NCBI RefSeq assembly: GCF_003663945.1
Contig: NZ_RCCH01000003.1
Span: 310,001 to 374,000, forward strand
Reading direction: 5' to 3'
DNA: 64,000 nt
Source: Lacinutrix venerupis
GTDB taxonomy: Bacteria > Bacteroidota > Bacteroidia > Flavobacteriales > Flavobacteriaceae
Translations under genes and position numbers: made by a program
Notes under the pieces: model-generated
Database searches by the model: none
What the model was told of the DNA's origin: nothing
What the model saw: only the letters and a program-made list of their open reading frames with translations
Part shown: positions 1 to 64,000 of the stretch, piece by piece
How positions within the stretch are numbered: the stretch's first letter is position 1
How the letters are laid out: the number at the start of each line of letters is the position of its first letter

Positions 1-62
1 ATTTAGACTTAACTGCATTTATAGAGCTTAAGAACAAAAGAAAAGTACCAACTCAAGGATAG
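1..62 (+). CDS. Small exported peptide, 3' end only (array copy, cut by window edge)
   Basis: The last 19 codons and stop of an array copy are present; codons run in frame from base 3 to the TAG at 60-62. The encoded tail, LDLTAFIELKNKRKVPTQG, matches the end of the fourth full copy exactly. The start lies outside the window. Function unknown; see the first complete copy. Confidence 0.8.
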   Translation, partial: LDLTAFIELKNKRKVPTQG

Positions 63-113
63 ACTTTTAAAAAACACATATAAATAGTAATAGCAACAAT
101 AAAAAATACACTT

Positions 114-296
114 ATGAAATCCCTTAAATTAACTTTAGTAGCACTTTTTTCAATAGGATTATTAACAGCCGTTTTACCATCAAACGAAGTAGAACTAACA
201 GTTAAAACCACTAAGCAAGACCTTTCTAAACCAGATTTAGACTTAACTGCATTTATAGAGCTTAAGAATAAAAGAAAAGTACCAACAGAAGGATAG
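114..296 (+). CDS. Small exported peptide, array copy 1 (60 aa)
   Basis: This is a 60-residue protein of no family I recognise. Residues 1-20 form a typical Sec signal: MKSLK, then a hydrophobic stretch through LFSIGLLTAV. The mature part would be about 40 residues, highly polar, with an acidic segment (SNEVE), a Lys/Thr-rich middle and a basic end (KNKRKVPTEG). There is no cysteine, so it is not a lipoprotein. The ATG follows an A-rich leader typical of Bacteroidota translation starts. Three further copies follow, then a TPR sensor kinase. A role as a secreted signal or envelope peptide is inference only. Confidence that it is a real gene comes from the conserved reading frame across all copies. 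Confidence 0.75.
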   Translation: MKSLKLTLVALFSIGLLTAVLPSNEVELTVKTTKQDLSKPDLDLTAFIELKNKRKVPTEG

Positions 297-349
297 ACTT
301 TTTAAAAGAATACATATAAATAGAAATAGCAACAATAAAAAATACACTT

Positions 350-532
350 ATGAAATCCCTTAAATTAACTTTAGTAGCACTTTTTTCAATAGGATTATTA
401 ACAGCCGTTTTACCATCAAACGAAGTAGAAGTAACAGTTAAAACTACTAAGCAAGATATTTCTAAACCAAATTTAGATTTAACTGCATTTATAGAGCTTA
501 AGAATAAAAGAAAAGTACCAACAGAAGGATAG
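350..532 (+). CDS. Small exported peptide, array copy 2 (60 aa)
   Basis: This 60-residue copy differs from copy 1 by only a few conservative changes: Leu28 to Val, Leu37 to Ile in the QDLSKP segment, and Asp41 to Asn. The signal-peptide region is identical. The spacer before it is 53 nt and shares the A-rich leader. The changes fall in the predicted mature part while the frame and length stay fixed, consistent with selection on the protein. Function unknown. Confidence 0.75.
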   Translation: MKSLKLTLVALFSIGLLTAVLPSNEVEVTVKTTKQDISKPNLDLTAFIELKNKRKVPTEG

Positions 533-585
533 ACTTTTTAAAAGAATACATATAAATAGAAATAGCAACAATAAAAAATACACTT

Positions 586-768
586 ATGAAATCCCTTAAA
601 TTAACTTTAATAGCACTTTTTTCAATTGGATTATTAACGGCTGTTTTACCATCAAACGAAGTAGAGGTAACAGTTAAAACTACTAACCAAGACCTTTCTA
701 AACCAAATTTAGATTTAACTGCATTTATAGAGCTTAAGAACAAAAGAAAAGTACCAACAGAAGGATAG
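586..768 (+). CDS. Small exported peptide, array copy 3 (60 aa)
   Basis: This 60-residue copy carries Ile at residue 9 of the signal region and Asn in place of Lys in the KTTKQD segment; it ends Thr-Glu-Gly like copies 1 and 2. The reverse-strand open frames here are only shadows caused by the repeat. Same layout as the other copies: Sec-type signal, about 40-residue polar mature part. Function unknown. Confidence 0.75.
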   Translation: MKSLKLTLIALFSIGLLTAVLPSNEVEVTVKTTNQDLSKPNLDLTAFIELKNKRKVPTEG

Positions 769-820
769 ACTTTTAAAAGAATACATATAAATAGAAATAG
801 CAACAATAAAAAATACACTT

Positions 821-1003
821 ATGAAATCCCTTAAATTAACTTTAATAGTACTTTTTTCCATAGGATTATTAACAGCCGTTTTACCTTCAAACGAAGTAGA
901 GGTAACAGTTAAAACTACTAACCAAGACCTTTCTAAACCAGATTTAGACTTAACTGCATTTATAGAGCTTAAGAACAAAAGAAAAGTACCAACTCAAGGA
1001 TAG
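821..1003 (+). CDS. Small exported peptide, array copy 4, last of the array (60 aa)
   Basis: The last copy has IVLF in the signal region, Asn in the KTTNQD segment and ends Thr-Gln-Gly like the truncated copy at the left edge. The spacer before it is one base shorter (52 nt). Similarity to the unit breaks off straight after the stop codon, where an inverted repeat and the promoter of the sensor kinase begin. Function unknown. Confidence 0.75.
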   Translation: MKSLKLTLIVLFSIGLLTAVLPSNEVEVTVKTTNQDLSKPDLDLTAFIELKNKRKVPTQG

Positions 1004-1025
1004 ATAAAAATTTGAGTTTTTATTC

Positions 1026-1058
1026 AACTAAATTTTTATTTTATTTAGTTTAAATTTG
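1026..1058 (+). promoter_or_regulatory. Inverted repeat and -7 element before the sensor kinase
   Basis: AACTAAAT (1026-1033) and ATTTAGTT (1043-1050) form a perfect 8 bp inverted repeat with a 9 nt spacer. TAAATTTG at 1051-1058 directly after it matches the Bacteroidota -7 consensus TAnnTTTG. No TTG lies at the expected -33 distance, so the inverted repeat may be a regulator site standing in for it. It could also act as a weak terminator for the peptide array, though no T-run follows. Confidence 0.35.
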
Positions 1059-1077
1059 ATAAAATTCAAAATTTATA

Positions 1078-3108
1078 TTGAGGGCTTTTTTATTATTATT
1101 TTGTAGTTTTTTTGTCTTTTTTTCTTTTGCACAAAAAGAGAGAATTAACTCTACTTTAGATTCAATTATACTATATAGAGAATATTCTAAAAATAGTAAT
1201 CTAACATTTAAGCAACGCATATTATACGCAAATAGAGCAATAACTTTATCCTCCAGTTATAGTGAAGACTCTACATTAATTAAAAGCTATAAAGCTTTAT
1301 CTTCAATTTATTTAAATCAATTAAATACTTCAAAACTAAAATCTGTAAATTTTAAAATTGTCGACTTAGCTAATAAAGCAAAAGATACAGCGGCATTAGC
1401 AAATGCAAACTATATACTAGGTTATACTTACGATGTAGAGTCGAAACCAGATAGTGCTTATTTTTATTACTCAAGAGCTGTAAAACAATACGATGTAATA
1501 GGAGATAAAAAGGATTACATAAATGTTCTCTCTAATATGAGTGATATACAATATTATGAACGTGATTATGTAGGAGCAGAAATTAATATAATTAGAGCAT
1601 TAAAAATTTTAGAAACCTTACCTGAAACCGAAGATAATATTATTGTTAAATGGGAAAGATATAATGTTTTAGGCATTATTTCCGGTGAACTTAAAAATTT
1701 TGATAAAGCTCTTGAATATTATAACCTAACAAAAAAAACAGTAAAAAATTACTCGCAAGCTTATTATTATAATGTGTTTTCAAATAATAATATAGGATCC
1801 ATTTATAGAAGAAAAGGAGATTATAAAAAAGCTATTGAAATTTTTAACGAAATACTCGAAGACAAAACCTTATTAGATAACGACTCTTTATCTTATGCTG
1901 CTGTTAAAGCCAATTTAGCTTATTCAAAATATTTAAATAAAGATTTTGAAACACAAGAGGTTAATTCTCTATTTAAGGAATCTATTAAAATTTCTAAAGC
2001 ATTAGATGATGAAATTAGTATTATGGGTACTAGTGCTTATTACTCAGAATTTTTAAGCGAAATAGGAGAAAAAGATTCAGCTAAAAAATATGTGGATTTG
2101 GCGTATAAAATTGCTAAAAACACGAAGTCTAATAGTTTTGTTTTTAGAACTTTAAAAACAAAATCTCAATTAGAAAAAGATTCTTCTAATATCTTTTTAG
2201 GAGAATACATTAAGCTAAGCGATAGTTTGGTTACTGCCGAGCGTTCAAGGCGCAATAAATTTGCAAGAATAGATTACGAAACAGATGTAATTATACAAGA
2301 GAAAGAAGCAATTTCTAAACAAAATTTATGGTTAATTATTATTTCTATAGGTCTTTTGTTTTCTATACTACTTCTATACATTATTAAAACGCAACGAGAA
2401 AAAAATAAAGAACTACAACTGGCTAAACAACAACAAGAAGCTAACGAAGAAATTTATAACCTAATGCTTTCCCAACAAGAGAAAATGGACGAAGCTAGAG
2501 CTGTTGAAAAAAAACGAATATCTCAAGAAATGCACGATGGTATTTTAGGAAGATTATTTGGTACGCGATTAAGTTTAGATAGTCTTAATATGGATAACTC
2601 TCAAGAGGCAATTATTAGTCGAGAAAATTATATTAAAGACTTAATGGAAATAGAAAAGGATATTCGTAAAATTTCTCACGATTTAAATACAGACTTTATT
2701 TCTAATACAAGATTCCCAGATTTAGTAAGCACCTTAGTAGAAACACAATGTTTAGCATACAAATTAGACTATAATATTTCTATAGATAATGATATAAAAT
2801 GGGAAGATTTAGTAAATAAAACTAAAATTCATATTTATAGAATAATACAAGAATCTCTTCAAAATATATACAAGCACGCCCAAGCAAAAATTATTAATGT
2901 GAAAATACACCAACAAGAAAATTTAATATCTTTATTGATAATTGATGATGGTGTGGGTTATGATAAATCGAAACAAAAAGATGGAATTGGTTTAAAAAAT
3001 ATAAAATCTAGAGTTGAAGCTATTGGAGGAAAATTAAATATAAAGACTAAAATTAATATTGGTACAACTATTTTTATAGAGTTACCGATTAATAATGAAC
3101 CAAATTAA
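1078..3108 (+). CDS. TPR-containing sensor histidine kinase (LuxR-system type)
   Basis: This is a membrane sensor kinase that should autophosphorylate and pass phosphate to the regulator encoded next to it. A Sec signal (MRAFLLLFCSFFVFFSFAQ) is followed by TPR-like helical repeats over about residues 30-380, for example around FDKALEYYN and YKKAIEIFN. One membrane helix lies near 417-437 and a Gln/Glu-rich coiled coil near 440-480. The HisKA_3 dimerisation domain carries phospho-acceptor His486 in RISQEMHDG. The ATPase domain has an N-box (Asn596 in ESLQNIYKHA), DDGVG at 623-627 and GIG near 636-638. The start is TTG at 1078; a stop in frame just upstream excludes a longer form. The TPR part is predicted to be periplasmic, so it could bind a peptide. 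Its 3' end overlaps the regulator by 14 bases. Confidence 0.9.
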   Translation: MRAFLLLFCSFFVFFSFAQKERINSTLDSIILYREYSKNSNLTFKQRILYANRAITLSSSYSEDSTLIKSYKALSSIYLNQLNTSKLKSVNFKIVDLANKAKDTAALANANYILGYTYDVESKPDSAYFYYSRAVKQYDVIGDKKDYINVLSNMSDIQYYERDYVGAEINIIRALKILETLPETEDNIIVKWERYNVLGIISGELKNFDKALEYYNLTKKTVKNYSQAYYYNVFSNNNIGSIYRRKGDYKKAIEIFNEILEDKTLLDNDSLSYAAVKANLAYSKYLNKDFETQEVNSLFKESIKISKALDDEISIMGTSAYYSEFLSEIGEKDSAKKYVDLAYKIAKNTKSNSFVFRTLKTKSQLEKDSSNIFLGEYIKLSDSLVTAERSRRNKFARIDYETDVIIQEKEAISKQNLWLIIISIGLLFSILLLYIIKTQREKNKELQLAKQQQEANEEIYNLMLSQQEKMDEARAVEKKRISQEMHDGILGRLFGTRLSLDSLNMDNSQEAIISRENYIKDLMEIEKDIRKISHDLNTDFISNTRFPDLVSTLVETQCLAYKLDYNISIDNDIKWEDLVNKTKIHIYRIIQESLQNIYKHAQAKIINVKIHQQENLISLLIIDDGVGYDKSKQKDGIGLKNIKSRVEAIGGKLNIKTKINIGTTIFIELPINNEPN

Positions 3109-3793
3109 AATGGCACAAGAAATTATTAAAATATTGATGACAGACGATCACCCAATGATTATTGAAGGTTATCAAAACACTTTATTAGCAACAAAAAAAG
3201 AATCTCAAAAATTAATTATAGATATAGCTACAAACTGTGACGAATCTTTAGAACTTATTAATAAATCTATATCTCTTGGTGAGCATTACACTGTATGTTT
3301 TTTTGATATTAGCATGCCGCCTTCGAGTGATGGAGAATTTAAATCTGGTGAAGATTTAGCTTTATATGTTAGAAAAAAAACAAGACGAACTAAAATTGTA
3401 ATGCTAACAATGTTCGACGAATCTTACCGTATACACAGCATAATAAATAATATAGATCCAGAAGGTTTTTTAATAAAAAGCGACATTACATCCAGAGAAT
3501 TAGCAAGTGCTTTTCAAGCAGTTTTACATAATCCTCCATTTTATAGTGGTACAGTAAATCAAATAATAAAAAGGACACGATTTAGTAATTTAGAAGTAGA
3601 TGAAGTAAACCATCATATTCTTTATCTAATATCTAAAAGTATGAAGAATAAAGATATTGCTAAAGAATTAAATCTTTCATTAAGTAGTATAGAAAAGAAA
3701 AAGAAATTATTAAAGGAAATATTTAAGGTTGAAGAAGGAGATGAAAAAACATTAATTGAAAAAGCTAAAGGCTATGGTTTTTTAAATAATTAG
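3095..3793 (+). CDS. LuxR/NarL-type response regulator
   Basis: This is a DNA-binding response regulator partnered with the overlapping upstream kinase. The N-terminal receiver domain has the acidic pair in LMTDDHP and the phospho-acceptor Asp71 (numbered from 3095) in CFFDISMP, with the conserved Lys in FLIKSD. The C-terminal helix-turn-helix (about residues 165-220, KNKDIAKELNLSLSSIEKKK) is of the LuxR type. A second in-frame ATG at 3110 gives MAQEIIKILMTDDHP and could be the true start; the overlap with the kinase argues for translational coupling either way. The palindrome, promoter and small RNA candidate immediately downstream make plausible targets. Confidence 0.9.
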   Translation: MNQIKMAQEIIKILMTDDHPMIIEGYQNTLLATKKESQKLIIDIATNCDESLELINKSISLGEHYTVCFFDISMPPSSDGEFKSGEDLALYVRKKTRRTKIVMLTMFDESYRIHSIINNIDPEGFLIKSDITSRELASAFQAVLHNPPFYSGTVNQIIKRTRFSNLEVDEVNHHILYLISKSMKNKDIAKELNLSLSSIEKKKKLLKEIFKVEEGDEKTLIEKAKGYGFLNN

Positions 3794-3898
3794 TAGGATT
3801 TTTCTCTGAAATGTTAAAATTTACAAAAAAACACTTTTTTTTTAAATTAGTCAAACATACCCATTATTTAAGCACTTTCAAGAATTTTAAAATTTTCA

Positions 3899-3944
3899 TT
3901 ACGGTAAAAACCGTAATTGGATATTATTAAATGTATTAAATTTG
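3899..3944 (+). promoter_or_regulatory. Palindromic regulator site with -33/-7 promoter
   Basis: TTACGGT (3899-3905), AAAA, ACCGTAA (3910-3916) is a perfect 7 bp inverted repeat. It ends exactly where a TTG (-33, 3917-3919) begins, and 17 nt later comes TAAATTTG (3937-3944), a full match to the Bacteroidota -7 motif TAnnTTTG. A site abutting the -33 box is where a class II activator would sit. It may be the target of the response regulator encoded just upstream; that link is inference. Confidence 0.55.
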
Positions 3945-3949
3945 TCCTA

Positions 3950-4055
3950 TCAACAATCACACACTAAATTTTAGGTAGGATTTAGAATTTAGTCGGTAAT
4001 AGCAAATTTACACGAACCTTGTAATTTCTCTTCTGAAATTACAAGGTTTTTTTTT
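3950..4055 (+). ncRNA. Candidate small RNA (about 105 nt)
   Basis: A promoter ending at 3944 and an intrinsic terminator at 4017-4055 bracket about 105 nt with no ATG, so a protein product is unlikely. The stretch begins with a C/A-rich single-strand-like segment (CAACAATCACACAC) and ends with a strong hairpin and nine Ts, as Hfq-type or similar small RNAs do. The start at about 3950 is estimated from the -7 element. An alternative is that the hairpin simply ends a long 3' UTR of the kinase-regulator message. I do not recognise the sequence as a known RNA family. Confidence 0.45.
4017..4055 (+). terminator. Intrinsic terminator
   Basis: A perfect 12 bp stem, CCTTGTAATTTC (4017-4028) with GAAATTACAAGG (4035-4046), and a 6 nt loop are followed by nine Ts (4047-4055). 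On the other strand the hairpin is not followed by Ts, so it works for plus-strand transcription. Confidence 0.85.
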
Positions 4056-4551
4056 AAAATAGTATCTCTTTATAATCCCAAAATATCTTAATAAAGAAAC
4101 CAAGGTAAACTACAGAAACTATAAATTTTATAAATGTTCCAGTAATAAAACCTATAAAAGATCCAAACGCTGCTTTTAATGCGGTTTGAGAATCTGTTTT
4201 ATTACTTAATTCTCCCAAAAAAGCTCCTAAAAAAGGACCAATAATTATGCCTCCAGGAATTGGAGCAAGAATACCAACAAAAAGGCCAATAGTTGTGCCA
4301 ATCATACCAGCTTTTGTGCCTCCAAATTTTTTAGCACCCATCGCCGGAATAATATAATCTAAAGTAAAAACTAATAAAGCAATAATTAATGTAATGCTTA
4401 AAAACATCCAGTTATTTGGAACTGCATTTGTTAAATAAAGTAATAATAAACCAATCCAACTTAATGGAGGACCAGGTAAAATAGGTAAAAAGCTACCTAT
4501 AAGTCCAAGAATTATAAATAATAATCCTACAAAAACTAAAAATATATCCAT
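4054..4551 (-). CDS. DUF456 family membrane protein
   Basis: This is a 165-residue integral membrane protein of the DUF456 family, function unknown. It is almost wholly hydrophobic, with four to five predicted helices and glycine/proline-rich loops typical of the family, such as GSFLPILPGPPLSWIG near residue 20 and the internal repeat of that motif, PIPGGIIIGPFLGAFLGEL, near residue 97. The duplicated glycine-proline motif suggests an internally repeated fold. It stands alone, convergent with the small RNA region and divergent from blaI. Similarity of arrangement is all that supports the family call. Confidence 0.8.
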   Translation of the reverse strand: MDIFLVFVGLLFIILGLIGSFLPILPGPPLSWIGLLLLYLTNAVPNNWMFLSITLIIALLVFTLDYIIPAMGAKKFGGTKAGMIGTTIGLFVGILAPIPGGIIIGPFLGAFLGELSNKTDSQTALKAAFGSFIGFITGTFIKFIVSVVYLGFFIKIFWDYKEILF

Positions 4552-4591
4552 AAAGTATTTTTTTTATAAGACGTTTAAAACCAATAAAAGT

Positions 4592-4657
4592 TACATTTGT
4601 AACTAAATAATTAGTTTTAACTAAAAAAATAGTTATATTTGAACTAATAATTTAGTT
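4592..4657 (+). promoter_or_regulatory. blaI promoter with three operator-like repeats
   Basis: Three 16 bp sites of the form AACTA-N6-TAGTT lie at 4601-4616, 4619-4634 and 4642-4657. The flanks of the first and third extend to perfect AACTAA/TTAGTT arms. Two -7 matches, TACATTTG (4592-4599) and TATATTTG (4634-4641), are embedded among them, so a bound repressor would block polymerase. BlaI/MecI-family regulators bind short dyads of this general kind near their own promoter; assignment to the BlaI encoded 36 bp downstream is inference. Confidence 0.6.
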
Positions 4658-4692
4658 TAAAAAAACAGTCTACTAAAAATAAGAGTTAAAAA

Positions 4693-5058
4693 ATGAAACA
4701 ACTTACAAAAGCAGAAGAAGATATTATGCAAGTACTTTGGCTTTTAAAAATGGCCAATGTAAAACAAATAATCGATGAGTTGCCAGAACCAAAACCAGCA
4801 TATAATACAGTTTCTACAATAGTTAGAATTTTAGAAAGTAAAGGCTTTGTAGATTATAAAAAGAAAGGAAAAGGACACATTTATTTTCCGTTATTAAAAA
4901 AGCAAGACTACAGTAACCAATCTATAAATAAGCTTGTAGATAATTATTTTCAAGGTTCTTTTAAAAGTATGGTCTCTTTTTTTGTTAAAAAAAACGATGT
5001 TAATTTAAACGACCTAGAATCTGTTTTAAAAGAAATAGAAAAGGATACAAAAAAGTAA
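4693..5058 (+). CDS. BlaI/MecI/CopY family transcriptional repressor
   Basis: This is a 121-residue winged-helix repressor. The N-terminal half (about residues 3-75) has the family pattern: LTKAEEDIMQVLW, then helix-turn-helix PAYNTVSTIVRILESKGFV and the wing KKKGKGHIYFPLL. The C-terminal helices serve dimerisation and in relatives carry the cleavage site for the membrane peptidase. The gene ends 4 bp before an M56 peptidase gene, the classic blaI-blaR1 order. Three dyads upstream suggest it represses this operon. In Bacteroidota these pairs are usually not linked to beta-lactamases, and none is seen here. Confidence 0.92.
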   Translation: MKQLTKAEEDIMQVLWLLKMANVKQIIDELPEPKPAYNTVSTIVRILESKGFVDYKKKGKGHIYFPLLKKQDYSNQSINKLVDNYFQGSFKSMVSFFVKKNDVNLNDLESVLKEIEKDTKK

Positions 5059-5062
5059 AATT

Positions 5063-6853
5063 ATGTTACACTATATATTGCAAACTATCATTTTTCAATT
5101 ACTATTTTTAATGGTTTACGATGTGTTTTTAAAAAACGAAACCTTTTTTAATTGGAATAGGTTTTACTTATTAACTTCAGCATTATTATCTGTTATATTA
5201 CCATTTGTAAAAATAGATGGTTTTAAAACCATTATACCTCAAAAGTACATTTTTAGTTTGCCAGAAGTTATTATAGGTAATAATACTAGTAATGTAATAA
5301 CGTTAAATGAAGTGTTTTTAAATACCCAAAAAGCAACTTTATATTTTAGTTTTAATTGGAGTTATATTTTGTATTTAGGATCCTGTATTGCAATAATATT
5401 ATTTTTAATAAAGTTATATAAAATAGCCATAATCGCTTATAAAAATCCAAAAGTAAAATTTGAAAAAGCTTTATTAATAGAATTGTCTAATAGCAAACAC
5501 GCTTTTTCATTTTTCAATTACATATTTATTGGGAAAGACATAAATACAGAAGATAAACAAACCATTTTAGCACACGAATTAGAACATGTAAAAGAGAAGC
5601 ACAGTATAGATTTATTGTTCTTCGAGATTTTAAAAATTGTATTCTGGTTCAATCCTTTAATTTATTTATACCAAAATAGAATTGCAGACTTACATGAATT
5701 TGTGGCAGATGCTAAAGCCGTAAAATCTAGTAGTAAAACAAACTATTATCAAAACTTGTTATCGCAAGTTTTCGATACCCAAAAGGTATCATTCATCAAT
5801 TCATTTTTTAAACAATCATTAATCAAAAAACGAATCATTATGTTAAGCAAATCAAAATCAAAACAAATTCATTTAGCCAAGTATTTATTAGTATTTCCAA
5901 TGGTAATTGGCATGCTGTTTTATACGTCTTGTTCTAATGAAGATAAGTTAAGTAATAGTGTAGAGGAGACTTCTAATTTAAGTGAAGAAGAGCTTCTTAA
6001 AAAATATATTGAAGAAATAAATGAGTTAAAAACAAATAACATACTTTTTAGTCTAGATGATAAGGCTTTCGAGAAATTTAATTTGTCAATTGTTAATGAT
6101 AATTATATTCAGACATTAGATCAATATTTGAGATCAAAAGCATTTCTGTCGGGTGTTTTTACAGATTTAATTAATAAAGAAAGTGTAAGTGATAAATCGA
6201 GTTTTAAACTAGCTTTAAATGATTTAGAATCTTCAACTTATCAAGATTATCTAGAAAGAAAGAAAACTCAAGAATCAATAGATAATTGGGAAAACTCACC
6301 AAGAGACTATCAACTAAGAAAACATGTTAAAGATTTAGATAATATTACTGAAGAAGAAAATAAACTTATTAGAAGTCAAATTAAGCAAATTGAAAATGAT
6401 GATTATCTACATACTTTAATAATCTCTGATGGTTTAAGACATAAAAAAAGCGAGTTTAAAGTTAATAATAACGACGAAGAATATATAGGCGAAAATATGT
6501 CTTTCGTTACAATAGATCAGGTTCCTGTTTTTAATGGCTGCGATACTTCAATGTCTAACAACGATCAAAGAAAATGCTTTAGCGATAAGATAAATGCTAT
6601 TGTTCGAGAAAATTTTGATGCTTCTTTAGGTAAAAAATTAAACCTTGTTGGTAAAGTAAGAATTTATGCAAGATTTACAATCAATAAAGAAGGAAACATA
6701 GCAAATATTAAAACAAGAGCACCACATGCCGAATTAGAAAAAGAAGCAAGAAGAGTGGTTCAATTAATTCCACAAGTAATACCAGGTAAACATGAAGGAG
6801 AGCTAGTTAACGTAACTTTCGATTTACCTATTACCTTTAATATTGAAGAGTAA
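5063..6853 (+). CDS. M56 (BlaR1-like) membrane metallopeptidase with TonB-type C-terminal domain
   Basis: This is a predicted membrane sensor and zinc protease, 596 residues. N-terminal helices lie at about 5-30, 35-55 and 95-120. The zinc motif HELEH begins at His171, and the downstream LHEFVADAKAV supplies the third ligand glutamate. A helix at about 270-290 ends in LFYTSC. The rest is a periplasmic region, and its last ~115 residues form a TonB C-terminal-like domain: VPVFNGCD...RKCFSDKI, then GKVRIYARFTINKEGNI and VTFDLPITFN. That end is closely similar to the TonB protein at 61751-62476. BlaR1 normally ends in a penicillin-binding domain, so the sensing or output part has been replaced. 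It likely cleaves the BlaI repressor on a signal that is not known. Confidence 0.88.
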   Translation: MLHYILQTIIFQLLFLMVYDVFLKNETFFNWNRFYLLTSALLSVILPFVKIDGFKTIIPQKYIFSLPEVIIGNNTSNVITLNEVFLNTQKATLYFSFNWSYILYLGSCIAIILFLIKLYKIAIIAYKNPKVKFEKALLIELSNSKHAFSFFNYIFIGKDINTEDKQTILAHELEHVKEKHSIDLLFFEILKIVFWFNPLIYLYQNRIADLHEFVADAKAVKSSSKTNYYQNLLSQVFDTQKVSFINSFFKQSLIKKRIIMLSKSKSKQIHLAKYLLVFPMVIGMLFYTSCSNEDKLSNSVEETSNLSEEELLKKYIEEINELKTNNILFSLDDKAFEKFNLSIVNDNYIQTLDQYLRSKAFLSGVFTDLINKESVSDKSSFKLALNDLESSTYQDYLERKKTQESIDNWENSPRDYQLRKHVKDLDNITEEENKLIRSQIKQIENDDYLHTLIISDGLRHKKSEFKVNNNDEEYIGENMSFVTIDQVPVFNGCDTSMSNNDQRKCFSDKINAIVRENFDASLGKKLNLVGKVRIYARFTINKEGNIANIKTRAPHAELEKEARRVVQLIPQVIPGKHEGELVNVTFDLPITFNIEE

Positions 6854-6881
6854 TTATACTTTTAAAAGAAGTATAAGTTTT

Positions 6882-6910
6882 AAAACCGAAGCAAAGTCTT
6901 CGGTTTTTTT
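6882..6910 (+). terminator. Intrinsic terminator after the blaI-blaR1 pair
   Basis: AAAACCGAAG (6882-6891) pairs with CTTCGGTTTT (6898-6907) over a 6 nt loop and runs into a T-tract. It lies 28 bp after the peptidase stop codon. Confidence 0.85.
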
Positions 6911-6954
6911 ATTTTTAAGATAATATATTGTACTTTTCAGTTTCAATTTACACT

Positions 6955-7431
6955 ATGCAAAGAGTATTTGTTTTATTGTTAATTATATGCGCAACATCTT
7001 GCGAGTATTTTAATGCAAAAAAAATAGCTTCAGAAGATATTTTTAAAGAAGAAATAAGTGCTATTAATTGGAATGATGTTGATAATTATCCAACGTTTTC
7101 TTCCTGCGATTCTTTACAAGTAAAAACAGATAGGAAAAGCTGTTTTGAAAATACATTATCGCAACATATAACTAATAGTCTTCAAAATGAAACCATAATT
7201 GTTTCTCAAGATATTGAGGATACAATTCTTTTAGAATTTCAAGTTTCTAAAACAGGTAAAATATCTATAAAACACATTAATTTAAGCGAAACTATAGAGG
7301 TAGAAATACCAGAAATTAAAAACATGATAAGTAATAGTCTAAATAGTTTGCCGCAAATTTATCCAGCACTTAAAAGAGATCAGCCTGTTAAAGCAGAGTT
7401 TAAATTACCAATTATTATTAAAGTAGATTAA
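6955..7431 (+). CDS. Small lipoprotein related to TonB C-terminal domains
   Basis: This is a 158-residue predicted lipoprotein. MQRVFVLLLIICATSC is a lipobox signal with the lipidated Cys at residue 16, which favours the ATG at 6955 over a TTG 27 bp upstream. The rest resembles a decayed TonB C-terminal domain: YPTFSSCDSLQ...RKSCFENTLSQH keeps the two spaced cysteines seen in the neighbouring peptidase and in the TonB proteins at the right end of the window, and KAEFKLPIIIKVD matches their last strand. It lacks a transmembrane anchor and proline linker, so it cannot be a usual energy transducer. It has its own terminator in front and probably its own promoter. Function unknown. Confidence 0.7.
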   Translation: MQRVFVLLLIICATSCEYFNAKKIASEDIFKEEISAINWNDVDNYPTFSSCDSLQVKTDRKSCFENTLSQHITNSLQNETIIVSQDIEDTILLEFQVSKTGKISIKHINLSETIEVEIPEIKNMISNSLNSLPQIYPALKRDQPVKAEFKLPIIIKVD

Positions 7432-7445
7432 TTTTTTACTTAAAA

Positions 7446-8177
7446 CTAGAATTTAATTGCTAACTTTTTCATAAGTCTTAAAACCTCTACATATAACCAG
7501 ATTATTGTTACTAAAAGACCGTAACAAGCCATCCATTCTTTGTATTTAGGCGCTTTGTTTTTGTAACGTTCTATAAAATCGAAATCTAATAAAAAAGATA
7601 AGGCAGCAAACGTAGCAGCAACTATATTAAAAGATATAGCAAGCCAGCTCGTTCCCCATATAAAAGAACGAATGCCAAAAAAGCTTAAAATCCAAGAAAT
7701 TAAATAGACAAGAAATATTGTAGAACATACTGTAATTATTACACTTCTAAGTTTTTTAGTTACAACAATAATTCGAGTTTGATAAAGCATTAAAATAGTA
7801 AAAAAAGTAACTAATGTTACACCTACAGCTTGATAAGGCATTTCTGGATATTGAGCTTTAATATAGCTTGTAAAGCCACCAAGAAAAAAACCTTTAGCAA
7901 TAGCATATAAAGGTACTAAAATATGTGCCCAATTTTGCCTAACAGATAATATAATACTAATAACTATAGCAGCAAGTACACCACCTGTAGCAAACCATTT
8001 TATATTTACACCATTACTATATAATTTCCACACAAAAACTGTAATTCCTGTTGTAATAAATAGCATTAAAAAGGTTTTTATTATAATGCCAGAAACTGTC
8101 ATTTTTTTTTGAGAAACATTTTTTTGTTCCCAAAAATATGGCGAAAACGCAGGATTATTAGTTTTTAAAAAAGACAT
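7446..8177 (-). CDS. Bax inhibitor-1/YccA family membrane protein
   Basis: This is a 243-residue multi-pass membrane protein of the Bax inhibitor-1 like (YccA) group. A short hydrophilic N-terminus (NNPAFSPYFWEQ) is typical of the bacterial branch. It is followed by about seven hydrophobic helices. The start codon overlaps the stop of the preceding beta-barrel gene by one base (TAATG), so the two are translated together. Relatives are proposed to be ion leak channels or protease modulators; no function can be read from the sequence. Confidence 0.8.
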   Translation of the reverse strand: MSFLKTNNPAFSPYFWEQKNVSQKKMTVSGIIIKTFLMLFITTGITVFVWKLYSNGVNIKWFATGGVLAAIVISIILSVRQNWAHILVPLYAIAKGFFLGGFTSYIKAQYPEMPYQAVGVTLVTFFTILMLYQTRIIVVTKKLRSVIITVCSTIFLVYLISWILSFFGIRSFIWGTSWLAISFNIVAATFAALSFLLDFDFIERYKNKAPKYKEWMACYGLLVTIIWLYVEVLRLMKKLAIKF

Positions 8178-9052
8178 TATAAATTAAATTTATAACCAAT
8201 AGCAAAATCTACAGGAAAATTATCTTGGTTATCTATAAAAACAGCAAAAAGCGAATCGTAAACAAGAGTTAAGTAACCATTTCCAATTTTTAAATCTGCG
8301 CCTAAACCAAAAATAAAAGGAGCATCAAAACCAGAAGAAGTATTTTCTATTGTAATTAAAGAAGCTGCATCTTCGGGATTTGTAATTGTAGTTTTTATTG
8401 TTGCACTTGTATAGGTTGCAAATTTGGTTTGAGCGTAAACATTTATATTATTCTTATTTATAAATCTAAATCTATATCCTAAAGCAATTTGTGTTGCAGA
8501 ATATTGAAAGTCATCATTATCTGTAGTGTGTCTCATGTTTAAAAAACCTGAATGTCTAGAATCTAAGTTATCCGAAACAGCCTCTATTTCTGTTCCAAAA
8601 AAAGCTGTTTTTTCATTATTAATATTTTGGTTAAAAGGACTGTTGGTTAAACCTCCAAAAAGACCTAGTCTAAATTTTAATTTAGAACTAGAATCTGTTA
8701 TAACGTAATTAGAATCTTTAGTATTATTAAACTCATCAATAAAAGATTTAAGACTATATGTAGTTAAATTTACCTTCGAGGCATCTATAGATGTTAAATC
8801 TGTTAATACCGTTTTATATTCTTCTTGATATTTATTCTTCGAGTTTTTTGTGTTTTTAAGCTCTGTAATTTTACCATCTTCTGTTCTTATAAAATAACGA
8901 TATTGCTCATTAATAACATTCCAAAGCAAATCTAAAGAACCTTCAGTTTCAGTTTTTAATTCTAAGGTTTCATTACCAATAGTGTAGGTTTGTTGTGCAA
9001 AAGTATAACCGCTATATGCTAGTAAACTAAATAATAAAATAAATTTTTTCAT
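8177..9052 (-). CDS. Predicted outer membrane beta-barrel protein
   Basis: This is a 291-residue exported protein. MKKFILLFSLLAYSGYTFAQQ is a clear Sec signal. Residues 20-120 are polar and include a repetitive Lys/Thr-rich helix. The second half (about 125-291) alternates hydrophobic and polar residues in the pattern of an eight-stranded barrel and ends in an aromatic (FAIGYKFNL), as outer membrane proteins do. No named family was recognised. It is the first gene of a two-gene unit with the Bax inhibitor-like gene. Confidence 0.7.
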   Translation of the reverse strand: MKKFILLFSLLAYSGYTFAQQTYTIGNETLELKTETEGSLDLLWNVINEQYRYFIRTEDGKITELKNTKNSKNKYQEEYKTVLTDLTSIDASKVNLTTYSLKSFIDEFNNTKDSNYVITDSSSKLKFRLGLFGGLTNSPFNQNINNEKTAFFGTEIEAVSDNLDSRHSGFLNMRHTTDNDDFQYSATQIALGYRFRFINKNNINVYAQTKFATYTSATIKTTITNPEDAASLITIENTSSGFDAPFIFGLGADLKIGNGYLTLVYDSLFAVFIDNQDNFPVDFAIGYKFNL

Positions 9053-9108
9053 AATAGAAATAGATTTGGTTTTAATTGTAAAAGTAAATATTTTAAGTCA
9101 ATTATGGT

Positions 9109-10248
9109 TTATTTACTAAAAGTTCTATCTTTCCATTTGTATTTAGTAAACATCGAAATACACGCAATATAAACGCTAAAAAAAGGATATATAAATGCTG
9201 AAAAGATAAAACTTGATAACTCGTTTTCTTGTTTAAAAAAATGAGCTGTTTTAAAAATAAGAAGAAAATCGGTAAGACTCTTTATTATAAAGACATAAAA
9301 TAATGGACTAAATTGAAGCCACCCAAATAGAAATAATAAAAAATAACAAACTAAAATAGCATTCATTAAAAAAACAATTAAACCTACTAATTTTCCAAAT
9401 ATAGAATTGTAACTCGAAGTCTTTGCAGCCCATCTTTTACGTTGGGATATTAAGGATTTAAGTGTTGGTTGGGCTTTAGTTTTTACAATGGCAGTTGTAG
9501 ATTTTAAAAACTGAACATCGTTTTTATTATGTTTAATTACCTTTTGAAGCAGAAAAATATCATCGCCACTAGCAATATTACTATTACCATTAAAACCATT
9601 AAGTTTTAAAAACAAATCTTTATTATAAGCTAAGTTTGCACCATTACATAAAAACGGTTTACCAATACCAAAACCACCTATTGTAGCTCCAATTAAGCTT
9701 AAAAAATCTAATAACTGAAAACGTTTTAAAAATGAGTTTGTATAATTGTATGTAACGGGAGCAACAATCATTTTACAAGGTTTTTTATTGATAAAACTAT
9801 TAAAAGTGTCGAGCCAGAATTTGGGTAATACACAATCTGCATCTGTAGTAACTATCCAATTGTGTTTAGCTACTTTTATAGCAGAGACAATAGCATCTTT
9901 TTTTGGTGAATTTGAAATTCTTACGTTTTGTATAACCTTTATATTGCTTTCTTTTATTTGGGTGTCTTTTAAACTAAGCGTGTTTAAAATTATTTGGCTA
10001 GAATTATCATTAGAATCATCATCTACAAAAATAAATTCATAATGTTTTTTTGAATAGTTTAAAGTTTTAATAGAAGCTAGCAATTCTGGTAAGTTTTCGG
10101 CTTCGTTTCTAAATGGAATAATTACTGAAAATTTAGTTTCAGGTTTCAGGTTTTCAGCATTAAAATGTTTTACTTTTTTAAAACCATAAACTAACCATAA
10201 AATTAATGCTAAATATAAAATGGTTATACATGTAAAAACTGTAATCAT
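9109..10248 (-). CDS. Family 2 glycosyltransferase, membrane-anchored
   Basis: This is a 379-residue processive-type GT2 enzyme that would transfer a sugar from a nucleotide donor at the inner membrane. One N-terminal helix precedes the catalytic domain. Visible motifs are SVIIPFRNEAENLPELL (about 42-58), FVDDDSNDNS, the metal-binding TTDADCVLP, GDDIFLL and QRKRW, the Q(R/Q)xRW motif of processive enzymes. Two or three C-terminal helices follow. It overlaps the flippase-like gene upstream by 4 bases, suggesting they act together on a lipid-linked glycan. Donor and acceptor unknown. Confidence 0.85.
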   Translation of the reverse strand: MITVFTCITILYLALILWLVYGFKKVKHFNAENLKPETKFSVIIPFRNEAENLPELLASIKTLNYSKKHYEFIFVDDDSNDNSSQIILNTLSLKDTQIKESNIKVIQNVRISNSPKKDAIVSAIKVAKHNWIVTTDADCVLPKFWLDTFNSFINKKPCKMIVAPVTYNYTNSFLKRFQLLDFLSLIGATIGGFGIGKPFLCNGANLAYNKDLFLKLNGFNGNSNIASGDDIFLLQKVIKHNKNDVQFLKSTTAIVKTKAQPTLKSLISQRKRWAAKTSSYNSIFGKLVGLIVFLMNAILVCYFLLFLFGWLQFSPLFYVFIIKSLTDFLLIFKTAHFFKQENELSSFIFSAFIYPFFSVYIACISMFTKYKWKDRTFSK

Positions 10249-11252
10249 GCTGATTTGTTTTGTTTATTAAAATTAAAATTTAAAACAAAATAACTCCCAA
10301 AAATACTCGGAAACACAAAATTAAATATCCACATTAGCGTAATAGCACATAATACAGTAAATTCATCTATACCAGCAAACGAAAATAAATATACAGCAAC
10401 ACTACCTTTTATAACCACATCAAATATAAAAACCGATGGAATTATCGAGGACAATAAATACATACTTGTTATAATAATCATCGCTTCAAAATAGCTTAAT
10501 TCTACACCAAAGAGAGATAATAGGAAATAAAACTGATAAGAGAATACGAAATAACGAAATAGCGAAAGTAAAAAGGTGTTAGCACTAATTCTAAAAGGTA
10601 GTTTTCTAAAAAAATGCTTTAACTTACTTATTGAAAAAAAATTTGGTTTATATTTTTTTTGTTGTATTCCAAAAATTGATAAACTAAAAATAACTAAAAG
10701 CAATATGGCAAATCGTAGAACACGATAACTATCTATCTCTATTGGATAGCGTAGTGAAAATAAGTAGAAACCAATACCTCCAAAAGTAACGGTAATAACC
10801 ATTTGTATTGTATTTCCTGTTAAGTTTAAAAGTAAGATTTTTTTTCTGTATTGCTTTGCAAAATAGATAGCTTTAGCTCCATATTCTCCAATTCTATTTG
10901 GTGTAAAAAGGGAAGCAGTAAGAGAACCAAGACTTTGCTTTAAGGCTTCAAAGAAAGATATTTTTTTTATAAAGGAAACAAGTGATTGCCATTTTAAAAT
11001 TTCCAAATACCAATTTAAAAAACTTAAAAACATTAAGAAAATAACATTTTTAGCTGTTAAAACGTTATTACTATTTAAATATGTAGCAAATTCATAAAAA
11101 TCTAATTTGTTATTATTTACTAATTTGTTATAAATAAAATAAAAAGCACCAACTACAATGCTTAATTTAATAAGTACAAAAAAGAATTGTTTAGTTTTGT
11201 ATGATAAACCGTTGTGCAAAGTTTTATAGAATAGTGCTTGCAAAATAACCAA
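10245..11252 (-). CDS. Lysylphosphatidylglycerol synthase TM-like (UPF0104) membrane protein
   Basis: This is a protein of up to 335 residues with about eight membrane helices and the flippase-like motif region NRIGEYGAKAIYFAKQYRKK near residues 115-135, typical of the LPG_synthase_TM/UPF0104 family. There is no soluble aminoacyl-transfer domain, so it is not a full MprF; such stand-alone forms are thought to move lipid-linked substrates. The start is uncertain: TTG at 11252 leaves only 13 bp to the divergent gene, and a TTG at 11219 would still precede the first helix. It overlaps the glycosyltransferase gene downstream. Confidence 0.75.
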   Translation of the reverse strand: MVILQALFYKTLHNGLSYKTKQFFFVLIKLSIVVGAFYFIYNKLVNNNKLDFYEFATYLNSNNVLTAKNVIFLMFLSFLNWYLEILKWQSLVSFIKKISFFEALKQSLGSLTASLFTPNRIGEYGAKAIYFAKQYRKKILLLNLTGNTIQMVITVTFGGIGFYLFSLRYPIEIDSYRVLRFAILLLVIFSLSIFGIQQKKYKPNFFSISKLKHFFRKLPFRISANTFLLSLFRYFVFSYQFYFLLSLFGVELSYFEAMIIITSMYLLSSIIPSVFIFDVVIKGSVAVYLFSFAGIDEFTVLCAITLMWIFNFVFPSIFGSYFVLNFNFNKQNKSA

Positions 11253-11265
11253 ATATTATACAATC

Positions 11266-11889
11266 ATGTCTAAATTTAATTACTATTGTTTTTTCGTCCT
11301 TTTTTTAGTGAGTACTTTAGGATTCTCACAAAAAGAAACCGATACATGGAGAGCTTTATTTTCTGTTGGTGTAAATAGCCCTTCTCAAGATGGATTAATA
11401 TCACCTTTTCAAGCAAAAAGTATTAATTTTCCAACCATAAATATAGGCCTCCAGCATATGTTTAAACCTCAATTTGGAGCACGGTTAGATTTTGGTTATA
11501 ATCGTTTTTCTAATGAAGATAATACTACAGAATTTAAAACTAATTACTCTAGAATAAATGCTCAGTTTGTGTACAATGCCTCAAGACTAGTGTCTTCTTT
11601 ATCACCAGAAATGGGCATGATGTTGCACGCTGGACCTGGTTACACCATGATAAAACCTTTAGGTATTTATAGAGAAAATGAAAATTCATATTTAAATGCA
11701 ATGGCAGGAATAGAGTTTAATTATAATATTTCTAGAACAGTTTCTTTATTTATTGACGCCTCTTATATTAAAGGATTTGCAAAGGATTTTAATCCGGTTA
11801 CAGATGGTTTAGGAAGTTTTAATGGCGACATGCTTACTATAACTTTTGGAGCTTCGGTTTCATTAATAAATTGTAGAACCTGTAATTAA
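11266..11889 (+). CDS. Outer membrane beta-barrel protein
   Basis: This is a 207-residue exported protein with signal MSKFNYYCFFVLFLVSTLGFSQ. The body has amphipathic strands separated by turns (for example INIGLQHMFKPQFGARLDFGYNRF and AMAGIEFNYNISRTVSLFIDASYI), consistent with an eight-stranded OmpA/OmpW-like barrel. It has no OmpA peptidoglycan-binding domain. It is followed with no gap by ruvC (TAA then ATG), although no functional link is expected. Ligand or role unknown. Confidence 0.75.
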   Translation: MSKFNYYCFFVLFLVSTLGFSQKETDTWRALFSVGVNSPSQDGLISPFQAKSINFPTINIGLQHMFKPQFGARLDFGYNRFSNEDNTTEFKTNYSRINAQFVYNASRLVSSLSPEMGMMLHAGPGYTMIKPLGIYRENENSYLNAMAGIEFNYNISRTVSLFIDASYIKGFAKDFNPVTDGLGSFNGDMLTITFGASVSLINCRTCN

Positions 11890-12444
11890 ATGGCAGAAGA
11901 AAAAATAATTTTAGGTATCGATCCTGGAACTACAATTATGGGTTTTGGACTTATAAAAGTGGTTAACAAAAAGATGCAGTTTTTACAACTTAATGAGCTG
12001 GATTTAAAAAAGTACGATGATCATTACCTAAAGCTAAAACTTATTTTCGAGCGTACTATAGAGCTTATAGATACACATCATCCAGATGAAATAGCTATAG
12101 AGGCTCCTTTTTTTGGTAAAAATGTTCAGAGTATGCTTAAACTTGGGCGTGCTCAAGGTGTTGCTATGGCGGCAGGTTTATCTCGAGAAGTTCCGATTAC
12201 AGAATATGCTCCAAAAAAAATTAAAATGGCTATTACTGGAAATGGAAATGCAAGTAAAGAACAAGTAGCAAAAATGTTGCAAGGTATGTTGGGTATTAAA
12301 ACATTGCCTAAAAACTTAGATGCTATGGATGGTTTAGGAGCAGCAGTTTGCCATTTCTATAATCAAGGTCGAGTAGAAATAGGTAAAAGTTATTCTGGTT
12401 GGGCAAGTTTTGTGAAGCAGAATGAGAAACGAGTAAAGAAATGA
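11890..12444 (+). CDS. ruvC: Holliday junction endonuclease RuvC
   Basis: This 184-residue nuclease resolves Holliday junctions as part of the RuvABC recombination machine. The RNase H-like fold is evident from GIDPGTTIMGFG with catalytic Asp11, IAIEAPFFGKN with the second acidic residue, and DAMDGLGAAVCHF with the last acidic and histidine residues. Length is close to the family norm. It is first in a compact run with hemW (9 bp gap). ruvB and ruvA are in the same window but far away at 41.2 and 53.0 kb. Confidence 0.95.
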   Translation: MAEEKIILGIDPGTTIMGFGLIKVVNKKMQFLQLNELDLKKYDDHYLKLKLIFERTIELIDTHHPDEIAIEAPFFGKNVQSMLKLGRAQGVAMAAGLSREVPITEYAPKKIKMAITGNGNASKEQVAKMLQGMLGIKTLPKNLDAMDGLGAAVCHFYNQGRVEIGKSYSGWASFVKQNEKRVKK

Positions 12445-12453
12445 TAATTAAAT

Positions 12454-13581
12454 ATGTCCGGAATCTATATTCATATACCATTTTGTAAACAAGCCTGTCA
12501 TTATTGCGATTTTCATTTTTCGACTTCATTAAAAAAGAAAGACGAACTTATAGACGCGCTTATTTTAGAAATAAAAATGCGAAAGGATGAGTTTAAAAAT
12601 ACTACAGTTGAAACCATTTATTTTGGAGGCGGAACACCTTCATTATTATCTTCTTTGGAAATAAAAAGAATAATAGACTCTATTTATAAAAATTATAAAG
12701 TCTCTAATAATCCAGAAATAACATTGGAAGCCAATCCAGATGATTTAAGTAATAATCGAATATTAGAGATTTCTAAGAGTCCAATTAATAGGCTGTCTAT
12801 TGGTATACAATCGTTTCATGAAAAAGATTTAAAACTCATGAATCGCGCACATAATACTCAAGAAGCAAAACAATGTTTAGAAGAAGCTACTAAACATTTT
12901 AATAATATTTCTCTCGATCTAATATATGGTATACCAAACACTACAAACCAAGAATGGGAAGAAAATATAAATATAGCTTTAAATTTTGGTGTAAACCATA
13001 TTTCAAGTTATGCACTAACTGTAGAACCTAAAACAGCTTTAGCTTCATTTATAGAAAAAGGAATTATAGATAATGTAGATGATGCTTTAGCTCAAGAGCA
13101 ATTTAACATATTAATAGATAAATTAGAAACTAATAATTTTGTGCATTATGAGTTGTCTAATTTTGGAAAAGAAGGTTTCTTTAGCAGAAATAATTCAGCA
13201 TATTGGCAAGGTAAACCTTATATTGGTATAGGTCCATCGGCACATTCTTTTAACGGAAAGCAGCGTGGTTGGAACGTTAGAAATAATACTAAATACATTA
13301 AATCGTTACAAATAGGAGATTTGCCAATTGAAATAGAAACCTTAACCAAAACAGATCAATATAACGAATATGTTATGACTGGTTTGCGCACTGTTTGGGG
13401 AGTTTCAATAAAAAAAGTACAGCAAGATTTTGGCGTTACTTTTGAAAATTATATGTTAGAACAAGCACAAAAACACATTAAGGAACATTTATTGTATATT
13501 GATAATGGAAAACTAAAAATAACCCAAAAAGGCAAGTTTTTAAGCGATGGGATCGCTAGTGACTTGTTTATGTTAAACTAA
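12454..13581 (+). CDS. hemW: HemW-like radical SAM heme chaperone
   Basis: This is a 375-residue radical SAM protein. The [4Fe-4S] motif is CKQACHYCDF (CxxxCxxC) near residue 11, followed by the glycine-rich SAM segment IYFGGGTPSLL. The C-terminal HemW domain is present (VMTGLRTVWGVS). The extra cysteine after the motif found in HemN oxidases (CxxxCxxCxC) is absent, which favours HemW, a heme-trafficking protein often mis-annotated as coproporphyrinogen oxidase. It sits between ruvC and a cyclase-family gene, 3 bp before the latter. Confidence 0.9.
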   Translation: MSGIYIHIPFCKQACHYCDFHFSTSLKKKDELIDALILEIKMRKDEFKNTTVETIYFGGGTPSLLSSLEIKRIIDSIYKNYKVSNNPEITLEANPDDLSNNRILEISKSPINRLSIGIQSFHEKDLKLMNRAHNTQEAKQCLEEATKHFNNISLDLIYGIPNTTNQEWEENINIALNFGVNHISSYALTVEPKTALASFIEKGIIDNVDDALAQEQFNILIDKLETNNFVHYELSNFGKEGFFSRNNSAYWQGKPYIGIGPSAHSFNGKQRGWNVRNNTKYIKSLQIGDLPIEIETLTKTDQYNEYVMTGLRTVWGVSIKKVQQDFGVTFENYMLEQAQKHIKEHLLYIDNGKLKITQKGKFLSDGIASDLFMLN

Positions 13582-13584
13582 AAT

Positions 13585-14331
13585 ATGCTTACAACAATAC
13601 AAATTAAAAGTAAAAGAATAAAGATAGATTTATCTAAACCATTAGATATTTCAATGCCATTACGCGCTTTAAAAAGTAATGTAAATGCATGGTATATAGA
13701 TGAGCCAAAAATAACTGCTGTAGAATTAGATGGTTGGGTAGCGAGTGTTAAACAAGGAGCAGCAATTAACTTTAATAATATACAGTTTAATCCGCATGCA
13801 CATGGAACACACACAGAGTGTGTAGGCCATATTACCGAAAAAACTTATAGCATTAATAAATGTTTAAAGCGTTTTATGTTTACAGCTCAAGTAATTACTG
13901 TGGCTGCCGAAGTTGCTGGAGAAGATAAAATAATATCTAAAACACAAATACAATATTTATTAAAACGAAAAAATCCTGAAGCATTAGTTATTAGAACTAT
14001 GCCAAATACAAAAGATAAAAAATCGAAACAATACTCGCATACAAATTGGCCATATTTAACAGAAGAAGCCGCAGTATTTATTCGTGAAAAAGGTATAAAA
14101 CATTTATTAATAGATTTGCCAAGTGTAGATAAAGAAAAAGACGATGGTCAATTATTAGCACATAAAGCCTTTTGGAATGTTAATGGAGAAATTAGAAAAG
14201 ATGCCACAATTACAGAGTTTATTTATGTACCAAATAAAGTAGAAGATGGAAGCTACATATTAAATTTGCAAATTGCACCTTTCGATAATGATGCCACACC
14301 TAGTAAACCAGTTTTATACAAGATAGAATAA
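13585..14331 (+). CDS. Cyclase/kynurenine formamidase-like metal hydrolase
   Basis: This is a 248-residue protein of the cyclase family (KynB-like fold). The metal motif HAHGTHTECVGHI (HxGTHxxxxxH) lies near residues 72-85. Relatives hydrolyse N-formylkynurenine or similar amides. No other tryptophan-degradation gene is in the window, so the substrate is open. The gene is followed after one base by a DUF4230 gene, and it is part of the ruvC-hemW run by spacing. Confidence 0.82.
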   Translation: MLTTIQIKSKRIKIDLSKPLDISMPLRALKSNVNAWYIDEPKITAVELDGWVASVKQGAAINFNNIQFNPHAHGTHTECVGHITEKTYSINKCLKRFMFTAQVITVAAEVAGEDKIISKTQIQYLLKRKNPEALVIRTMPNTKDKKSKQYSHTNWPYLTEEAAVFIREKGIKHLLIDLPSVDKEKDDGQLLAHKAFWNVNGEIRKDATITEFIYVPNKVEDGSYILNLQIAPFDNDATPSKPVLYKIE

Positions 14332-14332
14332 T

Positions 14333-14947
14333 ATGGAAATAGTATTTGCAATTATATTTGGAGTTTTATCTGCTTTAGGTGTTTCTACCTATGTTAAGCA
14401 TATACAAAGCAAAAAATTAGCACAAACACAATCTGTTGTACTATTAGATAAAATTAAAAAAGTATGTAAAATTATTAGTGTAGAAGGTGATTTTGCAGAA
14501 ATCTATCATTACGAAAATGTAAAAGAAAGATTTTTAAAATTGGTTTCAAGTCGAAAAAAAGCTTTGGTTATTATTGACGCTAAAGCACATGTTGGATTCG
14601 ATTTATCTAAAATCCAAATTAATGCCAATGCCGAAACAAAATTGGTAACTTTAAAGCATTTTCCACAACCAGAAATATTATCTATAGAAACTAATCTTAA
14701 ATACTACGATAAACGAGATGGTATGTTTAACAAATTTCAAGCAAACGATTTAACAACATTACATAACGAAGCTAAGTTGCATATAAGAGAAAAAGTACCA
14801 CAAAGTGGATTGTTTCAAATAGCCCAAAAAGAAGCACTGGACTCTATATTGTTAATCGAAGGTATTGTAGAAACTATTGGCTGGAACCTTGATTATTCTG
14901 CCTTAGAAATAGAGGAAAATTCTGTAAAAGAGCTAAAAAACGATTAA
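14333..14947 (+). CDS. DUF4230 family membrane-anchored protein
   Basis: This is a 204-residue protein with one N-terminal hydrophobic helix (VFAIIFGVLSALGVSTYV) and a soluble domain of the DUF4230 type: repeated beta-rich segments such as ALVIIDAKAHVGFDLSKIQI and a C-terminal helical part. Function is unknown for the family. It ends the ruvC-hemW-cyclase run; no terminator hairpin is visible in the 125 bp after it. Confidence 0.75.
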   Translation: MEIVFAIIFGVLSALGVSTYVKHIQSKKLAQTQSVVLLDKIKKVCKIISVEGDFAEIYHYENVKERFLKLVSSRKKALVIIDAKAHVGFDLSKIQINANAETKLVTLKHFPQPEILSIETNLKYYDKRDGMFNKFQANDLTTLHNEAKLHIREKVPQSGLFQIAQKEALDSILLIEGIVETIGWNLDYSALEIEENSVKELKND

Positions 14948-15072
14948 ATTATATTGATAGCAAATAAGTGTTTTGTCGTTGTTATTTGCATTTTGTCGGT
15001 TTTTTGGAATTAGAAGTATGAAAAACTAATCTTTGATTGTTTATATTATAGATTACTTTAAAAACTAAAACT

Positions 15073-15213
15073 ATGGGCAAATTTTTATTTTATATAAATG
15101 ATGTATTAGAAAGTTTAGACATACATATTAGTAAAAAGTCAAATGTAAAGGTTGAAAATACTAAAAGACCTTTTAAAGGTACTTCTAAAGAAAAATATTT
15201 AGAAAAGAAATAA
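15073..15213 (+). CDS. Small basic protein (46 aa), hypothetical
   Basis: A short open frame starts MGKFLFYINDVLESLDIHIS and ends in a strongly basic tail (KRPFKGTSKEKYLEKK). It sits alone between DUF4230 and the YjbR gene, 19 bp before the latter, with an A-rich leader like other genes here. The composition (Lys-rich, conserved-looking start) is coding-like, but 46 codons can arise by chance in AT-rich DNA. It has no signal peptide and no family I recognise. Confidence 0.5.
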   Translation: MGKFLFYINDVLESLDIHISKKSNVKVENTKRPFKGTSKEKYLEKK

Positions 15214-15232
15214 TCTTTATTATATTTTTTTA

Positions 15233-15598
15233 ATGAATATCGATCAAGTTAGGAACTATTGTTTAAGTAAACCACATACTACAGAGCATTTTCCTTTTGA
15301 TAAAAATACACTAGTGTTTAAAGTTGCAGGAAAAATGTTTGCTTTAACACCGTTAGATAAATGGGATAAAGGAGAAGCATCTATAAATTTAAAAGCAAAT
15401 CCAGAATATTCTATTAAACTAAGGGCAATTTATAAAAGTATTGAGCCTGGTTTCCATATGAATAAAAAACATTGGAATTCTATTTATTTGTATAAAGGAG
15501 AATTAGATGCTAGTTTAATTATGGAGTTAATAGATCATTCTTATGTTATGGTTGTAAATGGGTTATCTAAAAAATCACGTATTAGTTTAGGGTTATAA
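15233..15598 (+). CDS. MmcQ/YjbR family protein
   Basis: This is a 121-residue protein of the YjbR fold. The characteristic starts and motifs are present: NYCLSKPHTTEHFPFD near residue 8, FKVAGKMFALTPLD, and the C-terminal HMNKKHWNSIYL with YVMVVNGLSKK. Members are described as DNA-binding-like (double-wing) but their function is not established. It is convergent with the asparaginase gene, 9 bp away. Confidence 0.9.
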   Translation: MNIDQVRNYCLSKPHTTEHFPFDKNTLVFKVAGKMFALTPLDKWDKGEASINLKANPEYSIKLRAIYKSIEPGFHMNKKHWNSIYLYKGELDASLIMELIDHSYVMVVNGLSKKSRISLGL

Positions 15599-15607
15599 AA
15601 TTATAGT

Positions 15608-16615
15608 TTATTTAGCCTTAATAATAAAATCTGCTTGAATATTTTCATTTTTACCATCTTGATATTTAGTAGAGCTAAACCATTGGTGTATTGCAAAACT
15701 TCCAGTTTCTCCGGCTTTATTAACAGCTATATATCCAACTTGAAAATTTTTATAATCGCTATTAGGTTTTTTAATAATTCGTTTAATAGCTTCTTCGCAA
15801 GCCTCTTGTGGTGTTTTGCCTTGCCTCATTAGCTCGACAACTAAAAAGCTACCTACAGTTTTTACAACTTCTTCTCCTAATCCAGTTGCTACGCAACCAC
15901 CAATTTCATTATCTATAAAAAGACCAGCGCCAATAATAGGAGAATCTCCAACACGACCTCCCATTTTATAAGCCAATCCACTTGTAGTACAAGCACCAGA
16001 AATATCACCATTATTATCTATAGCAAGCATACCAATAGTATCGTGATTTTCTATATTAATTATAGGTTTGTATTTTGATTCAACTTTCCACTTTTCCCAA
16101 GCTTTTTTAGAATTTTCTGTTAATAAATTTTCCTTTTTAAGTCCAATTTTATAAGCATATTCTTCTGCACCTTTTCCAGCAAGCATGACATGTGGTGTAT
16201 GTTCCATAACGTGTCTTGCAACAGAAACTGCATGAGTTATGTTTTTTAGGTAAACAACAGCTCCACAGTTTCCATTTTTATCCATAATACAGGCATCTAA
16301 AGTTACGTTACCATCACGGTCTGGTAAACCTCCTTTTCCAACAGATTGATTTGTAATATCTGCTTCTTCAACCTTACAACCAGCTTCAACTGCATCTAAT
16401 GCATTTCCATTATTTTCAAGAATTTTGTATGCTGCTTTTGTTGCATTTGGTACATTCCAGGTGGCAATAACTAATGGCAAAACAGGAATAGGTTTTTGTG
16501 TTAAAGAAATAGGTTTTGTATTTTTTGTTTCGTCATTACAACTAATTAATGTGTTTGTAACAGCAAAGCCAGCAGTAGATAATGTAGCATTTTTTAAAAA
16601 CTTTCTTCGATCCAA
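15608..16615 (-). CDS. Exported N4-(beta-N-acetylglucosaminyl)-L-asparaginase
   Basis: This is a 335-residue Ntn-hydrolase that splits the GlcNAc-Asn bond of glycopeptides. The N-terminus MDRRKFLKNATLSTAGFAV has a twin-arginine-like motif and then ISC, a possible lipobox (Cys26), so it is exported, probably lipid-anchored. Autocleavage would occur before Thr193 in NHDTIGM, which becomes the nucleophile. GGRVGDSPIIGAGLF and ATGLGEE complete the active site. The start codon is TTG. Divergent from the metallophosphoesterase gene. Likely scavenges glycopeptides. Confidence 0.9.
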   Translation of the reverse strand: MDRRKFLKNATLSTAGFAVTNTLISCNDETKNTKPISLTQKPIPVLPLVIATWNVPNATKAAYKILENNGNALDAVEAGCKVEEADITNQSVGKGGLPDRDGNVTLDACIMDKNGNCGAVVYLKNITHAVSVARHVMEHTPHVMLAGKGAEEYAYKIGLKKENLLTENSKKAWEKWKVESKYKPIINIENHDTIGMLAIDNNGDISGACTTSGLAYKMGGRVGDSPIIGAGLFIDNEIGGCVATGLGEEVVKTVGSFLVVELMRQGKTPQEACEEAIKRIIKKPNSDYKNFQVGYIAVNKAGETGSFAIHQWFSSTKYQDGKNENIQADFIIKAK

Positions 16616-16713
16616 AATAGTGTGTGTATGTTAGAATGATAATATAATTAATATTTAATAAATGTAAAACCTAAATATTTTAATGCAAATTACTTTTCTA
16701 CTATTTTTTTAAA

Positions 16714-16767
16714 TGTTAACGTTTAACAAATAACTAAGATAACTAGCATTTACAATTAATATATTTG
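16714..16767 (+). promoter_or_regulatory. Palindrome and promoter before the metallophosphoesterase gene
   Basis: TATATTTG at 16760-16767 matches the Bacteroidota -7 motif 17 bp before the start codon. No TTG is found at the -33 distance. Upstream, TGTTAA-CGT-TTAACA (16714-16728) is an inverted repeat with 6 bp arms that could be a regulator site for either divergent gene. Confidence 0.35.
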
Positions 16768-16784
16768 CATTAAAAATTGATTTT

Positions 16785-18086
16785 ATGTTGCGCTGGATTA
16801 TTCTTATTATAATTATTTTAGTAATAGATTATTATGCCTTTCAAGCCATTAGAACACTTACTAAAAATTATATAATATATAGTGTTTATTGGTTAGCAAG
16901 TGCTTTAGTTATAGGTAATTTTATTTATTACTATTCTAATTTTGTTCGTGGTGAAAGTTTTACATCGGGTCATGGTTATGCTATAGCATTTTTATTTGCT
17001 CTTTTTGTTCCAAAACTAATTTTAATTCTCTTTATGTTTGGAGAGGATATAGTTAGAGGTGTACTAAGCCTTATAAATAAAATGTCTAAGTCTAATCCTA
17101 ATAATGTAGCTTATTCTACAAGTAGACGTGGCTTTGTTTCAAAAATAGCATTAGGTATTGCTGCAATTCCTTTGGCATCTATTTTATATGGTATTTATCA
17201 AGGTAAATATAACTACAAAGTTATTAAGCATGTGTTACATTTTGAAGATTTACCAGAAGCTTTTAATGGCTACACAATAACACAAATTAGTGATATTCAT
17301 TCGGGTAGTTTAGAAAGTAAAGAAAAAATATCTTATGGTATAGATTTAATTAATGAGCAAAACAGTGATGCAATATTGTTTACAGGTGATATTGTTAATA
17401 CAAAGGCCGAAGAGATGAATAAATGGATAGATGTCTTTGGGAAGCTTAAAGCTAAAGATGGTAAATATTCTGTTTTAGGTAATCATGATTATGGTTACTA
17501 CGCTTATGGTGGAGATGTAGATTTAAATGCAGAAAATCAACGTCAAATTGAAGCAGTGCATAAAAGTATTGGTTTTGATTTGCTATTGAATGATAATAGG
17601 CAAATTGAAAAAAATGGACAAAAAATTAATATTCTTGGTGTGGAAAATTGGGGAGCTTCGAGACATTTTCCAAAGCGTGGAAGTTTAAAAGAAGCATCAA
17701 AATCTATAGGTGAAAATGAATTTAATATTTTAATGTCTCACGATCCTTCTCATTTTGATTTTGAAGAAATGGAGTTAAATAAAACAGATTTAAATAACCA
17801 CGATATTGTTACAGATGAAACCAATGTAGTTAACTTTAATAAACATATTCATTTAACTCTATCTGGACATACACATGGTATGCAATTTGGTATCGAGGTT
17901 CCATCGTTAGGCATAAAATGGAGTCCAGTAAAATATAGATACCCAAAATGGGCAGGAATGTATGAAGTTGCAGGAAAATTTTTAAATGTAAATAGAGGTT
18001 TTGGATACTTAGCATTTCCTGGTAGAATTGGGATTTGGCCAGAAATAACCGTTATAGAACTTAGAAAAGGCTCTAAAACTGCCTAA
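16785..18086 (+). CDS. Membrane-anchored metallophosphoesterase
   Basis: This is a 433-residue calcineurin-like phosphoesterase. Four N-terminal helices (about 1-25, 33-52, 65-90 and 120-145) anchor it. The catalytic domain has the full metal signature: QISDIHSG, LFTGDIVN, VLGNHDYGY, LMSHDP and LSGHTHGMQFG. Such proteins (YaeI/YkuE-like) act on phospholipid or nucleotide pyrophosphate bonds; the substrate here is unknown. A promoter-like element lies just upstream. Single gene. Confidence 0.88.
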   Translation: MLRWIILIIIILVIDYYAFQAIRTLTKNYIIYSVYWLASALVIGNFIYYYSNFVRGESFTSGHGYAIAFLFALFVPKLILILFMFGEDIVRGVLSLINKMSKSNPNNVAYSTSRRGFVSKIALGIAAIPLASILYGIYQGKYNYKVIKHVLHFEDLPEAFNGYTITQISDIHSGSLESKEKISYGIDLINEQNSDAILFTGDIVNTKAEEMNKWIDVFGKLKAKDGKYSVLGNHDYGYYAYGGDVDLNAENQRQIEAVHKSIGFDLLLNDNRQIEKNGQKINILGVENWGASRHFPKRGSLKEASKSIGENEFNILMSHDPSHFDFEEMELNKTDLNNHDIVTDETNVVNFNKHIHLTLSGHTHGMQFGIEVPSLGIKWSPVKYRYPKWAGMYEVAGKFLNVNRGFGYLAFPGRIGIWPEITVIELRKGSKTA

Positions 18087-18161
18087 ATTCTACATTAGAA
18101 AAACTTTAAGTAATTAAAATATTGTAGATTTACAATAACAGATATATCAAATACATTTAAA

Positions 18162-18458
18162 ATGTCAAAATTTGGAGAGTTAATCGATGTAAACATTCCA
18201 GTTTTACTAGATTTTTTTACAGAGTGGAATGAACAATCTACAGCTATGCATTCGGTTTTGCGTGAAGTTGCAGCTGCGCTTGGAGATAAAGTAAAAGTAA
18301 TTAAGATTGATGTTGATAAAAATAAAGAGTTATCTGAGGCTTTGCGAGTTAAAAATTTACCAACTTTAATTGTTTATAAAGATGGAGAAATGAAATGGAG
18401 ACAAAGCGGAAAGCAAGATGCAAATACTTTAATCACTATATTAAAAGACTTTATTTAA
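18162..18458 (+). CDS. Thioredoxin-fold protein lacking the CxxC active site
   Basis: This is a 98-residue single-domain protein with the thioredoxin fold: VLLDFFTEW near 14-22, VKVIKIDVDKNKEL, the cis-proline loop KNLPTLIVYKDG and C-terminal helix. Where thioredoxin has WCGPCK, this protein has W22-NEQST, so both redox cysteines (positions 23 and 26) are Asn and Ser. It cannot act as a disulphide reductase and may be a structural or chaperone-like relative. It has no signal peptide. Its last 4 bases overlap the end of the convergent deacetylase gene. Confidence 0.88.
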   Translation: MSKFGELIDVNIPVLLDFFTEWNEQSTAMHSVLREVAAALGDKVKVIKIDVDKNKELSEALRVKNLPTLIVYKDGEMKWRQSGKQDANTLITILKDFI

Positions 18459-19108
18459 TAAGAAGGAATTGCTTTAAAAACATAGCCTTCTTTACTAAAA
18501 TGTTCTAATACTTTAGGAAGCGCATACATCATATTTCGTGAAGCTTTTACACTATCGTGAAATACAATAATATTATTTTTTTTAGAAGCTTTACTTATTA
18601 CATTTTCTAAACATTGCGCTTTGGTAATTTTATGTTCCCAATCAAAAGATATAACACTCCACATTATTATTTTATATCCTAATTGTATTATAGCCTTGCC
18701 TTGACTGTTTTTTAATTGTCCAAAAGGAGGCCTATAAAGCTTAAGTTGTTGTTTCTCTTTAAGCTCATTTTTTATTATGGTTTCGGCTTTTAAAACATTT
18801 TCTAAATAATTTTTAGTTGACGTTTTCCATCCCTTTACATGGTCTTGAGTATGATTTCCAATGCTATGTCCTTCTTCTAAAATATTTTTTATAATGTCTG
18901 GATACTTTATAACATTATTTCCTATGCAAAAAAAAGTAGCTTTCGCATTGTATTTTTTTAATGTATTTAATGTCCATTGCGTTATCTCTGGTGTTGGGCC
19001 ATCATCAAAAGTAAGATAAAGAATTTTCTTATTAGAAGAAAAATCCCAAACATAGTTTGGGAAAATTCGTTTTATTATATAAGGTATTTTAGCAGGAACA
19101 AATCTCAT
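18455..19108 (-). CDS. Polysaccharide deacetylase (NodB homology domain)
   Basis: This is a 217-residue carbohydrate esterase 4 enzyme that removes N- or O-acetyl groups from glycans. Motif 1 is TFDDGPTPE (Asp35-Asp36), motif 2 HSIGNHTQDH supplies the metal histidines, and motif 3 LYRPPFGQ follows. IVFHDS near the end completes the site. There is no clear signal peptide, but IPYIIKRIFP at the N-terminus could associate with the membrane. It follows the DUF2723 gene by 2 bp in the same direction, so the two are probably co-transcribed. Confidence 0.9.
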   Translation of the reverse strand: MRFVPAKIPYIIKRIFPNYVWDFSSNKKILYLTFDDGPTPEITQWTLNTLKKYNAKATFFCIGNNVIKYPDIIKNILEEGHSIGNHTQDHVKGWKTSTKNYLENVLKAETIIKNELKEKQQLKLYRPPFGQLKNSQGKAIIQLGYKIIMWSVISFDWEHKITKAQCLENVISKASKKNNIIVFHDSVKASRNMMYALPKVLEHFSKEGYVFKAIPSY

Positions 19109-19110
19109 AA

Positions 19111-22100
19111 TTATTCTTGAGTTTCTATATCTATAGGCTCAATATTTGGAATGCTACTATCTCTTATTATATCAGTTTCTTCTCTTGGTTCTGGTTCTGG
19201 TCTGTCATCAGGAAAAAGTCTACTAAAAAGTTTTTCGTAATTACTAAAATTCATAAATTCTTTTTTAGCAAAATCTTCGTCGTATTCTAATAGTACAATA
19301 ACCAATGCTCTATAACGCTCTAAGTCTGTTATAATTTCTTGACCATTTTTTATCTGGTTTTCTAATGTAAGTTCACTATAATAAGTTAAGTTTTCTTGAT
19401 ATTTAACAGCTACGTCTTGAAATAATTGTCTGGCTTTATCTTTTGCTCCAACTTCATAGTATGCACTAATGTAAGGTTCTAATAAGGTGTAATAACCAAA
19501 TTTATCTACAGGCATATTTTGCATTGCTATATCTGCAATGTTTTCTGCTTTATCAAGTTTTTCTTCTTGTATTAGTTTTTCTATTAAACGTGCAAGATTT
19601 CCTCTATATGTAATAGAGTTTTTACGTGTTTCTGGGTCATGATATATGTTGTCGCTACCACTATTTCCCCAATCCCAAGCTTTAACTTTGTTGTACATAA
19701 ACTCGCTATCTACACGACCCATATCAAAAGGATTGGCACGATCTGTAGGTGTTTTTATAGGAACAAGCTTGTAAACCATACCATCTAGCTGCAAGTAATC
19801 TTTCATCCAGATATAGTCGTCTTCTCCAAAAGCACCACCGGTAAAATAGATTGGACGCTTCCAATCGTTATTAGCAACAATGTCTAACATTAATAAACGG
19901 TTTCTATAAATGGCACCGTCTTCAATTTTAATATCTATAAAATCTACAATTTCATCTGCATCTTTTGGTTTTACAATTCCATATTTTATAGCGTTTTCTT
20001 TATTTACAGGAACTCGTACATTTTCAACAGGAAAGTAGTTTGTGCTTAATACTTGTGTTGGATATTGAGATAGATCTTCGTCTTGTAATTGTAAAATGCG
20101 TTTAAATTTTGTTTTCGGGTTGTCACTAGAGATAAATTCCATAAATTCTTTAATCATTAAAGTATCACGACTAAAGGTTGGTTTTACTTCGTCTGTTTTA
20201 GGATCTCTATAATAAATTGCTTTTCTTATGTAATCTCTTGTACCAAATTTGTATTGGTCGTGTGTTAATTGAGATGGTATTGGATCACTTTCATAAGCTT
20301 TACGTTTCATTTGGTCTATATACCAATCGGTTTGAAATAAGCTTGTATTAACTACACGAACATCGGTTCTATAATTTTCAATTTCTTGAGCATACCATAA
20401 TGCGAATGTATCATTATCTCCAATAGAAAATAAAATAGCATTTTCACCACAAGAATCTAGATATTTTTTTGCCATGGATAATGCGGTGTATTTTCCAGAT
20501 CGGTCATGGTCGTCCCAATTGTTAACGGCTAATATAAGAGGCGCAATTAATAAGCAAACGCCAGTAATAGCTAACGGAAAAGCGGATGTTTTTATTTTGT
20601 TTTTAAGAAAATCAAAAATAGCATATACACTAAAGCCTATCCATATTGCAAATACGTAAAAGGATCCCACTACAGAGTAATCACGTTCACGAGGCTCAAA
20701 AGGTCTAACGTTAGTATAAACTTGTATAGCAATACCTGTAAAAAGGAAAAACACAAGCAATACCCAAAAGGTTTTCTTGTCTTTGTTAAATAAGAAGAAT
20801 AGACCAATAACACCTAAAATTAGTGGTAAGAAAAAGTAAGTGTTTCTTGCTTTATTGTTTTTAACGTCACTAGGTAGGTTGTCTTGAGATTGTCCTAAAT
20901 GTATTTCGTCTATAAAATCTATACCGCTAATCCAATTTCCGTGGTTGTTATATTCGCCTTGTATATCATCTTGACGTCCAGTAAAATTCCACATAAAATA
21001 ACGCCAATACATATAGCCTAATTGATATTGTATTAAATAGATTGTATTGTCAATAAACGAAGGTTTTTCAATATCTAAATATTCTGCACCATATTGTTTT
21101 AAAAACCTATGGTAGCCTTCGTAATCTACATTACCTTTAGCAACTTCGCTTTTAAATTGGTTAATAAAAGCAACATCTTTTTGAATTCTTGGACTCATAG
21201 CTATATTTAACTTATCACCATAGAGTTCCATAAATTCATCGTATTCTCGTTCTGTAAGTTGGTCTTGCTGATATTTTTCAATAAAAGCTGCTATTTTTTT
21301 CTGGGTAAATAAATCTATATTAAAATCATCCTTTATTCTAAAATCTAAAAAACCTGAAAAAAGCATGTAGTTTTCAGCATTTTCACCACTCCACATTCTT
21401 GGTAAAATAGCTGCATGATCATAATTGTAATTTTGCAAGGCATCTTTATAATCGTTAACAATTACATATTTTCCTTGTTCTAAATCTTTTTCATATTTAG
21501 GTTTGTCGTCTTTATAGGCATCTTCTTTATTCGCATTTAAAGGTGCGTATTGGTCTGTAAAAAGAGGTCCATAAAACAAATGTGTTTTTGGGTATTGTTC
21601 TAAGTTATAATATGCTAAAAGTTCTCTTGCACTAGAAGGATTGTTTTCATTAATTACAACATTAGCATTGGCTCTTATAGGTAACATTAGCCATGATGAA
21701 AAACCAATAACAACAAATGTAACGCATAAAATACCTGTATTAATATGTTTGTAACCTTTGTCTCTAGTGTATTTTAAACTAAAGTAAATAGCAGCTATTA
21801 ATAAAATACCAGCTATTATAGATCCAGAATTAAAAGGTAAACCAACTGTGTTTACAAAGAAAATTTCTAAAACACTAAAGAACCTTAATATGTTAGGAGC
21901 TAATAATTTAAAAATGAATAATAGAATTGCAACGGCAACAATATTTGCAACTATAAAATTTTTAATAGTAACTGTTTTGTAGTTTTTAAAATAGTAAATA
22001 AGTGCAATTGCAGGAATAGTTAGTAGTCCCATAAAGTGAACTCCAAAAGATAAACCAATAATAAAAGCAATAAGAATTAACCATCGGTTTCCTCTTGGAT

Positions 22101-22608
22101 TATGCATATCAAAATCCCAACGCAAAGCACAGTAAAATAAAATAGCCATTAATAATGTGGCCATAGCATAAACTTCGGTTTCTACAGCATTAAACCAAAA
22201 AGAATCTGTAAAGGTAAAAGTTAAACTACCTACTAATGCACTTCCTAAAATGGCATAAGCTTTAGCGTTTGTAAGCTCTTCAGACTTTGTTATTTTTTGT
22301 AGTAATAATGAAATACTCCAAAACATAAATAAAATAGTAAATGCACTAGAAACAGCGCTTAACATATTAAGCATAAGCCCAATATTTTCTGGAGACATGG
22401 CAAAGGTAGAGAAAAAGGCACCTAACATTTGAAATAATGGAGCTCCAGGTGGATGACCAACTTGAAGTTTTGCTGAGGTTAGTATATATTCACCAGCATC
22501 CCAGTAGCTTACTGTTGGTTCTACCGTTAAACTATAAGTTATTAAAGCAATTAAAAAAGCGAACCATCCTAAAATATTGTTCCATTTTTTAAAGTTTGAA
22601 GACGTCAT
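19111..22608 (-). CDS. DUF2723 family large membrane protein (mannosyltransferase-like)
   Basis: This is a 1165-residue protein of the DUF2723 family. The first ~340 and the region about 575-720 hold a dozen or more membrane helices. The N-terminal loop WDAGEYILTSAKLQVGHPPG has the acidic residues of a GT-C glycosyltransferase active site, as in protein O-mannosyltransferases. The C-terminal ~450 residues are soluble and end in TPR-like helices. By analogy it transfers sugar from a lipid carrier, possibly for the O-glycosylation of exported proteins known in Bacteroidota. That function is inference. The deacetylase gene follows after 2 bp. Confidence 0.85.
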   Translation of the reverse strand: MTSSNFKKWNNILGWFAFLIALITYSLTVEPTVSYWDAGEYILTSAKLQVGHPPGAPLFQMLGAFFSTFAMSPENIGLMLNMLSAVSSAFTILFMFWSISLLLQKITKSEELTNAKAYAILGSALVGSLTFTFTDSFWFNAVETEVYAMATLLMAILFYCALRWDFDMHNPRGNRWLILIAFIIGLSFGVHFMGLLTIPAIALIYYFKNYKTVTIKNFIVANIVAVAILLFIFKLLAPNILRFFSVLEIFFVNTVGLPFNSGSIIAGILLIAAIYFSLKYTRDKGYKHINTGILCVTFVVIGFSSWLMLPIRANANVVINENNPSSARELLAYYNLEQYPKTHLFYGPLFTDQYAPLNANKEDAYKDDKPKYEKDLEQGKYVIVNDYKDALQNYNYDHAAILPRMWSGENAENYMLFSGFLDFRIKDDFNIDLFTQKKIAAFIEKYQQDQLTEREYDEFMELYGDKLNIAMSPRIQKDVAFINQFKSEVAKGNVDYEGYHRFLKQYGAEYLDIEKPSFIDNTIYLIQYQLGYMYWRYFMWNFTGRQDDIQGEYNNHGNWISGIDFIDEIHLGQSQDNLPSDVKNNKARNTYFFLPLILGVIGLFFLFNKDKKTFWVLLVFFLFTGIAIQVYTNVRPFEPRERDYSVVGSFYVFAIWIGFSVYAIFDFLKNKIKTSAFPLAITGVCLLIAPLILAVNNWDDHDRSGKYTALSMAKKYLDSCGENAILFSIGDNDTFALWYAQEIENYRTDVRVVNTSLFQTDWYIDQMKRKAYESDPIPSQLTHDQYKFGTRDYIRKAIYYRDPKTDEVKPTFSRDTLMIKEFMEFISSDNPKTKFKRILQLQDEDLSQYPTQVLSTNYFPVENVRVPVNKENAIKYGIVKPKDADEIVDFIDIKIEDGAIYRNRLLMLDIVANNDWKRPIYFTGGAFGEDDYIWMKDYLQLDGMVYKLVPIKTPTDRANPFDMGRVDSEFMYNKVKAWDWGNSGSDNIYHDPETRKNSITYRGNLARLIEKLIQEEKLDKAENIADIAMQNMPVDKFGYYTLLEPYISAYYEVGAKDKARQLFQDVAVKYQENLTYYSELTLENQIKNGQEIITDLERYRALVIVLLEYDEDFAKKEFMNFSNYEKLFSRLFPDDRPEPEPREETDIIRDSSIPNIEPIDIETQE

Positions 22609-22767
22609 ACACGTAAATTGTTTATTTAATGGCGAATTTACTAATAATTATTAAATAGAAATGATAAAATTTTCATAACAGCCTTTAAGTTAAATAGCTC
22701 TTTTTTATAGTGATATCCTTAATTTTTATAAAAATTTAAAAAAAAATATATTTTTTATAGAAAAATG

Positions 22768-22798
22768 TTTGCGCAAATAAAACTTTGTTTTAAATTTG
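22768..22798 (+). promoter_or_regulatory. Promoter of tRNA-Gln
   Basis: TTTG (22768-22771), 19 nt, then TAAATTTG (22791-22798) gives the full Bacteroidota -33/-7 pattern. The tRNA begins 17 bp later. Confidence 0.75.
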
Positions 22799-22815
22799 CA
22801 ACCTCTTAACGAGAT

Positions 22816-22889
22816 TGGCCCATGGTGTAACTGGCTAACACATCGGTTTTTGGTACCGAAGAGTCTAGGTTCGAAACCTAGTGGGCCAA
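22816..22889 (+). tRNA. tRNA-Gln (anticodon TTG)
   Basis: The cloverleaf is visible. The acceptor stem TGGCCCA (22816-22822) pairs with TGGGCCA (22882-22888). The anticodon stem TCGGT/ACCGA encloses the loop TTTTGGT, giving anticodon TTG, which reads CAA for glutamine. The T arm is CTAGG-TTCGAAA-CCTAG. Base 22889 (A) is the discriminator, and CCA is not encoded. Confidence 0.95.
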
Positions 22890-22893
22890 CAAA

Positions 22894-22926
22894 AAAAATC
22901 CTAATACGTATTGTATTAGGATTTTT
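22894..22926 (+). terminator. Intrinsic terminator after tRNA-Gln
   Basis: AAAAATCCTAATAC (22894-22907) pairs with GTATTAGGATTTTT (22913-22926) around a 5 nt loop, ending in Ts. The A-run on the left arm makes it usable from both sides, so it may also serve the convergent universal stress gene. Confidence 0.85.
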
Positions 22927-22976
22927 GCTTTTAATTATTTAGTGTTAAAAGTCTATTTAAAAAAAGGTTTTATTGT

Positions 22977-23798
22977 TTATATTTTAAAAGTGATAACTGG
23001 TCTTTTTGCATGGTTAACTAAATCTTCACTCAAACTACCGTTTAAAAAATGAGCAATACCTTGTCTTCCGTGTGTGCTTATACCTATAAGATCTGCATTT
23101 ATTATGTGAGAAAAGTTTAAAATACCTTTTTCTACAGTTTCATCATTATAGATATTTGTTGTGTAATTTGTAAAAGTTGTACCAGCAATAAATTCTTGAA
23201 TTTTAACTTTTGCACGAGCAGTTGTTTTAAAATTTGAGGCAGTGTTAACCATCAATAAATGAATTTTAGCATCAAAAGCTTCAGCCAATTTAACAGCTTG
23301 TTTAAAAGTTTCTCTATTGTCATTTTCAAAATCAGAAGCAAAAACAAATTCTTCAATATTAAAATTTTTATGCTCATTTTTAATTACTAAAACAGGTCTT
23401 TCCGATGTGCGAACAATTTTTTCGGCATTCGATCCAATAAACATTTCTTTAAGTCCGCTTGCACCATGAGAACCCATAACTATTAAGTCTATATCATGAG
23501 TTTTACATGTTTCTAAAATACCCGTAGAAATATCATGAAAATCTACCATTTCTGTAACAGCAACATCTCTTAGGTATTCTTTAGACATAACATCTTCAAA
23601 TTGTTTGTGTGCTAGTTTCATAAAATAAACAGCTTCAGGTAAATCTGTTGGAACACCTTCGCCAATACTAGACAAAGGTAGGTCTAGTACATGTAATAAA
23701 ATAAGCTCGCAATTATGTTTTTTCGAGAGTTGTGCCGCTACTTTTATTGCATTTTCTGCTTCTATAGAGAAATCTGTTGGTACAAGAATTTTTTTCAT
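22977..23798 (-). CDS. Universal stress protein, two UspA domains in tandem
   Basis: This is a 273-residue cytoplasmic protein with two Usp domains, about 1-140 and 148-273. The first begins MKKILVPTDFSIEAENAIK and has the ATP-binding-type loop VMGSHGASGLKEMFIGSNAEKIV (G-x2-G-x9-G-S/N). The second has STHGRQGIAHFLNGSLSEDLV. Both keep the nucleotide loop, which suggests ATP binding in each. Such proteins help survival under stress. Single gene, convergent with the tRNA. Confidence 0.92.
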   Translation of the reverse strand: MKKILVPTDFSIEAENAIKVAAQLSKKHNCELILLHVLDLPLSSIGEGVPTDLPEAVYFMKLAHKQFEDVMSKEYLRDVAVTEMVDFHDISTGILETCKTHDIDLIVMGSHGASGLKEMFIGSNAEKIVRTSERPVLVIKNEHKNFNIEEFVFASDFENDNRETFKQAVKLAEAFDAKIHLLMVNTASNFKTTARAKVKIQEFIAGTTFTNYTTNIYNDETVEKGILNFSHIINADLIGISTHGRQGIAHFLNGSLSEDLVNHAKRPVITFKI

Positions 23799-24038
23799 AA
23801 TTAGTAGTGTTTATTATTTATGTGGTATTTAAATTTAATAATAAAAACGGACTTTAAAAAATCAATCGCATAATAGTTGTTTAAAATGACTAAAAAGCTA
23901 ATCTTTTAGGTTGTAAGTAGATACGTTTTTTGTTTAACTAGCTTTTTTCTATGTATAAAAAAAGCATAATTTGTTGCCTTTTAATAAATAAAAGTCAAAG
24001 TCTGCTTTATATTGTTATGAAAATAAATAAAAACTATG

Positions 24039-24046
24039 TATATTTG
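24039..24046 (+). promoter_or_regulatory. -7 element of the rimP-nusA-infB operon
   Basis: TATATTTG matches TAnnTTTG. A TTG at 24012-24014 lies 24 nt before it, one base longer than the usual -33 spacing range. The predicted transcript start is near 24052, giving a leader of about 55 nt that contains the hairpin. Confidence 0.5.
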
Positions 24047-24070
24047 CATCGTTGTAAGAAAAATGAATGT

Positions 24071-24096
24071 GAGCGGACGAAAAGTCCGCTCTTTTT
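24071..24096 (+). promoter_or_regulatory. Terminator-like hairpin in the rimP leader
   Basis: GAGCGGAC (24071-24078) pairs perfectly with GTCCGCTC (24084-24091) over a GAAAA loop, followed by five Ts, and ends 10 nt before the rimP ATG. This GC-rich stem stands out in AT-rich DNA and has the form of an attenuator. Because NusA, encoded downstream, affects termination, feedback control is a natural hypothesis. Confidence 0.6.
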
Positions 24097-24106
24097 ATAC
24101 TTAAAA

Positions 24107-24568
24107 ATGTTTAACACTACAGTAAAAGATTTATTGCAAGAAGCTTTAGCAGAAAGAACCGATTTATTTTTAATCGATTTTACTATTTCTAACGATCAGT
24201 CAATTAATATTATAATTGATGGAGATAACGGAGTAAAAGTAGAAGATTGTATCTTTATAAGTAGAGCCATAGAAAATAATATTGATAGAGAAGAGCATGA
24301 TTTTTCTTTAGATGTTGCTTCGGCAGGAGCAGCAGCGCCTTTAACTTTACCAAGACAATTTAAAAAAAATGTAGGTAGAACACTAGAGGTCAAAACAAAA
24401 ACAGAAAATATTGAAGCAGAATTAATTAGTGCTTCAGACGATAGTATAGATTTGAAATGGAAAGCTAGAGAGCCAAAACCAGTAGGAAAAGGTAAAGTAA
24501 CCGTTCAAAAAGAAAAAACAATAGCTTACAGTGATATTGTAGAGGCAAAAGTTATGATAAAATTTTAA
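24107..24568 (+). CDS. rimP: Ribosome maturation factor RimP
   Basis: This is a 153-residue cytoplasmic factor needed for 30S subunit assembly. From the ATG at 24107 it reads MFNTTVKDLLQEALAERTDLFLIDF, the usual RimP start, with VEDCIFISRAIE and the family motif FSLDVASAGAAAPLTLPRQFKKNVGR in the N-terminal domain and an SH3-like C-terminal domain. An upstream in-frame extension is rejected because it spans the leader hairpin. It is first in the conserved operon rimP-nusA-infB, 12 bp before nusA. Confidence 0.93.
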   Translation: MFNTTVKDLLQEALAERTDLFLIDFTISNDQSINIIIDGDNGVKVEDCIFISRAIENNIDREEHDFSLDVASAGAAAPLTLPRQFKKNVGRTLEVKTKTENIEAELISASDDSIDLKWKAREPKPVGKGKVTVQKEKTIAYSDIVEAKVMIKF

Positions 24569-24580
24569 TTTAGTAGAATA

Positions 24581-25813
24581 ATGGAAAATATAGCGTTAAT
24601 TGAATCATTTTCAGAGTTTAAAGACGATAAATTAATCGATCGTGTTACGCTAATGGCGATTTTAGAAGATGTATTTAGAAATGCCTTAAAGAAGAAGTTT
24701 GGAGATGATGATAATTTTGATATTATTATAAATCCTGATAAAGGAGATTTAGAAATTTGGAGAAATAGAGTTGTAGTAGCAGATGGAGAAGTAGAAGAAC
24801 CTAATCAAGAAATTTCTTTATCAGCAGCTAGAAAAATTGAACCAGATTTTGAAGTAGGTGAAGATGTATCTCAAGAAGTTAAGCTAATAGATCTTGGACG
24901 TCGTGCTATTTTAGCATTACGCCAAAATTTAATTTCTAAAATTCACGAACACGATAATACAAATATCTTTAAGCAATTTAAAGAATTAGAAGGCGATTTA
25001 TATACTGCAGAAGTGCACCATATTCGTCACAGAGCTGTAATCTTGTTGGATGATGAAGGAAACGAAATTATTTTACCAAAAGATAAACAAATACCTTCAG
25101 ATTTTTTCCGAAAAGGAGATAATGTAAGAGGAATTATTGATAGTGTAGAGTTAAAAGGAAATAAGCCGGCAATTATTATGTCGCGTACATCTCCTAAATT
25201 CTTAGAGAAATTATTTGAATCTGAAATACCAGAAGTATTCGATGGTTTAATTACAATTAAAAACGTTGTAAGAATACCTGGAGAAAAAGCAAAAGTAGCT
25301 GTAGATTCTTATGACGATAGAATAGATCCTGTTGGAGCTTGTGTAGGTATGAAAGGTTCTAGAATACACGGTATTGTACGTGAATTAGGAAACGAAAATA
25401 TAGACGTTATAAACTATACTAATAATTTACAACTATATATAACAAGAGCATTAAGTCCAGCACGTGTTACATCAATTAAAATAGATGAAGAAAACAAACG
25501 TGCAGAAGCTATATTAAAACCAGAAGAAGTTAGTAAAGCAATTGGTCGTGGAGGACATAATATTCGCTTAGCAGGGCAACTAACAGGTTATGAGATAGAT
25601 GTGTTTAGAGAAGGAGCAGAAGAAGATGTGGAATTAAGAGAATTCTCTGATGAGATTGAAGCATGGGTTATAAAAGAATTTAGCAAAGCAGGTTTAGATA
25701 CAGCAAAAAGTGTATTAGAGCAAGATGTTGCAGATTTAGTAAAAAGAACAGACTTAGAAGAAGAAACAATATTAGATGTTATAAGAATTCTTAAGGAAGA
25801 ATTCGAAGATTAA
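24581..25813 (+). CDS. nusA: Transcription termination/antitermination factor NusA
   Basis: This is a 410-residue RNA polymerase accessory protein that controls pausing, termination and antitermination. The order of domains is usual: N-terminal polymerase-binding part (about 1-130), S1 domain, then two KH domains with the RNA-binding GMKGSRIHGIVREL (about 265) and IGRGGHNIRLAGQLTG (about 325). The short C-terminus without acidic repeats is normal for non-Proteobacteria. It lies between rimP and infB. Confidence 0.97.
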   Translation: MENIALIESFSEFKDDKLIDRVTLMAILEDVFRNALKKKFGDDDNFDIIINPDKGDLEIWRNRVVVADGEVEEPNQEISLSAARKIEPDFEVGEDVSQEVKLIDLGRRAILALRQNLISKIHEHDNTNIFKQFKELEGDLYTAEVHHIRHRAVILLDDEGNEIILPKDKQIPSDFFRKGDNVRGIIDSVELKGNKPAIIMSRTSPKFLEKLFESEIPEVFDGLITIKNVVRIPGEKAKVAVDSYDDRIDPVGACVGMKGSRIHGIVRELGNENIDVINYTNNLQLYITRALSPARVTSIKIDEENKRAEAILKPEEVSKAIGRGGHNIRLAGQLTGYEIDVFREGAEEDVELREFSDEIEAWVIKEFSKAGLDTAKSVLEQDVADLVKRTDLEEETILDVIRILKEEFED

Positions 25814-25848
25814 CATATATTTGAGTAAAATTAAGGTAAAGGCAATTT

Positions 25849-28623
25849 ATGGCTGAAACGATTAGATTAAATAAAGTACTACGTGAGCTTAACATCTCTT
25901 TAGATCGTGCTGTGGAATTTTTAGATTCCAAAGGTGTCGAAGTAGAGAAGCGTCCAACCACGAAAATTTCTGAAGAAACATATAAAATTCTTTCAGACGA
26001 ATTCGAGACAGACGCAAGTAAAAAGATGAAATCTCAAGCGGTTAGTGAAGCTAAGCAGAAAGAAAAGGAAGATTTACGTATTAAACGTGAAAAAGCCATA
26101 GAAGCGAAGCAAAAAGAAGAAGAAGCAAAAGCAGCTGCCAAAGCCAAAGAGGAAGAAGTTGTAAAAGCAACAAAAACGCTTTCTGGCCCTAAAAAGGTTG
26201 GTAAAATCGATTTAGATTCTAAAAAGAAGGAAATTAAAGTTGAAAAACCTGAAGTAAAAGCAGAAACTTCTAAAAAAGAAGAAAAAGCAGAAACTAAACC
26301 TTCAGCTAAAGTAGAAGCTAAAAAAGAAACAATTTCTAAGAAGGAAGAATCTAAAAAGGTTGAGCCTAAAAAATCAGAGCCAAAAGTTGTAGAGCCTAAA
26401 ACAGTAGAAAAAGTCACTCCAAAAGAGACAACCTCTACAGAAACTACAACTCCAGAGCCAGAAACTGTTGAAACTCAGTATAAAAAACTTACAGGTCCTA
26501 AAATTGCAGGTAAAAAAATAGATTTATCTCAATTTAATAAGCCAAAGAAAAAGAAAGAACCTGTAAAAAAATCTGACGATTCTAATAAGAAAAAACGCCG
26601 TCGTATATCAAAACCAGGAGACAATAAACCTGGATCCGGAGGAAATAATCGTGGCGGAAATGATAGATTTAAAGGTAAAAAAGGACAAGGCCGTAGAAAT
26701 ATTGTAAAAGCAGAGCCTAGCGAAGAAGATGTAAAAAAACAAATTAGAGAAACTCTTGAAAAACTTCAAGGAAAATCTAGTAAAGGAAAAGGCGCTAAAT
26801 ATAGAAGAGATAAGAGAGATCAGCATAGAGAACAGACTGAAATCGATGAGCAAATCGAAGCAGCAGAAAGCAAAATCCTTAAAGTAACAGAGTTTGTTAC
26901 AGCAAGTGAAGTTGCAACTATGATGGATGTTAGTGTAACACAAATTATCTCAGCCTGTATGTCTTTAGGTATGATGGTTACAATGAATCAGCGTTTAGAT
27001 GCAGAAACATTATCAATCGTAGCAGAAGAATTTGGGTATAAAGTAGAATTTGTAACTGCAGACATAGAAGAATCTATTGTTGAAGTAGAAGATAAGCCAG
27101 AAGACTTAATAGAGCGTGCGCCAATTGTAACTGTAATGGGTCACGTAGATCATGGTAAAACATCACTTCTAGATTATATTCGTAAAGAAAATGTAATTGC
27201 AGGAGAATCAGGTGGAATTACTCAGCACATTGGAGCCTATGGAGTACAATTAGAAAATGGTCAAAAAATAGCATTTTTAGATACACCGGGTCACGAAGCC
27301 TTTACTGCCATGCGTGCACGTGGTGCTCAAGTAACAGATATTGCTATTATTGTAGCGGCTGCAGACGATGATATCATGCCGCAAACAAAAGAAGCTATAT
27401 CTCATGCACAAGCTGCGGGAGTTCCAATAGTATTTGCTATAAATAAAATAGATAAGCCAGATGCAAATCCAGAAAATATTAAAAGTGGATTAGCACAAAT
27501 GAATTTATTAGTAGAAGATTGGGGAGGTAAAATTCAATCTCATGATATTTCAGCAAAAGTAGGAACGGGAGTTCAAGAATTATTAGAAAAAGTATTGCTA
27601 GAAGCAGAATTATTAGAGCTTAAAGCAAACCCAAATAAACCAGCAGTTGGTACAGTTGTAGAAGCTTTCCTTGATAAAGGTCGTGGATATGTGTCAACAA
27701 TATTAGTACAAGCAGGTACCTTAAGAATAGGTGACTACGTTTTAGCTGGAAAAAATAGTGGTAAAATTAAAGCAATGCACGATGAGCGTGGAAATGATGT
27801 TGCCGAAGCCGGACCATCAACACCTGTCTCAATATTAGGGTTAGATGGAGCACCTCAAGCAGGTGATAAGTTTAATGTCTTTGCAGATGAGCGTGAAGCA
27901 AAACAAATTGCAACAAAACGTGCGCAATTACAACGTGAGCAATCGGTTAGAACACAACGTCATATTACATTAGACGAGATTGGTCGTCGTATAGCGTTAG
28001 GAGATTTCCAAGAGCTTAATATTATACTTAAAGGTGATGTTGATGGTTCTGTAGAAGCTTTAACAGATTCTTTCCAGAAACTATCTACTGAAGAAATTCA
28101 TGTAAATATCATTCATAAAGGAGTAGGAGCAATTACAGAGAGTGATGTGTTGTTAGCAACCGCATCAGATGCGATTATTATTGGGTTTAATGTTCGTCCA
28201 GTTGGAAATGCAAGAACAGTTGCAGATACCGAAGAAATCGATATCAGAACATACTCTATTATCTACGATGCTATTAATGATCTTAAAGATGCTATGGAAG
28301 GTATGTTATCTCCAGAAGTTAAAGAAGAAGTTACAGGTACTGCAGAAATTAGAGAAATGTTTAAAGTTTCTAAAGTTGGAACTATTGCAGGTTGTATGGT
28401 AATGAATGGTAAAATATACAGAAATTCTCAAATCCGTTTAATACGTGATGGAGTTGTAGTTTATACAGGTGAATTAGCATCATTAAAACGATTTAAGGAT
28501 GATGTTAAAGAAGTTGGTAAAGGTTACGACTGTGGTATGCAAATTAAAAATTACAACGATATTAAAGAAGGCGATGTAATTGAAGCATTCCACGAAGTTG
28601 AAGTTAAGAAGAAATTAAAATAA
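25849..28623 (+). CDS. infB: Translation initiation factor IF-2
   Basis: This is a 924-residue GTPase that places initiator tRNA on the 30S subunit and aids subunit joining. The N-terminal IF2_N motif ([21 protein letters not shown]) is followed by a long Lys/Glu/Pro-rich linker (about 60-340), a second small domain, and the G domain with GHVDHGKT near residue 430, DTPGHE and NKID. Domains II-IV follow. The linker is low-complexity, and the reverse-strand frames opposite it are artefacts. It ends the operon, 46 bp before a strong terminator. Confidence 0.97.
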
Positions 28624-28669
28624 TTTCTTTTAAAACCCATAAATAAGAGTGTTTAACTCTATAAATTAA

Positions 28670-28702
28670 AAAAGCCGTTTTCAATAATTGAAAACGGCTT
28701 TT
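28670..28702. terminator. Bidirectional terminator between infB and the SPOR gene
   Basis: A 15 bp perfect stem, AAAAGCCGTTTTCAA (28670-28684) and TTGAAAACGGCTTTT (28688-28702), has a 3 nt loop, with As on one side and Ts on the other. It serves both convergent genes. Confidence 0.9.
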
Positions 28703-28732
28703 ACTTTTATCTTAATTTAATAAGTAAGATGT

Positions 28733-29125
28733 TTAATCTTTTTTCTTAGGTTTAAAAATAAATGCACTAGGAAACTTTTTCTTTATTTTCATTAATGCTT
28801 TATCTGCTTCCAATCGTGTTCTAAAACTACCCACCCAAATCTTATAGTTTGGTGTTTCGTAAACTAATTTTGAAGACCAAGAATTAAAAGAGCTATCAAA
28901 ACTATTTTCTATGCTTTCTGCACGAGTTCTAGAACCAGAATATATCTGAATTTTGTAACGATTGCTGTCTTCATCTTCTGTATTTATTTGTTTTTTTAAC
29001 TCTAATAAAGTAGAAATTTCTGGATTTTGATTTATTGTAACAGTTCCCTGTTGAGCAAAAATAATACTACTTGAAAGTGTTAATCCTAGAGATAAACATA
29101 GGATTTTTAGAGATTTAGTATTCAT
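28733..29125 (-). CDS. Exported SPOR-domain protein
   Basis: This is a 130-residue protein with signal MNTKSLKILCLSLGLTLSSSIIFAQ. Residues about 55-127 form a SPOR domain (YKIQIYSGSRTRAESIEN...YKIWVGSFRTRLEADKALMKIKKKFPSAFIF), which binds denuded peptidoglycan at division sites. It has no membrane anchor, so it is periplasmic. A -7 match for its strand, CAAATGTA as read on the plus strand (29145-29152), lies just upstream. Single gene. Confidence 0.88.
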   Translation of the reverse strand: MNTKSLKILCLSLGLTLSSSIIFAQQGTVTINQNPEISTLLELKKQINTEDEDSNRYKIQIYSGSRTRAESIENSFDSSFNSWSSKLVYETPNYKIWVGSFRTRLEADKALMKIKKKFPSAFIFKPKKKD

Positions 29126-29250
29126 ATTTAAAATAAATTTAATGCAAATGTAAAAGTATTAAACGAAAGAAAAGCTCTTTTTCTTATTTAGAATTTCTCT
29201 AAATTAGAAATTAAGAGTTCTTTAAGATTTCTAAAATGGACTTTATATAT

Positions 29251-29258
29251 TACTTTTG
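29251..29258 (+). promoter_or_regulatory. -7 element of the act-cox respiratory operon
   Basis: TACTTTTG fits TAnnTTTG and lies 35 bp before the first possible start codon of actA. No TTG stands at the -33 distance, so an activator may be needed. Confidence 0.4.
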
Positions 29259-29337
29259 CTAAAGTTTTTTATAACTGTATTTTTAGATATAGATGAAAAA
29301 ATCATACCAAAGTTTAGAAGTAAATTCAATCAATAAT

Positions 29338-30636
29338 ATGAAACAGGTGATTCACCGCAAATTAGGTTTTAATATTCTTCATTTCTGCTTAATTTTTTTA
29401 CTAGCCTTTTCTACTAGCCTTTCCGCTCAAAATGGAGATGCAGTAGCAGGTAAAGCATTATTTAACGCTAATTGTGCTTCTTGTCATAAATTAAATAAAA
29501 AAATGACAGGTCCAGCTTTAGCAAATGTTGAAACACGTTTGGCTGAAGACGAAGGTCTTGATAGAGAGTGGTTATATACATGGATTAAAAACAGTGCGGG
29601 CATGGTTAAATCTGGCGATGCATATGCTGTAAAAATCTTTGAAGAGTACAACGGTACTGCAATGACAGCTTTTCCGCAGTTAACTAACGTGGAGATAGAT
29701 AATATTTTAGCATATACAGCTGCAGCTCCACCGGCGCCGCCGGCTCCAACTCCTGGAGAGGGAGGGACTGCTAATCCTCAAAACGATACAAATTCAAACG
29801 GATTAATTTTAGGGGCTTTAGCGCTGTTATTTGCTATATTGGCAGGAGCCTTGTTTTTAGTAAATAGGACGTTACGTAATTTTGCAGAAGCAAAAGGAAT
29901 TGAGGTTCCGGCAAAAGAGAAATCTAAGCCATTATGGAAAGCGTTTGTTGATAATCAATTTTTAGTATTAGTAACAGCTATATTGTTTTTGTTAGCATCA
30001 GGTTATTTTGTTTACGGTTACTTTATGCAAGTTGGCGTAAACCAAGGTTATGAGCCGGTTCAAGAAATTCATTATTCTCATAGAATTCATGCAGGAGATA
30101 ATGGTATCGATTGTAAGTATTGTCACTCTTCAGCAAGAGTTAGTAAAACATCTGGTATACCTTCTTTAAATGTTTGTATGAATTGTCATAAGTCAATTTA
30201 TGAAGTTGCTCCAGAAACACAATCTGAAGGAATGGCTGAGTATGGTGTAGATTATAATGCTGAAATTAAAAAACTATACAAAGCAGTAGGTTGGGATGAT
30301 GCAGAGCAAAAATATACAGGTGAAACAAGCCCAGTGAAATGGACAAGAATTCACAACTTACCAGACTTTGCGTATTTTAACCACTCTCAACACGTTTCGG
30401 TTGCAGGAGTAGCGTGTCAAACATGTCATGGGCCAGTTGAGGAAATGGAGGTTATGTATCAATATGCTCCTTTAACTATGGGTTGGTGTATTAACTGTCA
30501 TAGAGAAACAAATGTTAATGTAAAAGATAACAATTACTATACTAAAATTCACGAAGAATTATCTAAAAAATATGGTGTTGAGAAATTAACAGCAGCTCAA
30601 ATGGGAGGTTTAGAGTGTGGTAAGTGTCATTATTAA
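29338..30636 (+). CDS. actA: Alternative complex III multiheme cytochrome c subunit ActA
   Basis: This is the heme-bearing subunit of alternative complex III, which moves electrons from quinol towards the terminal oxidase. From ATG 29338 it has 432 residues; an ATG at 29293 would add 15 residues before the signal, giving an unusually long n-region. Signal MKQVIHRKLGFNILHFCLIFLLAFSTSLSAQ, then a monoheme domain (CASCH), a Pro-rich linker, two membrane helices, and a multiheme domain with CKYCH, CMNCH, CQTCH, CINCH and CGKCH. That makes six c-type heme sites. It is first in an operon running through coxA. Confidence 0.9.
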   Translation: MKQVIHRKLGFNILHFCLIFLLAFSTSLSAQNGDAVAGKALFNANCASCHKLNKKMTGPALANVETRLAEDEGLDREWLYTWIKNSAGMVKSGDAYAVKIFEEYNGTAMTAFPQLTNVEIDNILAYTAAAPPAPPAPTPGEGGTANPQNDTNSNGLILGALALLFAILAGALFLVNRTLRNFAEAKGIEVPAKEKSKPLWKAFVDNQFLVLVTAILFLLASGYFVYGYFMQVGVNQGYEPVQEIHYSHRIHAGDNGIDCKYCHSSARVSKTSGIPSLNVCMNCHKSIYEVAPETQSEGMAEYGVDYNAEIKKLYKAVGWDDAEQKYTGETSPVKWTRIHNLPDFAYFNHSQHVSVAGVACQTCHGPVEEMEVMYQYAPLTMGWCINCHRETNVNVKDNNYYTKIHEELSKKYGVEKLTAAQMGGLECGKCHY

Positions 30637-30722
30637 AAATAATAATTTTAATAAGATCTAAAAAAAGAATCTCTTAAAGAGGTTAATAAAAAATAAATTA
30701 AGAAGTAATTCAATTATATAAT

Positions 30723-33700
30723 ATGTCATCAAACAAGAAATACTGGAAAAGTGTTGAGGAGCTAAAAGATAGCTCTATTGTTGAGACGCTAAAACAAAAC
30801 GAGTTTGTAAATGAAATTCCTACAGATGAGTTTCTTGGTAACAAGGAGACATTAGAAGGTTCTTCTACAACGCGTCGTGATTTCTTAAAATACGTCGGCT
30901 TTAGTACAGCTGCAGCTTCTCTAGCTGCTTGTGAAGGGCCGGTAATTAAATCAATCCCTTACGTAGTTCAGCCAGATTCTATTATTCCTGGTGTTGCAAA
31001 TTATTATGCAACTTCAATTGCAGATGGTTTTGATTTTGCAAGTGTTTTAGTGAAAACTAGAGAAGGTCGTCCAATTAAAATTGAAAACAATAATCTTGCA
31101 GCTACCGATGGTGGTGCAAATGCAAGAGTTAATGCTTCTGTTTTAGGATTATATGATAGTTTAAGGGTGCAAAGTCCAATGAAAGGTGAAAGCGCTATTT
31201 CATGGTCAACTTTAACTTCAGAAACCACTCAAAAATTAAATGCATTAAAAGGTAGTGGAAAGCAAATTGTGTTATTAACACAAACTTTTGCAAGTCCATC
31301 TACATCTAAGCTTATTTCAGAATTTAAAGAAAAATATGGCAATGTAAACCATGTTATTTATGATGCTGTTTCAGAGTCTGCTGCATTAGATGCCTTTCAA
31401 GCAAAATATAACGAGAGAGGTTTAGCAGATTATGATTTTTCATTGGCAGCAACTATTGTTGGGTTTGGTGCAGATTTCTTAGGTGATTGGCAAGGAGGAG
31501 GTTTCGATTCTGGATATTCTCAAGGACGTGTTCCAACAAATGGAAAAATGTCTCGTCATATTCAGTTCGAATCTAATATGTCTCTTGCTGGAGCAAATGC
31601 AGATAAGCGTGTGCCTTTAACACCAACTCAGCAAAAATTAGCTTTAGCGAAATTACATAGTTTAATAGTTGGTGGAGCTTTTTCAGGAAGCCTATCGCCA
31701 GCAATAGAAAAGGCGGTTCAAGATGCAGCTTCAGAGTTAAGAAAAGCTGGAAGTGCAGGAGTTGTAGTTACAGGTATTCAAGATGTAAATGCACAAACGG
31801 TTGTTTTAGAAATTAATGAAGCTTTAAGTAGTAAAGCATTCAATCCTAAAAAACCAATTAGAACAAGACAAGGGAATGATAAAGCAGTTACAGCTTTAGT
31901 TGCAGATATGAAAGCAGGTAGAGTTGGTGCTATTATTATGAGTGGAGTAAATCCATTATATACATTACCAAATGCTTCAGAATTTGCTGAAGGATTAAAA
32001 AACACTGATTTATCTATTACTTTTTCAATGAAGGTAGATGAAACAGCTTCTGCAACACAATACGTTGCTGCTGCTCCTCATTATTTAGAAAGTTGGGGAG
32101 ATGTAGAGTTTAAAAAAGGTCATTATGGTTTAATTCAGCCAACTATTCGTCCTTTATTTGACACTAAGCAGTTTCAAGAAGCTCTACTACTTTGGATAGG
32201 TAGTGATGTTAAATATAGCGATTACGTTAAAAACGTTTGGAATACTTCAGTTTTAGGAGGAGCATCGTTTAATCAAGCATTACATGATGGTTCATTTATA
32301 TCTAAAAGTTCTGGAGATCTAATTGAAGATACAACAGAAGTTTCTGAAGATGAAATGGTATCACCTTCTGGAAATGCTGCTAGAGCTTTAGCCGCTAGTG
32401 CTACTTCAAAAGGAATGGAGCTTACTTTATATACTAAAGTAGGAATGGGAGATGGACAGCAGGCTAACAATCCTTGGTTACAAGAATTTCCGGATCCAAT
32501 TACTAGAACCTCTTGGGATAATTATTTAACAGTATCTGCAGCAGATGCAAAAGCATTAGAATTAATAAACGAACACGAAGCTACAGGTGCATTAAATGGT
32601 AGTTATGCAGATATCACTGTAAATGGAAAGACCATTACTGTTCCTGTAATTATTCAACCAGGTCAAGCTAAAGGTTCAGTTGGTTTAGCATTAGGTTATG
32701 GTAAAAAAGCTGGTTTAAAAGAAGAAATGCAAACTGGAGTAAATGCTTATGCATTATATAACGGTTTCAATAATATACAAAATGTAACTGTAAAAAAAGC
32801 AGCTGGACTACATGAGTTTGCTTGTGTTCAATTACAAAATACTTTAATGGGTCGTGGAGACATTGTTAAAGAAACTACATTAGAGATTTTTAATACTAAA
32901 GATAAATCGCATTGGAATCCAGTTCCTATGGTTTCTTTAAATCATGAAGAAACTCCAGTTACTTCTCCTGACGTAGATTTATGGGATGAATTTGATCGTT
33001 CAATAGGACATCACTTTAATTTATCTATAGATTTAAATGCCTGTACAGGTTGTGGAGCTTGTGTTATTGCTTGTCATGCAGAAAACAACGTTCCTGTTGT
33101 AGGTAAAGAAGAAATTCGCCGTAGTCGTGATATGCATTGGTTACGTATTGATAGATATTATTCTTCAGAAGAATCTTTTGAAGCAGATGATGCTAAGAAA
33201 GAAGGATTTAGTGGTTTATTTGGAGATAATGGTTCTTTAGGTGGATTTGGTGAATTAGAAGTTGCTGCAGATAATCCGCAGGTAGCCTTTCAACCAGTAA
33301 TGTGTCAGCACTGTAATCATGCTCCTTGTGAGACTGTTTGTCCAGTAGCAGCAACATCACATGGTCGTCAAGGTCAAAATCATATGGCGTATAACCGTTG
33401 TGTAGGTACAAGATATTGTGCAAACAACTGTCCTTATAAGGTACGTCGTTTCAACTGGTTTTTATATGCTGGTAACGATGAGTTTGATTATCATATGAAT
33501 GATGATTTAGGACGTATGGTTCTTAATCCAGATGTAACAGTACGTTCTCGTGGTGTAATGGAAAAATGTTCTATGTGTATTCAAAAAACACAAAAAACAA
33601 TTCTTGACGCAAAACGTGATGGACGTGTTATTAAGGATGGTGAATTCCAAACAGCATGTTCTGCAGCTTGTGGAAGCGGAGCAATGGTATTTGGAGATAT

Positions 33701-33824
33701 AAACGATAAAGAAAGTAAAGTTGCAAAACTTTTAAAAGACGATCGTATGTATCACTTATTAGAAAGTGTTGGTACTAAACCTAATGTTCAGTATCATACT
33801 AAAGTGAGAAATACGAAAGGATAA
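30723..33824 (+). CDS. actB: Alternative complex III iron-sulphur/molybdopterin-type subunit ActB
   Basis: This is a 1033-residue periplasmic subunit. TTRRDFLKYVGFSTAAAS at residues 49-66 is a twin-arginine signal, set back from the N-terminus as is usual in ActB. A large region related to molybdopterin oxidoreductases (about 70-720) lacks clear cofactor-binding residues. The C-terminal ferredoxin part carries CTGCGACVIACH, CQHCNHAPCETVCP, CANNCP and CSMC, enough for several Fe-S clusters. It passes electrons within the complex. It follows actA by 86 bp. Confidence 0.92.
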   Translation: MSSNKKYWKSVEELKDSSIVETLKQNEFVNEIPTDEFLGNKETLEGSSTTRRDFLKYVGFSTAAASLAACEGPVIKSIPYVVQPDSIIPGVANYYATSIADGFDFASVLVKTREGRPIKIENNNLAATDGGANARVNASVLGLYDSLRVQSPMKGESAISWSTLTSETTQKLNALKGSGKQIVLLTQTFASPSTSKLISEFKEKYGNVNHVIYDAVSESAALDAFQAKYNERGLADYDFSLAATIVGFGADFLGDWQGGGFDSGYSQGRVPTNGKMSRHIQFESNMSLAGANADKRVPLTPTQQKLALAKLHSLIVGGAFSGSLSPAIEKAVQDAASELRKAGSAGVVVTGIQDVNAQTVVLEINEALSSKAFNPKKPIRTRQGNDKAVTALVADMKAGRVGAIIMSGVNPLYTLPNASEFAEGLKNTDLSITFSMKVDETASATQYVAAAPHYLESWGDVEFKKGHYGLIQPTIRPLFDTKQFQEALLLWIGSDVKYSDYVKNVWNTSVLGGASFNQALHDGSFISKSSGDLIEDTTEVSEDEMVSPSGNAARALAASATSKGMELTLYTKVGMGDGQQANNPWLQEFPDPITRTSWDNYLTVSAADAKALELINEHEATGALNGSYADITVNGKTITVPVIIQPGQAKGSVGLALGYGKKAGLKEEMQTGVNAYALYNGFNNIQNVTVKKAAGLHEFACVQLQNTLMGRGDIVKETTLEIFNTKDKSHWNPVPMVSLNHEETPVTSPDVDLWDEFDRSIGHHFNLSIDLNACTGCGACVIACHAENNVPVVGKEEIRRSRDMHWLRIDRYYSSEESFEADDAKKEGFSGLFGDNGSLGGFGELEVAADNPQVAFQPVMCQHCNHAPCETVCPVAATSHGRQGQNHMAYNRCVGTRYCANNCPYKVRRFNWFLYAGNDEFDYHMNDDLGRMVLNPDVTVRSRGVMEKCSMCIQKTQKTILDAKRDGRVIKDGEFQTACSAACGSGAMVFGDINDKESKVAKLLKDDRMYHLLESVGTKPNVQYHTKVRNTKG

Positions 33825-33858
33825 AAAAAATTAATTAACGAACAATTATAAAAGGATT

Positions 33859-35589
33859 ATGGCGTCTCATTACGAAGCACCTATTAGAAGACCTTTAGTT
33901 ACAGGCAATAAATCGTATCACGATGTTACCGTAGATATTGCGGCACCTGTAGAAGGAAAAGCCAATAAACACTGGTGGATTGTATTTTCAATTGCATTAG
34001 TAGCTTTCCTTTGGGGAGTTGGATGTATGGTTTACACAATATCTACAGGAATTGGAACTTGGGGATTAAACAAGACCGTTGGTTGGGCTTGGGATATTAC
34101 TAACTTTGTTTGGTGGGTAGGTATTGGTCACGCAGGAACATTAATTTCTGCAGTACTATTACTTTTCCGTCAAAAATGGAGAATGGCAATTAACCGTTCT
34201 GCAGAAGCAATGACAATTTTCTCTGTTGTCCAAGCAGGATTATTTCCAGTTATTCACATGGGACGTCCATGGTTAGCTTACTGGGTATTACCAATACCAA
34301 ACCAATTTGGTTCTCTTTGGGTAAACTTTAATTCTCCTTTACTTTGGGATGTATTTGCAATTTCAACGTACTTATCTGTATCATTAGTATTCTGGTGGAC
34401 AGGTTTACTTCCAGATTTTGCAATGTTAAGAGATAGAGCAATTAAACCTTTTCAAAAGAAAATATATAGCTTATTAAGCTTTGGATGGACAGGAAGAGCT
34501 AAAGATTGGCAACGTTTTGAAGAAGTATCTTTAGTACTTGCAGGTTTAGCAACACCATTAGTACTTTCTGTACACACTATTGTATCGTTTGATTTCGCAA
34601 CGTCTGTAATACCAGGTTGGCATACAACTATATTCCCACCATACTTCGTTGCAGGTGCAATTTTCTCTGGATTTGCAATGGTAAATACACTTCTTATCAT
34701 TATGAGAAAAGTGTGTAACCTTGAAGATTATATTACTGTTCAGCATATTGAATTAATGAACATTGTAATTATGCTTACTGGTTCTATAGTTGGTGTAGCT
34801 TATATTACAGAGTTATTTGTAGCTTGGTATTCTGGTGTAGAATACGAACAATATGCGTTTTTAAATAGAGCAACTGGACCATATGCTTGGGCATATTGGG
34901 CAATGATGTCTTGTAATGTATTTTCTCCTCAGTTTATGTGGTTTAAAAAGTTACGTACAAGTATTATGTTCTCTTTCGTAATTTCAATTGTTGTAAATAT
35001 TGGAATGTGGTTTGAACGTTTTGTAATTATTGTAACATCATTACACAGAGATTATTTACCATCATCTTGGACAATGTTCTCTCCAACCTTTGTTGATATT
35101 GGGATTTTTATTGGAACAATTGGATTCTTCTTTGTATTATTCTTATTGTACTCAAGAACATTCCCAGTAATAGCTCAAGCCGAAGTAAAAACAATATTAA
35201 AATCTTCTGGAGATAAATATAAAAATCTTAGAGATTCAGGTCAAAGCTTAATGGGAACAGGAGCAGACGAAAGAACTTCTGTTTATTCTTTAAAAGAAGA
35301 AACAACGTTAACACCAACTTTTGCAAAAGATGATGTTAAAGTTAGTAACCTATTAGATGGCGTAGGAAGCTTTGATCCAGCAACACAAACTGCTGATGAT
35401 TTAAAAGTAATTAATGGAATTGGTCCAAAAATGGAGCAAACATTAAATAGTATTGGAATATTTACTTTCGCACAGGTTAGTAAAATGACAAATAGAGAAT
35501 ATACATTGTTAGACGAAATTACAGGTTCTTTTCCAGGAAGGGCAGAACGTGATGATTGGTCTGGACAAGCTAAAAAATTAATAAACTAA
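33859..35589 (+). CDS. actC: Alternative complex III NrfD-like membrane subunit ActC, with C-terminal HhH extension
   Basis: This is a 576-residue quinol-binding membrane subunit of the NrfD/PsrC family with about ten helices over residues 40-450. After the last helix there is a tail of about 115 residues. Its end, VINGIGPKMEQTLNSIGIFTFAQVSKM, is a helix-hairpin-helix motif of the kind seen in DNA-binding proteins and in several small fused modules. The tail is in frame without a break. The extension is not part of the core family as I know it; its role is unknown. Confidence 0.9.
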   Translation: MASHYEAPIRRPLVTGNKSYHDVTVDIAAPVEGKANKHWWIVFSIALVAFLWGVGCMVYTISTGIGTWGLNKTVGWAWDITNFVWWVGIGHAGTLISAVLLLFRQKWRMAINRSAEAMTIFSVVQAGLFPVIHMGRPWLAYWVLPIPNQFGSLWVNFNSPLLWDVFAISTYLSVSLVFWWTGLLPDFAMLRDRAIKPFQKKIYSLLSFGWTGRAKDWQRFEEVSLVLAGLATPLVLSVHTIVSFDFATSVIPGWHTTIFPPYFVAGAIFSGFAMVNTLLIIMRKVCNLEDYITVQHIELMNIVIMLTGSIVGVAYITELFVAWYSGVEYEQYAFLNRATGPYAWAYWAMMSCNVFSPQFMWFKKLRTSIMFSFVISIVVNIGMWFERFVIIVTSLHRDYLPSSWTMFSPTFVDIGIFIGTIGFFFVLFLLYSRTFPVIAQAEVKTILKSSGDKYKNLRDSGQSLMGTGADERTSVYSLKEETTLTPTFAKDDVKVSNLLDGVGSFDPATQTADDLKVINGIGPKMEQTLNSIGIFTFAQVSKMTNREYTLLDEITGSFPGRAERDDWSGQAKKLIN

Positions 35590-35598
35590 AAGTAGCAT

Positions 35599-36135
35599 AT
35601 GGAAACTTCAGACAAAGTAATTCACGCTATTTATAACGACGATGATGTCTTGATGGCAGCTGTAAAAACGGTAAAAGCTAAAAGATTTCACATTGAAGAA
35701 ATATATACACCATTTCCTGTTCACGGACTGGACAAGGCAATGGGATTAGCGCCAACGAGAATTGCAATCGCAGCATTTATGTATGGTTGTGTAGGATTAA
35801 CAGTAGCTACTATTATGATGAATTTCATTATGATAGAAGATTGGCCACAAAATATTGGTGGAAAACCAAGTTTTAGCTATTTAGAAAACATGCCAGCATT
35901 TGTACCAATTATGTTTGAATTAACGGTATTTTTTGCAGCGCATTTAATGGTAATAACTTTTTACTTACGTAGTAGAATGTGGCCATTTAAAAAAGCTGAA
36001 AACCCAGATCCAAGAACTACAGATGACCATTTCTTAATGGAAATTCCAGTTAATCATGGAAATGAAAGAGAATTGCACGATTTATTATCTAAAACAGGTG
36101 CAGTTGAAATAAACGTAGTAAATAATACGCATTAA
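35599..36135 (+). CDS. actD: Alternative complex III subunit ActD (DUF3341)
   Basis: This is a 178-residue membrane subunit of the DUF3341 family. A soluble N-terminal part (HAIYNDDDVLMAAVKTVKAKRFHIEEIYTPFPVHGLDKAMGL) is followed by two helices (about 58-80 and 105-128) and a soluble end. The first segment resembles a small alpha/beta domain and is typical for ActD. Position between actC and actE supports the call; gaps are 9 bp on each side. Confidence 0.9.
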   Translation: METSDKVIHAIYNDDDVLMAAVKTVKAKRFHIEEIYTPFPVHGLDKAMGLAPTRIAIAAFMYGCVGLTVATIMMNFIMIEDWPQNIGGKPSFSYLENMPAFVPIMFELTVFFAAHLMVITFYLRSRMWPFKKAENPDPRTTDDHFLMEIPVNHGNERELHDLLSKTGAVEINVVNNTH

Positions 36136-36144
36136 TTTTAAACA

Positions 36145-36702
36145 ATGAAGAGTATTTTTAACATAACATTATTAGCGCTGATATTAATATCTACTGTGGC
36201 TTGTAAAAAGGATTCGAGACCTAATTACGAATACATGCCTAACATGTACGAATCAGTTCCATACGATACATATCAAGAATCTGATGCTTTTGCTAATGGA
36301 GTAGAAGCACAGTTACCACCAGAAGGAACAATTTCTAGAGGTTATACTCCTTTTGATATTGAAAATTCAACAGAAGGATACGAAGAAGCTAAAGGAAACT
36401 TTAAAAGTATTTTAGATTCTACTCAAGTAGACCATGCTAGAGGAAAGGTTTTATATGACATATATTGTGGTATTTGTCATGGTACAAAAGGAGATGGACA
36501 AGGTAATCTTGTAAAAAGAGAAAAAATTCTTGGAATACCAAGCTACGATGATGCTGGTAGAGCCATTACCGAAGGTAGTGTTTATCATACAATATATTAT
36601 GGTAAAAATGCAATGGGTTCTTACGCAAATCAATTAAATAATGAAGAGCGTTGGCAAGTAGTTTCATATGTTATGAAATTGAAATCAGATTTAGAAAAAT
36701 AA
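36145..36702 (+). CDS. actE: Alternative complex III monoheme cytochrome c lipoprotein ActE
   Basis: This is a 185-residue lipoprotein cytochrome. The lipobox STVAC puts lipidated Cys at residue 20. A single heme site, CGICHG, lies near residue 110, with a methionine ligand probably in KNAMGSYANQL. It likely hands electrons to the oxidase encoded downstream. Gene order fits actE. Confidence 0.92.
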   Translation: MKSIFNITLLALILISTVACKKDSRPNYEYMPNMYESVPYDTYQESDAFANGVEAQLPPEGTISRGYTPFDIENSTEGYEEAKGNFKSILDSTQVDHARGKVLYDIYCGICHGTKGDGQGNLVKREKILGIPSYDDAGRAITEGSVYHTIYYGKNAMGSYANQLNNEERWQVVSYVMKLKSDLEK

Positions 36703-36723
36703 GATTTAGTTAAAGATTATATA

Positions 36724-38118
36724 ATGGAATACAAAATTTCAAATAGACTAAGATTAACTGCAATCATTTTAATGGTCGTTGGAGCATTAGGTGTTGGCTT
36801 TGGTTTTATAAATTCAAATAAATCATTTGAAGAAGTAGAAACAATGTTAGCTAATGAATCTCACCATGGAGGTGGGCATGGAGAAGCAGCAACTCAAGAA
36901 CACGGAGAACATCATGTTGAAGCAACTGCGCATGGAGCAAGCGAAGCAGATCACGCTACTAAACAAGATAACTCACATGATAGTGGACATGAAGTAGTAG
37001 ATGAACATACTAAACATGTAAATCATGTAATGCATGCAATGCATAATAGACCATGGTCTGCATTTTATGTAGCAGCATTCTTTTTCATGATGATTTCTTT
37101 AGGAGTATTAGCTTTTTATGCTATTCAATATGCATCTCAAGCTGGTTGGTCTCCATTATTACTTAGAGTAATGGAAGGAATAACAGCTTACTTATTACCA
37201 GGAGCTTTAATTGTATTATTAATTGCTGCATTATCTCACTTTATTGGACATAACAGTATATTTGTTTGGATGGATCCAGATGTAGTAGCTCATGATAAGT
37301 TAATACAAGGTAAAACAGGTTGGTTAAATGTCTGGGGCTTTATTATTAGAGGTTTAGTTTTTATTGCTGGATGGGCATTATACAGACATTTTTCTAGAAA
37401 GTTCTCTATAGCACAAGATAAAGCAGATGATAATAAAAACTTTAAAAAGACATTTCGTATATCGGCAGCCTTTTTAGTATTTTTTATCTATACAGAATCT
37501 ATGATGTCTTGGGACTGGATAATGAGTGTTGATCCACACTGGTTCTCAACATTATTCGGGTGGTATGTATTTGCAGGTATGATGGTTTGTGGTGTAACTG
37601 TAATTGCTTTTATTACAATGTACTTAAAAGGAAAAGGTTTACTACCACACGTAAACGACAGTCATTTGCATGATTTAGCAAAATTTATGTTTGCTTTTAG
37701 TATCTTTTGGACTTATTTATGGTTCTCTCAATTTATGTTAATTTGGTATTCAAATATCCCAGAAGAGGTAACATATTTTGTAACAAGAATCGAAGACTAT
37801 AAATTACCATTCTTTGGTATGTTAGCTATGAACTTTATCTTTCCATTATTATTATTAATGAATAGCGATTACAAACGTGTTCCTTGGTTTATTGTTATGG
37901 CAGGTGTTGTAATATTAGTAGGTCACTATATTGATGTATTCAACATGATTATGCCAGCAACAGTTGGAGACCAATGGTACATAGGAGTTCCAGAAATTGC
38001 ATCAATGTTATTCTTTGCAGGATTATTTATCTTTATTGTGTTTACAGCGCTTACCAAAGCACCATTAACACCATCAAGAAATCCATTTGTTAAAGAAAGT
38101 GAACATTTTCATTATTAA
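36724..38118 (+). CDS. actF: Alternative complex III membrane subunit ActF
   Basis: This is a 464-residue membrane protein, a second NrfD-related subunit with about ten helices. The N-terminus has one helix and then a His-rich loop (about 45-105, many His, Glu and Asp), which could bind metal. WDWIMSVDPHWFSTLFGWY and the rest are typical of ActF. It ends 27 bp before coxB. Confidence 0.9.
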   Translation: MEYKISNRLRLTAIILMVVGALGVGFGFINSNKSFEEVETMLANESHHGGGHGEAATQEHGEHHVEATAHGASEADHATKQDNSHDSGHEVVDEHTKHVNHVMHAMHNRPWSAFYVAAFFFMMISLGVLAFYAIQYASQAGWSPLLLRVMEGITAYLLPGALIVLLIAALSHFIGHNSIFVWMDPDVVAHDKLIQGKTGWLNVWGFIIRGLVFIAGWALYRHFSRKFSIAQDKADDNKNFKKTFRISAAFLVFFIYTESMMSWDWIMSVDPHWFSTLFGWYVFAGMMVCGVTVIAFITMYLKGKGLLPHVNDSHLHDLAKFMFAFSIFWTYLWFSQFMLIWYSNIPEEVTYFVTRIEDYKLPFFGMLAMNFIFPLLLLMNSDYKRVPWFIVMAGVVILVGHYIDVFNMIMPATVGDQWYIGVPEIASMLFFAGLFIFIVFTALTKAPLTPSRNPFVKESEHFHY

Positions 38119-38145
38119 TAAATTCAATAAAGAAGAACGACAACA

Positions 38146-39222
38146 ATGACGGCTTTATTATCAATTTTAGTATTAGTATTTATTTTAGTTGCCATTTGGC
38201 AAATGGTTAAAATTTTCGATTTAACCCAACTTAGTTCAACAGCACCTAATGATCAGGTCGCAAACGATAAGGATAACAAGATTAATGGTTACTTAATGAT
38301 AGGATTTTTAATCTTTATCTACGTAATAACTATTATATGTTTTGTTAAATGGGGAGACTTACCATTAATGTCTAATTCTGCTTCAGAGCATGGCCCAGAT
38401 ATAGATAGTTTAATGATTATTTCTATGATTATTATTTTCATAGTACAAACATTAACTCAATTTTTATTACACTACTTTGCTTTTAAATATAGAGGTGAAA
38501 AAGGTAAAAAGGCATTATTTTATGCTGATAATAATAAATTAGAAGCTATTTGGACAATAATACCTGTAATAGTTTTAGCAATATTAATTATTCAAGGTTT
38601 ATTTACATGGACAACAATAATGAATGTTAATGAAGAAGAAGATCCATTAATTATTGAATTATATGCACAACAGTTTAACTGGAAAGCACGTTATGGAGGT
38701 GAGGATAATACTTTAGGTAAGGCAAATGTTAGATTAATTGATATTGATCGCGCTAATATATTAGGTGTTGATGAATCAGATCCAAATGCACAAGATGATA
38801 TTATTACTACAGAGTTGCACTTACCAGTTGGACGTCCAGTCTTATTTAAAATGCGTTCTCAAGATGTATTACACTCTGCTTATATGCCACATTTTAGAGC
38901 TCAAATGAACTGTGTTCCAGGTATGATTACTCAATTTGGTTTCACTCCAACTGTAACTACTGCAGAAATGCGTGATACACCAGAGATGAAAGACAAAGTA
39001 GCTAACATTAATAATATTAGAGTTGAAAAATCTAAAGAATTAGTAGCCAATGGCGAAGAAGCTTTAGAACCTTACACATTCGATTATTTATTATTATGTA
39101 ATAAAATTTGTGGTACATCTCACTACAATATGCAAATGAAAATAATTGTAGAAACTCAAGAAGAATATGATGCTTGGATTAAAACTCAAAAAGCATTTAA
39201 AAATTCTCTAGTAAATAATTAA
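38146..39222 (+). CDS. coxB: Cytochrome c oxidase subunit II
   Basis: This is a 358-residue subunit that takes electrons from cytochrome c at the CuA centre. N-terminal and two further helices anchor it, and the cupredoxin domain lies outside. CuA ligands are His in QDVLHSAYMPHF and the motif CNKICGTSHYNM. In the motif the glutamate of CSEXCG, a backbone CuA and side-chain magnesium ligand in well-known oxidases, is lysine. There is no fused cytochrome c domain. Between actF and coxA. Confidence 0.93.
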   Translation: MTALLSILVLVFILVAIWQMVKIFDLTQLSSTAPNDQVANDKDNKINGYLMIGFLIFIYVITIICFVKWGDLPLMSNSASEHGPDIDSLMIISMIIIFIVQTLTQFLLHYFAFKYRGEKGKKALFYADNNKLEAIWTIIPVIVLAILIIQGLFTWTTIMNVNEEEDPLIIELYAQQFNWKARYGGEDNTLGKANVRLIDIDRANILGVDESDPNAQDDIITTELHLPVGRPVLFKMRSQDVLHSAYMPHFRAQMNCVPGMITQFGFTPTVTTAEMRDTPEMKDKVANINNIRVEKSKELVANGEEALEPYTFDYLLLCNKICGTSHYNMQMKIIVETQEEYDAWIKTQKAFKNSLVNN

Positions 39223-39249
39223 TTTAAAGATTATAAAGATATATAGATT

Positions 39250-41037
39250 ATGTCAGCACACGCAGATACTCACGACGCTCACGACGATCACCATCATAAA
39301 GAAACATTTATAACTAAATATATATTTAGTCAAGATCACAAGATGATTGCCAAGCAGTACCTAATTACTGGTACTATTATGGGAGTTATAGGTGTAATAA
39401 TGTCATTAATGATGCGTATGCAAATTGCATGGCCAGAAGAGCCTAATGTAATTTTTCAAACATTATTAGGAAAATGGGCACCAGAAGGTGTTATGGATGC
39501 AGATATTTACCTAGCATTGGTAACAATTCATGGTACAATAATGGTATTTTTTGTACTAACAGCAGGATTAAGTGGTACTTTTAGTAATTTATTAATCCCA
39601 TTACAAATTGGAGCGCGAGATATGGCTTCTGGATTCCTTAATATGGTTTCTTATTGGTTATTCTTTATTTCTAGTGTAATCATGGTATTATCTTTCTTTG
39701 TGGAAGCCGGACCAGCAGCAGCAGGTTGGACAATTTACCCACCGTTAAGTGCTTTACCAATGGCTCAAGGAGGTTCTGGAGCGGGTATGACGATGTGGTT
39801 AGTTGCTATGGCTATATTTATTGCATCTTCATTATTAGGATCACTAAATTATGTTGTTACAGTAATTAATTTACGTACTAAAGGTATGTCAATGACGAGG
39901 TTACCATTAACTATATGGGCATTCTTTGTTACGGCTATAATAGGTATAATATCTTTCCCTGTTTTATTATCTGCAGCTTTACTTTTAATAATGGATAGAA
40001 GTTTTGGAACTTCTTTCTTCTTATCAGATATTTTTATACAAGGTGAAGTTTTACACTATCAAGGTGGATCTCCAGTATTATTTGAACACTTATTTTGGTT
40101 CTTAGGTCACCCTGAAGTATACATTGTATTATTACCGGCATTAGGTATTACATCTGAAATTATTGCAACTAATTCTCGTAAACCTATTTTTGGTTACCGT
40201 GCTATGATTGCCTCAATTTTAGCAATTGCTTTCTTATCAACAATTGTTTGGGGTCACCATATGTTTATTTCAGGTATGAATCCATTCTTAGGTTCTGTTT
40301 TTACATTTACAACACTATTAATTGCTATTCCATCGGCTGTAAAAGCATTTAACTATATTACAACACTTTGGAAAGGTAATCTTCAAATGAATCCAGCTAT
40401 GTTGTTTTCAATTGGTTTAGTTTCTACTTTCATTACAGGTGGTTTAACAGGAATAATTCTTGGAGATAGTGCTTTAGATATTAATGTTCACGATACATAT
40501 TTTGTAGTAGCTCACTTCCATTTAGTAATGGGAATATCAGCTCTTTATGGAATGTTTGCAGGTATATACCACTGGTTCCCAAAAATGTATGGCCGTATGT
40601 TAAATAAAAACTTAGGATATATTCACTTTTGGGTAACAGCAATATGTGCTTACGGAGTATTTTTCCCAATGCACTTTATCGGTATGGCAGGTTTACCAAG
40701 ACGTTATTATACAAACAGTAACTTCCCTTTATTTGATGATTTACAAGATGTAAACGTTGTAATTACTGTGTTTGCTTTAGTAGGAGGTGTTTTCCAATTA
40801 GTATTTTTATACAACTTATTTAGTAGTATTTTCTTTGGAAAGAAAGCCACTCAAAACCCATGGAAATCTAACACAATGGAATGGACTACACCAGTGGAAC
40901 ACGTTCATGGTAATTGGCCTGGAGAAATACCAAGTGTACACCGTTGGGCATACGATTATAGTAAGCCTGGTCAAGATGAAGATTGGGTATCTCAAATTGT
41001 ACCACTTAAAGAAGGTGAAGAGGAATTACAACATTAA
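39250..41037 (+). CDS. coxA: Cytochrome c oxidase subunit I
   Basis: This is a 595-residue heme-copper oxidase catalytic subunit with about 12 helices. An N-terminal His-rich tail (HADTHDAHDDHHHKE) precedes the core. Ligands are visible: VTIHGTIMVFF for the low-spin heme, WFLGHPEVYIVLLP with the CuB histidine and cross-linked tyrosine, WGHHMF for CuB, and DTYFVVAHFHLVMG for heme ligands. It is the last gene of the operon; subunits III and IV are not here. Confidence 0.96.
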   Translation: MSAHADTHDAHDDHHHKETFITKYIFSQDHKMIAKQYLITGTIMGVIGVIMSLMMRMQIAWPEEPNVIFQTLLGKWAPEGVMDADIYLALVTIHGTIMVFFVLTAGLSGTFSNLLIPLQIGARDMASGFLNMVSYWLFFISSVIMVLSFFVEAGPAAAGWTIYPPLSALPMAQGGSGAGMTMWLVAMAIFIASSLLGSLNYVVTVINLRTKGMSMTRLPLTIWAFFVTAIIGIISFPVLLSAALLLIMDRSFGTSFFLSDIFIQGEVLHYQGGSPVLFEHLFWFLGHPEVYIVLLPALGITSEIIATNSRKPIFGYRAMIASILAIAFLSTIVWGHHMFISGMNPFLGSVFTFTTLLIAIPSAVKAFNYITTLWKGNLQMNPAMLFSIGLVSTFITGGLTGIILGDSALDINVHDTYFVVAHFHLVMGISALYGMFAGIYHWFPKMYGRMLNKNLGYIHFWVTAICAYGVFFPMHFIGMAGLPRRYYTNSNFPLFDDLQDVNVVITVFALVGGVFQLVFLYNLFSSIFFGKKATQNPWKSNTMEWTTPVEHVHGNWPGEIPSVHRWAYDYSKPGQDEDWVSQIVPLKEGEEELQH

Positions 41038-41074
41038 ATTCCTTTAAAAATAAGAAGTCTTATAAATTTTATAT

Positions 41075-41104
41075 AAAAGCCTATCGTTAATCGATAGGCT
41101 TTTT
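41075..41104 (+). terminator. Terminator of the act-cox operon
   Basis: AAAAGCCTATCG (41075-41086) pairs with CGATAGGCTTTT (41092-41103), loop 5 nt, followed by a short T-run. It lies 38 bp after the coxA stop. Confidence 0.88.
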
Positions 41105-41107
41105 CTT

Positions 41108-41115
41108 TATATTTG
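41108..41115 (+). promoter_or_regulatory. -7 element before ruvB
   Basis: TATATTTG matches TAnnTTTG directly after the operon terminator and 87 bp before the ruvB ATG. No -33 TTG is evident at the right distance. Confidence 0.35.
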
Positions 41116-41202
41116 TTTATACAATTTACAAGCAAGTAAATTTAACAGCCTCTGTATTTCAGAATTATATTAAAAATTTTACCGCTTTTGCGGAATATAA
41201 AT

Positions 41203-42225
41203 ATGAACGAAAACTTAAATCCAACAAACGATAACTTTTCACCTGAAGAATTTGATATAGAAAAAACGTTAAGACCATTATCTTTCCAAGATTTTTCTGG
41301 TCAAGATCAAGTGTTGGAAAACTTAAAAGTTTTTGTAGAAGCAGCAAATCAAAGAAACGAAGCTTTAGATCATACTTTATTTCATGGTCCTCCAGGTTTA
41401 GGTAAAACTACTTTAGCAAATATATTAGCAAACGAACTTAATGTAGGCATTAAAGTAACATCGGGTCCTGTTTTAGATAAGCCAGGAGATTTAGCTGGAT
41501 TATTAACAAACCTTGATGATAGAGATGTATTATTTATAGACGAAATTCATAGATTAAGTCCAATTGTAGAAGAATATCTTTATTCCGCTATGGAAGATTA
41601 TAAGATAGATATAATGATAGAATCTGGGCCAAATGCAAGAACTGTTCAAATAAATTTAAATCCATTTACACTTGTTGGCGCGACAACTCGATCAGGATTG
41701 CTAACAGCACCTATGAGAGCGCGTTTTGGTATACAAAGTCGTTTACAATATTACTCTACCGAATTATTGAGTACTATTATACAACGAAGCGCACAAATAT
41801 TAAATGTGCCAATATCTATGGAAGCTGCTATAGAAATAGCTGGTAGAAGTAGAGGGACACCAAGAATAGCAAATGCATTGTTAAGACGTGTTAGAGATTT
41901 TGCACAAATAAAAGGCAACGGAAATATAGATATTAAGATAGCAAAATTTAGTTTAGAAGCATTAAATGTTGATGCTTATGGATTAGATGAAATGGATAAT
42001 AAAATTCTTTCAACTATAATAGATAAGTTTAAAGGAGGACCAGTTGGTGTTTCTACCATTGCAACAGCAGTAAGTGAAAGTTCTGAAACAATTGAAGAAG
42101 TTTACGAGCCTTTTTTAATACAACAAGGTTTTATTATGAGGACACCACGAGGAAGAGAAGTTACAGAATTAGCTTATAAACATTTAGGGAAAATTAAAGG
42201 ACCTACACAAGGAGGTTTGTTTTAA
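41203..42225 (+). CDS. ruvB: Holliday junction branch migration helicase RuvB
   Basis: This is a 340-residue AAA+ motor that drives branch migration with RuvA. Walker [10 protein letters not shown] and Walker B LFIDEIHR are present, as are sensor GATTRSGLL and arginine finger PMRARFG. The C-terminal winged helix is [24 protein letters not shown] 41203 gives [10 protein letters not shown]; a TTG 15 bp upstream is less likely. It overlaps queG by one base (TAATG). Confidence 0.97.
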
Positions 42226-43154
42226 TGATAAACAACAAAGCTAAATACACAAGTCTTATTAAAACCGAAGCCAAACGCCTCGGTTTTTTATCTTGTGGTA
42301 TAAGCAAAGCAGAATTTTTAGAAGATGAAGCACCACGTTTAGAAAATTGGCTTAATAAAAATATGAATGGACAAATGCGGTATATGGAAAACCATTTTGA
42401 TAAGCGTTTAGACCCAACAAAACTAGTCGAAGATTCTAAAAGTGTTATTTCTCTATTGCTTAATTATTATCCAGAGGAAACTCAAAAAGATAATAAAGCA
42501 CCAAAACTTTCAAAGTATGCTTATGGTAATGACTACCATCATGTAATAAAATCAAAACTAAAAACACTTACGCACTTTATACAAGATACAATTGGAGAAG
42601 TAAGCGGAAGAGCTTTTGTCGATTCTGCACCAGTTTTAGATAAAGCTTGGGCGGCAAAATCTGGATTAGGCTGGATAGGTAAACATAGTAACCTACTAAC
42701 ACAACAAGTAGGCTCCTTTTATTTTATTGCAGAATTAATTATCGACTTAGATTTAGAGTATGACACAATAGTATCAGATCATTGTGGCACTTGCACAGCT
42801 TGTATAGATGCTTGCCCAACACAAGCAATTGTAGAACCTTATGTGGTAGATGGAAGCAAATGCATAAGCTATTTTACAATAGAACTCAAAAATGAATTGC
42901 CAAACGAGATGAAAGGTAAGTTTGATAATTGGATGTTTGGTTGCGATGTTTGCCAAGATGTGTGCCCATGGAATAGATTTTCAAAAGCGCATAATGAACC
43001 ATTATTTAATCCTCATCCAGAATTGTTAGATATGACTAAAAAAGATTGGGATGAAATTACTGAAGATGTATTTAAAAAAGTGTTTCAAAAATCGGCAATA
43101 AAACGAACTAAATTTTCTGGATTAACCCGAAATATTGAATTTTTAAAAAAATAA
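42225..43154 (+). CDS. queG: Epoxyqueuosine reductase QueG
   Basis: This is a 309-residue cobalamin-dependent iron-sulphur enzyme that makes queuosine in tRNA wobble positions by reducing epoxyqueuosine. The N-terminal DUF1730 domain has [23 protein letters not shown]. Two [4Fe-4S] clusters are built from [12 protein letters not shown] and [11 protein letters not shown]. The HEAT-repeat extension of some relatives is missing, which is common. Translation is coupled to ruvB. Confidence 0.95.
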
Positions 43155-43156
43155 AA

Positions 43157-44182
43157 TTATTTTGTAGAGTTTCTTTTAACTAAACTAGTTTCTAGTTCTA
43201 TAATTTTTGGATGTATAACTTTATTATTCTTATTAGCTTTGAGTTCTTTATATAATTGCTTAAAAGCCATTTTTCCCATTTTAAAACCAGGTTGGTCTAT
43301 AGTAGTTAACGAAGGTGTTATTGCAGAGGACATAAACCAGTTACTAAATCCTACAATTGAAATATCATCAGGAACTTTTACTCCTCGTTTATTAAACTCT
43401 GTTATTGCTCCAATAGCAACCATATCTGTATTTATAAAAATACCGTCTACATCCTTATGCTCTGCTAATAGTTTAGCAGCATTAACTTTACCTTCATTAA
43501 AACTCATATCATCACATGCGCAGGTATATACTAAACTAGGATCGTATTCTAAACCATTATCTAATAATGCTTTTTTGTAACCAAGGAATCTGTCTATAGA
43601 ATTTTGTGGTAATAATGGACCTCTAAAGTGAGCAACTCTTTTACATCCTGTATCAATTAAATGTTGTGTGGCTATATAGGCTGCTTTTCTATCATCAATA
43701 ACAACTTTAGAACAATTTACAAGTTTTGCAATTTTATCAAACATTACCAAAGGAGTACCATTTTCAATAATATCGTTTAAATGTTTAAAGTCCGAAGTTC
43801 CATTTGCTAACGAAATTAAAATACCATCAACGCGTTTATTTAGTAGTAAGTCTAATTGTTTCTTTTCTAATTCATAAGATTCATTAGACTGTAATATTAT
43901 AACTAAATACCCTTTTTTTTCAGCTTGAGAAATTATGCCTTTAATTACACTTGAAAAAAAATGATGTACAATTTCAGGAATAATTAACCCAATAGTTTTA
44001 GACTCTTTGGTTCTTAAATTTACAGCAAAAGCATTGGGTTTGTAATTTAATGTTACTGCAGTTTCTCTTACAAGTTTTCTAGTTTTTTTACTAACATCAG
44101 GATAATCTTTCAAAGCTTTAGAAACAGTTGTAATAGATATATTTAAAGTTTCAGCGATATCTTTAAGAGTAGCAGGTTTCAT
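43157..44182 (-). CDS. LacI/GalR family transcriptional regulator
   Basis: This is a 341-residue sugar-responsive regulator. The N-terminal helix-turn-helix is TLKDIAETLNISITTVSKALKDYPDVS with the hinge RKLVRETAVTLNYKPN, then a periplasmic-binding-protein-like effector domain (about 60-335). It is divergent from a TonB receptor gene, and two LacI-type palindromes lie between them, so it probably controls the sugar locus 44358-50502. The effector may be sucrose, fructose or a phosphorylated form; that is inference. It ends 2 bp from the convergent queG. Confidence 0.93.
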   Translation of the reverse strand: MKPATLKDIAETLNISITTVSKALKDYPDVSKKTRKLVRETAVTLNYKPNAFAVNLRTKESKTIGLIIPEIVHHFFSSVIKGIISQAEKKGYLVIILQSNESYELEKKQLDLLLNKRVDGILISLANGTSDFKHLNDIIENGTPLVMFDKIAKLVNCSKVVIDDRKAAYIATQHLIDTGCKRVAHFRGPLLPQNSIDRFLGYKKALLDNGLEYDPSLVYTCACDDMSFNEGKVNAAKLLAEHKDVDGIFINTDMVAIGAITEFNKRGVKVPDDISIVGFSNWFMSSAITPSLTTIDQPGFKMGKMAFKQLYKELKANKNNKVIHPKIIELETSLVKRNSTK

Positions 44183-44233
44183 GCAATCGTTTTTGTAAAT
44201 ATAATTCTAAAATCTAATATAGTAATTTTTAAT

Positions 44234-44267
44234 CGAAAACGTTTTCGTAAAATCGAAAACGTTTTCG
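44234..44267. promoter_or_regulatory. Twin LacI-type operators
   Basis: CGAAAACGTTTTCG occurs twice, at 44234-44247 and 44254-44267, each a perfect 14 bp palindrome with central CG, the hallmark of LacI/GalR sites. Centres are 20 bp apart, close to two helix turns, so two dimers would bind the same face. The sites are 52-85 bp upstream of the regulator gene start and about 35-70 bp upstream of the receptor gene's -7 box. Confidence 0.8.
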
Positions 44268-44273
44268 AATGAT

Positions 44274-44310
44274 AAATCTATAATTTAACACACATTTAAT
44301 TATAGATTTG
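44274..44310. promoter_or_regulatory. 12 bp inverted repeat overlapping the receptor promoter
   Basis: AAATCTATAATT (44274-44285) and AATTATAGATTT (44298-44309) are perfect inverted arms with a 12 nt gap. The right arm holds the -7 match TAGATTTG (44303-44310) for the receptor gene. The left arm gives TAGATTTA on the other strand, a near match that may serve the regulator gene. It may be a regulator site or a pair of diverging promoters. Confidence 0.45.
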
Positions 44311-44357
44311 TGATATAACAGATATAAATATTATTAATTAACTAAAAACTATCAAAA

Positions 44358-46988
44358 ATGAATACACTAATCAAAAATTGGAGTTTATTTCTACTGTGTT
44401 TATTCTCGGGTACTTCCTTATTTGCACAATCGGTAATCTCTGGTACAATTAACGACGATGCAGGTATGCCATTACCAGGTGTAAATGTTATTTTAAAAGG
44501 TACTTCTCAAGGTGCAACTTCAGACTTTGAAGGAAATTATTCTATAGATAACGTAAATGATGGAAACTATATTCTTGAAGCAACATATATAGGGTATACT
44601 AAATTTTCAAAAAGTGTATCTGTTAATTCTCAAAATTTAGTTATTGGTTTTACAATGATTGAAAATGCAGAATCCTTAGATCAAGTTATAATTACTGGTG
44701 TAACAAACCCAAAATCAAAAATTGAATCAAGTGTCTCTGTTACCACAATTAAACCTAAATCTATTAAACAATCTGCACCTAGAACAACTGCTGAGATATT
44801 TAGAACTATACCAGGAATTCGTTCAGAATCTTCTGGTGGTGAAGGAAATTCAAATATAGCTGTAAGAGGTGTTCCGGTATCTTCTGGTGGTTCAAAATAT
44901 GTACAATTACAAGAAGATGGATTGCCAGTATTATTATTTGGAGATATGTCTTTTGCTACGGCAGATATTTTTACTCGATACGATTCTAATATATCAAGAA
45001 TTGAAGCAATTAGAGGTGGTTCTGCATCTACATTATCATCTAATTCACCAGGAGCAATAATTAATTTAATTAGTAAAACTGGTAAAGTTGAAGGAGGATC
45101 TATTGGTACTTCTTTTGGTTTAGATTATAGTGATTTTAGAACAGATTTTGAGTATGGCGCACCATTAGAAAATAATTTGTATTTCCATATGGGAGGTTTT
45201 TACCGTGTTGGTGAGGGTGTAAGAGATGCAGGTTATACAGCTAACAATGGAGGTCAATTTAAATTAAACTTAACTAAAAAATTCGATAAAGGATATGTAA
45301 GAGTTTATGCTAAATATCTAAACGATAGAGCTATTGGATACTTGCCAAACCCAATACAAGTTACAGGTACAAATGAAAATCCAGATTTTCAAAATCTTCC
45401 TAACTTTGATGCTAATAGTGAAACATTACATACACCATATTTATCTCAAAATGTTGGCTTAGGTGAGAGTGGTGAATTAAGACGATCTAATGTAAGTGAT
45501 GGTATGAATCCTATCTCTACTTCAATAGGTATAGAAGCAGATTTCGATTTAGGTAATGATTTTAAAATTACAAACAAAGGAAGATTCTCTTCTAATAAAG
45601 GTGGGTTTAATTCTCCATTTCCAGCGAGTGTTTTAACTGCAACAGATTTTCTTGCAGGAGATTTTGCAACCGGTAATGGTTACAGTACTTTAAGTTATGC
45701 AAATGGTGATGGAGCAGTAAGCGATAATACAGTAATTGCTCCAGTAGTATTATTTGATACACAATTAAATAATTTTAATAATTTCATGAACGATATTCGT
45801 TTAACTAAAGATTTTGGAAACTTAGATGTAACTGTTGGTTATTTTAAAGGCATTCAAAATGTATCAATGTCATGGTTATGGAACTCTTATTTACTAGAGG
45901 CTTCTGGTGAAAATGCAAGGTTAATTAATGGAGTAGATGCAGGCGGAAATAATATAACATCAAATGGTTTAGTAGGTTATGGAGCAGCGTTTTTTGGTAA
46001 CTGCTGCCAACGTAGTTACGATACAAGATATAATGTTTCTGCACCATATTTATCTATTGCATTAGAGGCTTCAGAAAAATTAAATGTAGATGCTAGTATT
46101 CGTTTTGACAATGGAAAAGTTGATGGTTCTTTTGCAGGACCAGTAACTTCTGCTTACGATATTAATAATGATGGTACAATTTCTCAACCAGAGCAAACAG
46201 TACAAGCAATAGATTTATCGAACCCTACAGTAGTAGATTATGATTATGATTACGTTTCGTATTCTCTAGGTTTAAATTACAAAATTCAAGATAGACAAGC
46301 AGTATTTGCGAGATATAGTAGAGGTGCTTCAGCTAAAGCAGATAGAATTTTATTTGCAGGATTAGATTATACAGATAGCGACGGAATAAATGCATTAGAT
46401 TTTATTAATCAAGCAGAAGTTGGTTATAAAAGAGGTTTCGAAAATGGTTCTTTATATGCAACTGTATTTTATGCTAAAACAACTGAAGAAGGTGGATTTG
46501 AAGCAACTTCAAATTCTATAATAGAGAACGATTACAAGTCTCTAGGTGTCGAATTAGAAGGATCGTATAGATTTAACGATTTTGTTTTACGTGGTGGTTT
46601 AACTTTTACAGATGCAGAAATAGACTCTGGAGATGATATAGGTAATACACCAAGAAGGCAACCAGATTTTATTTATAACTTAATACCATCATATAATTTT
46701 GGAAATGCTAAACAAAATAGTGTAGGATTAAGTTTTATAGGTCAAAGTAAAGCTTATGCACAAGATACAAACGAATTAGTACTGCCAGGATTTGTAATTA
46801 TAAACAGTTTTATAAATATTGGTTTAACAGAAAATTTAAAAGCAAATATATCTGCAAATAATATTTTCGATACTTTAGGTATTACAGAATCTGAGGAAGG
46901 AAGTATAACAGAGGGTCAGGTAAATTATTTAAGAGTAAGACCTGTTCCTGGACGTTCAATTTCTTTAGGTATCAATTATAATTTTTAA
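44358..46988 (+). CDS. TonB-dependent outer membrane receptor (probably sugar)
   Basis: This is an 876-residue outer membrane transporter. A signal (ending SGTSLFAQ) is followed by a carboxypeptidase-regulatory-like domain (about 25-110; ISGTINDDAGMPLPGVNVILKGT), then a plug (IRSESSGGEGNSNIAVRGVPVS...AIRGGSASTLSSNSPGAIIN) and a 22-strand barrel ending in ISLGINYNF. No SusD gene follows, so it is a single-component receptor and not a SusC-type one. Its place with an MFS symporter, a hydrolase and a fructokinase-like kinase indicates uptake of a small sugar such as sucrose, under the LacI regulator. Confidence 0.9.
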   Translation: MNTLIKNWSLFLLCLFSGTSLFAQSVISGTINDDAGMPLPGVNVILKGTSQGATSDFEGNYSIDNVNDGNYILEATYIGYTKFSKSVSVNSQNLVIGFTMIENAESLDQVIITGVTNPKSKIESSVSVTTIKPKSIKQSAPRTTAEIFRTIPGIRSESSGGEGNSNIAVRGVPVSSGGSKYVQLQEDGLPVLLFGDMSFATADIFTRYDSNISRIEAIRGGSASTLSSNSPGAIINLISKTGKVEGGSIGTSFGLDYSDFRTDFEYGAPLENNLYFHMGGFYRVGEGVRDAGYTANNGGQFKLNLTKKFDKGYVRVYAKYLNDRAIGYLPNPIQVTGTNENPDFQNLPNFDANSETLHTPYLSQNVGLGESGELRRSNVSDGMNPISTSIGIEADFDLGNDFKITNKGRFSSNKGGFNSPFPASVLTATDFLAGDFATGNGYSTLSYANGDGAVSDNTVIAPVVLFDTQLNNFNNFMNDIRLTKDFGNLDVTVGYFKGIQNVSMSWLWNSYLLEASGENARLINGVDAGGNNITSNGLVGYGAAFFGNCCQRSYDTRYNVSAPYLSIALEASEKLNVDASIRFDNGKVDGSFAGPVTSAYDINNDGTISQPEQTVQAIDLSNPTVVDYDYDYVSYSLGLNYKIQDRQAVFARYSRGASAKADRILFAGLDYTDSDGINALDFINQAEVGYKRGFENGSLYATVFYAKTTEEGGFEATSNSIIENDYKSLGVELEGSYRFNDFVLRGGLTFTDAEIDSGDDIGNTPRRQPDFIYNLIPSYNFGNAKQNSVGLSFIGQSKAYAQDTNELVLPGFVIINSFINIGLTENLKANISANNIFDTLGITESEEGSITEGQVNYLRVRPVPGRSISLGINYNF

Positions 46989-47032
46989 TTTAAACAAGTG
47001 TTAGTTTTTTAATTTGAATTTGAATTTGAGTT

Positions 47033-47063
47033 GAGTCAATATTTACTTAATTAATATTGGCTC
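47033..47063 (+). other. Hairpin between the receptor and MFS genes
   Basis: GAGTCAATATT (47033-47043) pairs with AATATTGGCTC (47053-47063), one G-T pair, 9 nt loop. There is no T-run after it, so it is more likely an RNA processing or stability element than a full terminator. It could lower expression of the downstream genes relative to the receptor. Confidence 0.4.
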
Positions 47064-47091
47064 ATTTCAATTAATTTAAAAATAAATTGTG

Positions 47092-48390
47092 ATGTTAAAA
47101 AAACCAAAATTGTCTTTTTGGCAAATATTAAATATGAATGTTGGATTCTTCGGTATTCAATACAGTTTTGGTTTACAGCAAAGTGCCGTAACTCCAATCT
47201 ATGATTTTTTAGGAGCAAGTCCAGATCAAATTCCAATTTTACACTTGGCTGGCCCAGTAACAGGACTATTAGTTCAACCTATTATTGGAGCACTAAGTGA
47301 CAAAACATGGAATCCAAAATTAGGTAGAAGAAAACCATTTTTTTTAATAGGAGCAATTTTATGCAGTTTAACATTAATAGCATTTCCGTTTAGTAGTTCG
47401 TTATGGATGGCTGCAGGATTATTATGGATTTTGGATGCAGGAAATAACACAGCAATGGAACCTTATAGAGCATTAATTGCAGACCAATTAGAGGAAGAGC
47501 AACAGCCTTTAGGTTTTCAAATGCAAAGCTTTTTTACAGGTCTTGGTCAAGTATTGGCTAATGTATCACTATTTGTTTTTCCATTAATTTTTATTGGTAT
47601 TACAGGCGCATTACCAACTTGGGTATATGCCTCATTTTTTCTCGGTGCCATTTGTTCAATTGGTTCTATTTTATGGAGTATGAGTAAAACCAAAGAAATA
47701 CCACCCACAGAAAAAGAGTTAATTAAAATTAGGGAAAAAGGAAGTGTTTTAGAACCACTTATAGAAATCTTTTCAGCAATAAAAGACATGCCAAAAGTAA
47801 TGTGGCAATTAGCATTAGTTTACCTATTTCAATGGTACGCACTATTTTGTTATTGGCAAAACTCTTCTAAAAGTGTTGCTTTATCTGTTTGGAATGCAAC
47901 TCCAGAAAACACACAAGCGTATAGTGAAGCTGTAAGTTGGACAGGTTTAGTAAACGGTTGGTATAATGTTGTTACCTTTTTAATTGCTTTTGCACTAGTA
48001 GGTTTCGCAAAAAAATACAGTGCTAAAAAAGTACATGCAGTATGTTTAATTATTGCAGCTATTGGATTTTTATCGTTTCCGCATATAGAAAATAAAAATC
48101 TATTGTTTTTCGCTATTACTGGTTTCGGAATTGGTTGGGCAAGTATGATGGGAATTCCTTATTTAATGGTAGTTGCAGATATTCCTAAAGAAAGATATGG
48201 TGTTTATATGGGTATTATAAATATGATGATTGTTATTCCAATGATTATTCAAACATTATCCTTTGGGTATATTTTAAAAACATTTTTAAATAACGATCCA
48301 AGAAACGCTATAACTTTTGCAGGCGTATTACTGTTAATAGCAACAATTTGTACACTATTTATAAAACAAAAAAAACAGCCTCAATTATAA
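47092..48390 (+). CDS. MFS sugar transporter (SLC45/sucrose-proton symporter-like)
   Basis: This is a 432-residue inner membrane protein with 12 helices. GALSDKTWNPKLGRRKPFFLIG after helix 2 is the loop typical of GPH/SUT-type sugar-proton symporters, and WILDAGNNTAMEPYRALIAD is characteristic of the SLC45-like group. A GTG directly before the ATG at 47092 is an alternative start with one more residue. It would carry the sugar from the periplasm into the cell. The glycoside hydrolase gene begins 2 bp after its stop. Confidence 0.88.
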   Translation: MLKKPKLSFWQILNMNVGFFGIQYSFGLQQSAVTPIYDFLGASPDQIPILHLAGPVTGLLVQPIIGALSDKTWNPKLGRRKPFFLIGAILCSLTLIAFPFSSSLWMAAGLLWILDAGNNTAMEPYRALIADQLEEEQQPLGFQMQSFFTGLGQVLANVSLFVFPLIFIGITGALPTWVYASFFLGAICSIGSILWSMSKTKEIPPTEKELIKIREKGSVLEPLIEIFSAIKDMPKVMWQLALVYLFQWYALFCYWQNSSKSVALSVWNATPENTQAYSEAVSWTGLVNGWYNVVTFLIAFALVGFAKKYSAKKVHAVCLIIAAIGFLSFPHIENKNLLFFAITGFGIGWASMMGIPYLMVVADIPKERYGVYMGIINMMIVIPMIIQTLSFGYILKTFLNNDPRNAITFAGVLLLIATICTLFIKQKKQPQL

Positions 48391-48392
48391 CA

Positions 48393-49568
48393 ATGACACA
48401 AGAACAATCATATAAAAAAGCAGTTAACTTATTATCTCGAGCAAGAACAGATAAAGGTTTTTTAGCAAGCGCAAGCGACATAACAAATTATAAAAGAGTT
48501 TGGGCGCGAGATGGTGTAATTTGTGGCTTAGCAGCATTATTAGATGGTGATTTAAGTTTAACAGAAACATTTAAAAATACATTAACGACTCTTGCAGAAA
48601 ATCAACATGAATTAGGTCATATTCCATCTAATGTTTTTTTTATCGAAAAAGATAAAGTTGAAGTTAGTTTTGGAGGTTTAGCAGGAAGAGTAGATACTAT
48701 TTCATGGTTTATTATTGGAATTTGTAATTATGCACACTTAACAAATAACCTGAGTTTTGCCGAAAAATTAAAAGCTAAAATGGATAAAGGTTTAAAGCTC
48801 TTAGAAGCTTGGGAGTTTAATAATAATCACCTTATTTATGTGCCAAGATCTGGTAATTGGGCAGACGAGTATATAACCGAAGGACATATTTTTTACGATC
48901 AAGTTTTAAGGTTATGGGCTTTAAAATGTATAAATACTTTATTTCCAAGTGAAGATTATAAATCTAAAATAGATATTGTAGAAGAAAAATTGGTAGGAAA
49001 TTATAATAAAACAGAATATAAAAATCCTTTCCACCCTAAAGCATATAAAACATTAGAAAAATCAAGTTATTGGATGGCTTCTATAAATCCATCAGGTTAT
49101 CAGACAATGTTTGATGCATTGGGTAATAGTATTGCATTGCTAATAAATTTAGGAAGTAATGAGTTTCAAGAGAAACAAATAAACTATTCTGAAAATTTAA
49201 GAGGAAGTTTACGTTTAAAATTATTACCTGCATTTTGGGAGCCTATTACAGAAAATCATGAAGATTGGAAGCTTTTAGAAAATAACTGCAAATATGAGTT
49301 TAGAAACATTCCTTACGAATTTCATAATGGCGGAACTTGGCAAATGGTAAATGGGTTTTATGGTATGAGTTTAGTTAAAAATCATACAGAAAAAGCAAAA
49401 GACGTTTTGCGTCAAATAAAAAAAATAAATAGTGTAGAAAAATTCAAGTTCTACGAGAATTTTAACAGTAAAACAGGAAATCCTACGGGAGTAGAATATT
49501 GTACATGGAGTGCAGCAGGTGAAGTTGCTTTACAGCAGTATATTTCTGGAAAAAGATTATTAGCTTAA
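48393..49568 (+). CDS. Glycoside hydrolase with (alpha/alpha)6 barrel, invertase/debranching-type
   Basis: This is a 391-residue cytoplasmic enzyme with no signal peptide. Motifs KRVWARDGVICGLAALLDGD (about 29-48), GNWADEY, YDQVLRLWALK and EFHNGGTWQMVNGFYGMSL fit the clan that includes GH100 neutral invertases and amylo-alpha-1,6-glucosidases. The WARDG acid region and HNGGTW are the best clues. With a sucrose-type symporter in front and a fructokinase-like gene behind, sucrose cleavage is the likely job, but this cannot be proved from sequence. ATG 48393 is chosen over a TTG inside the transporter gene. Confidence 0.8.
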   Translation: MTQEQSYKKAVNLLSRARTDKGFLASASDITNYKRVWARDGVICGLAALLDGDLSLTETFKNTLTTLAENQHELGHIPSNVFFIEKDKVEVSFGGLAGRVDTISWFIIGICNYAHLTNNLSFAEKLKAKMDKGLKLLEAWEFNNNHLIYVPRSGNWADEYITEGHIFYDQVLRLWALKCINTLFPSEDYKSKIDIVEEKLVGNYNKTEYKNPFHPKAYKTLEKSSYWMASINPSGYQTMFDALGNSIALLINLGSNEFQEKQINYSENLRGSLRLKLLPAFWEPITENHEDWKLLENNCKYEFRNIPYEFHNGGTWQMVNGFYGMSLVKNHTEKAKDVLRQIKKINSVEKFKFYENFNSKTGNPTGVEYCTWSAAGEVALQQYISGKRLLA

Positions 49569-49569
49569 A

Positions 49570-50502
49570 ATGAATAGAGAAATAGATATACTTTGTATTG
49601 GTGAAGCTTTGGTAGATTTTATTGGTCATCAACAAGGCGTTAATATCAATCAAACAAGAGATTATCACAGGTATTTGGGAGGTTCGCCTACAAATGTAGC
49701 AATGAATACTTCTCGTCTAGGATTAAAATCTGCTTTAGTAGCAACTATAGGTCATGATGGTTTTGGAGAATATATTATACAAAGATTAAAAGAAGTAAAT
49801 ATTAATGTTGATAATGTTGTAGCTTTAAAAACAGAGCCAACAAGTACTATTTTTGTATCAAGATCTACAGATACTCCAGATTTTGTTGCGTACCGAAAAT
49901 CTGATTATTTAATTACCGAAAATCAAATAGCTCCAAAAACACTTCAGCAAACCAAAATATTTCATACAACTTGTTTTGCATTAAGTAAAAATCCAGCTAG
50001 AGATACCATACTAAAAAAGGCTAAAGAAGCAGTAGATGCAGGTTGTAAACTAAGTATCGATGTTAATTTTTCTGAAAAAATATGGCCAGATAGAGCATTA
50101 GCTGTAGAGGTTATAAAAGAATATTGCAGCTATAATCCTTTAGTTAAAATTAGTGAAGACGATATGGAAAGGCTGTTTAATACTACCAAATCACATAAAG
50201 AGATTTTCGATTTTTTCCATGATTCCGGAGTTGAAATTGTATGTCTAACATTAGGAGAAAAAGGAGTGGTGCTTTCTCAAAAAGGAAAAGAAACAATTAC
50301 ACTTCCAGCAATAGATATTAAAAAAGTAATGGATGCTACTGGAGCAGGAGACGCTTTTTGGTCAGGCTTTTTATTTGCTTATATAAAGAAAAACTCAATG
50401 GAAGATAGTTTAAAAATAGCTTTAAAATTAGCAGCACTTAAACTGCAAAACGTGGGAAGATTACCAGATAATATTAATATTCTATCTAAACTTATAAGTT
50501 AG
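49570..50502 (+). CDS. PfkB-family carbohydrate kinase, probably fructokinase
   Basis: This is a 310-residue ribokinase-fold kinase. The N-terminal motif GGSPTNVAMNTSRLGLKSALVATIGHDGFGEYI and the C-terminal catalytic motif DATGAGDAFWSGFLFAY (Asp of GAGD is the base) are intact. IGEALVDFIG at the start resembles fructokinases. It would phosphorylate fructose released by the hydrolase encoded one base upstream. It is the last gene of the locus. Confidence 0.88.
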   Translation: MNREIDILCIGEALVDFIGHQQGVNINQTRDYHRYLGGSPTNVAMNTSRLGLKSALVATIGHDGFGEYIIQRLKEVNINVDNVVALKTEPTSTIFVSRSTDTPDFVAYRKSDYLITENQIAPKTLQQTKIFHTTCFALSKNPARDTILKKAKEAVDAGCKLSIDVNFSEKIWPDRALAVEVIKEYCSYNPLVKISEDDMERLFNTTKSHKEIFDFFHDSGVEIVCLTLGEKGVVLSQKGKETITLPAIDIKKVMDATGAGDAFWSGFLFAYIKKNSMEDSLKIALKLAALKLQNVGRLPDNINILSKLIS

Positions 50503-50604
50503 ATTTTTTTAATTTTAATAGTTACTCACTCATAACTTTTGCTGTGTAAAAACTTTTAAACTAAATCATTCAAAAAAATGTGAGCTTAAACGATTGAGTA
50601 TTCT

Positions 50605-50612
50605 TAAATTTG
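50605..50612 (+). promoter_or_regulatory. -7 element before malic enzyme
   Basis: TAAATTTG is an exact match to TAnnTTTG, 22 bp before the start codon. The 132 bp gap holds no other recognisable element. Confidence 0.45.
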
Positions 50613-50634
50613 CGTGTTCTATTAAATATAAATT

Positions 50635-52932
50635 ATGAGCAAACAAAGCAAAAGAAGAGAAGCCTTAGTATATCATGCAAAGCCAACTCCAGGAAAGATA
50701 AAAGTTGTTCCTACAAAAAAATATGCATCACAAAGAGATTTAGCTTTAGCCTATTCTCCAGGTGTTGCAGAGCCTTGTTTAGAAATTGAAAAAGACGTTA
50801 ATAACGTATATAAATATACAGCTAAAGGAAATTTAGTTGCAGTAATATCAAATGGTACAGCAGTATTAGGATTAGGAAATATTGGTCCGGAAGCTTCTAA
50901 ACCTGTAATGGAAGGTAAAGGCTTACTTTTTAAAATATTTGCAGATATTGATGTTTTCGATATTGAAGTTGGTACAGAAAATGTTGAAGAATTTATACAA
51001 ACTGTAAAAAATATAGCACCAACTTTTGGAGGTATAAACCTTGAAGATATTAAAGCACCAGAAGCTTTTGAAATTGAAAAGCGTTTAAAAGAAGAGCTTG
51101 ATATTCCTGTAATGCATGACGACCAGCATGGAACAGCCATAATCTCATCGGCAGCATTATTAAATGCTTTAGAAATTGCCGAAAAAAATATTGAAACAGT
51201 AAAAGTTGTAGTTTCTGGAGCAGGATCTGCAGCAATGGCATGTGTAAATTTATATGTTGCTTTAGGTGTTAAGCCAGAAAACATAACAATGTTTGATAGT
51301 GAAGGCGTATTACATAAAGACAGGACAGATTTACTTGATAGCCAAATAAAATATGCAACAACTATTAAATACAATAGTTTAGCAGAAGCAATGGTAAATA
51401 GCGATGTGTTTTTAGGACTTTCTGTTGGTAATTTGGTGTCTCAAGACATGTTAAAAACCATGGCAAAAAATCCTATTGTTTTTGCAATGGCAAATCCAGA
51501 TCCAGAAATTAGTTACGAACTAGCAATAGATACTAGAGATGATATAATTATGGCCACTGGCCGAAGCGATCACCCTAACCAAGTAAATAATGTATTAGGA
51601 TTTCCGTTTATATTTCGTGGAGCTTTAGATGTTCGTGCAACAAAAATTAACGAAGCCATGAAAATGGCAGCAGTTAAAGCATTAGCAAACTTAGCTAAAG
51701 AGCCAGTTCCAGAACAAGTTAATATTGCATATAATGAAACAAGATTAACTTTTGGAAGAGAATATATAATACCTAAGCCATTTGATCCAAGATTAATTGG
51801 AGAAGTTCCACCAGCTGTTGCCAAAGCAGCAATAGATAGTGGTGTTGCTTTAGAGCCAATTTTAGATTGGGAAAAGTATAAGGATACATTATTAGAACGT
51901 TTAGGTAACGATAACAAAATAATTAGATTACTCTTAAGTAGAGCAAAATCTCAGCCTAAACGTGTTGTATATGCAGAAGCAGATCATATAGATGTTTTAA
52001 AAGCAGCTCAAATTGTTCATGATGAAGGAATTGCAGTTCCTATTTTATTAGGAAGAAAAGAAGAAATAGAAAGGCTTAAAGAAGAAATTGAATTCGATGC
52101 CGATGTTTTAATTATCGATCCAAAAACAGATGAACAAGTAGAGCAGAAAAATAAATATGCCGAAGTATACTGGAAGCAACGTAAACGTAGAGGAGTCACG
52201 TTGTTAGAAGCTCAAAAGTTAATGCGTGAACGTAATTATTATGCTGCAATGATGGTTAACGAAGGAGATGCAGATGCTTTAATTTCTGGATATTCTCGTA
52301 GTTATCCACAAGTTGTAAAACCTATGTTAGAACTTATAGGTTTAGCACCTGGTTCTACTAGAATTGCAACAACTAATGTTATGATGACAGAGCGTGGACC
52401 AATGTTTTTAAGTGATACATCTATAAACATAAATCCAACAGCTAAAGATTTAATTAAGATTGCGCAAATGACATCTGGTGTAGTAAAAATGTTTGGCTTA
52501 ACACCAGTAATGGCCATGACGAGTTTTTCAAATTTTGGATCTTCAAAAGACCAAACAGCAACAAAAGTTCGCGAAGCAGTATCTTATTTACATAGAAGAC
52601 ATCCAGATTTGTTAGTCGATGGTGAATTGCAAACAGATTTTGCTCTAAATAGTAAAATGCTTCAAGATATATTTCCATTTTCAAAACTATCTGGACATAA
52701 AGTAAATACACTTATTTTTCCAAATTTAGAATCTGCAAACATTACTTATAAATTATTAAAAGAATTAAATAAAGCAGAATCTATAGGACCTATTATGATG
52801 GGATTACGTAAGCCAGTACATATTCTTCAATTAGACGCTAGTGTAGATGAGATTGTGAACATGACAGCTATTGCAGTTATAGATGCGCAACAAAAAGGAA
52901 AGCAAGCATTAATGAGCCAAAAAAACCAATAG
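50635..52932 (+). CDS. maeB: NADP-dependent malic enzyme with phosphotransacetylase-like domain
   Basis: This is a 765-residue enzyme that converts malate to pyruvate and CO2 with NADP. The malic domain (about 1-425) has AYSPGVAEPC, MHDDQHGTA and the nucleotide loop VVSGAGSAAMAC. The C-terminal ~330 residues form a phosphate acetyl/butyryl transferase-like domain, as in MaeB, where it usually regulates and does not catalyse. Single gene; supplies NADPH and pyruvate. Confidence 0.95.
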   Translation: MSKQSKRREALVYHAKPTPGKIKVVPTKKYASQRDLALAYSPGVAEPCLEIEKDVNNVYKYTAKGNLVAVISNGTAVLGLGNIGPEASKPVMEGKGLLFKIFADIDVFDIEVGTENVEEFIQTVKNIAPTFGGINLEDIKAPEAFEIEKRLKEELDIPVMHDDQHGTAIISSAALLNALEIAEKNIETVKVVVSGAGSAAMACVNLYVALGVKPENITMFDSEGVLHKDRTDLLDSQIKYATTIKYNSLAEAMVNSDVFLGLSVGNLVSQDMLKTMAKNPIVFAMANPDPEISYELAIDTRDDIIMATGRSDHPNQVNNVLGFPFIFRGALDVRATKINEAMKMAAVKALANLAKEPVPEQVNIAYNETRLTFGREYIIPKPFDPRLIGEVPPAVAKAAIDSGVALEPILDWEKYKDTLLERLGNDNKIIRLLLSRAKSQPKRVVYAEADHIDVLKAAQIVHDEGIAVPILLGRKEEIERLKEEIEFDADVLIIDPKTDEQVEQKNKYAEVYWKQRKRRGVTLLEAQKLMRERNYYAAMMVNEGDADALISGYSRSYPQVVKPMLELIGLAPGSTRIATTNVMMTERGPMFLSDTSININPTAKDLIKIAQMTSGVVKMFGLTPVMAMTSFSNFGSSKDQTATKVREAVSYLHRRHPDLLVDGELQTDFALNSKMLQDIFPFSKLSGHKVNTLIFPNLESANITYKLLKELNKAESIGPIMMGLRKPVHILQLDASVDEIVNMTAIAVIDAQQKGKQALMSQKNQ

Positions 52933-52953
52933 TTTATAGTCGTAGAATTTTAT

Positions 52954-52961
52954 TACATTTG
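52954..52961 (+). promoter_or_regulatory. -7 element before ruvA-sprA
   Basis: TACATTTG matches TAnnTTTG, 22 bp before the ruvA ATG. No clear -33 TTG. Confidence 0.4.
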
Positions 52962-52983
52962 AGGGCTTAACAAATAATTGTAA

Positions 52984-53565
52984 ATGATTACACATATTAA
53001 GGGGAAATTAGTGGAAAAAAATCCAACTGATGTTGTTATAGATTGCAATGGTGTTGGTTATTTACTCAATATTTCTATGAATACATTTTCTCAAATCCCA
53101 AATCAAGAAAATGTACAATTATTTACTCATCTTCAAGTAAAAGAAGATTCTCATAGTCTTTATGGTTTTTATACAAAAGGAGAACGTGAAGTGTTTAGAT
53201 TACTTATTTCGGTAAGCGGTATTGGTGCCAATACAGCAAGAACAATGTTATCTTCTTTAACACCAAAGCAAATTCGCGAAGGCATTGCAACCGAAGATGT
53301 TGCACTTATTCAATCAATTAAAGGTATAGGAGCAAAAACAGCACAACGTGTTATTATAGATTTAAAAGATAAGATTATTAAAATTTACGATATAGACGAA
53401 GTTTCTGTTAATAAAAACAATACAAGTAAAGATGAAGCGTTATCTGCTTTAGAAGTTCTTGGTTTTGCAAAAAAACAAGCCGAACGTGTGGTAGATAAAA
53501 TAGTTGCTGCCCAGCCAGACGCTACAGTAGAAGCCATAATTAAACAAGCTTTAAAAAATTTATAG
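52984..53565 (+). CDS. ruvA: Holliday junction-binding protein RuvA
   Basis: This is a 193-residue DNA-binding partner of RuvB. The OB-fold N-terminus (MITHIKGKLVEKNPTDVVIDCNGVGYLLNI) is followed by two helix-hairpin-helix motifs (LLISVSGIGANTARTML and LIQSIKGIGAKTAQRVI) and the C-terminal RuvB-contact domain (DEALSALEVLGFAKKQAERVV). It lies 6 bp before sprA, an arrangement unrelated by function. Confidence 0.96.
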   Translation: MITHIKGKLVEKNPTDVVIDCNGVGYLLNISMNTFSQIPNQENVQLFTHLQVKEDSHSLYGFYTKGEREVFRLLISVSGIGANTARTMLSSLTPKQIREGIATEDVALIQSIKGIGAKTAQRVIIDLKDKIIKIYDIDEVSVNKNNTSKDEALSALEVLGFAKKQAERVVDKIVAAQPDATVEAIIKQALKNL

Positions 53566-53571
53566 TAGATT

Positions 53572-56500
53572 TTGAATACAACTAACCTATACTTTCATAA
53601 ATCAATTAAGCACAATTTACTTTTAGTAATAACCTTATTACTATCTTTTAGTGTTTTTGCACAAATTACTCCAGACCCAACAGTAGAAAATGATAGTGTA
53701 AAAACAGGATTTAGTTTCTCAAACATAGAAATGCCTAATCCTAATAGTATAACTTCAATGTATACATACGATCCAGAAACAGATCGTTACGTGTATACAG
53801 AATCAGTTGGGAATTTTAATATAAACTATCCAATTATTCTAACGCCTAAAGAATATCAAGATTTAATATTTAAAGAGAATTTAAAAAATTACTATCAGGA
53901 AAAAATTGATGCTACAGATGGTAAAAAAGATACATCTGAAGAAGCAAAAAAGAATTTACTACCAGAATTTTATGTAAACTCAGGCTTTTTTGAAACAATT
54001 TTTGGAGGTAATACTATAGAAGTCGTACCACAAGGTTCTTTAGAAATGGATTTAGGTGTATTGTTTACTAAACAAGATAATCCTTCGTTTTCTCCAAGAA
54101 ATAGGAGTAATTTTACTTTTGATTTCGACCAACGTATAAGCTTAAGTTTATTAGGTAAAGTGGGAGAAAGGCTTCAGGTTACGGCAAATTACGATACCGA
54201 AGCAAGTTTCGATTTCCAGCAATTAGTGAAATTAGAATATGATCCAACTTTTGGAGGTGGTGAAGATTCTATTCTTCAAAAATTAGAAATAGGAAATGTT
54301 AGTATGCCATTAAATAGTTCTCTTATCTCTGGAGCACAAAGCTTATTTGGTGTAAAAACAAAATTACAATTCGGGAAAACATCTGTTACTGCTGTTTTTT
54401 CAGAACAAAAATCAGATACAAGGTCAGTAGTTGCCCAAGGTGGAGGAACTCTAGATGAATTCGATTTTTTTATTCGCGATTACGATGAGAATAGGCACTT
54501 TTTCTTAGCTCAGTACTTTAGAAATAATTACGATAAAGCTTTAGCAAATTATCCATTTATAAATACAAATGTTCAAATTACAAGAGCAGAAGTTTGGATA
54601 ACTAATAGAAGTAATCGTACAGAAAACGTAAGAAATATTGTAGCACTTCAAGATATTGGGGAGTCAGAAATAATAGGAAATGCAGGAGTTGTTGTAACAG
54701 CAGGTCCAGGAGCTTTTCCAGATAATGCAAATAACCGTTTAGATCCAACAAATATTGGTGGACCAGGTTCTCAAATAACAAATGCAATTAGAGATATTGC
54801 AACAGTACAAGCTGGTATTTTAATACCGGGTTTCAATGAAGGTTTTGATTATGCTAAATTAGAAAATACAAGAAAACTTGTAGAGGGTCAAGAATATACT
54901 ATAAATACACAGTTAGGTTACATTTCTTTAAATCAGCGTTTAAATAATGACGAAGTTTTAGCTGTAGCGTTCCAATATACAGTTGGAGGTCAGGTTTACC
55001 AAGTTGGTGAATTTGCAAACGATGGAATAGGTGCAACCGATGTAGAAACTAACAGTAATGGAGACGTAACAAGTGTTACAAATAACAATTTAATACTAAA
55101 ACTACTTAAAAGTAGTATTACATCTGTATCTCAGCCTATTTGGGATTTAATGATGAAAAATATTTACGATACTGGAGCTTACCAATTAAGTCAAGAAGAT
55201 TTTAAATTAAACATTTTTTATAACGAATCTGCGCCATTAAACTTTATTACGGCTGCAGAAGGAAGTGGTGGATTTGGAACAGATTTTGAAGGCGAACCAA
55301 TAGATCAAACAACATTATTACGCTTATTTAATTTAGACAGATTAAATTATAACAATGATCCACAAACTAATGGAGATGGTTTTTTTGACTTTGTTTCTGG
55401 AATTACGGTAATACCAGAAAACGGAAAAATTGTTTTTACTAAAGTAGAGCCTTTTGGACGCTATTTATTCGATGTTTTAGATAATGATGGTAATCCAGGC
55501 AACAATGTTACAGATTACGAAGCAGATACTTATACTAACTTAAATCAAGAAAAATACGTTTACGATTTATTATATAAAGGAACAAAAACAGCTGCTTTAG
55601 ACGAAGTTGAGAAAAATAAATTTCAACTTAAAGGACGTTACAAATCATCTGGAGGAGATGGAATAGCAATAGGAGGTTTTAATGTACCAAGAGGATCTGT
55701 TAAAGTAACGGCTGGTGGCCGAGTGCTTGTGGAAGGTGTAGATTATACTGTAAATTATCAATTAGGGCGTGTACAAATTTTAGACGAAGCTTTAAAAGCA
55801 TCAAACACACCTATACAAGTTACTACCGAAAACAATTCAATATTTGGCCAGCAAACAAAACGTTATACAGGTTTAAATGTAGAACATCAGTTTAATGAGA
55901 ATTTTTTAATTGGTGCTACATATATTAATTTAAACGAAAGACCAATAACTCAAAAAGCAAACTACAATAGCGAACCAATTAATAATACAATATTAGGCTT
56001 TAATGGTAACTATTCTACAGAAGTTCCTTTTTTTACTAGATTAGTAAACAAGTTACCAAATGTCGATACAGATGCTCCATCTAATTTATCTGTTCGTGGA
56101 GAATTTGCTTATTTATTACCTGGAGCACCAAAAGGTACAGATCTTAATGGAGAAGCAACTGCTTATATTGATGATTTTGAAGGAAGTCAAAATGGTATCG
56201 ATTTAAAATCTGCTCAATCTTGGTTTCTATCAAGTCGTCCTTTAGAAATAAACGGAACAACCGCAGCCGATGCATTTAGTGGTATTAGAAATGGTTATGA
56301 TAGAGCATTATTAAACTGGTACACTATCGATCCTATATTTTACAGTGGTCAAAGACCTTCAGGTATAGACGACGACGATATTTCTAATTTATATACTTCG
56401 CGTGTTTTTGTTCAAGAATTATTTCCTCAACAAGATATTGCACAAGGACAAACAACTGTTTTAAATACTTTAGATTTAACATATTATCCAACCGAAAGAG

Positions 56501-59500
56501 GACCATATAATTTTAGTGATACAAATATAGAACCAGATGGTAATACTATATCTACACCAACAAATGCTTGGGCTGGAATTACAAGACAATTAACTTCTAC
56601 AGATTTCGAACAATCTAATGTAGAATATATTGAATTTTGGATGCAAGATCCATTTCAAGATAACCCAACAAATCCTGGAGGAAAACTATTTTTTAATTTA
56701 GGGAGTATTTCAGAAGATGTTTTAAAAGATGGTAAAAAGCAATATGAAAATGGATTACCAACAGATGGTAATGTTAGTTTACTCCAAAGTGATATAACAC
56801 CATGGGCAATACCACAAAATCAAGCTTTAATATATGCATTCGATTCTACAGGAGGAGAACGTACTAATCAAGATGTTGGTTATGATGGTTATGATGATTT
56901 AGAAGAAAAAAACATTACAGACCCAACAATAAACCCTAATAATCCAACACCAATTCCATCAAATATTTCGGCGTTACCAGATCCATCTGCGGATAATTAC
57001 CAATACTACTTAAGTGCAGAAGGAGATATTTTACAACGCTATAAAAAATATAATAATGTACAAGGAAACTCTCCAGATTCATTTAGTGATACTAATAGAG
57101 GTTCTACAACACAACCAGATGTAGAAGATATAAATAGAGATAACACAATGAATACCATTGATAGTTATTTTGAATATGAATTAGAAATAACTCGTCAAAA
57201 CTTACCTTTAAATAGCACTAACGAAATTACTGCAGCAAATCCAATAGGAGAATTTATTAAAGATGTAAAAATTAGAAATAGATCATTACCAAATGGAGAA
57301 ACAGAACAAGTAAGATGGTATCAATTTAGAGTACCAGTCGAAGGAGAGCATGTAGTAGCTAGAAATGGTATAACAGATTTACGTTCTATACGTTTTGCTC
57401 GTATATATTTAAACGGTTTTTCAGAACAAACAACATTTCGTTTTGGAACTTTAGATTTAGTTCGTAGCGATTGGAGACGCTATCAATTAGCATTAGATGG
57501 AGGAGCAACACCTTCAGATTTTGATGATACAGAATTTACAGTAGGAGTAGTAAGTACTCAAGAAAATGAAGGAAGTTATGAGTCTCCACCAGGTATTGTA
57601 CCAGAACGTTTAAATAATAATAATACTATTATAGATCAAAATGAGCAATCTTTAGTTGTAAATGTTTGCGAATTAAAACCTAAAGATGCAAGAGCTGTAT
57701 ATAAAAATATAAGTGTAGATATGAGGCAGTATAAACGTTTAAGAATGTTTATGCATGCAGAAGAAGGTGAAATTCCAGGATTATTAGGAGATAAAGATCT
57801 TATTGGTTTTATAAGAATGGGTAATGATTTAACACAAAACTATTACCAAATAGAAGTTCCATTAAAAGTATCAACAGGAACCACTAGTGCTGCTTTATGG
57901 CCAACAGAAAACGAAATAAATCTACCATTAGATCTTTTAGAGCAAATAAAATCTTTAGGAATTGCAAATGGAACACTAGCAAACGACAATCCTACATTTT
58001 ACGACGTTATTAATGGAGTACCAGTAGAAATACCATTTTCATCACAATTTGATGGTTATGAGTTAGGTCAAACAAGATTAGCAATAAAAGGAAATCCTAA
58101 TTTTGGAGATGTAAGAACCTTAATGGTTGGTGTAAAAAATGGTTCTACTATAGAGCAATGTGGAGAAGTTTGGTTTAACGAGTTACGTTTGTCTGATATG
58201 GACAACGAAGGTGGTTGGGCAGCAATAATGAGTGTAGATTCAAATTTTGCAGACTTTGCAAATGTTAGTGCAACAGGTAGAATGAGTACAGCTGGATTTG
58301 GTTCTGTAGACCAAGGTCCACAAGAAAGAAGCAGAGAAGAAGTTAAACAATATGATGTAGTTACTAATGTAAACATAGGACAGCTTCTACCTAAAAAATG
58401 GGGAATTCAGTTGCCATTTAATTATGGGCAAGGTGTAGAGTTAATAACACCAGAATACGACCAACAATACAAGGATTTAAAACTTCAAAATAGAATTGAC
58501 GCTGCCGAAACTACAGAGGAAAAAGATGCAATAAGAGAACAATCCGAAGAATATACTAAAAGAAGAAGTATTAACTTTATAGGTGTTAGAAAGGTTAGAA
58601 CAGGAGAGTCAAAACCTCGATTTTATGATGTAGAAAACTTAACATTTAACCATTCTTACAACAAAGTAGAACATCGTGATTTTGAAATTGAACGTTCTAT
58701 AGATAAGCAAGCAAGAACAGGAGCTAGTTATGCATATAACTTTGAGCCTAAAATATTCGAGCCTTTTAAAAAGAACGACTCTATTTTTACCAATAAATAC
58801 TGGAAACTATTAAAAGACTTTAACCTTAACTTATTACCAGCAAGCTTTACTGTAAATACAGATATTAATAGGCAATTTAATAGACAACGCTTTAGAGATG
58901 TAGAATTAGGAGGCAATAATATTGGATTAGAAGAGTTGGTAAGACGTAATTATAATTTCGATTTTCAATCTACAGTCAATTGGAATTTAACTAAATCACT
59001 GTCTCTTAATTTTGCAGTAGCCAATAATAATATTGTAAGAAACTATTTTAAAGATAATATTATTAATGGAGAGCAGGATCCAAGTAGAGATGTTTGGGAT
59101 GGCTATTTTGATGTAGGAGACGCCAATAGACGTTCGCAAACATTAGGAATAAATTACGAAATACCTTTTAATAAATTTCCAGCACTAGACTTTATTAGTG
59201 CAACCTATTCTTACCAAGGTCTTTATCAATGGCAAAAAGGATCAGATTTATTTGGAGATTTAGTAGCAGATGATGGTTTAACTTACGATTTAGGAAATTC
59301 AATATCTAATGGTAACACGCATAATATAAATTCAACATTAGATATGCGTAAATTTTATAAATATCTAGGTATTAAAAAGAAAAGAGTAGTAAAAAACAGT
59401 AACAAAGTTAGTAGAGTTTCTGGTGCTACACCTCCAGGAACAGTTAAAAAAGAAGAAGCTAAAAAACCAGAGGCTAAAAAGAGCAGTGGTGTAGGAACAG

Positions 59501-60870
59501 AAATAGCAAATTTTGGAATAGGTCTTTTAACATCTATAAAACGAATTCAAGCAAATTACTCTGAAAACAATGGAACCTTTTTACCAGGTTTCTTAGATAC
59601 ACCAGGTTTCATAAGTACTTCTAAGCCAACATTTGGTTACACATTAGGAAGCCAAAGCGATATTAGAGATATAGCAGCAAGAAATGGTTGGTTAACAGTA
59701 TTCCCAGACTTTAATCAGCAATACACAAAAAATCATACCAAGCAACTTGATTTATCAGCAAATTTAGAACCTATTAACGACTTAAAAATTGATTTAGTAG
59801 CTTCAAGAACTTATGCTGAAAATTATTCCGAAAATTATAGAATAGAAGACAATCAATACATTTCTTTAACACCAAATGTATTCGGGAACTTTAATATTTC
59901 AACATTTACATTACCTACAGCTTTTGGAAAGAGCGACGATATTAGTTCGGAGGCTTTTGATGCTTTTAGAGAAAATAGATTAACAATAGCTAGAAGGTTA
60001 GCAGCGCAAAATGGAGCTAATGTTAACGATGTTGATGCAGATGGTTTTCCATTAGGTTACGGGAAAACTAGTCAAGCGGTATTGTTGCCAGCTTTTTTAA
60101 GTGCCTACACAGGACAAAATGCCGAGAAAACTAAATTAGGTGCTTTTAGAAATATTCCAATTCCAAATTGGGATATAAAATATACAGGATTAATGAAGTT
60201 TAATTGGTTTAAAAAACGATTTAAACGTTTATCATTATCTCATGGTTATCGCTCAAGTTATACAATTAATCAATTTAGAACAAACCTAGATTTTAACGGT
60301 GTAGATTATAGTTTACCTTATGCATCACAACCAGCAGATGATATTGATCAGGCAGGTAATTTTAAAAATGCAGAACTATACAGCAATATTAATTTAACAG
60401 AATTATTTAGTCCATTAATTAAAATAGACATGGAAATGAAAAACTCTGTAATTGTTGGAACAGAAATTAGAAAAGATAGGCTATTATCTTTAAGTTTCGA
60501 TAATAATTTAATGACAGAAATTCAAGGTAACGAATATGCTATTAAATTAGGATATAGATTTAAAGATGTAAGAATTAAAACTAAATTAGCTGGGCCTAAA
60601 AAGTCTATTGTTAGTGATCTTATAATGGAAGCAAACCTGTCAGTAAGAGATAACAAAACAATTGTAAGATATTTAGATTTAGAAAATAATCAAATAACAA
60701 ACGGACAAACAATTTATGGTTTAAAGTATAATGCCAATTACTCTTTTAGTAAAAACCTAACAGGTATTTTTTACTTCGATTATACTTTTTCAGAATATGC
60801 AATATCTACTGCTTTTCCACAAACAACTATACGCTCAGGGATAACCTTAAGGTATAATTTTGGTAACTAA
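53572..60870 (+). CDS. sprA: Type IX secretion system translocon protein SprA
   Basis: This is a 2432-residue outer membrane barrel, the protein-conducting channel of the type IX secretion system used for gliding adhesins and secreted enzymes. The N-terminus has a signal (HNLLLVITLLLSFSVFAQ). SprA hallmarks include FSFSNIEMPNPNSITSMYTYDPETDRY near residue 48 and the ATAYIDDFEGSQNGIDLK segment near 860. Size and repeated barrel strands fit the family. The start codon is TTG. No other T9SS genes occur in the window; they are normally scattered. It shares the ruvA transcript. Confidence 0.95.
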   Translation: MNTTNLYFHKSIKHNLLLVITLLLSFSVFAQITPDPTVENDSVKTGFSFSNIEMPNPNSITSMYTYDPETDRYVYTESVGNFNINYPIILTPKEYQDLIFKENLKNYYQEKIDATDGKKDTSEEAKKNLLPEFYVNSGFFETIFGGNTIEVVPQGSLEMDLGVLFTKQDNPSFSPRNRSNFTFDFDQRISLSLLGKVGERLQVTANYDTEASFDFQQLVKLEYDPTFGGGEDSILQKLEIGNVSMPLNSSLISGAQSLFGVKTKLQFGKTSVTAVFSEQKSDTRSVVAQGGGTLDEFDFFIRDYDENRHFFLAQYFRNNYDKALANYPFINTNVQITRAEVWITNRSNRTENVRNIVALQDIGESEIIGNAGVVVTAGPGAFPDNANNRLDPTNIGGPGSQITNAIRDIATVQAGILIPGFNEGFDYAKLENTRKLVEGQEYTINTQLGYISLNQRLNNDEVLAVAFQYTVGGQVYQVGEFANDGIGATDVETNSNGDVTSVTNNNLILKLLKSSITSVSQPIWDLMMKNIYDTGAYQLSQEDFKLNIFYNESAPLNFITAAEGSGGFGTDFEGEPIDQTTLLRLFNLDRLNYNNDPQTNGDGFFDFVSGITVIPENGKIVFTKVEPFGRYLFDVLDNDGNPGNNVTDYEADTYTNLNQEKYVYDLLYKGTKTAALDEVEKNKFQLKGRYKSSGGDGIAIGGFNVPRGSVKVTAGGRVLVEGVDYTVNYQLGRVQILDEALKASNTPIQVTTENNSIFGQQTKRYTGLNVEHQFNENFLIGATYINLNERPITQKANYNSEPINNTILGFNGNYSTEVPFFTRLVNKLPNVDTDAPSNLSVRGEFAYLLPGAPKGTDLNGEATAYIDDFEGSQNGIDLKSAQSWFLSSRPLEINGTTAADAFSGIRNGYDRALLNWYTIDPIFYSGQRPSGIDDDDISNLYTSRVFVQELFPQQDIAQGQTTVLNTLDLTYYPTERGPYNFSDTNIEPDGNTISTPTNAWAGITRQLTSTDFEQSNVEYIEFWMQDPFQDNPTNPGGKLFFNLGSISEDVLKDGKKQYENGLPTDGNVSLLQSDITPWAIPQNQALIYAFDSTGGERTNQDVGYDGYDDLEEKNITDPTINPNNPTPIPSNISALPDPSADNYQYYLSAEGDILQRYKKYNNVQGNSPDSFSDTNRGSTTQPDVEDINRDNTMNTIDSYFEYELEITRQNLPLNSTNEITAANPIGEFIKDVKIRNRSLPNGETEQVRWYQFRVPVEGEHVVARNGITDLRSIRFARIYLNGFSEQTTFRFGTLDLVRSDWRRYQLALDGGATPSDFDDTEFTVGVVSTQENEGSYESPPGIVPERLNNNNTIIDQNEQSLVVNVCELKPKDARAVYKNISVDMRQYKRLRMFMHAEEGEIPGLLGDKDLIGFIRMGNDLTQNYYQIEVPLKVSTGTTSAALWPTENEINLPLDLLEQIKSLGIANGTLANDNPTFYDVINGVPVEIPFSSQFDGYELGQTRLAIKGNPNFGDVRTLMVGVKNGSTIEQCGEVWFNELRLSDMDNEGGWAAIMSVDSNFADFANVSATGRMSTAGFGSVDQGPQERSREEVKQYDVVTNVNIGQLLPKKWGIQLPFNYGQGVELITPEYDQQYKDLKLQNRIDAAETTEEKDAIREQSEEYTKRRSINFIGVRKVRTGESKPRFYDVENLTFNHSYNKVEHRDFEIERSIDKQARTGASYAYNFEPKIFEPFKKNDSIFTNKYWKLLKDFNLNLLPASFTVNTDINRQFNRQRFRDVELGGNNIGLEELVRRNYNFDFQSTVNWNLTKSLSLNFAVANNNIVRNYFKDNIINGEQDPSRDVWDGYFDVGDANRRSQTLGINYEIPFNKFPALDFISATYSYQGLYQWQKGSDLFGDLVADDGLTYDLGNSISNGNTHNINSTLDMRKFYKYLGIKKKRVVKNSNKVSRVSGATPPGTVKKEEAKKPEAKKSSGVGTEIANFGIGLLTSIKRIQANYSENNGTFLPGFLDTPGFISTSKPTFGYTLGSQSDIRDIAARNGWLTVFPDFNQQYTKNHTKQLDLSANLEPINDLKIDLVASRTYAENYSENYRIEDNQYISLTPNVFGNFNISTFTLPTAFGKSDDISSEAFDAFRENRLTIARRLAAQNGANVNDVDADGFPLGYGKTSQAVLLPAFLSAYTGQNAEKTKLGAFRNIPIPNWDIKYTGLMKFNWFKKRFKRLSLSHGYRSSYTINQFRTNLDFNGVDYSLPYASQPADDIDQAGNFKNAELYSNINLTELFSPLIKIDMEMKNSVIVGTEIRKDRLLSLSFDNNLMTEIQGNEYAIKLGYRFKDVRIKTKLAGPKKSIVSDLIMEANLSVRDNKTIVRYLDLENNQITNGQTIYGLKYNANYSFSKNLTGIFYFDYTFSEYAISTAFPQTTIRSGITLRYNFGN

Positions 60871-60889
60871 ATAACATACCATTTTTCTG

Positions 60890-60920
60890 TTTGAAAAGCC
60901 AAAGCAATTAAATACATTTG
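60890..60920 (+). promoter_or_regulatory. Promoter of gcvH
   Basis: TTTG (60890-60893), 19 nt, then TACATTTG (60913-60920) is a full -33/-7 match, the same spacing as the tRNA-Gln promoter. It lies 22 bp before the gcvH ATG. Confidence 0.65.
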
Positions 60921-60942
60921 TAAAAATTTTAAAAAATATATA

Positions 60943-61323
60943 ATGAATATACCAGCAGAATTAAAATACACAAAAGACCATGAGTGGGTAAAAGTTGATG
61001 GTGATACTATTACTATAGGAATTACAGATTTCGCTCAAAGTGAATTAGGAGATATTGTTTATGTAGAAGTAGAAACTGTAGACGAAACTTTAGATGCCGA
61101 AGATGTATTTGGTACTGTTGAAGCTGTAAAAACTGTTTCAGATTTATTTTTGCCAGTATCGGGAGAGATTATAGAGTTTAATGAGTCTCTAGAAGATGAA
61201 CCAGAAAAAGTAAACACAGATCCTTATGGAGAAGGTTGGATGGTTAAAGTAAAGGTTGCTAATGCATCAGAATTAGATTTACTTTTATCAGCCGAAGATT
61301 ACAAAGCATTAATAAGTGCTTAA
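60943..61323 (+). CDS. gcvH: Glycine cleavage system H protein
   Basis: This is a 126-residue lipoyl carrier that shuttles the aminomethyl group in glycine breakdown. The lipoylated lysine is Lys63 in [16 protein letters not shown]. The start [16 protein letters not shown] and end are typical. gcvT and gcvP are elsewhere. It overlaps the VanZ-like gene by 8 bp. Confidence 0.97.
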
Positions 61324-61708
61324 AAAAATTAGCCTTTTAGCAAGTGTTCTTTATACTATATCTTTAACAGCTTTAAGCTTAATAAACATAAATGATGTTG
61401 TAAAAGATATACCATCATTTAACGATAAAGTATTACACGCTTTAGTTCATTTTATTTTTGTAATTCTTTGGTTTATTGTATTTCGTTATACACTAAATAA
61501 ACACTACAATAAAGCTATTTTATTAGCAGCATTATCTTCTGTAGTGTATGGAATATTAATAGAATGTTTTCAAAGTTGGATAACTGTAAGTAGGCAAAGT
61601 GACTATAACGATGTGTTTGCTAATGTTTTAGGTATGGTATTTGCATCTATACTTTTAATAACAATAAAGAAACACTTGTTAAAAAATAATAATAGCTTGC
61701 TTTTTTGA
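61316..61708 (+). CDS. VanZ-like family membrane protein
   Basis: This is a 130-residue protein with four predicted helices and the VanZ-like pattern: [28 protein letters not shown] near 24-52 (a DKxxH...F motif), then [11 protein letters not shown] and [13 protein letters not shown]. The start is GTG inside the end of gcvH, giving coupled translation. The vanZ gene of glycopeptide resistance belongs here, but most members have no known function and no resistance genes are nearby. Confidence 0.82.
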
Positions 61709-61750
61709 TAAATAAATAGTTATTTTAGCAAAGCATAAATAATTTAATTA

Positions 61751-62476
61751 ATGGAAACAAAGAAAAATCCTAAAGCAAACGTAGGCAGAAATAGCTCTCT
61801 TTACTTTGCAGTTGGTATGTTGTTAATGTTAGGTTTAACATATACAGCAATCAACTATAAAACCTACGATGATCGTGTTGTAGAAGATAGGTCTATTGAT
61901 GTTGATGATGAATTGGACGAAGAAATTCCAATTACAAATCAAGCACCACCACCGCCACCACCACCGCCACCACCGCCACCACCAGCACCAGAAGTTATTG
62001 ATGTTGTTGAAGATGAAGCGGAGATAGAAGAAACGGTTATCGAATCTACAGAAACTAATCAAGAAGAAGAGATTGTAGAGGTTGAAGAAATTGTTGTAGA
62101 AGAAATCGAAGAAGATGTAGAGGTGTCTTTTGCGGTAATTGAAAGTGTACCGGAGTATCCTGGTTGTGAGAAAGGAAATAACGATGCTAAGCGTAAATGT
62201 ATGTCAGATAAAATCAACAAATTAGTTGGTAGAAAATTTGACTTAGATTTAGGACAAGAATTAGGATTAAGCGGTAAGCAACGTATCTATGCAAGATTTA
62301 CAATTGACAAAACAGGAAACATTGTTAACGTTAAAACTCGTGGTCCACATCCTGGATTAGAGAAAGAAGCTAGAAGAGTTGTAGGTTTAATACCTAAAAT
62401 GAAGCCTGGTAAACAAAGAGGAAAGCCTGTAAAAGTAACTTTCGATTTGCCAATAACATTTAACGTACAAGACTAA
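61751..62476 (+). CDS. Energy transducer TonB
   Basis: This is a 241-residue inner membrane protein that transmits proton motive force to outer membrane receptors. A helix at about 16-36 is followed by an acidic segment, a run of about 13 prolines near residue 67-79, a Glu/Val-rich stretch, and the TonB C-terminal domain (about 130-241; VPEYPGCE...AKRKCMSDKI, GKQRIYARFTIDKTGNIV, VTFDLPITFN). The C-terminal domain is nearly the same as that fused to the M56 peptidase at 5063-6853. No exbB/exbD nearby. Confidence 0.93.
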   Translation: METKKNPKANVGRNSSLYFAVGMLLMLGLTYTAINYKTYDDRVVEDRSIDVDDELDEEIPITNQAPPPPPPPPPPPPPAPEVIDVVEDEAEIEETVIESTETNQEEEIVEVEEIVVEEIEEDVEVSFAVIESVPEYPGCEKGNNDAKRKCMSDKINKLVGRKFDLDLGQELGLSGKQRIYARFTIDKTGNIVNVKTRGPHPGLEKEARRVVGLIPKMKPGKQRGKPVKVTFDLPITFNVQD

Positions 62477-62502
62477 TAATTTAGTTTTTACTATATAAAA
62501 TT

Positions 62503-62533
62503 AAAAACCCGATACAAATTGTATCGGGTTTTT
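62503..62533 (+). terminator. Intrinsic terminator after the first TonB gene
   Basis: AAAAACCCGATAC (62503-62515) pairs with GTATCGGGTTTTT (62521-62533), loop 5 nt, with further Ts. It separates this gene from the next TonB gene. Confidence 0.88.
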
Positions 62534-62592
62534 TGTTTTTGGTATGCTTATTGTGATTTTATCATAATATTAACATGTAAACTTTAATTATT

Positions 62593-63393
62593 ATGAACAA
62601 TTTAAACAAAAATCACGATTCCGTTCTGCAAAACGAGAAAAACGTGAAAAAATCACAAAAGCATGATGCGAATTTACAAAAAAACTCAACGCTTTACTTT
62701 CAAGTAGGATTAATTCTATGCCTCTTGGGAACTTACGCAGCTTTAGAAATGTCTTTTAAAACAAGTAAGGATTTTGCTTATGTTATTCCAGAAGAAGATA
62801 ACACCATTTATGAAGTAGATCCTGAAATTTATAAAATTGTAAAAAAAGAAAATTTAGAAAAGAAAAAAGATGTAGCAAAACCAAAAAGTAAAAATCCTGA
62901 TTTTGAAATTGTAGACGATAAAAAAGAAATTGAAGAAGCAGAAGATAAAATTATTGATGTAGTTGTCCCAGATGATAAAAAAATTATTTTAACACCAGAT
63001 GACTCTAGTTTAAATATTGAGCAACCAGATGAAGAACCAATGAATATTATGGCTGTACAAAAAGTTCCAATTTTTCCTGGTTGTGAAGGAGAAACAACTA
63101 ATGATGGTAGAAGACAATGTCTATCAGAAAAATTATCAAAATTAGTGCAACGTAAGTTTGATGTAGATGTTGCTTCAAATTTGGGTATAACAGGAAAGCA
63201 GAGAATTTATGTTTCATTTAAAATTAACAAATTAGGTGAAGTAGAAATTATTAAAACTAAAGCCAATCATAAAGATTTAGAAAAAGAAGCCAATAGAGTA
63301 GTTGGTAAAATACCAACTATGCAGCCAGGAAAAAATAATAATAACCCAGTAGAGGTTTCTTACATGCTACCAATACAGTTTAATATTCAATAG
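62593..63393 (+). CDS. Energy transducer TonB, second copy
   Basis: This is a 266-residue paralogue of the preceding protein. A long charged N-terminus (about 35 residues) precedes the membrane helix near 36-54. The linker is Lys/Glu/Asp-rich in place of the poly-proline run. The C-terminal domain keeps VPIFPGCEGE...RRQCLSEKL, GKQRIYVSFKINKLGEV and VSYMLPIQFN. The linker differences suggest a different partner receptor or a different role. Confidence 0.9.
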   Translation: MNNLNKNHDSVLQNEKNVKKSQKHDANLQKNSTLYFQVGLILCLLGTYAALEMSFKTSKDFAYVIPEEDNTIYEVDPEIYKIVKKENLEKKKDVAKPKSKNPDFEIVDDKKEIEEAEDKIIDVVVPDDKKIILTPDDSSLNIEQPDEEPMNIMAVQKVPIFPGCEGETTNDGRRQCLSEKLSKLVQRKFDVDVASNLGITGKQRIYVSFKINKLGEVEIIKTKANHKDLEKEANRVVGKIPTMQPGKNNNNPVEVSYMLPIQFNIQ

Positions 63394-63414
63394 CATATAA
63401 TCACAAATTATTAT

Positions 63415-63447
63415 AAACCGTTATTATCTTTAGTAATAACGGTTTTT
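63415..63447 (+). terminator. Intrinsic terminator after the second TonB gene
   Basis: AAACCGTTATTA (63415-63426) pairs with TAATAACGGTTT (63434-63445), loop 7 nt, followed by a T-run. It lies 21 bp after the stop codon. Confidence 0.87.
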
Positions 63448-63477
63448 TGTTTTTAAGTAAAACTTAAAACTTCAGAT

Positions 63478-63504
63478 TTGAAAATTTTAAAAATGTTATC
63501 TTTC
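63478..63504 (+). promoter_or_regulatory. Possible promoter of the third TonB-like gene
   Basis: TTG (63478-63480), 16 nt, then TATCTTTC (63497-63504), a one-base variant of TAnnTTTG. It lies 25 bp before the start codon. Confidence 0.35.
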
Positions 63505-63529
63505 GGCAAAATTAAATGCAAAATATACT

Positions 63530-64000
63530 ATGAGGTTTTACACTTTCATTCTAATACTATGTTTTCAATCTTTTTCTTACGCTCAAGATTTTAACGAAAT
63601 ACCACCAGTTTTTGATTTTTGTAAAGATGAGCCTTTAACTAGTTTACAAAAATGTTTTGATAATCAAGTCTTTAATTTGTTGTTTGCAAACTTTAAAGTA
63701 CCAAAAAGCATAAGCGATTCTAATTATAAAGGTGAAGTTGTTATTTTGTTTGAAGTAGATAAAGAAGGCGGTTTTAGAGTAATGTATATAGATGCTGTTT
63801 ATCCAGAGTTAAAAACTGAAGCTACTCGTGTAATAAGCGAATTTCCAAAAGTGGAACCAGCAAAATATAATGGTAATGCAACCTATAAGCAGTATTCAAT
63901 TACTTTAAAAATACCTTTAGAAAACCAAACAGTTGTAACTGAGGATTTAGCACTTCAAAATAAAGAAACCGAAGTTTTGGAGTTAAATGCTTTAGAAATT
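63530..64000 (+). CDS. TonB C-terminal-like exported protein, 3' end missing
   Basis: The first 157 codons of a gene run off the window. The protein has a signal MRFYTFILILCFQSFSYAQ, so it is exported and lacks the membrane anchor of true TonB. Residues 20-125 form a TonB-type domain with the family signature IPPVFDFCKDE...QKCFDNQVF and later KGEVVILFEVDKEGGF and QYSITLKIPLE. After that comes a new segment with unknown extent. It is related to the lipoprotein at 6955-7431 in being an unanchored form. Function unknown. Confidence 0.78.
   Translation, partial: MRFYTFILILCFQSFSYAQDFNEIPPVFDFCKDEPLTSLQKCFDNQVFNLLFANFKVPKSISDSNYKGEVVILFEVDKEGGFRVMYIDAVYPELKTEATRVISEFPKVEPAKYNGNATYKQYSITLKIPLENQTVVTEDLALQNKETEVLELNALEI

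Follow-up and report, generated by a model that had tools for sequence, protein, structure and literature searches.

The seven near-identical genes for a small exported peptide that stand in tandem in Lacinutrix venerupis appear to supply the ligand in a signalling module of three parts, the other two being a histidine kinase and a response regulator encoded directly 3' of the array on the same strand. We give a probability of about one half to the reading in which the peptide acts as a self-signal (autoinduction), while the broader proposal that it is a ligand of the adjoining sensor, with either sign, is probable. The ligand model is supported by the conserved linkage of the three genes, the predicted TPR fold of the sensor, selection on the peptide C terminus, recurrent amplification, a promoter motif, and co-divergence. 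The window, that is, the whole stretch of 64,000 nucleotides analyzed, corresponds to G000:C3:310001-374000 in contig coordinates and contains the following features.

1..62, + strand: 3' end of the third of the seven peptide gene copies (copies 1-3, at G000:C3:309408-310062, are to the left of the window)
114..296, + strand: peptide gene copy 4, 60 aa, Sec signal, C terminus LDLTAFIELKNKRKVPTEG
350..532, + strand: peptide gene copy 5, 60 aa
586..768, + strand: peptide gene copy 6, 60 aa
821..1003, + strand: peptide gene copy 7, 60 aa, the last of the array
1026..1050, + strand: AT-rich inverted repeat AACTAAAT-N9-ATTTAGTT in the array-kinase spacer (weak, spacer z -1.5)
1051..1058, + strand: TAAATTTG, matching the flavobacterial sigma-A -7 box TAnnTTTG, candidate kinase promoter, 27 bp before the start codon
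1078..3108, + strand: histidine kinase, 676 residues, TTG start, signal peptide, predicted periplasmic TPR superhelix (helices 25-365), one membrane helix, HisKA_3 (H486), HATPase_c
3095..3793, + strand: response regulator with a receiver and a LuxR/GerE-type DNA-binding domain

The tandem array of near-identical exported peptide genes reported in the initial annotation is real and larger than first noted. Tandem Repeats Finder detects a 236-bp period with 4.3 copies and 95% matches at 1-1004, and four 60-codon ORFs are complete within the window. The array runs past the left edge of the window, and extension leftward along the contig gives seven complete copies (G000:C3:309408-311003), all in frame and spaced 234-237 bp apart. 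The spacers between the copies measure 51-54 bp and carry none of the promoter motifs found upstream of peptide genes. The peptide is not a lipoprotein and belongs to the soluble class described below. As in the initial annotation, no family was recognized, since searches of Pfam and NCBIfam with the peptides gave no match, and the AF2 model of the peptide alone has low confidence except for the signal helix. Elsewhere in the window, the trinucleotide CAC is repeated about 16 times at 61944-61990.

The peptide reading frame is under purifying selection. The comparison of synonymous and nonsynonymous changes between copies, which had been proposed at the outset, gave a pS of 0.138 and a pN of 0.041 over all pairs of the seven copies, a ratio of 0.30. 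By segment, pN/pS is 0.18 in the signal peptide, 0.58 in the middle, and 0.17 in the final 20 codons. Among the seven Lacinutrix algicola copies, the 20 C-terminal residues show no difference (pN 0) despite a pS of 0.136 in that segment. This pattern, tightest in the signal and the C-terminal 20 codons and relaxed in the middle, indicates that the array is coding and that the active part of the peptide is probably its C terminus. Near-identical direct repeats, which in some draft assemblies are broken or hold an N-run, could also be noncoding satellite-like DNA with fortuitous ORFs, a reading that the initial annotation had tied to frames broken in most copies of related genomes. The frames of the homologues are instead open across many genera, the exception being one weak match with stops, and single-copy orthologues occupy the same place; together with the pN/pS values, this conservation rules satellite DNA out for practical purposes. 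The proposed dose amplification of an exported product holds up, in the form of tandem genes under selection, and the suggestion of a variable product is borne out between genera but not within the genome, where the C-terminal 20 residues are nearly constant.

The linkage of peptide, kinase, and regulator is conserved in the Flavobacteriaceae. A search of 397 genomes of this family with the single peptide found homologues in 13, mostly as arrays, and a profile built from 28 peptides reaches 72 genomes, of which the weakest partial matches are probably due to chance. The weak full-length or near-full-length matches that were fetched (L053-L080) all lie directly 5' of an orthologous kinase-regulator pair (28/28), and every assessed full-length homologue sits at such a locus. 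To avoid circularity, 71 test loci were picked by the response regulator alone, using orthologues at E <= 1e-60 and more distant ones from a separate search. A short exported ORF is present just 5' of the kinase at 67 of the 71. Of the remaining four, L149 lies at a contig end, L090 has a kinase that was called too short, L096 carries a repeat-bearing version of 154 residues, and L128 has the gene at a distance of 442 bp. Among the positives, the score of L103 came from a spurious frame, but the real ORF there likewise encodes an exported protein with repeats. Taking all loci together, an exported peptide gene adjoins the kinase and regulator in 108 of 114. At the same loci, a short exported ORF was found upstream of 7 of 338 other genes (an eighth match is a kinase fragment) and of 1 of 113 regulator genes, and none of the 20 best-matching TPR kinases from other Bacteroidia families has one upstream. 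With regulator orthologues at the above threshold in 82 of 235 genera, the module occurs in roughly one in three of the sampled Flavobacteriaceae genera. Among the functions listed in the initial annotation (signal, toxin, matrix, or envelope peptide), only the signal gained specific support, from this conserved linkage to a TPR-sensor two-component system, a point that the annotation of the array does not raise.

The kinase and regulator have the hallmarks of a HisKA_3/LuxR two-component system. Domain searches placed HATPase_c above the cut-off and HisKA_3 and Response_reg just below it; the phosphoacceptor histidine H486 as well as N596 and D623/G625/G627 are invariant, and the ATPase motifs and a receiver plus GerE regulator are present. 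A signal peptide or lipobox is found at the kinase N terminus in the loci listed, and a single membrane helix separates the TPR domain from the kinase core. AlphaFold (AF2) confidently predicts a TPR superhelix at helices 25-365 that continues into one long signalling helix. The best Foldseek matches of this model are the TPR domains of LGN/Pins complexed with peptides, followed by the kinase cores of DesK and VraS, and the sequence profile of the kinase matches the Firmicutes peptide receptors NprR (5dbk/4gpk) and RapH (3q15); by fold, LGN is nearer to the TPR sensor than NprR or RapH. Moreover, N238 and N279 are conserved at 98% and 84%, respectively, and each is located at position 6 of its TPR motif, which we take to be the position that forms an asparagine ladder along the peptide backbone in LGN, KLC, and OGT. 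A viral structure search returned generic TPR and kinase matches. The kinase ORF opens right at the signal peptide, with TTG as the start codon at 79 of 113 loci and GTG at 12, so that a weak start seems to be conserved. Lacinutrix neustonica CP113088 has an intact peptide array next to a kinase gene broken up into three ORFs (L006:7147-9170), a pattern that may stem from frameshifts, from errors in sequencing, or from decay of the receptor.

Judged from sequence signals, the peptide gene and the kinase look like separate transcription units. The peptide-kinase spacers fold with z below -2 in 80% of 105 cases (mean -3.6), in many of them with T-runs behind a hairpin, and the inverted repeat at 1026..1050 of the window is a probable leaky terminator. 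The flavobacterial sigma-A -7 box is TAnnTTTG (PMC9723704). Such a box lies upstream of the kinase at 78 of 107 loci (expected 7.2), mostly 24-38 bp before the start codon; upstream of the peptide genes there is no excess (9 boxes, expected 9). A single operon of peptide and kinase was dropped because of the intervening hairpins and the kinase's own promoter. The peptide genes carry the words TCCATT and TCCCT, usually with an inverted repeat, and most lipoprotein-type loci have the promoter motif TTAATTATCCATTTTTTCCCTC. The clade of the window has a diverged motif, TTGATTCCCTTAGC...TCCATTGTATAGAC-N5-GTCTATA, with a palindrome at -114 to -96 before copy 1. When 10 genomes were searched, the gapped motif was found as a single copy in nine and was absent from the tenth, and with up to three mismatches in 20 genomes, 12 of 13 matches fell at the peptide locus. 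Within a lipoprotein-type genome, the motif is thus essentially unique. An alternative-sigma promoter for the peptide gene was rejected, as the composite motif is not repeated elsewhere in the searched genomes, unlike that of a sigma regulon (PMC9723704). An Rfam search of five related loci returned nothing relevant. Overall, the arrangement is consistent with one regulated peptide polycistron and a separate, probably weaker, expression of the receptor; because the kinase is served by a separate TAnnTTTG box and usually starts with TTG, the ligand may exceed the receptor. The weak terminator hairpin and the diverged promoter motif in the window are counterpoints to the ligand model.

A dedicated promoter motif and a high predicted dose would also suit a peptide that is the output of the system, such as an antimicrobial, matrix, or envelope peptide, with the two-component system serving as its dedicated regulator and sensing something else; regulators, moreover, often adjoin their only target. 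We consider this unlikely, since the predicted sensor fold is of a peptide-binding class and the one-to-one linkage is near-universal through two peptide types, whereas a plain effector would be expected also without the kinase or elsewhere in the genome, where none of the assessed full-length homologues lies.

About half of the peptides are of the soluble Sec type, many with ends such as VPTQG or IPSNG, and the other half are of the lipoprotein type (e.g., SC-TKQDLNEDD..TGGGVDE). The surface lipoprotein export signal (LES) of Bacteroidetes is K-(D/E)2 or Q-A-(D/E)2 just after the lipidated Cys (PMC5080379), and the lipoprotein-type peptides, which read C-T-K-Q-D-L-N-E-D-D, are acidic without an exact match to it. 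The two types share synteny (DUF456, BlaI) where flanks were fetched, indicating that they replaced each other at one locus, and the tree of kinase and regulator carries five type changes. At most loci the peptide gene is single. Tandem arrays are concentrated in a soluble-type clade that includes Lacinutrix and Bizionia, three copies are present in two lipoprotein-type genomes (L120 and L121), and at three loci the amplification is intragenic: (DSDDRETLACDDCAH)n at L103, five SGGNGGGTQVIGGNKKLDDYAYSNE-like units at L096, and three TGGGVDERDTEATTF at L108. The peptide unit has thus been amplified repeatedly and by different routes, as gene arrays at some loci and as intragenic repeats at others, which provides a natural experiment on the dose of the putative signal. 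Copy number is probably undercounted, because several draft assemblies are interrupted, or contain an N-run, in or at the array (L047:8481-9401; contig ends of G195 C4, G093 C26, L004, L005, and L009).

Across 87 loci, divergence of the mature peptide follows that of the TPR domain with a partial r of 0.46, compared with 0.27 for the signal part, after removal of kinase and regulator divergence and with permutations that ignore phylogeny. The lipoprotein class shows a difference in the same direction (0.43 versus 0.26), whereas in the soluble class, which includes the window, the mature peptide (0.11) is not above the signal part (0.21). A seemingly strong mirror-tree signal in the soluble class (partial r 0.41) was discarded, as it fell to 0.11 when distant loci and near-duplicates were removed and ranks were used. 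Because the soluble class is unconvincing, co-divergence is taken as supporting evidence only.

The linkage, fold, and promoter evidence would also fit a small exported, often lipidated peptide acting as a negative-feedback or surveillance ligand that restrains the kinase as a decoy or reports failing envelope export, like CpxP or RcsF, with no cell-to-cell role. The lipoproteins that make up about half of the family suit an envelope-borne reporter, and such members may stay cell-attached, a counterpoint to the self-signal. However, the repeated amplification of the peptide unit and its divergence between genera fit a secreted signal better, and soluble and lipidated forms exchange at one locus, so that membrane anchoring is not essential; we therefore regard this role as rather unlikely.

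In the self-signal model that we favor, copies 1-7 would probably be transcribed as one polycistron from a dedicated promoter before copy 1, and the peptide would pass through Sec into the periplasm and perhaps further out; the locus has neither a dedicated exporter nor a protease beside it. The conserved C-terminal ~20 residues (..LDLTAFIELKNKRKVPTQG), possibly after further processing, are the likely active part and would be bound by the periplasmic TPR superhelix of the adjoining kinase, which would relay the signal to the LuxR-type regulator. The most likely dedicated target of the regulator is the peptide promoter itself, giving a putative positive loop, and a wider regulon may exist. The tandem copies would raise the dose of peptide relative to receptor. 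The module is directly testable, because the candidate ligand, receptor, regulator, and probable target promoter are all at one locus.

The conserved trio points to a hitherto undescribed form of peptide signalling among Gram-negative bacteria. We know of no two-component system for sensing peptide pheromones that has been established in Bacteroidota. The open-access full-text literature yielded no description of the module, although an earlier one is possible in the subscription literature outside this search; the locus is likewise not described in the text searched of two papers on Flavobacterium colony spreading (PMC9950754, PMC7807042). More tentatively, and as a possibility we hold with some doubt, this would be peptide quorum sensing in Gram-negative members of the Bacteroidota, common among Flavobacteriaceae: a peptide that is lipidated or exported by Sec would meet a periplasmic TPR receptor-kinase, and its dose would be tuned by tandem copies or intragenic repeats.

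Comparing the module with known systems, the HisKA_3 kinase core and LuxR-type regulator are shared with NarL/DesK/LiaS-type systems, which differ from it in the large exported TPR sensor and the linked exported peptide gene found here. The generic TPR histidine kinases of other Bacteroidia families have the same domain order and are the best profile matches outside Flavobacteriaceae, but are set apart, in the 20 assessed, by the missing upstream ORF. In the Gram-positive systems ComCDE and Agr, which sense peptides through two components, the sensor is a polytopic membrane protein and the peptides leave via dedicated exporters. As in those systems, an exported peptide gene stands beside a histidine kinase and a response regulator, and the peptide promoter is probably autoregulated; unlike them, the present module relies on a Sec signal and on a sensor with one membrane helix and an extensive TPR domain in the periplasm. 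RRNPPA systems are the peptide-pheromone systems of Firmicutes (Rap, NprR, PlcR, AimR, and others), and those with several similar propeptides, or several pheromones per propeptide, are called "chatterers" (PMC9765709). Likewise, the predicted TPR receptor here is of a peptide-binding class and adjoins an exported propeptide gene, and, as in some RRNPPA systems, there are several similar propeptides. However, RRNPPA receptors are cytosolic and their peptides are re-imported, whereas the module of Bacteroidota has an exported TPR domain joined to a histidine kinase in one protein. With a receptor that is not cytosolic, a sensor that is not polytopic, and no dedicated exporter seen adjoining, the module belongs to neither the RRNPPA nor the ComD/AgrC type, although it resembles a peptide-sensing two-component system whose receptor has an RRNPPA-like fold; if the proposed model is true, it would represent a periplasmic equivalent of RRNPPA signalling in Gram-negative bacteria.
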